From assembly GCA_019038705.1 (NCBI GenBank), contig JAHOYX010000049.1:1-35067 (forward strand): DNA of 35,067 nucleotides, read 5' to 3'. Of this stretch, positions 1-35,067 are shown in pieces. A program made the position numbers and the translations under genes. A model generated the notes under the pieces. That model was not told the DNA's origin. It made no database searches and was given only the letters and a program-made list of their open reading frames with translations. Numbering within the stretch: position 1 is the first letter of the stretch; each line of letters opens with the position of its first letter. This DNA is from Spirochaetales bacterium. Its GTDB lineage: Bacteria; Spirochaetota; Spirochaetia; DSM-27196; SLST01.

Positions 1-2
1 TC

Positions 3-179
3 GTTGAGGCGGAGGATCCGGCGGCTCGCATATCCGAGATCATGGAGTGCTGCCGGGATCAGGGGGTGTTGTTGTTGCGATCGAGCAGCAACGTAGTCCG
101 TATTGCACCGCCACTCGTCATCGGAGAGAAGGAACTCGCGCTCGGAGTGGCAACATTGCGAAACGCGCTCGGGCTTTGA
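3..179 (+). CDS. C-terminal fragment of a class III (acetylornithine/4-aminobutyrate-type) aminotransferase, truncated by window start
   Basis: Open frame from base 3: VEAEDPAARISEIMECCRDQGVLLLRSSSNVVRIAPPLVIGEKELALGVATLRNALGL*; 'VRIAPPLVI' resembles the class III aminotransferase C-terminus. Confidence 0.7.
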   Translation, partial: VEAEDPAARISEIMECCRDQGVLLLRSSSNVVRIAPPLVIGEKELALGVATLRNALGL

Positions 180-222
180 CCCGCCACCGGCGGGAAGCTG
201 TGAACAGTAAGAAGGAGACCCT

Positions 223-1488
223 ATGGACCAGGTAAAGAAAATCGTACTCGCCTACTCGGGCGGGCTGGATACATCAATCATCATTCCTTGGCTGAAGGAA
301 AACTATCCCGGCACCGAGGTGGTCGGCGTGTGCACGAACGTTGGCCAGGTAGAGAACTTCGAGGAGATGGAAGAACGGGCCCTTGCGGCGGGCGCCAGCA
401 AGCTCTACGTCCGGGACATCCGGGAGGAGTTTGTGACCGACTACCTCTTCCCCATGCTTCGAGCCGGGGCCATCTACGAGGGGAAGTACCTCCTGGGCAC
501 CTCCATCGCCCGCCCGTTGCAGGCAAAGCACCAGGTTGATGTGGCTCTCCAGGAGGGCGCCGATGCTGTGGCTCACGGGTGTACCGGCAAGGGAAACGAT
601 CAGGTCCGATTTGAGCTCACCTACAAGGCGCTCGCGCCTCATCTCAAGGTAATCGCGCCGTGGCGCCTGTGGGAGATCAACAGCCGCGAGCAGGCAATTG
701 AATACGCAACGAAGAAGAATATTCCGCTCAAAGGCATCTCGAAGAAGAATATCTACTCCCGCGACTGGAATATCTGGCACATGAGTCACGAGGGCGGCGA
801 GTTGGAAAACACGTGGACCTCTCCCCAGGCCGACATGTTCCGCCTGACCCAATCGCCTCAGGACGCGCCCGACAAGGAGACTGAGGTCGTCATCGATTTT
901 GAGCGCGGTATTCCGACGGCAGTCAACGGCGAGCGAATGAAACCACTGGACCTCCTCTCCACGCTGAACCGGATCGGGGGAGAAAACGGGATAGGCCGAA
1001 CGGATCTCGTTGAGACCCGACTCGTCGGTATGAAGAGCAGGGGCGTCTACGAGACTCCCGGTGGCACGATTCTGTTCAAGGCATTGCGCGAGCTGGAGAT
1101 GATCACCCTTGATTTTGACACCCTGGGCATGAAGAACCAGCTGGCGCTCCGGTACGCGGACATTGTCTACTCCGGCAAGTGGTTCACCCCGTTCCGCGAG
1201 GCCATGGATGCCTACATGGAGAAGTCGAGCGAGTACGTGACTGGATCGGTGCGAATGGTTCTCTACAAGGGCAACACCATCATTACCGGTCGGAAGTCCG
1301 AGTATTCGCTCTATATTGAAGACCTGGCGAGCTTCGGCGAGAGTGCGTATGACCACAGCGATGCCACCGGGTTTATCAATCTCTATGGTCTGGCAACCGG
1401 GGTGGCTTCCATCGTGCATAAGCACAAACCGGCGGACCAGGGACCGGCGGCGGAGATGAAAGCGATGGCAGGATTCCACGAGAAGTAG
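223..1488 (+). CDS. argG: Argininosuccinate synthase
   Basis: 421 aa; N-terminal KIVLAYSGGLDTS ATP-binding motif, GCTGKGNDQVRFE and other ArgG-typical segments; SD AAGGAG upstream. Confidence 0.97.
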   Translation: MDQVKKIVLAYSGGLDTSIIIPWLKENYPGTEVVGVCTNVGQVENFEEMEERALAAGASKLYVRDIREEFVTDYLFPMLRAGAIYEGKYLLGTSIARPLQAKHQVDVALQEGADAVAHGCTGKGNDQVRFELTYKALAPHLKVIAPWRLWEINSREQAIEYATKKNIPLKGISKKNIYSRDWNIWHMSHEGGELENTWTSPQADMFRLTQSPQDAPDKETEVVIDFERGIPTAVNGERMKPLDLLSTLNRIGGENGIGRTDLVETRLVGMKSRGVYETPGGTILFKALRELEMITLDFDTLGMKNQLALRYADIVYSGKWFTPFREAMDAYMEKSSEYVTGSVRMVLYKGNTIITGRKSEYSLYIEDLASFGESAYDHSDATGFINLYGLATGVASIVHKHKPADQGPAAEMKAMAGFHEK

Positions 1489-1504
1489 ACCGCAGGAGGG
1501 TAGC

Positions 1505-3106
1505 ATGGCCAGGATCGAATACCGCAATCTTGATCGGGTCGAGAGCTTCACGCGTCTTCTGGAAGTTGAGCGACCAAACCTGAGTGCTCTCCTCTGCGCG
1601 GATCGACTGGCTGAGAGTGAAATACCAATCGGCGCCGGCCTCGTTTACAACTATGCGGCGAAGCCGGTGGATCAACCGATACTCGCGCAGCTTCAGGGAA
1701 TTGCGGACGAACAGCAGTTGATTGCGAAGTACCGGGAGATCCTGGACGGCGGGATCATGAATGCCGGCGAAGGACGCATGGTTCTTCATCATCTCTGCCG
1801 TGGCAAACTCGGCGCAGATGTGGCGCCCGAGGGCAGGAGCGTCAGAGAGTTCTACGAGGAGCAGCGCGGGAGGTTCGGTGACTTCGCGCGGGCGGTGCAT
1901 GGCGGATCCATTACGGCCGCGGGCGGCAGCGCGTTCACCAGCATCGTGCAGATCGGGATCGGCGGATCAGACCTCGGCCCACGAGCGCTCTTCCTGGCGC
2001 TTCTGGGCCACGAGTACGAGTACGCCGGAAAACGGCGCCGCGGCCCGCTCCTGGAAACACGGTTCATATCCAATGTTGATCCCGACGACGCGGCAATCGC
2101 GCTACGGGGGTTGGACCCCCAAACCACGCTGTTCATCGTGGTGTCCAAGAGCGGCACGACCCAGGAAACGCTCACCAACGAGGCTCTGGCAATCCGATGG
2201 TTGAGTGGCGGCGGCGTTGCCTCTCCGAAGAAGCAGATTGTCGTAGTAACCTCCGAGACCAGTCCCATGGCACGGTCGGCCGACTACCTGGACTCGTTCT
2301 TCATTGACGACTTCATCGGCGGGCGGTACTCGAGCACCAGCGCGGTGGGTGGGACCGTGTTGTCACTGGCATACGGACCTGAAGTGTTCGAGGAACTGTT
2401 GGCCGGCGCCCACGAGGCCGATCGCCTGGCTCTGGACCCGGTCGCGGCAAACAACGCCGCACTCATGGATGCGCTCATCGGTGTGTATGAGCGGAACGTG
2501 CTGGGTCTGCCGGCCACGGCGGTGTTGCCCTACAGTCAGGCGCTCATCCGTTTCCCGGCCCATCTCCAGCAACTGGACATGGAGAGCAACGGCAAACAGG
2601 TCAATCGCGACGGTGAGCCGGTGGCCTACGACACCGGCCCGATCATCTTCGGAGAGCCCGGTACCAACGGCCAGCACAGCTTCTACCAACTCCTCCACCA
2701 GGGGACATCGGTGATACCACTCCAGTTCATTGGCTTTCGCCAGAATCAGAGCGATGCCGATCTCGATTTTGACGGCTCGTCCAGTCAGACAAAGCTCACG
2801 GCGAATCTTACGGCCCAGATTGTGGCCTTCGCCCTCGGCAAACGAGACGACAACGCCAACAAGAACTTCCCGGGGGGGCGTCCGTCAAGCCTGATTCACG
2901 GCGATAGATTGACACCTGCTTCGCTCGGGGCCCTCCTCGCACACTATGAAAACAAGGTCATGTTTCAGGGGCTCATTTGGAATATCAACAGTTTCGATCA
3001 GGAAGGTGTTCAACTCGGCAAGGTACTGACCAAGAAGGTGCTCGCCGGTGGCGGGTCTGACCCGGTCCTTGCCGGGTACGCCCGCCTCCTCGGCGTTACA
3101 CTCTAA
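1505..3106 (+). CDS. pgi: Glucose-6-phosphate isomerase
   Basis: 533 aa; IGIGGSDLGPRA, VSKSGTTQETL, GGRYSSTSAVG, NGQHSFYQLLHQGT motifs; SD AGGAGG. Confidence 0.95.
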   Translation: MARIEYRNLDRVESFTRLLEVERPNLSALLCADRLAESEIPIGAGLVYNYAAKPVDQPILAQLQGIADEQQLIAKYREILDGGIMNAGEGRMVLHHLCRGKLGADVAPEGRSVREFYEEQRGRFGDFARAVHGGSITAAGGSAFTSIVQIGIGGSDLGPRALFLALLGHEYEYAGKRRRGPLLETRFISNVDPDDAAIALRGLDPQTTLFIVVSKSGTTQETLTNEALAIRWLSGGGVASPKKQIVVVTSETSPMARSADYLDSFFIDDFIGGRYSSTSAVGGTVLSLAYGPEVFEELLAGAHEADRLALDPVAANNAALMDALIGVYERNVLGLPATAVLPYSQALIRFPAHLQQLDMESNGKQVNRDGEPVAYDTGPIIFGEPGTNGQHSFYQLLHQGTSVIPLQFIGFRQNQSDADLDFDGSSSQTKLTANLTAQIVAFALGKRDDNANKNFPGGRPSSLIHGDRLTPASLGALLAHYENKVMFQGLIWNINSFDQEGVQLGKVLTKKVLAGGGSDPVLAGYARLLGVTL

Positions 3107-4002
3107 AGCTGACCGAGCAGTTGCTCGGCAATCTTCGCGCTCTCACTCTCCGGAACAGCATCGCGCGAGCGCTCCAGATACTGCCTGGCGAGTCTCACGT
3201 CGCCCAGCCCGTCGTATGCCAACCCGGAAAGGAGGAGGGCCGACTGTTGCGCACCCTTCTCGGCGCCCGTATCCTCGGTCAGCAGGGCGAGATACTCAAT
3301 GGCGTCTTCATACGCAAATGTCTCAATGAGAAGCTGGCCGAGCACGATCACGTGATCTGCGAAGTAGTCGGTATCGGGATCCGGTCCAACCTCTTCGAGT
3401 AAATCGAACGCCTCTCCGGGGCTTCCGATGAGCGCGGCGCCGTAACCGTAGTAGAACAGGCTCTTCGCGTACTCGTCGTCGTCAAGGGCGTAGTCGTAGG
3501 CTTCCTGGAATACCCAGTAGGCATCCTGGAACTCCCCCTGGTTCAGCAGGCCGAGCCCGTTCTGAATCAGTTCGTCCACGCTCTCTCCGCCGGCCCACGT
3601 CGGTTGGTTCTGATTGACGGCCTCAGAAGCACGCACGCCTCCGGCGGCCGTTTGCTCCTGCTGATCCTGTTGTCCGGTCAATCGGCCTATCCGGCCGAGG
3701 ACGAGACCGCCAATCCCGCTGGATTCAGTCCTTCGCGCTGAAGCAGACAGCTCACTGATCGCGTAGGTACCCGGCCGGGTGAGCTTGATCGTGATTATCC
3801 CATCACTCAGCTCAGCGTAGGAGTCTTGACCCAGACGAACCGTATCGCTCGCGCCGACAGGATCACCGATGTACAACTCGTACCAGCTGCCGCTGTCGTC
3901 AACATCCAGGTACCCGTCCACGTAGTCAACGGTGAATTCCTGTCCCATCACGACTGTTGCCACCAGCAACAGCGGAATGACAAAGAGAATGTTTCGTTTC
4001 AT
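3103..4002 (-). CDS. Secreted/periplasmic TPR-like repeat protein
   Basis: Start at MKRNILFVIPLLLVATVVMGQ (signal peptide) with GGAGG upstream; C-terminal half reads as TPR-like helices. Confidence 0.65.
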   Translation of the reverse strand: MKRNILFVIPLLLVATVVMGQEFTVDYVDGYLDVDDSGSWYELYIGDPVGASDTVRLGQDSYAELSDGIITIKLTRPGTYAISELSASARRTESSGIGGLVLGRIGRLTGQQDQQEQTAAGGVRASEAVNQNQPTWAGGESVDELIQNGLGLLNQGEFQDAYWVFQEAYDYALDDDEYAKSLFYYGYGAALIGSPGEAFDLLEEVGPDPDTDYFADHVIVLGQLLIETFAYEDAIEYLALLTEDTGAEKGAQQSALLLSGLAYDGLGDVRLARQYLERSRDAVPESESAKIAEQLLGQL

Positions 4003-4125
4003 AGATCGCCTCCATTCGGCCGCTATGGGTCGTTCACCAGGGCCCGCGGTGCGCGGCAACACGGCGTATTCTACCCGAAATATACCACCTCACCGACCCA
4101 CAAACCATCGAACCGCACTCTTCTC

Positions 4126-4383
4126 CTATCTTCGTCGCCTGAGGACGAAGCCAAGCGCCACGCCAACCACAATACCGACACCTCCCGAGATGTAGATGCT
4201 CTGGCGTTTATCCGCAAATCCCGCAACCTCCCGACCGATCTCGCCCAATATTCCGTCTCCCGATGAAAAGAGATCGTGAAGCGGGATAAGCTCGTTGGTG
4301 ATGCCAAACCTTCCGAAGATCAGGTAGCCCACGACCAGCCCGACGACACCAAAGATTGCGGCAAGTATGAGAAGATTCCGCAC
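4126..4383 (-). CDS. Small two-TM membrane protein of unknown function
   Basis: 85 aa, GTG start; hydrophobic segments at both ends, C-terminal RRRR. Confidence 0.55.
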   Translation of the reverse strand: MRNLLILAAIFGVVGLVVGYLIFGRFGITNELIPLHDLFSSGDGILGEIGREVAGFADKRQSIYISGGVGIVVGVALGFVLRRRR

Positions 4384-4453
4384 GTCTACACCCCCCTGAG
4401 AAGGTCTCTAGTCAACTATATCACGCCGCGATGGCGATGAGTATACTGGAGCC

Positions 4454-5167
4454 ATGAAACCTGCCGGCGCTGTGATGCTCCACGGATATGGAGTGCGGGG
4501 TTACATCTGGGGCCCACTGCAGGCCGCCCTCAACGATCGGTTGGGGCCAATCGCTACGCCTGATCTCGAGGCGACGACCGTCACCGACCTGCTCAACAAG
4601 GCAAAGGCCCGGGTCAGGCGGCACAGCCTGGAGTGCGACGCACCGGTTGCGGTGATCGGTCACAGCCTTGGCGCGGTCCTCGCGGCAGTTGCCGCACGCG
4701 ACCTCGGCCCGGAGATCGTATCTGCGGCGGTCATGCTCGCGCCACCATTTGGCGAACAAGAGCACCTGCCCGGCGCGTTCCTGCAGTTCCTCCTTCGGCG
4801 CCGCCTCATTCCCCCAATCTTCCTCCGTCCCCGGTTCTTCTCCTCGCTCACGCCCCGGACCGTCAAGCGAGCGGTGTTCCGGGCCGCGGTGCCGGAGGGC
4901 CCGGGCATCCAGAGCCTCGCCTTTGAGCCCCACTGGTTTCACTCCGCCTTCTTTCCGACCCCGCTGCAACAGCCGTCCCTCGTAATCGCGAGCCCGGCAG
5001 ATCGGATCGTCCCTGTCTCTCAGTCGGAGGAGTTTGCCCGCGTGATCGGAGCCGGAACTCACCTGTTCGAGGAAGCCGCAGGAGTCGCACACAATGATCT
5101 CTTCGCTTCGCCTGAGATCGCGAGCGCCGTCGCGGAATTGATGGTGAATTTCATTGTCTCCGTCTGA
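4454..5167 (+). CDS. Alpha/beta-fold hydrolase
   Basis: 237 aa; GHSLGAVLA nucleophile elbow, late SPADRIVPVSQS and HND segments. Confidence 0.75.
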   Translation: MKPAGAVMLHGYGVRGYIWGPLQAALNDRLGPIATPDLEATTVTDLLNKAKARVRRHSLECDAPVAVIGHSLGAVLAAVAARDLGPEIVSAAVMLAPPFGEQEHLPGAFLQFLLRRRLIPPIFLRPRFFSSLTPRTVKRAVFRAAVPEGPGIQSLAFEPHWFHSAFFPTPLQQPSLVIASPADRIVPVSQSEEFARVIGAGTHLFEEAAGVAHNDLFASPEIASAVAELMVNFIVSV

Positions 5168-5181
5168 GTCCCGGACCCTGC

Positions 5182-6369
5182 ATGGAAAATCGATACGGCG
5201 GCGCGCGGCGAGAAGCCGAAAAGCACTCTGATTTCATTGATCTCATCGATACCAATTTCCACAGCTGCGGGTTCCGCTATCCACAGACGGTGATCCATGC
5301 CGCCACCAACCGATACTTTGCCGGCGCCGATGCGAGGCAGTACCGGCCGGACCCTGCCGGTGATCCCGCGCTGCGAGCGGCCATTGCAGCTTACTACCGC
5401 GACGCCGGTTCCTCCGTCCCCCACGATTCCTCCGTCCCCGCCGATTCGCTGGTGGTGACCGCTTCAGCCAGCGAGAGCTACAGTCACATCTTTGCCGCAC
5501 GCTGCAGCGCCGACGATCGGGTACTGCTGCCGCGCCCCGGGTATCCCCTGTTCGAGGATATAGCCATCCGCAACGGGCTGGCGGTCGATTTCTACGACCA
5601 GCGCCGGTCGGCTGACTGGTCGATCGATCCCGACGAGCTTGGGGCAATCCTCCGTCCCCGAACCGCCGCAATCGTGCTGATCAGTCCAAACAACCCGACC
5701 GGCAGTGTCATCTCGGAATCAACGATCCGGCGTATCGGCGCGATATGTGAGAATCGCGGGCTGTTTCTGGTGGTTGACGAGGTCTTCAGCGAAATCCTGT
5801 TCGCCGGGTCATCGCTCCCCCGGCCCGCGCCGTTACTTCCGGATGTCCCCGTTTATACGATCAACGGCGTGAGCAAGCTCTTTGCCTCTCCGGAGCTCAA
5901 GGTGAGCTGGATAGCCGTGAGTGGTCCGGCCGACACCCGCGGTCAGGCAGTGGAGGATCTTCTGGTGCAGAATGATCTGTTCCTGAGCGCTTCAAGCATG
6001 AGCCAGTTCATCGCCGCCGAAATGTTTGCCGGGGGAATGGAGTTTCCCCGTGCCATGGCAGCGGAAATCGCCAGGAGGCGAGAATTGATGCTCGGTGAGA
6101 TTGCGCGCATTGACGGGTTGTCCGCCGTTCCGCCGGCAGGAGGTATCCACGTGCCGGTAGAAATCGATCCAGAGATCCTGCCTGCCGGAGCCGACGACGA
6201 GGAGATCGCCGTGGAGCTCCTGCTGGACCACCGAGTCGCAGCCCATCCCGGATATCTGTACGGCATGGATCAACCCGTCTCACTGGTCATGAGCTACCTT
6301 GCCCCTGAGGATCGGATCCTCGAGGGGATGTCCCGAATTGAACGCTACCTCAAGGTGCGCAGCAGGTGA
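5182..6369 (+). CDS. PLP-dependent class I/II aminotransferase
   Basis: 395 aa; SPNNPTGSV, VVDEVFSEI, NGVSKLFASPELKVSWI (PLP lysine). Confidence 0.85.
   Translation: MENRYGGARREAEKHSDFIDLIDTNFHSCGFRYPQTVIHAATNRYFAGADARQYRPDPAGDPALRAAIAAYYRDAGSSVPHDSSVPADSLVVTASASESYSHIFAARCSADDRVLLPRPGYPLFEDIAIRNGLAVDFYDQRRSADWSIDPDELGAILRPRTAAIVLISPNNPTGSVISESTIRRIGAICENRGLFLVVDEVFSEILFAGSSLPRPAPLLPDVPVYTINGVSKLFASPELKVSWIAVSGPADTRGQAVEDLLVQNDLFLSASSMSQFIAAEMFAGGMEFPRAMAAEIARRRELMLGEIARIDGLSAVPPAGGIHVPVEIDPEILPAGADDEEIAVELLLDHRVAAHPGYLYGMDQPVSLVMSYLAPEDRILEGMSRIERYLKVRSR
5409..5439 (-). repeat. Two tandem GGGGACGGAGGA repeats inside aminotransferase gene
   Basis: TTCCTCCGTCCCC ... ATTCCTCCGTCCCC, 18 nt period; a further copy at 5646-5659. 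Confidence 0.75.
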
Positions 6370-7784
6370 ACGAGGAACTCCCACAACCGTTCGAGTGATG
6401 GAAGATGCATTCGTTCATCGGGCGAGTGGGGCATCTGAATTGTCGGACCGATTGAGAGCATCTCCATCCCGGGGTACTTCGCCCCGATGACGCCACACTC
6501 AAGGCCGGCGTGAATGACCTCTACGCTCGGCTCTGCATCAAAGAGCTCCCGATACGCTTCGGATGCCTTCCTGAGAACAGTGCTCTCCGCCTGCGGCTCC
6601 CATGCCGGGTAGCGCGAGACGACTCTCACGGACCCGCCACCTAGCCGTGCGACGGCCGCGACACGCGCGGCAACTGCCTCCAACTGAGATTCCAACGAGC
6701 TGCGCTGGCTCGTGTCAATCTCCACCTTCCCGTCCGCGGTCCGAACGGTTGCCAGATTCGTCGAAGTCTCCACGAGACCGGCAATCTCCCGGCTCATCCG
6801 AACCACGCCGTGCGGAAGCCCCATGAGGATGTCCATGATCCTCCCGGCTGAGTCGTCGTCAAAAATCCGCTCAGGACGTTGTGCCTCTCGTAGTTCAACG
6901 GTGAGGTTCGGGTCTGTGCTCGCATACTCGCCGGAGAGAATCCGCTGCCAGGCGGAGACCAGCGTACGCGCATCATCCATGTGCGGCGGCTTGAGTCCGA
7001 GGACAACGTGGCTGTCTCTCGGAATTGCGTTGTGAGCACTCCCGCCGTGGAACTCGGCAATAGCAGCACCGAACTTCTCCAGCAGGTCCAGGGCAACACG
7101 CGCTGCGAGAACATTGGCGTTCGCGCGGTCGTGGTGGATGTCGACACCCGAATGCCCACCCTGGAGACCGGACACCGCCAGTTTCACAAACTCGAACCCC
7201 GAATCCGGCGCAACATGGCTGATTGGTACCGAGATCACGGAGCCAAGTCCGCCGGCGCACCCGATGGTGAATACGCCCTCGTCTTCGGAGTCCAGGTTAA
7301 GCAGTGTCTTAGCCTGCAGCCAGTCAGGACTGAGCTTCTGGGCACCGGTAAGGCCTGTTTCCTCATCCACCGTGAAGAGGAGTTCCAGTGGCGGGTGCAC
7401 AATCTCTTCATCCTCAGCTACGGCGAGAGCGAGTGCGATGGCAATGCCGTTGTCGGCCCCCAGCGTGGTCCGGTCCGCCGTCAACCACTCACCTTCGGTC
7501 ATGGAACGGATTGGATCAGCGTCGAAGTTGTGCTCGGAGTCAGGGGTCTTCTCGCAGACCATGTCCAGGTGACCCTGAAAGGCAACGGGTGCGGCGTCCG
7601 CCGCCTCACCGGTCCCGGGCACCCGGATGAGTACGTTCAGCATCTCATCGCGCTCGCACACCAGTTGGCGCTCGGAAGCCCAGCCGACCAGCCAGTCTGA
7701 TAGCGCCCGTTCCTTTGAGGAGCATCGGGGGATTGCGTTGATTGTCTCAAAAATCGTCAGGACTCGTTCGGTGGAGGGCTGCAT
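6345..7784 (-). CDS. pepD: Aminoacyl-histidine dipeptidase (M20 family, PepD type)
   Basis: 479 aa; GHLDMVCEK, TTLGADNGIAIA, TVDEETGLTGA, GLQGGHSGVDIH, HAGLECG motifs. Confidence 0.9.
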   Translation of the reverse strand: MQPSTERVLTIFETINAIPRCSSKERALSDWLVGWASERQLVCERDEMLNVLIRVPGTGEAADAAPVAFQGHLDMVCEKTPDSEHNFDADPIRSMTEGEWLTADRTTLGADNGIAIALALAVAEDEEIVHPPLELLFTVDEETGLTGAQKLSPDWLQAKTLLNLDSEDEGVFTIGCAGGLGSVISVPISHVAPDSGFEFVKLAVSGLQGGHSGVDIHHDRANANVLAARVALDLLEKFGAAIAEFHGGSAHNAIPRDSHVVLGLKPPHMDDARTLVSAWQRILSGEYASTDPNLTVELREAQRPERIFDDDSAGRIMDILMGLPHGVVRMSREIAGLVETSTNLATVRTADGKVEIDTSQRSSLESQLEAVAARVAAVARLGGGSVRVVSRYPAWEPQAESTVLRKASEAYRELFDAEPSVEVIHAGLECGVIGAKYPGMEMLSIGPTIQMPHSPDERMHLPSLERLWEFLVHLLRTLR

Positions 7785-7934
7785 GGATCTTGCTCCTATG
7801 ATGTTCTTGATCGATCCTCAAGATACCGTCCGGGAAGGTTCTGAGTCGAGGGGCGGCTGGCTTTACCCACTGACATCGCGGCGATAGTATGGCGGTATTC
7901 TTCCACAGAATTCCGCAAGAGGAGATGCAGATCG

Positions 7935-9020
7935 ATGAGGAAACACAATTTTTACGCGGGTCCATCCACCCTTCCGTTGCCGGTTCTCGAGGAACTGCGG
8001 GACCAGATGGTTGACTACGACGGCAAGGGCCTCTCTCTCGTCGAAACAAGTCACAGAAGCAAGGAATACGACGCGGTGCACAACGCAGCTCTGGACGGCC
8101 TCCGGAAGCACCTGGAACTCTCCGACGACTACGACGTCCTGCTGCTCGGCGGGGGAGCTACGCTCCAGTTTGGCATGATCCCGATGAACTTCCTGTCGGA
8201 GGGCGAACACGCGGATATCGTGGTGAGTGGCTCCTGGGCAAAGAAGGCCCTGGACGATATGAACGCCATCGCAGCCGCAAACATCCTCTTCGACGGTGCT
8301 GATTCTGCCTATACGACTCTCCCGTCTCCGGAGACGGTCAAGCCTTCGTCCGGTTCACGCTACGTTCACATCGCGAGCAATGAGACCATCGGTGGATTGC
8401 AGTGGAAGTCCTTCCCGAAGACGGGTGATGTGCCGCTCTTCGTTGATATGTCCAGCGATATCCTCAGCCGAAAGGTGGACATGGGCCAGTTCGGCCTGGC
8501 ATTTGCCGGTGCGCAGAAGAACCTCGGCCCGGCCGGCGTTACCGTTGTCATCATCCGCAAGGATCTGATCGAGCAGGGACGAAAAGGCCTGCCGGCTTAT
8601 TTGAGCTATCGCACCCATGCCGACAAAGGGTCTCTCTACAACACACCACCGGTGTTCTGCATCCACGCACTCAGCCTGGTCATGAACTGGATCACCGATC
8701 AGGGCGGCCTCGGGGCAGTAGAGGGAACCAACGACAAGAAGGCGGCGCTGCTGTACGGGATGATCAATGAGAACCCGGATTTCTTTCGTTGCCCGGTTCA
8801 TCCCGCACATCGATCCAGCATGAACGTGGTCTTCCGTCTCCCGACCGAGGATCTGGAGAGTGAGTTCATCAAGGGAGCGGCGGCCGAAGGAATGGTCGGT
8901 CTCAAGGGGCATCGCAGCGTCGGCGGAGTCCGCGCGTCGCTCTACAACGCACTCCCCATCGAGAGCGTTGAAACGCTCACGGGCTACATGAAGTCATTCG
9001 CATCCGGTCACGGGGTGTAG
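7935..9020 (+). CDS. serC: Phosphoserine aminotransferase
   Basis: 361 aa; NFYAGPSTLPLPVL, SHRSKEYDAVHN, GAQKNLGPAGVTVVI; SD AAGAGGAG. Confidence 0.95.
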   Translation: MRKHNFYAGPSTLPLPVLEELRDQMVDYDGKGLSLVETSHRSKEYDAVHNAALDGLRKHLELSDDYDVLLLGGGATLQFGMIPMNFLSEGEHADIVVSGSWAKKALDDMNAIAAANILFDGADSAYTTLPSPETVKPSSGSRYVHIASNETIGGLQWKSFPKTGDVPLFVDMSSDILSRKVDMGQFGLAFAGAQKNLGPAGVTVVIIRKDLIEQGRKGLPAYLSYRTHADKGSLYNTPPVFCIHALSLVMNWITDQGGLGAVEGTNDKKAALLYGMINENPDFFRCPVHPAHRSSMNVVFRLPTEDLESEFIKGAAAEGMVGLKGHRSVGGVRASLYNALPIESVETLTGYMKSFASGHGV

Positions 9021-9676
9021 CCCCACCGTTTGAGATCCGCCTCGCCTGAGGCCGGGCGAAGAACGCCCCCTGCGAATACCTCGATCCGATCGGCGGTGTC
9101 CAGAACGTCTCTGTATGCATGATCGGTGATGAGGACTCCTTTGCGATCGGTGTGCGAGGCGTGCCGGATCATATCCTTGAGCGGTTCCCGGTGGATGGGC
9201 TCAATCTCGGTGAACGGCTCGTCCAGGAAGACGAATGGCGCCGGCAACGAGACAATGAGCATCACCTCCAGGTAGCGCTGTTCGCCGCCGGAGAGCGATC
9301 CGACGCGCTGCCGCTGAAGTGGGGCAATTCGAGGATGATCCAGGAGAGTCCGGCAGATCTCGCTCTCCCCGAGCAACCCTTTCACGGCGCCTCTGACCGT
9401 CATACGACGGGGGAGGAATGGTTCCTGGGCGAGGTAACCGAGACGCTCGGTACGGTAAGCGTGATCCATCGTCTCACCACCGAGGGCGAGGTGCATTGAA
9501 TCGGCGTCAAGAACTCCGAACAGCGCGCGCAGCATCGTGGTCTTGCCGCATCCGTTTGGCCCCAGCACACCAACAATCTCACCGGGTTCGCACTTGAGGA
9601 AGATCCCCGCCAGCACACGATGCTGCCCGAACGAGTGGGTGAGACTGTCTACCTCCAGGCTGCTGATCAGGTCCAT
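9008..9676 (-). CDS. ABC transporter ATP-binding protein
   Basis: Start at MDLISSLEV; Walker A GPNGCGKTT, signature LSGGEQRYLE, Walker B FVFLDEP. Confidence 0.85.
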   Translation of the reverse strand: MDLISSLEVDSLTHSFGQHRVLAGIFLKCEPGEIVGVLGPNGCGKTTMLRALFGVLDADSMHLALGGETMDHAYRTERLGYLAQEPFLPRRMTVRGAVKGLLGESEICRTLLDHPRIAPLQRQRVGSLSGGEQRYLEVMLIVSLPAPFVFLDEPFTEIEPIHREPLKDMIRHASHTDRKGVLITDHAYRDVLDTADRIEVFAGGVLRPASGEADLKRWGYTP

Positions 9677-10038
9677 ATCATCCCCGCTGTCAGCATGACC
9701 GCGCCCACAACGAGAGCCACCGCCCACGAACCGAGGGCGAGAACGCCTTCGCCGAGTCCGGCGTTCCGATAGTACGGGAACTCCCTGCCGTGAAAGAGCC
9801 GCATGGAAACCAGGCCCAGCGCCTGACCGGCGGTCATGACAAGAATCGCTCCCATCAACGCCGCGATCCTGATTGCCCTGCCGGCCGTGTCGGACAACGC
9901 CTGAGCCGTGTCGGCGGAGGCGAGTGATACTGCGAAGAACGCACTCGCCCCCAGCAGTGAAAGGACAAGATTGTAGATGACACACCGCCGGGCAAAGAGC
10001 CAGAGGAGTCCAACGTGTGCCGGAATTCGATGTCCCAT
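9667..10038 (-). CDS. Small (about 123 aa) multi-TM membrane protein coupled to the ABC ATPase
   Basis: ORF from MGHRIPAHVG; about three hydrophobic helices; stop overlaps the ATPase start. Confidence 0.6.
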   Translation of the reverse strand: MGHRIPAHVGLLWLFARRCVIYNLVLSLLGASAFFAVSLASADTAQALSDTAGRAIRIAALMGAILVMTAGQALGLVSMRLFHGREFPYYRNAGLGEGVLALGSWAVALVVGAVMLTAGMIWT

Positions 10039-10060
10039 CGCGCCATTGTAGCCGAAAACT

Positions 10061-10089
10061 TTGACGGCGTGGGAATGATGCGCTATACT
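10061..10089 (+). promoter_or_regulatory. Sigma70-type promoter for orphan small transcript
   Basis: TTGACG (10061-10066), exactly 17 nt spacer, TATACT (10084-10089). Confidence 0.75.
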
Positions 10090-10130
10090 GGGCTTGGAGG
10101 ATATGATTGGTTCATATACATGAGGTGGAG

Positions 10131-10205
10131 ATGAGTACGCCACCAGTCTTCCAGCGCCGGTGGTACCGGCCTTCCGCTCTTTTTATTCAGCGCGAAAAGC
10201 GCTAA
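10131..10205 (+). CDS. 24-codon short ORF (candidate leader peptide or small protein): MSTPPVFQRRWYRPSALFIQREKR
   Basis: ATG preceded by GAGGTGGAG; TAA at 10203-10205. Below the length threshold of the supplied ORF track. Confidence 0.4.
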   Translation: MSTPPVFQRRWYRPSALFIQREKR

Positions 10206-10240
10206 TTAGCAAGTGATGCTGTCTTGATGCAGCAGATCAG

Positions 10241-10269
10241 AAAGCCGGTAGTGAGTACCGGCTTTTTTT
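10241..10269 (+). terminator. Rho-independent terminator
   Basis: AAAGCCGGTA-GTGAG-TACCGGCTTT stem followed by uninterrupted T-run to 10269. Confidence 0.9.
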
Positions 10270-11761
10270 ATTGGCCGAGCACGAACTCCGACACTGCGTT
10301 GACCAGTTCCTCGGACAGTCCAAATGAAGGATCTGTGTAGGACCGTTGATTTGCCGCAAGGTCCGCCGGCGGGACAATCTTCAGCACGTGGTTCATCCCG
10401 GGTATGACGACCAGTCGGGCATCAGGCCGGGCAGCCGAAAGTGCCTCCGCTTCGGAAACGGGGACTTGAAGGTCTTCGACACCGTTCACGACAAGAAGCG
10501 GCTGCGGGGTGGCCGCGGCCAGAACGGCTGGATCAAACTGGACTATTGATCGAAGGTATGGCTGAACACTCGGCCTGAAGAGCGACGCGAGTTCCTGCGG
10601 AACCTCCGGAACCGTGCTGCCGTCGCGGATGGCGGCGAAAATCTGCCGCGCGCTCGTGAAGAGTGCCGAGTCGGGGCCCAGACTGCGTTCCAGCTGCTCC
10701 AGGACAACGGCATCAAACACTCGCCCGGGTGCGGCAATGCAGATGACTCCCGAGACCGTATCCCGGGCCAGGCGTGCTGCCCGGGGGTCTACACCGAGTC
10801 CGACGTCAAGATCGGCCGCGAGGGCTGAGAGGACTATGAGCCCTCCTTCGCTGTGACCGGCCAGGTATGTGTTCGATAGATCGCCTCTTGTGTCGGCCCA
10901 TTGGACCCAGGAGAGCAGGTCGTTCACGAAATCCGCAAAGATCAGATCCTCTTCCCGGAGACCTTCGTAGACGGATTCTCCGAGCCCCCGCTTGTCGTAT
11001 CGGAGGGACGCAATGCCGGCCCTCGCCAATCCTTCCGCGAGGAGCTTGAGGCTGTCGTTTCGGCCGGGAAGGATATGGCTGTTGCCGTCACGGTCTGTCG
11101 GACCGGAGCCGGCAACGATGATCACCAACGGCGCCTGTGCATCGGTCTCAGGCATGAGGAGCGTGCCGTGGAGAGTACCGCCGTCGATTTCTACGGAGGC
11201 GGCGGTCTCGATACCTGTTGCGGTCTGCCCCGCTGCCGGCAGATCGGCGGCTTCAAGGTCCGCGACCCGCGTGAGTGCGAACTCACCCGACGCACCACCC
11301 TGAGAGAAGACGCCTGAGATCGCGGCGTCGGCGGTGATCTCTCCGTCCGCGACGAGGGTCGGACCCGAGGTGACCAGCTCGAAATGGATGGCGGCTCCTG
11401 CGGAGTTGCCGGTGGCACTGACATTGGTGAGCGGAAGTCCGTACGCCATCTGGACGGGAATGTCCATGGTTGCGACAGAGCGAAGGTCCACAGCCGCGGC
11501 GGCGACGGTTGGATCCTGGAGGAACTTCACGGCAATATCGATCTCGGCACCCTGGACCTTCAGAGATCCTTCCCAAACCCCGACAAACTGCACCTGAACA
11601 TCCTCCCTCTCGCTGTCCTCAACCTGCGCCGGGGTTGCGGCCGGGGTCTCGGCATTGTCAACCGCATCATGACTCGCGCACCCCATGACCAGAAATGCCG
11701 CGAGTATGGCTACCATTCCGATTCCGGTTCTCGCGGTGGTCCCGATGTTCGTGTTTGTCAT
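10268..11761 (-). CDS. Lipoprotein with C-terminal alpha/beta hydrolase (dienelactone hydrolase/S9-like) domain
   Basis: 497 aa; lipobox-like LVMGC; VAGSGPTDRDGNS, GHSEGGLI nucleophile elbow, PGMNHVLK. Confidence 0.8.
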   Translation of the reverse strand: MTNTNIGTTARTGIGMVAILAAFLVMGCASHDAVDNAETPAATPAQVEDSEREDVQVQFVGVWEGSLKVQGAEIDIAVKFLQDPTVAAAAVDLRSVATMDIPVQMAYGLPLTNVSATGNSAGAAIHFELVTSGPTLVADGEITADAAISGVFSQGGASGEFALTRVADLEAADLPAAGQTATGIETAASVEIDGGTLHGTLLMPETDAQAPLVIIVAGSGPTDRDGNSHILPGRNDSLKLLAEGLARAGIASLRYDKRGLGESVYEGLREEDLIFADFVNDLLSWVQWADTRGDLSNTYLAGHSEGGLIVLSALAADLDVGLGVDPRAARLARDTVSGVICIAAPGRVFDAVVLEQLERSLGPDSALFTSARQIFAAIRDGSTVPEVPQELASLFRPSVQPYLRSIVQFDPAVLAAATPQPLLVVNGVEDLQVPVSEAEALSAARPDARLVVIPGMNHVLKIVPPADLAANQRSYTDPSFGLSEELVNAVSEFVLGQ

Positions 11762-11850
11762 GACGTCCCCTTTTTGACTGCGTTCGACATCTCTTACCCC
11801 GGCGAGGCGAGAATATTCAGTCGATCTATCGTCCTGAATGTCCGGGGCGA

Positions 11851-13176
11851 TTACTCGTTGGTCATGATCAGGGGCTGATGCGTCGTCTCAATTACGTCAC
11901 GCCAGAGACTGGATTCCGGATCGACACAATTGCGTGTAGAAACCACCATCTGGATGGGGACGTGCACGAAGACATTGTTGACCAGGCTGATGATGATCTT
12001 TGTCTTTCCGGCCATTGCAGCGTGAGCCGCATTGTTGCCCAGTCGGGAACAGTAGAGGGAGTCGGTTGGCGCCGCGACTGCGCTCCGGATGATGTAGCTC
12101 GGATCGATGTACTTGAGATTCACGCTCATCCCGATCTTCTTGAAGTGGTCGATAATCTGCCCCTTCAGATAAACCCCGATGTCACCCAGCTTGCGGTTAC
12201 CCGACGCGTCGGTCACGTCGGAGGCCGGGAAGAGTTGCTGGCCCGCGCCCTCTGCCACGATCACCACAGCATGGCCCCGACGATCGAGGCGTTTCTTCAG
12301 ATGTTCAAGGAGGCCGTTCGGTCCATCGAGCTCGAAGGGGACCTCGGGAATGAGAACGAAGTTCGCCTCGTGGCTCGCCACCGCGGTGTGCGCAGCGATG
12401 AAGCCGGAGTCGCGTCCCATGAGCTTGACCAGACCAATCCCGTTGATGGCCGAGTGTGCCTCGGTGTGCGCCGAGGAGACCGTCCCGGTAGCTTCGCCCA
12501 CCGCAGTCTCAAATCCGAAGCTGCGTTGGATGAATGCCAGGTCGTTATCGATGGTCTTGGGCACACCGATCACCGATATCTTCAGGCCACGACGTTCAAT
12601 CTCCTCGGCAATCGCGAGCGCTCCCTTCTGCGTACCATCGCCGCCGATTGAGAAGAGCATGTTGACATTCATCCGCTCTATCGTGTCGACAATGGCTTCA
12701 GTCTGATTGCCGCCGCCTCGAGAAGATCCGAGCACCGTACCGCCGATCTTGTGAATGTCATCCACAACAATCGGGTTGAGTTCCATGGTTGGAATGTTGT
12801 TCTCCGGAAGAAATCCCTGGTAGCCAAATCTCACCCCGCTGATTCGGCGCACTCCGTAGCGGTACCAGAGACATCTGGTGATGGCCCGGATGACATCGTT
12901 CAGACCGGGACACAGCCCGCCGCAGGTGACGATTGCCGCATGGACGTGGCCCGGGGAGAAATAGATCTGCTGGCGAGGGCCGGCTTTCTGGAGAAGCTCT
13001 GCGGGAGTGTGGGTCTTGCTCTCTCGTTGCGCATCCACCTCTATGTTGTGGAGGACGTACTCATCATCCCGAACGTAATTCGCGATTGCATCACCCAGGA
13101 CGGTCGAATAGGTGATGGGCGAAGGGATAGTTGCTTTGCCGAGGGTTTCAACGGTGAAATCGTGGTTTATGGCCAT
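11851..13176 (-). CDS. 6-phosphofructokinase, spirochaete/clade X-like
   Basis: Start [53 protein letters not shown] motifs. Alternative start at 13188 (MLSVM). Confidence 0.88.
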
Positions 13177-13371
13177 AACCGAGAGCATAGCCCGATGACG
13201 GAGGACGCTCAAGCGCGGGGAAAGTGCGTGAACGGCGTCCGAAGAGGGGCCACTTCTCTCGGGTCTTGAAAACGGGAAGCTACTCCTATTGACAGAACGT
13301 TGCCGTCCTCTGCTAGTATGCGGAGGGATGTCGATGACCAGAGACGAGAAGCAGAAGAGCAGTTGGTGCGC

Positions 13372-16215
13372 ATGAACGTGTTGCCCCAGGTCCAACAGCT
13401 ACTCGGAAGCGTCATTGATCTCGGGAACGAGGAATGTTCATTTGAAGAGTGTTTCGAGAACATTCTGTCCTTCCTGATTCGAGAGACCGAGATCGAATGC
13501 GGGTGCATTCTGGCCGAGTTCGAGAATGTCAACAGAATAGCCTGTCATTGTGAAAAGACAGACGTGTGCATATGCAATGCGATTGGGGTCGATGATCGAG
13601 CCGCGACAGCCGACCCTGAGATTCCGTCACCAAACAAGCGAAGCATCTCATTCGGTGACCTGGATTCGGCATACAGCACAATCCTTGGCGAATACGGGGA
13701 AGATTCCATCATCTATCCGCTGTTCGAAAACAAGGAAATGTGTGGTGTCATCTGCCTCCGCGTTGGATCCCAGGGCGGCGAAGTGACAGAACGGATCGAG
13801 ATTATCAGCAGCATCATTCTTCCGTTCATTGAGAAGCTATTCAACGAGAAGAGGTCCAATCTCCAGAAGAGTTACTACTCACTTGAAGCTCGAGTCGCAT
13901 CACTGGTTCATGCGGGAAGCGACTTCAATCTCATCCCGACCGCCATTCTGGAGGGGGTGGGCCTGTCTGCATTGATCCTGCTGGCCCATGACAGGAAGTT
14001 GTCTCGTGTCGAAGTTGTCGCCGGCGAGGCGGGATCGGCAGCGTCCTCTCGGCACTTGATTGAGAATCTGCACCTGGATCTGAGGTCCAACGCGAGGCTG
14101 CGGGGCGTTCTTGAGGACATACAAGGCCCGCAGGTCTTCAGCTCGCAGGAAGCGTTGGATCTGCTGCTCGGTGCCGAGACAGCCGGCGTCGCGGGTAACA
14201 TCCGGGAGACCTTATCGACTCTGAGAACAGGGGAATTACTGCTGTCACCTTCAGGCAACTCCACTGACAACAACCGACTCGTTCTGGCAGCCGTGAAGAA
14301 GGACAATCACGTCTTTGTGAAGTCACAAATCAGCACTCTTCAGAAACTGGCGAGGGATGTCTCCACAGCTGTCGATGGGCATCAGTCAAAGCACACGGAT
14401 CATCAGACAGCAATCAAGGTTGACCTGATCCAGAGGATATCTCGACGAATAATCGACGATTCAGACATCGATGGTGAAGCAGAAATCATCAGACAGGAGT
14501 GCCAACTGCACTCCTGTATCATCTTTCTCCTGGATCGATTGGCGAACACACTCAGAGTCGAAGGGATCTCCTCGAAGTCATCAACATCTGTGTTGGAGGA
14601 GGTCAGGTCAGTCGTCATTAGACTTGAGTCGCTGCACGCCGCGGGATACTCCCAGAGCGATTTGCACCAATTGAAAACAACTACCCTGGATGAATACGTC
14701 GGGCTACTGGAGCACGATACCGATCATGAACAGGCCCTGCTGCCGGCATTGCGAGAACTCCGGAATCTCGTGGTAATCCAGATTCCGCTCTTTGATTCAT
14801 TTCGTCGCCTCCAGGGCTTTCTTGTATTTCTCCGAGAACCGGAAAACCAGGTGCTCCCCTCGGAGGACGCGCTCCTCCGGGAGTTGGGTTCGAAGCTGGC
14901 GAATGCCTTCGAAATTCGAAAGAACATCTACTTCGACACGCTGACCGAATTGCCGAATGTGAAGAGAATCAGGCCGGCCGTTGTCGATAGACTGATATCG
15001 TTCGAGCCATTCAGCTTGATTCTCTGCAAGATCATCAACCTGGACGATATTGTGCTCGCTCGTGGCGATGAGATTGTTGACGAATGCATGATCGAAGTCA
15101 CCAGGAGGATGAAGAATCGAACAGCCCTCCAGACACGGAACGTGTTGATCGGGCGGAACTCGGGTGAAGCTTCATTCATCTTCGTCTATCCGGGCGCGAT
15201 CGACAACCAACTCAAGGCGTTTTCCTCTGAGTTGGTTGAGTGCGTCGCGCAGCCGATCACGATCAACGGAAACTCGATAAGCCTCCTGACCAACATCGGC
15301 ATTTGTCATTCCACCGACATTCGGGACACTGACATGGTTTTCAACTACTCCAAACTGGCAATCCAGTCGATTTCAGATCAGCGAAATGAAATGTGCATCT
15401 TCAATTCCGAAATGCAGTTGGCGTACCTGCGAGAAATGGAGTTGGAAAAAGACATCCGTGAAGCGGTCTCCAGGAAGCAGTTCATCGCCCACTATCAACC
15501 AAAGGTGTCATGTGATGGCACCGTCGTTGGATACGAAGCACTGGTGCGCTGGAAGCGAGAGGATCATATTGCGTATCCAGAGGCGTTCATAGACAAAGTT
15601 GAGAAGATGGGCATGATTCAGGCGCTATTTGACATAGTTTTTGCAAATGTCTGCCGAGACTTCGACGGAAGCGACTACTTGAACAGTGTTTCCGTCAATA
15701 TCGCGCCATCACAGTTGGTGAGTAACGATCTTCATCGCAGCATCGCGACAATACTGTCTCACCATCACATCGAACCGCACAATATCACTCTTGAGTTCGT
15801 AGAAACAGCAATGCTGGACAGCGACTACTACAACACGATCAGGGAATTGAAGAAACTCGGATTCAGACTGTCGCTGGATGATTTTGGTACCGGGTATGCC
15901 AGATACAAGACCCTTCTTGACCTGTTCAATCATGGGATCGTCGATGAAATTAAGATTGACAAGGTGTTCACGGACGATATCGGCTTGCCGGCGAATCAGA
16001 ACTTCATAAAGTCGATCTGCTTTCTGGCCCGGGAGTTCAACGTAAGCATCATTGTTGAAGGTGTTGAGACTCTCGATCAGTTCGCCTGTATCAAGGCCAT
16101 TGATCCCGAAATAATCATCCAGGGTTGGCTGGTGAGCAAAGCGCTGCCACTCGGAGAACTTGGGCAGCTATACGAACAGGAGTCTGGTAGTTGGATGTTG
16201 GAAGGCGGGGTATAG
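13372..16215 (+). CDS. GAF-like/degenerate GGDEF/EAL-domain protein (c-di-GMP phosphodiesterase candidate)
   Basis: [63 protein letters not shown] region reads RNSGEASF. The start at 13372 is inferred; the ORF is open from 13300. Confidence 0.85.
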
Positions 16216-16255
16216 ATGTTGTGCTGTTTGCCGTGTTGGGACTAGAGGAGACGCC

Positions 16256-16882
16256 ATGCAGAAAGCGATGTTCCTAACGGAGTCATACAGAAAAGGCATC
16301 CTATCGGAAATCGACGCCGGCTACATACTGACCGTGAACGTGCCTGATATGACCCATATTCAGCGAAAGTTCGATCCGTACCGAATTGAAATGGTGTCGT
16401 ATAGCGGCGTGAGATCCATCCACCCTGTAGAAGGCGGCCTGAAGTTCAATTCAGCCGGAATGAAGATACTGTGCATGGTTGAACCGACCAATTACCCCGG
16501 CAGGCACATCGAACCGGCTTTTCGAAGCACAAAAACGACGGGGCATATGCCGTTCAGGCTCAAGGAATGCGAAATCACCCTGACCAGCAACGACAAATTT
16601 CGAGTCTTGCTGCCCAACAAACCCATTGAATGCATTGACTCCTTTACAATCGAGTTTCCCCGCAAGGGAGACGTTTCTGTTCTCTACTTCATTTTCAACG
16701 ACAATATCAATGAGGTAGTCCTTCCGTACATCGCCCAGAATGTCGGCAATATCCTGCGAAGTATCGTGAATCTTCCCACCGCTGAAGCAACGAGGATATC
16801 CAGGGATTTCCTGTCCAACGTAGAACGATTCCAGGTGCCAGTTCGCAACCTGAGCCCGATTTCGCAGCCCCCGCCTCCGTAG
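16256..16882 (+). CDS. Conserved-looking protein of unknown function downstream of the EAL gene
   Basis: 208 aa from MQKAMFLTESYRKG; no family recognised; GAGGAG SD upstream. Confidence 0.6.
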   Translation: MQKAMFLTESYRKGILSEIDAGYILTVNVPDMTHIQRKFDPYRIEMVSYSGVRSIHPVEGGLKFNSAGMKILCMVEPTNYPGRHIEPAFRSTKTTGHMPFRLKECEITLTSNDKFRVLLPNKPIECIDSFTIEFPRKGDVSVLYFIFNDNINEVVLPYIAQNVGNILRSIVNLPTAEATRISRDFLSNVERFQVPVRNLSPISQPPPP

Positions 16883-16895
16883 GCACTCAAGCGCG

Positions 16896-16924
16896 TTGAC
16901 CGGACCGGCGCTTCGCCCTATCCT
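16896..16924 (+). promoter_or_regulatory. Sigma70-type promoter of galE
   Basis: TTGACC-N17-TATCCT, -10 ending 8 nt before the ATG. Confidence 0.6.
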
Positions 16925-16932
16925 CTGAAACC

Positions 16933-17904
16933 ATGCATGTAGTGGTAATTGGCGGAGCCGGATACATCGGAAGTCATGTCACGCGGCGTCTCCTGGATGC
17001 GCGCCATCGCGTCACGGTGTTTGACAATCTCTCGACCGGGTTGCGGGAGAATCTCTTCGCTGACGGTGGGTTTGTTCACGGGGACATCATGCGCCCGCTT
17101 CAGCTCCGAGCGGCGCTCGGGTCGGCTGATGCGGTGGTACATCTGGCTGCGGCCAAGGCGGCCGGGGAGTCCATGCTTGTGCCGGAGAAGTACGCAGAGC
17201 AGAACATTGCCGGGACCATCAACGTCCTCAATGCCATGATCGCCACCGGCGTGAAAAGCGTCGTCTTCTCGAGCTCGGCGGCGGTGTACGGAGAACCGCG
17301 GTACCTGCCTATTGATGAGAAGCACCCCACCGAGCCGATCAACTTCTACGGATTCACGAAGCTCGAAATAGAGCGAATCCTCGGTTGGTACGATTCCCTG
17401 AAGGGCGTCCGGTCTGCCCGTCTGCGCTACTTCAATGCCGCCGGCTACGATCCGGACGGGCGTGTCCCAGGACTGGAACGCGACCCTGCCAATCTTCTGC
17501 CACTTATCATGGAAGTGGCCACGGGCGCCCGCGCGGGGTTGAAACTCTTTGGCAACGACTACGACACGCGGGACGGAACCTGCATACGGGATTACATTCA
17601 CGTGACCGATCTCGCAAATGCTCACCTCCAGGCGTTGGAATGGATCACCGGGAACGATCGTTCTCTGACGGTCAACCTTGGAAGCGAAGCGGGGGTCACC
17701 GTCACCGAAATGATAGAGGCCGCTCGTCGGATCACCGGTGAACCAGTCCCAACCGAGATCGTGGACAGGCGTCCGGGCGACCCGGCGGAGCTCGTGGCGT
17801 CTGCGGCGGAGGCGCGAAGAGTTCTGGGGTGGGAAACTGAACACAGTGACGTGGACAGCCTCGTTGCCACGTCGTGGGCGGCCTACCGCGCCGCCGCCAC
17901 CTGA
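16933..17904 (+). CDS. galE: UDP-glucose 4-epimerase
   Basis: 323 aa; VIGGAGYIGSHV, FDNLSTG, SSSAAVYGEP, YFNAAGYDPDGR, RDYIHVTDLA. Confidence 0.93.
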   Translation: MHVVVIGGAGYIGSHVTRRLLDARHRVTVFDNLSTGLRENLFADGGFVHGDIMRPLQLRAALGSADAVVHLAAAKAAGESMLVPEKYAEQNIAGTINVLNAMIATGVKSVVFSSSAAVYGEPRYLPIDEKHPTEPINFYGFTKLEIERILGWYDSLKGVRSARLRYFNAAGYDPDGRVPGLERDPANLLPLIMEVATGARAGLKLFGNDYDTRDGTCIRDYIHVTDLANAHLQALEWITGNDRSLTVNLGSEAGVTVTEMIEAARRITGEPVPTEIVDRRPGDPAELVASAAEARRVLGWETEHSDVDSLVATSWAAYRAAAT

Positions 17905-17911
17905 ACTACCA

Positions 17912-18499
17912 CTACGGCATTGCCCGGGAGAGAGCAATCTCGGAGATACGGTCGTCACGGATGTCGAGTTCTATCGTCGTGGCGTAGTAGAAGAAGACAG
18001 CCCGATCATCACTGCGGAATCCTGGCTCACCGAGAATTGCGAGGGCTTCCTCCGTCTTCATGTCGATTGCAAGGCCTCCGCGGAGTTCCACAGCGGACGA
18101 ACTGATCCGCGCGGACAGGAGTTGCTCGGTTGGCGCCGCATCGTCGACGAAGAAGGTGAAGGAAAACCCGGGATAGTCCCAGGAGACAATGTCCGCTGTT
18201 GAGTCGTTACCACCGACTGGTTGTGACTCCTGGGCGGCGGGCGGGCCGAAAATCGACCTGACAAGCTCTCTGTCGGCGTCAAGCCCAAAGGAGAACGGCC
18301 ACACGTCCTGTACGCCGCCAATGGTGGCGATCTCGGGAAGCTGGGCGGCAGCCGGTTCGTTTTCTTCCACGATCGGCGGCGGGAGGTCGGACGCCGGAGA
18401 GCGGCCTCCGCAGGAAGCCGGCGCGAACGCGATGACCGCCACGGTGAGCGCCAGTATCGATCCTCGTCGGGCGGCGTTGGTGTTTGCGTCAATCCTCAC
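17912..18499 (-). CDS. Putative lipoprotein of unknown function
   Basis: GTG start (VRIDANTNAARRG) then SILALTVAVIAFAPASC lipobox-like sequence; acidic/Pro-rich linker. Confidence 0.6.
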   Translation of the reverse strand: MRIDANTNAARRGSILALTVAVIAFAPASCGGRSPASDLPPPIVEENEPAAAQLPEIATIGGVQDVWPFSFGLDADRELVRSIFGPPAAQESQPVGGNDSTADIVSWDYPGFSFTFFVDDAAPTEQLLSARISSSAVELRGGLAIDMKTEEALAILGEPGFRSDDRAVFFYYATTIELDIRDDRISEIALSRAMP

Positions 18500-18686
18500 G
18501 GGGACGCTCCTTGATTTTCGGCGACCGCTGAAACGCCGGGCAGTGCCGCCCGGTGCTTTCGAACACGACAACGCTTGGCATTCGCTTGCTCTTCACGCCA
18601 AAGATCGTGCATGCGCGGGGAAAGGCAGACTCCCAGGTGACCTTGAAATGGATGCACTTCAGACAATCGGCGGCCCGCTCTTCCAC
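18489..18686 (-). CDS. Small Cys-containing protein (65 aa) of unknown function
   Basis: VEERAADCLKCIHFKVTWESAFPRACTIFGVKSKRMPSVVVFESTGRHC; CxxC plus two more Cys; overlaps start of the downstream lipoprotein gene. Confidence 0.6.
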   Translation of the reverse strand: MEERAADCLKCIHFKVTWESAFPRACTIFGVKSKRMPSVVVFESTGRHCPAFQRSPKIKERPRED

Positions 18687-18770
18687 TGATTGAGCATACT
18701 ACTAACGCACGGCAATTTGATCTATATTTGAGGCACAACTGCACGCGAACGACCGAAAGAGAGGTACACG

Positions 18771-19541
18771 ATGGAGACCAGATTCTACCTGTCCATTTTC
18801 CCCATGGAGGCCCTCATCGCCTCTCAATTGCCCCCCCTCCAGTTCGGCTCATACATGGCAACAGGCACAAGAAACGGATCGTATGAGAAGCTCATATTCA
18901 TTGAGGTGGAGGCCGGGTTCGGTGACTATTTCGATTGGGATCACGCGGCCGAGCGTTGCATCCCGCACGAGAACGGAGAACCGAAGCACTCGGTATGGAT
19001 GTCCGTCTACCGGGTCCTGGAGCATGTGCCGATGGACAAGATGCTCTCCCTCTACCTCGCCACCAACGACGGGCGAACACTGGAGATTAGCCGGCAGGAG
19101 TACAAGGCTCCGGAGATCGACCAACCGTACTGGATCTACCAGGAGTTGTGCCCCGTCCGCCCGCTGGTAGCCAGCACCTACGATCCCCCAACGCTCAGCG
19201 AGTACATGACTCACGACAACATCAAGGTCGCCGTTCCAAAGATTGCATTCGCAGATCTGAAAGTGATCGATTTCAACAATCTGAAGAACACCGGCAACCT
19301 GGGGAGCACCTACGACCGGAATCTGGAGCATCTCAAGGAGTGCATCCTTTCTGTGACAAGCGACCACCCGAAGAAGGTGAAGAACGTGGAACGATCCAAG
19401 ACGGAGAGTTTCGGATACCAGATCATCAATCGCGGGATCTACGTCGGGTTGGGCAGGGACCTCGTTGCCTACCCGATGCCGAGTCATTCCGACATCCGTA
19501 TGTATCACTACGACTGGGGTAAATCGGCGCAGATTCTGTAG
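18771..19541 (+). CDS. Protein of unknown function (256 aa)
   Basis: Long ORF with SD GAGAGG and coding-like composition; no recognised family. Confidence 0.6.
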   Translation: METRFYLSIFPMEALIASQLPPLQFGSYMATGTRNGSYEKLIFIEVEAGFGDYFDWDHAAERCIPHENGEPKHSVWMSVYRVLEHVPMDKMLSLYLATNDGRTLEISRQEYKAPEIDQPYWIYQELCPVRPLVASTYDPPTLSEYMTHDNIKVAVPKIAFADLKVIDFNNLKNTGNLGSTYDRNLEHLKECILSVTSDHPKKVKNVERSKTESFGYQIINRGIYVGLGRDLVAYPMPSHSDIRMYHYDWGKSAQIL

Positions 19542-19558
19542 CTTCTCGTAATTGGACA

Positions 19559-20854
19559 GTGGTAGAACAAGACCAGGATGACAATCGATCTTTTCTCGTA
19601 GGTATCAGCGGGCCGGAGATCGGCTCCCGGGAAGCAGAGGCTCTCCTGGACGAACTCCAGGCCCTGGTTGCCACAATCGGCCTGGAAACGGTGGATCGAC
19701 AGACCGTCCGAGTGCGCGAGATATCGCCGAGGTACTACCTGGGATCCGGCAAGGCGGAGGAGTTGGCACAGGCTGCCCGCGATGCGGGTGCCGACGTGAT
19801 TGTCTTTGACGAGGAACTATCGCCAGCTCAGCAGCGCAACTGGGAGCAACTCTCCAAGCTCTCGGTAACCGACCGGCAGGGTATCATCCTCGAGATCTTC
19901 GCCGACCGTGCCCAGACTCACGAGGCCCATCTCCAGGTAGAGCTTGCGCAAATGGAGTATTTTCTCCCACGGCTCACGAGCGCGTGGTCGCATCTCTCTC
20001 GCCAGCGTGGAGGTCGGCGGGGAACTCGCGGCGAGGGCGAAACTCAGCTTGAAGTGGACCGCCGGATTGTTCTGAGACGAATAGCCTCGCTCAAGCGAGA
20101 GTTGTCGGGTGTCCGCAACGGCAGAGCGATCATGCGGAAGCAACGGCTGGCCTCCACTACTCCGAATGGCTCCATTGTCGGCTACACGAACGCCGGCAAG
20201 AGCAGCCTCCTCCAGGCGCTGACCGGGGCACGGGTGGAGGTTGCGAACAAACTCTTCGCAACCCTTGATCCGGCAACGCGTCGCCTGGAGCTGGACGGAG
20301 GACAGGGGGTGTTGCTCACGGATACGGTAGGATTCATCCGTCGGCTTCCCCACGGTCTGGTGGAGGCATTCAAAAGCACCCTGGAGGAGACCGTCATATC
20401 CGACTTCCTCATCCATGTCATGGATGCTTCCGATGCGGCAATCCATCGGCACGCGCAGGTCACCCGGGAAGTGCTGGCGGAAATTGGCGGCGCCAACACG
20501 CCGACGATCCAGGTACTGAACAAGAGTGACCTGGTCGCCCCGGATTACCTCGAGATGCTCCGGCTCGAATTCCCGGAGGCCATTGGCGTGAGCGCCCGAA
20601 CCGGGAACGGCATGGACGCCCTCCGGGATCGGGTGCGCGAGGTCATCACACTCAACTTCTCTCGCGTCGCCGTGTCACTGCCCCACGATCGCTATGACCT
20701 GGCGGCCCTCATCCATCGAACCGGCCACGTGGTCCATGAGGACTACGAGGGGAACGGTATCCGGATTGACGCTGATGTTCCCGAACGTACGCGGCAGAAG
20801 CTGGTGGGCTTCACGATCACGGGGCCCACCCGAGCCGAGGGGGAGAGCGAGTGA
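19559..20854 (+). CDS. hflX: Ribosome-associated GTPase HflX
   Basis: GTG start; YYLGSGKAEEL, VIVFDEELSPAQQRN, DRAQTHEAHLQVELAQ, IVGYTNAGKSSLL, DTVGFIRRLPH, NKSD. Confidence 0.95.
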   Translation: MVEQDQDDNRSFLVGISGPEIGSREAEALLDELQALVATIGLETVDRQTVRVREISPRYYLGSGKAEELAQAARDAGADVIVFDEELSPAQQRNWEQLSKLSVTDRQGIILEIFADRAQTHEAHLQVELAQMEYFLPRLTSAWSHLSRQRGGRRGTRGEGETQLEVDRRIVLRRIASLKRELSGVRNGRAIMRKQRLASTTPNGSIVGYTNAGKSSLLQALTGARVEVANKLFATLDPATRRLELDGGQGVLLTDTVGFIRRLPHGLVEAFKSTLEETVISDFLIHVMDASDAAIHRHAQVTREVLAEIGGANTPTIQVLNKSDLVAPDYLEMLRLEFPEAIGVSARTGNGMDALRDRVREVITLNFSRVAVSLPHDRYDLAALIHRTGHVVHEDYEGNGIRIDADVPERTRQKLVGFTITGPTRAEGESE

Positions 20855-21534
20855 ATTCATCCTCCCCCTTCGTTGCCTGCACCGAGGTAAGCAAAAGTTA
20901 CGCGGATGGAGATCAGGCTGTCGATGCAATCCGCGAGCTTTCCATGGAGGCCCACGGCGGTCAGGTGACCGCGATCGTCGGGCCGTCCGGCTCCGGGAAA
21001 ACCACCCTTCTCCACCTGATTGGAGGAGTAGAACATGTCGACTCCGGATCGATCATCGCCGCGGGAGTGGATCTTGGTGAATTGAGCAGCTCGGAGCAGA
21101 CCGCCTTCCGGGCACGGAACGTGAGCTTTGTCTTTGCGGATCTGAATCTCCTGCCGGTCCTGTCCATCTACGAGAACATCTCCCTCGGACTCGCTCTGCT
21201 GCGCCTGGGACAACCGGAGGCACATCAGCGGGCTATGTCTGCGCTCGATCTCGTCGATCTCGCCGATCGGGCCCACCGGCTGCCGGCCACCCTCTCGTCC
21301 GGAGAGCGACAGCGGGTTGCCATTGCCAGGGCGCTCGCCCGAGAGTCCGCGCTCGTTATAGCAGACGAACCGACCGCACACCTGGATCACGCTATGGCGC
21401 TCCAGATCACCAACCTGCTCCGGAGCCTTGGTGCCGACCACGGTTCCTGCGTCCTCATGGCGACGCACGATAGCGCCGTTGCCGAAGGGGCGGACCAGGT
21501 CCTGCGCCTGGAGGACGGGAGACGAATCGATTGA
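20851..21534 (+). CDS. ABC transporter ATP-binding protein (LolD/MacB type)
   Basis: Walker A GPSGSGKTT, LSSGERQRVAIARAL signature, VIADEPTAHLD. Confidence 0.92.
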   Translation: MNSSSPFVACTEVSKSYADGDQAVDAIRELSMEAHGGQVTAIVGPSGSGKTTLLHLIGGVEHVDSGSIIAAGVDLGELSSSEQTAFRARNVSFVFADLNLLPVLSIYENISLGLALLRLGQPEAHQRAMSALDLVDLADRAHRLPATLSSGERQRVAIARALARESALVIADEPTAHLDHAMALQITNLLRSLGADHGSCVLMATHDSAVAEGADQVLRLEDGRRID

Positions 21535-22691
21535 GGTTGCCGGGGACGACACGGCTCGCATGGCGCTTTCTCACGGCAAACAGGTGGCGAAATATCACAC
21601 TTGGCGCGACTGTCGCCGTAGCGGTGTTCGGCGCGGTTCTCTTTGAGGCCGTCGGGCGAACCATTGTCGACCAGCTTGAAGACGACGCACAGCGACGGTA
21701 CGGTACCGCCCAGATAACCCTGCCGGGGGGCGCCGCGGGAACCCTGGCCGGCGAAGCGGGCTGGATTACCAGAGACGACGCGCGTCGGATCTCGGACATT
21801 CTCCGGGTCGAGTCTGTCAGCGTGTACCCGAGGGTTCAATCCGACGCAGTTCTTATCTCAGAGGGCCAATTCACCACCGTGCGCGTTATCTCCTCCGCCG
21901 ACGCCGCCGACGATCCTCCGTCCCCAACCGACGATCCTCCGTCCCCAGCACAGACGCTCCTCGTCGGGTACGGCCCCGCGACGCTCGGCGACGATGCGGC
22001 GTCAGGTTTCATGGATCTCGATGAGTTTGGTGTATCCTGGGTTCGGGACCAGGATGTTCCGGACCTTGTGTGGGTCAGTGACGATGAGTTGATGCGCGCG
22101 CTCCGTGAGGTCGGGGTGGCATCCGAAGACGCGGTGGGCAACGTTCTCCTGATTGGCCCCGGGGACAGCAAGAACCCTGGGGCTGGTCGGGACTCCCCGG
22201 ATGATCGCGCACCGGCTGTGGTTGCGTACAACTCCGCCGAGATTCTCATCGCAGAGTTCCCTCAAGTCGTAGTCCGCAGCCGTCAGGATCTCGCAGACAG
22301 GGCGGCAAAGATATCCGCGGAGAATATTCCCCTTCTCCTCAGCCTCGTCCTAATCCTCCCGGCCATTGCGGCAATAGTCGGAAGTGTCCTGGTCACCGGA
22401 GAATCGCGAGGTGATCAACTGATCCTCCTCCGCACCATGGGATTTGATACTCCGACCATCCGCGCCCTGGTCGTACGCGAGGTATTCATGGTAGCCACCG
22501 GCGCAACGTTCATTGCCCTCGTGTTGGTTGGAATCGTGGCGGGGGCCGTGCCGAACCTGGCGGTTGCAGCAAAATCGATTGTAAGATTCTCAGTGATCGG
22601 CGTGTTCATTCCGCCCGGCCTGTCGTTTCTGACCGCCAGACGGCTCCTTTCAGGTGGAATCCACGAACGACTGGCGGAGTTTCGCCGATGA
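21531..22691 (+). CDS. FtsX/MacB-like ABC transporter permease
   Basis: TTG start; N-terminal TM, large extracytoplasmic domain, C-terminal TMs; follows cognate ATPase with overlapping start/stop. Confidence 0.8.
   Translation: MRLPGTTRLAWRFLTANRWRNITLGATVAVAVFGAVLFEAVGRTIVDQLEDDAQRRYGTAQITLPGGAAGTLAGEAGWITRDDARRISDILRVESVSVYPRVQSDAVLISEGQFTTVRVISSADAADDPPSPTDDPPSPAQTLLVGYGPATLGDDAASGFMDLDEFGVSWVRDQDVPDLVWVSDDELMRALREVGVASEDAVGNVLLIGPGDSKNPGAGRDSPDDRAPAVVAYNSAEILIAEFPQVVVRSRQDLADRAAKISAENIPLLLSLVLILPAIAAIVGSVLVTGESRGDQLILLRTMGFDTPTIRALVVREVFMVATGATFIALVLVGIVAGAVPNLAVAAKSIVRFSVIGVFIPPGLSFLTARRLLSGGIHERLAEFRR
21912..21946 (-). repeat. Two tandem GGGGACGGAGGATC repeats inside permease gene
   Basis: GACGATCCTCCGTCCCC repeated with 21 nt period, encoding DDPPSPTDDPPSP. 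Confidence 0.8.
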
Positions 22692-23857
22692 ATGTGGTGA
22701 CCCTGGCTGCCCGGATGATCGCCCGGCGCCGCCGAATGATGCTCCGATCTGCCATCCCGCTCGGATTCGCCGCGTTTGTGTTCGTCACGGCCGCCGCGGT
22801 GATCACGACAGTCGGGCGGGAAGTGCACGAGCTGGAACGGACCGAGTTGTCGGGTGAACTCCAGACGAGACGAGCCACAGGCCCCGATGAGCTCGCGGGG
22901 TTGTCGGTCAAGGACGTCTCGTCCCCGGGGGTGCTCATCTCCCACGCGTGGGCTACACCAGCGATCGTGACCGACTCGCGGGGCAGCCGCATTGCAGAGA
23001 TCTGGTTTACCGATATCGACCAGGAACTCGCGTTCAGGCGTCTCACACTATCACCGCCGGATGAACGATCCTCCACGGGATCTGTTGAACTCACGGGTGT
23101 GGTCATCAGCACCCGGCAAAGCGGCCGGCTGCTGGAGGCGGCAACGCCGGGTTCCGGACTGATTCTCACGATTCCCGGCGCCGACACCATCTCGACGACC
23201 ATTGCCGGGACCGTGAACTTTGCCGAGCAGGGAACGGTGATCATGTTGTCCTGGGACCAACTCCCGAGCGCCCATGGGCTGCTCCCCACGGCGGGATCGG
23301 AGATCTTCCGGCTTCGTGGCGTGGAGCCACTCGATACCCGCGAGCTGGAGCACTGGGCGGCCGAGACAGGTCTCGATCCGAGTGGTTGGGTGGCCGGCGC
23401 TCGGCGTCGAATGCGGGATCTCTGGTGGCTTCTCGCAACGCTCATCGGGCTCCTCTACATCGCGGGAGGGGCGGCAACTGCGCCGTCCATTGGAATCGTG
23501 GTTCGCAGATACTCGGCTGAGTTTGAGCTTCTGTCAGCTATCGGATATGCTCACGGATATGTCAGGCGGCTTGTGGCAGCAATCGGAGCCATCACCGCGA
23601 CACTCGCGGCGACGGCGGGGGCCGTTGTGGGCTCCATCGTCATCTCCGTTGCTTCTGCGCGCGGCGGCATTGACCCTTCATTCCTGCCTCTCTACTGGCT
23701 GGAGACGAACCCGGCGCTGGGGATGCTCGCGCTCCGGCCGTCGATTGTGCCGGTGGTAATCGCGGTTGGAATCGCGACGGGCGTCGGTGCCCTCTCGGCT
23801 TTGCCGTCGGCGCGCCTTGTTGCTGCCGGAAAATCCCGCTGGCCGCTATGGCGATAG
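22688..23857 (+). CDS. FtsX/MacB-like ABC transporter permease
   Basis: 389 aa with same topology as upstream gene; ATGA overlap. Confidence 0.8.
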   Translation: MNVVTLAARMIARRRRMMLRSAIPLGFAAFVFVTAAAVITTVGREVHELERTELSGELQTRRATGPDELAGLSVKDVSSPGVLISHAWATPAIVTDSRGSRIAEIWFTDIDQELAFRRLTLSPPDERSSTGSVELTGVVISTRQSGRLLEAATPGSGLILTIPGADTISTTIAGTVNFAEQGTVIMLSWDQLPSAHGLLPTAGSEIFRLRGVEPLDTRELEHWAAETGLDPSGWVAGARRRMRDLWWLLATLIGLLYIAGGAATAPSIGIVVRRYSAEFELLSAIGYAHGYVRRLVAAIGAITATLAATAGAVVGSIVISVASARGGIDPSFLPLYWLETNPALGMLALRPSIVPVVIAVGIATGVGALSALPSARLVAAGKSRWPLWR

Positions 23858-24387
23858 GGACGAGTCAATCCAGACACATCATCTACACTCATTCCTTCTC
23901 ATCACCGGTTGGCACTCTGCATGCCGCCGTCGATAAGCTTGGCCGCGTCATCAGTCTGGGGTTCAACCCTGTCTTTCGCATGCCGCCCGGCGCAGAGCTT
24001 GAAGAGAACAAGTACGCGTGCGGAGAAATGGAGTACCAGCTTCAGCAGTACTTCGCAGGGGAGCGCGAGAAGTTCACCGTGGAGATCCGACTGGAGGGAA
24101 CGGGATTCCAGAAAACGGTCTGGAGTCGACTCATGAAGATCGAGTTTGGGGAGACAGTGCCGTACGGTGAGGTGGCGCGGAAGATCGGCAGGCGCGACGC
24201 CGCGCGGGCGGTGGGAAACGCGGTAGCGGCCAATCCCGTGGCCCTGCTTGTCCCGTGCCATCGGGTTGTCCCGGCGAGCGGAGGGATTGGAAACTATGCC
24301 CGCGGCAGTCTGGTTGACAGCGAAGGCCGCCGCATCAAGCGCTATCTTCTGGATCTGGAGAGCGGTCAGTGTGATCCTTCAGTCTGA
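23848..24387 (+). CDS. ogt: Methylated-DNA--protein-cysteine methyltransferase
   Basis: 179 aa; GNAVAANPVALLVPCHRVVPASGGIGNYA active-site region. Confidence 0.92.
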   Translation: MAIGTSQSRHIIYTHSFSSPVGTLHAAVDKLGRVISLGFNPVFRMPPGAELEENKYACGEMEYQLQQYFAGEREKFTVEIRLEGTGFQKTVWSRLMKIEFGETVPYGEVARKIGRRDAARAVGNAVAANPVALLVPCHRVVPASGGIGNYARGSLVDSEGRRIKRYLLDLESGQCDPSV

Positions 24388-24408
24388 GACAGGGTAGCCG
24401 GACCGTTT

Positions 24409-25974
24409 CTACCTTTTCTTCACGAACATCTGCATGAGCTGAATGAAATGGTAGATCTTCTTGTAGATTGCCGTCAGCTGGCTTGTCAGCTCTTCTGTGG
24501 ACTGGGCCTCAAGCTCTTTCCAATTCGTGATGATCTCCGGTGTCTTGCTCCCGTAGTCCTCAATGAGGGTCTTGATGACCCGCCCGACGACAATGAGATT
24601 TGATGCCGACTCCTTGATCAGATACAGCGCCCGCTCGTCAATGTCGCGGATGACCTGTCGCAGGATGCGTGCGGTCTTTGCGTCATTCTCTTTCACCGGG
24701 GCGGAAGCCTTCCGCAGCTTTACTCCGAGTTCTCCTTCCTCGCCGATGGACTGATCGAACTGTTCAACTTCTTCGGCCAGATTGAGTGTGGCATAGAACG
24801 CTTCGGACAGTTGCCCGGAGATCGTGTTGTCCGACCATTTCGCACGCACGACGAACAGATCACTCACGACCTGGCGAGCTTCCGATCGGAAGTAGTCCAG
24901 CAAGAACGCCGCGAGATAGTTGATTGCCTCGGTGTGGACGAAACCGGCAATCATCTGTTTGGCGAAGGCAGCATTCGCCTTCTCGGTATAGTGTTTGGTG
25001 CGTTGCACTTGACCCGGGCCGAAGACGGCCGCCGCCGCCTGCTCAACCTTGTGACCCCGAAGCTCCCGCATGACCTTCTGCATGAAGCCTTCCACCTCGG
25101 TCTTCAGCGCGTTGAGTTGGCTCTCCACAATGCGGAATCCCTCGGCCTGCACCGTCGGTGTGTACTGCGGATTTTCGTCAACATGCTGGACCATCTGAAC
25201 CAGTATCCCGGATCGAGCCACAGAAGAGAGTGAACCCAGCAGCTTCTTCCATGCCCCCCGGGAGATCACCTCAACACTGCGGTATTGCTGAAGCACATCG
25301 AGCGCTGTGTCCCAATCGGCACCGAAATCGAGCGAAAGAAGAATCTCCAGGAAGTCCTTGATGTCGTCGCTGATGTACTCGGCGTTGATTGGCTCCAGTC
25401 GAGGTGTCTGACTGTATGCGCCCTCGAGCATGCTGGAATCGAATTTTCGCAGCATGAAGTAGAAGTCGAATCGAACAAAGGCGGTGAGTTGCTGGATGAG
25501 CGTGTACGTGTCGTTGATCCGCTTAACCGTTACCGAATCGAACCCCGACAGATAGGAACCCACTGCATCCTTGACCTCGGCAACGAGCTGGTCGGGAAGC
25601 ATTGTCCTCGCGGCGGCCCGGATAGCCTCTTCAGTAAATCGTTCCCGTGCAGCCGCCTGTTGCTCACTGTGCTGACTCTCGATGAGGATAACCTTGATAG
25701 CATTTGAGTCCTCGCTGCTCTGCAGCAACGCTTGGGCCGGACCCAGGACCCGGTACACCTCAAAGAAGAATTTCGCGAGTCCACCGAGCGCTTCTCCCGA
25801 ACGCGGCTTGTAGAACTTGAATCTCTGGTGTGAGAGATCGGTCGCTATCTGCTTGAGCTGCCTGCGCTTGTCACGTTCCGGATCGTCGCCACCGAACAAC
25901 AGAGCGATCAATCGTTGGAGGAACGAGAGTTGCTCCTCATCCTTTTGCCGCGGCTCCTGAGACTCATCTCCCAT
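24409..25974 (-). CDS. Uncharacterised protein, probably spirochaete-restricted (DUF5312-like)
   Basis: 521 aa helix-rich protein; similarity to a spirochaete-specific family is recalled, not computed. Confidence 0.55.
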   Translation of the reverse strand: MGDESQEPRQKDEEQLSFLQRLIALLFGGDDPERDKRRQLKQIATDLSHQRFKFYKPRSGEALGGLAKFFFEVYRVLGPAQALLQSSEDSNAIKVILIESQHSEQQAAARERFTEEAIRAAARTMLPDQLVAEVKDAVGSYLSGFDSVTVKRINDTYTLIQQLTAFVRFDFYFMLRKFDSSMLEGAYSQTPRLEPINAEYISDDIKDFLEILLSLDFGADWDTALDVLQQYRSVEVISRGAWKKLLGSLSSVARSGILVQMVQHVDENPQYTPTVQAEGFRIVESQLNALKTEVEGFMQKVMRELRGHKVEQAAAAVFGPGQVQRTKHYTEKANAAFAKQMIAGFVHTEAINYLAAFLLDYFRSEARQVVSDLFVVRAKWSDNTISGQLSEAFYATLNLAEEVEQFDQSIGEEGELGVKLRKASAPVKENDAKTARILRQVIRDIDERALYLIKESASNLIVVGRVIKTLIEDYGSKTPEIITNWKELEAQSTEELTSQLTAIYKKIYHFIQLMQMFVKKR

Positions 25975-25980
25975 GAGACA

Positions 25981-26009
25981 AGATTACGAGAGAAGGGTCG
26001 CTCTGTCAA
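25981..26009 (-). promoter_or_regulatory. Sigma70-type promoter for the 521-aa protein gene
   Basis: On - strand TTGACA-N17-TAATCT, 6 nt before ATG at 25974. Confidence 0.65.
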
Positions 26010-26080
26010 TGAACCTCCATTTTGAGAGATTTGGGGATGACCATTGTCGCCCATCATTTGAACGGAGTATGCTCGCCCCC

Positions 26081-27364
26081 ATGAACAGGCTTGCACAGGA
26101 ACTCAATGCATCGCTCGGAGATACGGCGGCGGCGCGACTCTTGTCCAGAATCGGTCGAGAGATGTTTTTCCCCAAGGGAATCGTTGCCCAGACGGCAGAG
26201 GCGAACGCTCGTGCTTCACGTTTCAATGCGACGGTCGGAATGGCTATTGCGGACGGAGAACCCATGATGCTGTCGGCCGTCGGGGGTCTGGTGCAGAACC
26301 TCGCTTCCGGAGATATCGTTGCCTACGCCCCGACACCCGGTGTGGCCGACCTCCGGGATGTCTGGATGGAGGACATGGTCCGCAAGAACCCAGGGATGGC
26401 CAATCTCGCCACCACCCGACCACTGGTAACCGGCGGTCTCACCAACGGCCTGTTCCATCTGGCAGAACTGTTCGTTGATCCGGGAGACGCGCTCGTCCTG
26501 CCTGAGCTCTTCTGGGGCAACTACCGGCTCATGTTCGATACGAGAAACGGGGCTCGAATCGTGACCTTTCCGTTGTTCACGGGGGACGGAGGATTCAACG
26601 TGGATGGCTTGGCTGGCGCATTGCGGGACCACAGCAAGGCAATTGTCCTTCTCAACTTCCCGAATAACCCGACAGGCTACTCCCCGACGGTGGACGAGGC
26701 ACACCGCATCATCGACGTTCTTACCAGGCATGCTGACGATGGGAACGACATTCTGGCCATTTGCGATGACGCGTACTTCGGCCTCTTCTACGAAGACGGC
26801 CTCTATGAAGAGAGCCTCTTTGGCTCGCTCGGGCATGCTCACGAACGGATCGTCGCCGCCAAAGTGGACGGCGCAACGAAAGAGGACTTCGCCTGGGGAT
26901 TCAGGATAGGTTTCCTGACTCTTGCGGGGAAGGGTCTGGATGCCCCGGCTCTCGGTGCCCTTGAGAAGAAGCTGATGGGCAATATTCGCGCGACGATCTC
27001 CAACAGTAGCCGCATCGCCCAGAGTCTTCTCGCAGCCATGCATCGTTCGGAATCTTTCCTCTCTGAGAAGGCGGAGAAGCGCGCCGTTCTCAAGGAACGC
27101 TATTCGCGTGTGAAGGAGATCGTGGGTGCTGCGTCAAGCCAAATCCTCCGTCCCCTGCCGTTCAACTCGGGCTATTTCATGGCATTTGAGTGCAATGGGG
27201 TAAATGCAGAAGATCTGCGCCTGGCCCTGCTGGAGCGAGGCATCGGCACCATCGCCATTGGGGAGCGGTACCTGCGCGTTGCCTACTCAACGGTGGATCT
27301 GGATGATCTTGATACTTTGTTTGCCGAGGTCTACGAGACCGCCGCGGCGACGGTGTCCGGGTAG
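26081..27364 (+). CDS. PLP-dependent class I/II aminotransferase
   Basis: LNFPNNPTGYSP, CDDAYFGLF, KEDFAWGFRIGF; the ORF is open from 25973 but start at MNRLAQEL (26081) or 26069 is more plausible. Confidence 0.82.
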   Translation: MNRLAQELNASLGDTAAARLLSRIGREMFFPKGIVAQTAEANARASRFNATVGMAIADGEPMMLSAVGGLVQNLASGDIVAYAPTPGVADLRDVWMEDMVRKNPGMANLATTRPLVTGGLTNGLFHLAELFVDPGDALVLPELFWGNYRLMFDTRNGARIVTFPLFTGDGGFNVDGLAGALRDHSKAIVLLNFPNNPTGYSPTVDEAHRIIDVLTRHADDGNDILAICDDAYFGLFYEDGLYEESLFGSLGHAHERIVAAKVDGATKEDFAWGFRIGFLTLAGKGLDAPALGALEKKLMGNIRATISNSSRIAQSLLAAMHRSESFLSEKAEKRAVLKERYSRVKEIVGAASSQILRPLPFNSGYFMAFECNGVNAEDLRLALLERGIGTIAIGERYLRVAYSTVDLDDLDTLFAEVYETAAATVSG

Positions 27365-27380
27365 CTCCGCTCCGACCGCC

Positions 27381-27875
27381 CTACTTCGGGACGAGGTACT
27401 GTCCGATTTCGCTCAAGCCCTTGAGTGTCTTGTAGACCGGACGCCCGTGCTGGTGTGCCTCCATGTCCAATTCCACGGCCCGCGTGTAGAGCTTGTTGAC
27501 CAGGTCCGCCAGGATGGAGAGATTGGAGGCAAAGTTGTTCACCGCCATGTCGCGCAGTATCCGTTCATTGCCGGAGGGAACCGACCCCGACGCGTAGGAG
27601 GAGAGCATCGTCCGCAGCTGCGGCTGCAGTTCCCGGCGCGCGTGATAGACAAACTCGGCCAGGGCAAGGATTCGTTCGTAGAGTTCGTCAAAGTGGTATC
27701 CCTGGAGTGCGTAGTACTCAGACTTCTCCGTCACGCTCTCGATGACATTCCAGGCATTCTGATCGATCGGAAGAACACGGAACGCGCCCCGGATGTAGCG
27801 GTTTCCAATGTTCGTCCGATAATGAGCTCCAATCGATTCAATGAGGCTCATGACTTCGCCGTCTTTGATCTGCAT
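27381..27875 (-). CDS. Conserved-looking helical protein of unknown function (164 aa)
   Basis: ORF with SD AGAAGGA; no recognised family. Confidence 0.55.
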   Translation of the reverse strand: MQIKDGEVMSLIESIGAHYRTNIGNRYIRGAFRVLPIDQNAWNVIESVTEKSEYYALQGYHFDELYERILALAEFVYHARRELQPQLRTMLSSYASGSVPSGNERILRDMAVNNFASNLSILADLVNKLYTRAVELDMEAHQHGRPVYKTLKGLSEIGQYLVPK

Positions 27876-27889
27876 GCACCGTCCTTCTG

Positions 27890-28867
27890 CTATGGTACTG
27901 CGTGGTGGAGTCCGGTGTCCAATGATCGACCCTGCCAGGTATTCCGCAGATTCATTTCATCAATGACGTCACGATAGAAGGAGGCTTTGTCAGGTCGTTC
28001 CTCCGGGACGGATGGAATGTCTCGCGGCGGATCGCAGGTGAGGCGCATGACAACCATCTCAGGGGACAGATGCTCGAGTGAGTTGATCAGCAGTTCCCTG
28101 TGCTCGGCCGTCGTGGGGGGTGACGCGTGTCCCGCACGGTATTCCCGAAAGAGCTCGGTGCCCTGCGTAATGATGAGATTGTGGAACTTCACGCCGTTCA
28201 CGCCGAGCTCTGAGAGGTAATGTGCGGTCTGGACAACCTCGCGCGCTCCTTCGCCCGGAAGACCCAGGATCACGTGGGCTGCCGTGAGAATATTGAACTC
28301 CTGGAGAAGCCGCGTCGCCCTGCCGAACTCGGCAACGCTGTGCCCGCGCCGTATTCGCCTGAGCGTTGCATCGTGAGCCGACTGCAGTCCCAGCTCAACC
28401 CACACATCCAATCCGCGTGAGCGGTACTCGGCGAGGAGCGCGGCCGTCGGTTCATCAAGGCAGTCGGGCCGTGTTGCCACGATCAGCCCCACAAACCGGC
28501 CGCAGGACAGACCGGTGTCGTAGATGCGCCGCAACGTGGGGACGGAGGAATGGGTGTTGGAGAATGCCTGGAAGTAGAGCAGGAACTGTTCGGCCCGGTA
28601 GCGTTGCTGCAAGAACGACATGCCGCCGTTGATCTGCTCAAGGAGGCTGTCCGCGCTCCCGAGATAGGGAGCTCGGGAACCTCGCACATCGCAGTAGGTA
28701 CACGGCAGGCCGATCTCGCGGACCGGACAGGTGAACCCCGCATCCACCGAGACCCGGTACGTCTTGCTGCCGAAGCGGCGCTTCAGGTAGTCGGAATATC
28801 GATGTAGAGGCTTACCAGGCCCGATGGAGGCCGCGAGCGCCCTGACCGCCTCGGAATGACAGTTCAC
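27890..28867 (-). CDS. TIGR01212-type (YhcC-like) radical SAM protein
   Basis: GTG start; RRFGSKTYRVSVDAGFTCPVREIGLPCTYCD, YFQAFSNTHS, ATRPDCLDE, VELGLQSAHD, HVILGLPGE. Confidence 0.85.
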   Translation of the reverse strand: MNCHSEAVRALAASIGPGKPLHRYSDYLKRRFGSKTYRVSVDAGFTCPVREIGLPCTYCDVRGSRAPYLGSADSLLEQINGGMSFLQQRYRAEQFLLYFQAFSNTHSSVPTLRRIYDTGLSCGRFVGLIVATRPDCLDEPTAALLAEYRSRGLDVWVELGLQSAHDATLRRIRRGHSVAEFGRATRLLQEFNILTAAHVILGLPGEGAREVVQTAHYLSELGVNGVKFHNLIITQGTELFREYRAGHASPPTTAEHRELLINSLEHLSPEMVVMRLTCDPPRDIPSVPEERPDKASFYRDVIDEMNLRNTWQGRSLDTGLHHAVP

Positions 28868-28983
28868 AGTGACAGATTATCGACTTGGGCCGGACGTGTC
28901 AGGCAGGCGTAACAGGGTCCGGGCCGTCGCGCTGGTACCACACGATCTCTTGACCTCTTCCACGCTTTCCAGTGAGATATGCC

Positions 28984-29886
28984 ATGCAGCGAGCAACCAA
29001 AGACATTCTGTACTTCGAGATTGGACATGATAACAAGCCGACTCTGGAAGTCGACCCTGGCGAGGAGTTCGAGGTTGAGACCCAGATGAATGCCGGCCCG
29101 TGGCTTGACACCCACCCGGGCGGAGAGATGCTCAGACGGAAGATCGTTGGCGGCAACCCTTCGAGCGGCTGTGTGTATGTGCGCGGCGCCGAGAACGGAC
29201 AGGTGCTCTCAGTGACCATTGGCACTATCAAACTGGCCGGCACGGGATTCACCCGATTTGGCGGCAGCACGGGGGCAATGCCCGGCTATCTGGGTTCCAC
29301 CGCGATTGGTGAGCAGTCGCGGGTCGTGGCGATCCGGGACAATACGATCCTCTGGGACGACAGGTTGACGTTGGACGCAAAACCGATGATCGGGTATGTG
29401 GGCGTCGCGCCCGAGAAAGAACGATACCACAACGGGTGGGGAGGCTACTGGGGAGGCAATTTCGATATCCAGGAGATCTGCCCGGGCGCAACGGTTCATC
29501 TACCGGTGAACGTTCCCGGCGCCCTGCTGCACATCGGTGACATGCACGCTATTCAGGGCGACGGCGAGATCTGCGGGGCCGGAGGCATTGAGACCGAAGG
29601 TGTCGTGCGGGTTTCCTGCGCTCTGAGCTCGAGGCAACCGGGCATGGACTATCCCCGCGTTGAGAATGAAACTCATATCATCGCCATGGGAATGGCACGC
29701 CCGGCCGAAGACGCTTTCCGTAGTGCGCTCTCCAACCTCATCACCTGGATGGAGGAGAGCTACGGGTTCACTCGGGGCGACGCCTACCTGCTGCTGGGCC
29801 AGGTCATGGAGGCGCGGTGCACGCAGTTCGTGAATCCGACATACACCTACATCGCAAAGATCGCGAAGAAGTACCTGCTCATGTGA
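28984..29886 (+). CDS. Acetamidase/formamidase family protein
   Basis: DPGEEFEVET, GDMHAIQGDGEICGAGGIETEG, ARPAEDAFRSAL; alternative start 28972. Confidence 0.85.
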   Translation: MQRATKDILYFEIGHDNKPTLEVDPGEEFEVETQMNAGPWLDTHPGGEMLRRKIVGGNPSSGCVYVRGAENGQVLSVTIGTIKLAGTGFTRFGGSTGAMPGYLGSTAIGEQSRVVAIRDNTILWDDRLTLDAKPMIGYVGVAPEKERYHNGWGGYWGGNFDIQEICPGATVHLPVNVPGALLHIGDMHAIQGDGEICGAGGIETEGVVRVSCALSSRQPGMDYPRVENETHIIAMGMARPAEDAFRSALSNLITWMEESYGFTRGDAYLLLGQVMEARCTQFVNPTYTYIAKIAKKYLLM

Positions 29887-29910
29887 TCCCGACAAGTGTC
29901 CGACAGTCGG

Positions 29911-29940
29911 TTGACAGCAGCACCACACGATTCGTAGAGT
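29911..29940 (+). promoter_or_regulatory. Sigma70-type promoter of solute-binding protein gene
   Basis: TTGACA-N18-TAGAGT ending 6 nt before ATG 29947. Confidence 0.6.
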
Positions 29941-29946
29941 CAGGCG

Positions 29947-31188
29947 ATGCCATCACCAATCCGACGGAGAGTATTGCCGCACGTAGTCGCCATTGCACTG
30001 GCCGGCACTCTCATAGGATGCGGATCAGCAACGGTTGTCCTGTGGACGGATCGATCAGAGGTTGCCCCGGTCGTCGAGCTTTTCAATGCAGAGCAGGACC
30101 GCTATGTCGTGGAACTCAGATACGAAACGGACGTGAGTCGAGCTCTTCGGATGTCGGAGGAGAGCGCGGATGTCGTGATAGCCGGGTCCATTGAGGATGC
30201 TTCGACCGCCCGGCTCTTCCGGCCGGTGGACCGACTACTGGGCCGCGCGATTGATCCCGACGAGTTCTACGAACCACTCCTCGCAAATGGCTCACGCTCC
30301 GGCAAGCAATTCCTTCTGCCGCTGTCGTTCAACTTGCCGCTCATCTACTTCTCCGAATGGGATGTCGGCACGGCGGGCGAAATTTCACTGAGCCCCGAGC
30401 AGATGCGTGCGGCCGGGATCGAGTTCAATGCGATCGATGAGGAGAGAGCAGATCGAATTGCATTCTCCCCTCTGTGGGACGGGTCGTTCCTCTACGAGTT
30501 GATCCGATTCGAAGGCCTGGTCGTGGAAGAGAACGCGTCAGGCGAGCCCGAGTGGCCACTGGACGCGCTCCTGGGCGGCATGAACGTGGCGATTGCATGG
30601 GTGTCGGACGACAACGGCGGCGTGGCTATTGATAACGTCTTTCGGGAACAGTATCTCTACGACCCGATCATCCGACTGGTACAGCAGGGGCGGATTCTGT
30701 TCGGGTACGATTCGTCAGACTCGTTCTTCCGCCGGAGCGACCAGGCACGCAGCGGCCTTCAATTCCGGTGGCTCGGCAGTGATCATGACATACCGGTTCT
30801 CGAATCGATTGTGTACGCCGGTATTCCGGTTCGGGCGACGAATCGGTCGGGGGCGGAGGCGTTCATCGCCTGGCTCTTCGACGTCGATCTGCAGACCGAG
30901 TTGCTTGCGAACAACCGACGGAAACGGATAGACACGTTTGGAATGGTCGGCGGGTTCTCTTCCCTGTGGCGGATCACCGAGCGCACCATCCCTGATCAGT
31001 ACCCGGACCTCAGGTCATCTATCCCACCGGGTGACTGGATGCGGTTCCCGCCCCCTTCGCCCCGTCACTGGGCAGCTGCTGTCGAGACCGTCGTCCTGCC
31101 CTGGCTTCTCCGAGAGGCGGCAGGTCAAGCCCAATCCCGCGATCTTGCGTCCAGTGTCTCCGCATGGCTGCTCCAACAGGAAGAGTAG
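29947..31188 (+). CDS. Extracellular solute-binding lipoprotein (family 1-like)
   Basis: Signal sequence with LAGTLIGCG lipobox; VVLWTDRSEVAPVVELFNAEQ typical of sugar-type SBPs. Confidence 0.75.
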   Translation: MPSPIRRRVLPHVVAIALAGTLIGCGSATVVLWTDRSEVAPVVELFNAEQDRYVVELRYETDVSRALRMSEESADVVIAGSIEDASTARLFRPVDRLLGRAIDPDEFYEPLLANGSRSGKQFLLPLSFNLPLIYFSEWDVGTAGEISLSPEQMRAAGIEFNAIDEERADRIAFSPLWDGSFLYELIRFEGLVVEENASGEPEWPLDALLGGMNVAIAWVSDDNGGVAIDNVFREQYLYDPIIRLVQQGRILFGYDSSDSFFRRSDQARSGLQFRWLGSDHDIPVLESIVYAGIPVRATNRSGAEAFIAWLFDVDLQTELLANNRRKRIDTFGMVGGFSSLWRITERTIPDQYPDLRSSIPPGDWMRFPPPSPRHWAAAVETVVLPWLLREAAGQAQSRDLASSVSAWLLQQEE

Positions 31189-31241
31189 GCAACCCCGCGG
31201 AACGCGGCTCCACGCCGGCAACCCAAGTTCCACACAGTTTG

Positions 31242-31271
31242 TTGACTTCTCTGAATATTCAGAATATTCTG
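31242..31271 (+). promoter_or_regulatory. Promoter/operator of the arsenic cassette
   Basis: TTGACT-N17-TATTCT with overlapping perfect palindromes CTGAATATTCAG (31251-31262) and CAGAATATTCTG (31260-31271). Confidence 0.65.
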
Positions 31272-31291
31272 ATATTAGCGAGGATACAGAA

Positions 31292-31519
31292 ATGGACCAT
31301 TATGACGTTGAAGCTGTCGTGAGCGTGGATGGACGTGGACAGGTGGTGCTTCCCAAGGAAGTCCGTGTTGCTCTCGGCTTGGAAGCCGGAAGCAAACTCG
31401 CGGTTGTGGTGATGCGACAGCACGGCGCCCCGTGCTGCATCTCACTGATGCCGGTAGGCGCCCTCGAGAATTCGGTACGCGAAGTGTTGAATCCATCATC
31501 TCAAACCAAGGAAGTGTAG
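31292..31519 (+). CDS. AbrB/MazE/SpoVT-type swapped-hairpin DNA-binding protein
   Basis: 75 aa; VVSVDGRGQVVLPKEVRVALGLEAGSKLAVVV; start with SD GAGGA; CC pair at C-terminal half. Confidence 0.8.
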   Translation: MDHYDVEAVVSVDGRGQVVLPKEVRVALGLEAGSKLAVVVMRQHGAPCCISLMPVGALENSVREVLNPSSQTKEV

Positions 31520-31520
31520 A

Positions 31521-32342
31521 ATGCCCCATACCACGAATGATGAAGTGCGGACAGCGGTCCGTGATCGATACAGGAAGGCGGCCACGGCTTCGCAGAGCTG
31601 CTGCGGCGGGGCAGATTCGGGCAGCGCATCGTGCGGATGCGGGTCTTCGCAGAAGAGCACCGACATCGGGTACACGGCGATCGAACTGGCAGCGCTTCCG
31701 GAGGGCGCAGATCTTGCGCTGGGCTGTGGCAACCCGACCGCGCTTGCCGGCATCACGGCCGGCGAGACCGTTCTTGACCTCGGTTCGGGAGGTGGAATCG
31801 ACTGTTTCCTTGCCTCCAAGCGGGTCGGTCCGACCGGGAAGGTCATCGGAATCGACATGACTGCAGAGATGATCTCAAAGGCCCGAGCGAATGCCGTGCG
31901 TGGTGGCTACGACAGCGTGGAGTTTCGCCTCGGTGAAATTGAGAACATTCCGGTGGCCGACTCTTCAGTCGATCTGATCATCTCCAACTGCGTGATCAAC
32001 CTCTCTCCGGACAAGGGCCGGGTGTTCGCGGAGGCATTTCGGGTCTTGAAGCCCGGCGGCCGTCTGATGATCTCCGACCCGGTCCTCCTGAAACCATTGC
32101 CGGAGGACCTGAAGGACAATGTCGCATTATTGACCGGCTGTATCGCCGGGGCGATGGTGAAGGAAGAGTACCTCGCCGAGATCCGCAATGCCGGATTCGA
32201 GAACGTCAGGGTGGAGCGGGAATCGCAGTACGCCAAGCCCGAACACCTTTCCTCCCTGGCCGTGGAAGCAGGCATATCCGCCGAGACTGTCGCGCTGGTC
32301 GCAGAGAGCGTCGCCTCGGTCGCGATATTCGCCCGGAAATAG
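31521..32342 (+). CDS. arsM: Arsenite S-adenosylmethyltransferase
   Basis: VLDLGSGGGIDCFLA, GKVIGIDMTAEMI, SNCVINLSPDK, LTGCIAGA; Cys-rich N-terminus. Confidence 0.92.
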   Translation: MPHTTNDEVRTAVRDRYRKAATASQSCCGGADSGSASCGCGSSQKSTDIGYTAIELAALPEGADLALGCGNPTALAGITAGETVLDLGSGGGIDCFLASKRVGPTGKVIGIDMTAEMISKARANAVRGGYDSVEFRLGEIENIPVADSSVDLIISNCVINLSPDKGRVFAEAFRVLKPGGRLMISDPVLLKPLPEDLKDNVALLTGCIAGAMVKEEYLAEIRNAGFENVRVERESQYAKPEHLSSLAVEAGISAETVALVAESVASVAIFARK

Positions 32343-32360
32343 CGAGCTCATCCGACTGGT

Positions 32361-32426
32361 GGGGACGGAGGATGCGGGATCAGGGACGGAGGACTCACAA
32401 TTGGGGACGATTGGGGACGGAGGATT
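32361..32426 (+). repeat. Cluster of GGGGACGGAGGA-type short repeats between arsM and the arsenite permease
   Basis: Exact 12-mers at 32361 and 32413, a GGGACGGAGGA variant at 32383, and a partial GGGGACGATT at 32403. Confidence 0.8.
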
Positions 32427-32427
32427 C

Positions 32428-33486
32428 ATGAGTGACCACAACCCGACTGGACTCGGGATTTTTGATCGATACCTCTCCCTGTGGGTAGCGCTGTGCATTG
32501 GCGCGGGCGTTGCCATCGGCGTGTTTCTCCCGATCATCCCCGAGACGCTCACCAAGCTCGAGTACGCGCGGGTTTCCATCCCGGTTGCGGTCCTGATCTG
32601 GCTCATGATCTATCCCATGATGCTCAAGATCGATTTTTCGAGCATCAGGAACGCAGGCAGAAAGCCGAAAGGGCTCGTCGTCACGCTGGTGATGAACTGG
32701 CTCATCAAACCGTTCACGATGTACGGGATTTCCTGGTTCTTCCTGAAAGTGATCTTCGCACCGCTCCTCCCGCCGGAGATCAGCACCGAGTACATCGCCG
32801 GGGCGGTGCTGCTCGGCGCAGCTCCGTGCACGGCAATGGTGTTTGTGTGGAGCTACCTCACGCGTGGAGACGCCGGGTACACCCTGATCCAGGTCGCAAT
32901 CAACGATCTGGTGCTGATATTTGCCTATGCACCCATCGTCGTGCTCCTGCTCTCAATCGGGGATCTTTCGGTGCCGGCGGACACTGTACTGCTCTCCGTC
33001 GGCCTCTTTGTCGTGGTACCGCTTGCCGTCGGATGGCTGTCGCGGATCGCGCTTGTCAAACGAAAGGGAGAGCAATGGTTCACGGCTTTCACGCACCGAG
33101 CCGGCAAAATCACGCCCATCGGGCTGTTGTTGACACTCGTGATCATCTTCTCGTTCCAGGGCCGAACGATTATCGACAATACTCTCCACATCCTGCTGAT
33201 CGCAGTCCCGCTCGTTATCCAGACCTTTCTGATTTTCTGGATCACCTATCTCTGGGCGCGGGCATGGAAGGTTGAGCATTGCGTGGCCGCTCCGGCCGGA
33301 ATGATCGGCGCCAGCAACTTCTTTGAACTCGCGGTCGCCGTTGCAATCAGCCTGTTCGGGCTTTCCTCCGGAGCCGCCCTCGCAACGGTTGTCGGGGTCC
33401 TTGTGGAAGTGCCGGTAATGCTTACACTTGTTCGCATCGCCAATCGAACCCGAAGGTGGTGGCCGACGGACCTGCGGTGCGATTGA
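32428..33486 (+). CDS. ACR3-family arsenite efflux permease
   Basis: From MSDHNPTGLGIFDRYLSLWVALCIGAGVAIG; GAAPCTAMVFVWSYL, AAPAGMIGASNFFELAVA typical of ACR3. Confidence 0.92.
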   Translation: MSDHNPTGLGIFDRYLSLWVALCIGAGVAIGVFLPIIPETLTKLEYARVSIPVAVLIWLMIYPMMLKIDFSSIRNAGRKPKGLVVTLVMNWLIKPFTMYGISWFFLKVIFAPLLPPEISTEYIAGAVLLGAAPCTAMVFVWSYLTRGDAGYTLIQVAINDLVLIFAYAPIVVLLLSIGDLSVPADTVLLSVGLFVVVPLAVGWLSRIALVKRKGEQWFTAFTHRAGKITPIGLLLTLVIIFSFQGRTIIDNTLHILLIAVPLVIQTFLIFWITYLWARAWKVEHCVAAPAGMIGASNFFELAVAVAISLFGLSSGAALATVVGVLVEVPVMLTLVRIANRTRRWWPTDLRCD

Positions 33487-33558
33487 CAGGGACACGGGAG
33501 CGACAAACGGAGAGCTACTCTCATGAAAGGCAATTATCCAGTCGGACAGGAGTGATTT

Positions 33559-34566
33559 ATGACACTGGAGCAGGAGCAGTATTCTCGATTCTTCATCGTG
33601 AGGGAAATGATGGAGACGGCCGATGTCATCCGTCAGTTCGATGTTCAACGCGCCCTGGACTATGCGCCGACCGAGAGCAGGATACTCCTCACCGGGGAAG
33701 GATCGTCTCGACTCTTCCCCGCCAAGCGCGCCATCACGGCGGGAATGATGGCGGGGTACGATCAGGTCCTCGTGACCGAAGGGGCAACCCAGGCCGCCGA
33801 GTGTCGGCTTGATAGGTACGAGGTCTACGCGGCGTCAAACTCGGGACGAACTGCCGAGGTCGTGCGGCTGATTCGGCATTGCCGGGACGCTGCGCCATCG
33901 GTTCGGGTGACCGCGGTTGTGGCGAACGGGGCATCACCCGTTGCGGAGATGGCCGACCGTGCGTTCGTCCTGGACTGCGGCCGGGAGCAGGCCGTTGCGG
34001 CCACAAAGTCGGTCGTGGAGCAGGCGCTCTTCTACCACGTTATCCTTGCCGATGCGAACGGCGGCGACGCCGTAGACCTGGCATCGCTCTCAGCAGCATT
34101 CCGTGAGGTCCTCACGACACCGATTCCCGCCGAGATTGTCAGGATGGCGGTTGCCGCACCGGTGATCTACTTCGCGGGCAGGACCGATGGCGTGGCCGAA
34201 GAGCTGACCCTCAAGACCAACGAGATCACGCGAAAGAAATCGGACTATCTGGAAGGCACCTACGCTGTTCACGGCATCGAAGAGGTCATGGAACCGAACG
34301 AGATACTCGTCCTCATTGATCCATTCCCGGACGAGGAAGCAAAGATTGCTGAGGTTCTCACCGATGGAGTCGGTCTGTCGGTCATCAGCATCGCGGCGCG
34401 TGAGACCAGATTTCCAACCATCACCATTCCGCACCTCGCCGGCCTGGGCCCCTACCTTCAGCTGGCCGCAGGATGGAATCTGCTCGTTGAGATCGGCATT
34501 GCCGCGAGCATCAATCTGGACAAGCCGGCCCGCGCCCGAAAGGTTGGGAACGAGTTCAGCGGATGA
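33559..34566 (+). CDS. SIS-domain (phosphosugar isomerase/deaminase-like) protein
   Basis: LLTGEGSSRLFPAK, ASNSGRTAEVV, ATKSVVEQALF, AEELTLKTNEI pattern of GlmS/AgaS-like SIS repeats. Confidence 0.82.
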   Translation: MTLEQEQYSRFFIVREMMETADVIRQFDVQRALDYAPTESRILLTGEGSSRLFPAKRAITAGMMAGYDQVLVTEGATQAAECRLDRYEVYAASNSGRTAEVVRLIRHCRDAAPSVRVTAVVANGASPVAEMADRAFVLDCGREQAVAATKSVVEQALFYHVILADANGGDAVDLASLSAAFREVLTTPIPAEIVRMAVAAPVIYFAGRTDGVAEELTLKTNEITRKKSDYLEGTYAVHGIEEVMEPNEILVLIDPFPDEEAKIAEVLTDGVGLSVISIAARETRFPTITIPHLAGLGPYLQLAAGWNLLVEIGIAASINLDKPARARKVGNEFSG

Positions 34567-34738
34567 CCTGGACGGGGGAAGGCCTGGTGGAAGCCTGCGT
34601 TCGGGCGGCACGTACCCCGGGGGGAGCGGCATCCACATACTCTTGGATTGGCCCACGCGAACAGGTGATTGAATACAACTTGACCACCGTCCGCGATCGC
34701 GATTCAATTCGATATCGATCTAATTCTGGAGGCGACAC

Positions 34739-35067
34739 ATGCGCATAGAGCAAAAACTGACATCGCTGGGCATTTCACTCCCGGATCCCGTTGAGGCGAA
34801 GGGGAATTACGCTCCGTGGGTGCTGCACGGGGATCTACTCTATCTCTCGGGCGTCGGAGGGTCGTCCCCTCTGTTCGGAAAGGTTGGCGACACGGTCACC
34901 GTTGAGGAAGGCTACAAGCTCGCCCGCGAGGCTGCATTGAACCATATAGCGGCAATGAAGGCAGCGTTGGGAGACCTGGATCGGGTGGAACGAATCGTAC
35001 GCGTCGTCGGCTATGTCAACTCTACTCCCGGGTTCACGGACCATCCTGCAGTCATAAACGGGGTCAC
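34739..35067 (+). CDS. RidA (YjgF/YER057c) family protein, truncated at window end
   Basis: ATG at 34739 with SD GGAGG; MRIEQKLTSLGISLPDPVEAKGNYAPWVLHGDLLYLSGVGG... Confidence 0.8.
   Translation, partial: MRIEQKLTSLGISLPDPVEAKGNYAPWVLHGDLLYLSGVGGSSPLFGKVGDTVTVEEGYKLAREAALNHIAAMKAALGDLDRVERIVRVVGYVNSTPGFTDHPAVINGV

Follow-up and report, generated by a model that had tools for sequence, protein, structure and literature searches.

The segment at positions 10061 to 10269 of the window (the whole 35,067-nt stretch of Spirochaetales DNA analyzed here) raises the question of what a short transcription unit with its own promoter, mini-ORF and terminator might be when the next genes lie on the opposite strand. 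The earlier note saw in it the layout of an amino-acid-operon attenuator and left three options, namely a stand-alone sRNA, a small-protein gene, or an attenuator that had lost its operon. The promoter, SD-like element, ORF, Trp-Tyr hairpin and terminator that it described were each found where it had placed them, and the orientation of the next genes was confirmed. The locus contains the following features:

10061–10089, + strand: sigma-70-type promoter TTGACG-N17-TATACT, by motif match (TTGACG 10061–10066, TATACT 10084–10089)
10096–10269, + strand: predicted transcript of ~174 nt, inferred from promoter and terminator, with the start placed 7 nt past the -10 hexamer
10102–10118, + strand: 5' hairpin ATATG...CATAT, from folding; not universal among family members
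10122–10130, + strand: Shine-Dalgarno (SD) sequence GAGGTGGAG, kept as (A)GGAGG in relatives
10131–10205, + strand: mini-ORF of 24 codons, MSTPPVFQRRWYRPSALFIQREKR and stop; conserved in the family only at the start, at Pro-Pro and in the run into H2
10140–10145, + strand: Pro-Pro codons CCA CCA, conserved across the family
10146–10155, + strand: 10-nt spacer from the second proline codon (Pro2) to H2, fixed in length and free in sequence
10156–10170, + strand: hairpin H2, GCCGGTGGTACCGGC (GCCGG-TGGTA-CCGGC), containing TGG-TAC; in other families a stop codon lies inside H2
10189–10203, + strand: hairpin H3, AGCGC-GAAAA-GCGCT, with both-side changes in 4/4 modelled pairs
10214–10239, + strand: helix H4 (TGAT...ATCA, inner GCTG/CAGC), with both-side changes in every modelled pair
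10241–10269, + strand: intrinsic terminator AAAGCCGGTA-GTGAG-TACCGGCTTT plus T-run (10-bp stem 10241–10265, T-run end 10269)

Taken from its sequence alone, the locus is moderately unusual and makes a modest case. The promoter matches 10 of 12 consensus positions and ranks first among five promoter-like matches within the first 20 kb, where 6.8 would be expected by chance from shuffled sequence. The RNA folds better than its own shuffles (z = -2.75). The claim that this is the only strong stem-plus-T-run terminator in the 35 kb was a fair one, since it scored 25 and the other two such sites 18 and 17. A generic terminator scan overlooked it, probably due to G-U and A-U pairs that lengthen the stem into the T-run. 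The opposite-strand hydrolase gene ends in this T-run, which its stop codon overlaps (10263–10270). It is conservation in the family that decides the matter, and the feature stands far above chance because it is conserved across Spirochaetia.

A BLASTN search with 231 bases against relatives returned one full-length homologue from the same genus (84%), together with short near-identical matches to the 3' hairpin in other families, and on reading, these loci showed a complete common architecture. In a pattern scan of GTDB species representatives the 3' hairpin was found mostly in Spirochaetales/Spirochaetaceae, including the named isolate Alkalispirochaeta alkalica DSM 8900; the few matches outside the spirochaetes had little beyond the hairpin itself in the model search. 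A covariance model built from eight sequences (R1), which does not check start codon or reading frame, matched 74 of 395 Spirochaetia genomes at E ≤ 0.1. Its match to the window spans 10116–10269 with E = 3e-36, the window's own copy being in the model seed. Further members, in families f2, f8, f15 and f33, came from a pattern search for the 5' module; the matches were read by eye, which confirmed seven loci and one further locus found by the model. Homologues were thus recovered in the order by BLASTN and in the class by the two patterns and the covariance model.

A locus was counted as a member if it carried the 5' module, which gave 54 members (46 of the 48 strong R1 loci and 8 others) from 15 families (f1, f2, f4, f6, f7, f8, f9, f13, f15, f18, f30, f31, f33, f34 and f35). 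Low-scoring R1 matches, at about E > 0.01 per genome, were left out of the count; these and a 30-bit match in Pseudomonas (L059) were rejected as ends of coding genes with GC-rich terminators, lacking the 5' module. With R1 and the 5'-module pattern, no convincing member was seen in families f16, f27 and f32 or in the complete genome G011. The window genome itself is ~64% complete. From this distribution, the locus almost certainly belongs to a family of RNA genes conserved in Spirochaetia. The earlier note had named a lack of conservation in relatives and a match to a known Rfam family as grounds for refutation, and neither was observed. Two loci depart from the common form. One (L117, genome G148) starts MLPYGR, a shortened form with one Pro instead of two, and differs in its spacing to H2; the other (L048, genome G006) has lost both a recognizable promoter and Pro-Pro, reads GTG...Pro-Ser, has a mismatched terminator stem, and is probably a decaying pseudogene of the RNA.

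The members share one order: promoter, leader, SD, start codon, 0–3 codons, Pro-Pro, 10-nt spacer, H2, H3, H4 and terminator. In 49 of 54 members a simple pattern located a promoter of the form TTGAC-N18-(-10) ahead of the start, so that by predicted anatomy, with promoter and terminator of its own, the locus is a short autonomous transcript unit. The 5' leader is about 11–99 nt long and often contains a hairpin, which is missing in several relatives with a short leader. H2 is mostly GCCGG...CCGGC. In an alignment of 48 loci, which was fitted to the covariance model and therefore favors the structure, 95.1% of cells were paired and both-side changes occurred in 21 of 24 pairs, a value reached by none of 500 shuffles; all five measures were likewise unreached by any of the 500, and the covariation score was 0.266 versus 0.091 in shuffles and 0.02–0.08 in slid controls. 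H2 could be checked independently of the model through its position 10 nt from Pro2, and here GC, CG, GU, UA and AU exchanges were observed, nearly all of which pair. Judged by these substitutions, the RNA structure is under selection.

The 3' domain of H4 and terminator is highly similar between close relatives. In many families the terminator has a GUNAG loop beneath a stem that has been exchanged (GCCGGTA/TACCGGC, GCCGGCA/TGCCGGC, GCCGGAA/TTCCGGC). This pentaloop (10251–10255 in the window; also L050, L032 and L051–L054) stays constant as the stem is swapped by compensatory changes, as if the loop were recognized in itself.

The mini-ORF shows a different kind of conservation. SD, start codon, 0–3 codons and Pro-Pro were present in 46 of the 48 loci found by R1. 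Among the 54 members the start codon is ATG in 49, TTG in 3 and GTG in 2, and it is separated from Pro-Pro by 0, 1, 2 or 3 codons in 6, 18, 24 and 6 loci. These distances were taken on raw sequence because plain MAFFT, applied to all members at once, misaligned the SD and H3. In a scan from the SD that accepted gaps of 0–12 nt, the nearest start lay 0, 3, 6 or 9 nt from CCRCC; the sole odd alternative was a GTG at 11 nt in L050, with a normal ATG alongside. The gap varies inside six families (f1, f2, f8, f30, f34 and f35), and therefore at least six length changes have occurred, every one of them frame-preserving, for which the chance is about (1/3)^6. Stop codons within H2 point the same way: counted per locus, so that related loci are not independent, 26 of the 54 have one in frame 0 (8 families), compared with 5 in frame +1 and 1 in frame +2, and shuffling of the H2 loop gave a mean of 9.7 frame-0 stops and a maximum of 18 over 2000 trials. 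A single structural loop motif is insufficient to explain these stops, because TGA, TAG and TAA all occur, at varied loop positions. In 7 of the 15 families no member has a stop in H2.

On these counts the start and frame of the mini-ORF are under selection, and the ORF is very probably translated. Conservation of the ORF, which the earlier note had proposed to check, held for the start, the frame and Pro-Pro; the remainder of the 24-codon sequence was not kept. The consensus is M-x(0-3)-Pro-Pro-x3-x-R and the length 9–33 aa, the sequence past Pro-Pro is not conserved, and the two members of the window's genus differ at 9 codons, 8 of them nonsynonymously. The residue following Pro-Pro may be V, I, K, E, D, Y, G or R, and some residues in this place are contexts that give merely weak stalling. 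Pro2 occurs with all four third bases. The first proline codon (Pro1) is always CCR (CCA or CCG) in members, and in the flanking genes 49% of Pro codons end in a purine. The invariant CCR points to an additional constraint at the RNA level, for which a pure Pro-Pro model does not account. Pairing with the SD or prolyl-tRNA choice are possible causes of this CCR, at 10140–10142 in the window and in its homologues. The distance from Pro2 to H2 is 10 nt in every locus except L050, which places Pro-Pro as would be expected of an EF-P-dependent pausing element.

The genomic setting was compared using neighbor names assigned through NCBIfam for one representative each and from reading translations for the remainder. 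In the window the RNA gene is flanked by these genes:

7935–9020, + strand: serC, flanking the RNA gene as in f6/f7
9008–9985, − strand: ABC ATPase gene, between serC and the RNA in the window's genus
10268–11761, − strand: alpha/beta hydrolase gene, between the RNA and pfk in the window's genus
11851–13395, − strand: pfk (phosphofructokinase), flanking the RNA gene as in f6/f7

Upstream neighbors elsewhere are serC (f2, f6, f7), glucose-6-phosphate isomerase (f8), uvrC (f30, f31, f9) and an arginyltransferase (f18), and downstream there is a convergent phosphofructokinase (f6, f7), a gyrB-like gene (f35) or others. The RNA is taken to be a stand-alone gene, because its neighbors differ among lineages.

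This setting bears on the two explanations that tie the RNA to a gene behind it. Transcription attenuation of an aromatic-amino-acid operon, since lost, would account for the leader-peptide-like ORF, the hairpin with Trp-Tyr and the terminator. The Trp-Tyr pair is confined to the window, however; even the same-genus relative has Ser-Tyr in its place, and no run of regulatory codons is conserved among relatives other than the Pro-Pro pair near the start. A co-directional biosynthetic operon is likewise missing in most lineages, the next gene being convergent in the window and most homologues and differing by lineage. The H2 and terminator stems, which share GCCGG/CCGGC in the window and could there form mutually exclusive antiterminator and terminator pairings, vary independently of one another, and there is no conserved antiterminator because they diverge elsewhere (L098, L135 and L136 have different terminator stems). 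The Trp/Tyr attenuator and the H2/terminator antiterminator were both rejected on these grounds, and we regard the attenuator reading of the earlier note as extremely improbable. Control in cis of readthrough into a next gene that is lineage-specific would suit f35, with its co-directional gyrB-like gene, and a few other loci in which a co-directional ORF follows after ~75–120 nt; with a convergent or unrelated gene next at most loci and a strong terminator in all members, this is very unlikely, if a little less so than attenuation.

The other two explanations each take one half of the RNA as the whole. If the locus were a small-protein gene, the 9–33 aa peptide (M-x-PP-xxx-xR) would be what matters and the hairpins would merely protect or terminate its mRNA, in keeping with the in-frame signs of translation and with a near-fixed peptide of 9–13 aa, with Pro-Pro and Arg, in about half of the members. 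Yet length and sequence are free past Pro-Pro, the conserved Arg has its codon in the H2 stem, the peptide is less conserved than the 3' RNA domain, and the differences within the window's genus are mostly nonsynonymous, which leaves this explanation improbable. A purely non-coding sRNA would treat GGAGG, start codon and CCRCC as untranslated RNA motifs, for example through imperfect GGAGG/CCRCC pairing around the start; the invariable CCR of Pro1 is in its favor, and in some members (L007, L015) RNAfold predicts pairing of the SD region with CCRCC. It does not sit well with start-to-Pro-Pro distances in multiples of three only, the interchange of ATG, GTG and TTG, the four-fold variation of the Pro2 third base or the frame-0 stop excess in H2, and we consider it slightly less probable again than the small-protein gene. 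The stand-alone sRNA and small coding RNA options of the earlier note each drew support, and both describe one thing, a conserved, structured RNA that carries a mini-ORF.

The overall reading that we prefer, at about even confidence, is that of a stand-alone small RNA gene whose product is both a translation-gated structured RNA and a mini-mRNA. Peptide-bond formation between consecutive prolines is slow and depends on EF-P, and stimulatory hairpins act about 7 nt past the A-site codon. In this RNA the fixed distance is that from Pro-Pro to H2, distances to the SD and the transcription start not being fixed, and when Pro2 occupies the P site, H2 starts 7 nt beyond the A-site codon. This fixed distance suggests that the ribosome either pauses at Pro-Pro up against H2 or unfolds H2 and terminates inside it. 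Ribosomes would load at the strong Shine-Dalgarno sequence and slow at Pro-Pro, at which point H2, 10 nt downstream, would sit at the mRNA entry; the ribosome would then either wait before H2 or open it, ending at the stop that is often in the H2 loop. Occupancy of the 5' module could in this way govern how the RNA folds, how stable it is or how available. That the Pro-Pro/H2 pause acts as a gate is a tentative proposal. The downstream ORF is free to vary, as would be expected if its product is of no importance. The conserved domain of H4 and terminator is likely the effector part, which would act on other molecules, although our confidence that it is trans-acting falls a little short of even. 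A free-standing sensor of ribosome occupancy, in which the pause before H2 switches activity or stability and reports EF-P, prolyl-tRNA or general translation status in trans through the 3' domain, with no operon in cis, is a more specific version that we consider rather unlikely.

The RNA was also compared with known families and similar systems. A search of Rfam 15 (4227 models, at gathering and relaxed thresholds), a check the earlier note had proposed, found nothing at gathering score, either in the window or in 20 homologous loci, except for one neighboring tRNA gene, and the best sub-threshold matches were terminator look-alikes such as rseX and STnc430. 6S RNA was excluded, with no RF00013 match at the locus and a separate 6S gene in carriers G068 and G070, as was tmRNA, with no RF00023 match at the locus and a tmRNA elsewhere in each of 10 genomes examined, 9 of which are carriers. 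At the Rfam model threshold 6S RNA was present in G068 and G070 and was not seen in G008, G011, G013, G014, G015, G052, G077 or G095. Open-access literature on spirochaete sRNAs, Pro-Pro small RNAs and the cultured carriers contained no description matching this RNA, and the predicted family is previously undescribed and not in Rfam.

In size and as a structured bacterial RNA it resembles many Rfam sRNA families. SgrS/SgrT, RNAIII and SR1/SR1P are dual-function small RNAs that likewise combine a structured part and a short ORF in one small transcript, but their peptide is conserved as a product, whereas in the spirochaete RNA conservation is limited to the start, Pro-Pro and the distance to the hairpin. 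Polyproline or EF-P-dependent pausing elements and Pro-codon leader peptides such as mgtL also have Pro codons in succession near the start of a short ORF, before an RNA hairpin; they control a downstream gene in cis, and the spirochaete RNA has no downstream gene under such control. A further parallel is rnTrpL/peTrpL of Sinorhizobium meliloti, an attenuator-derived sRNA with a leader peptide (PMC7298713), in which a leader-peptide ORF, hairpins and an intrinsic terminator also make up a short RNA, and for both RNAs action in trans is proposed. Unlike rnTrpL, the spirochaete RNA is stand-alone, without a downstream biosynthetic operon or antiterminator pairing, and, Pro-Pro excepted, it lacks a series of regulatory codons for a single amino acid.

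The family adds a class-wide RNA gene to the spirochaetes, and is a case of a leader-peptide/attenuator layout turned into a stand-alone gene. To our knowledge, few small RNAs are known in these bacteria. If Pro-Pro pausing does gate the RNA, translation of a few-codon ORF would control the very small RNA that carries it, and EF-P-dependent pausing would serve as a signal, which could be tested directly in cultured free-living spirochaetes.
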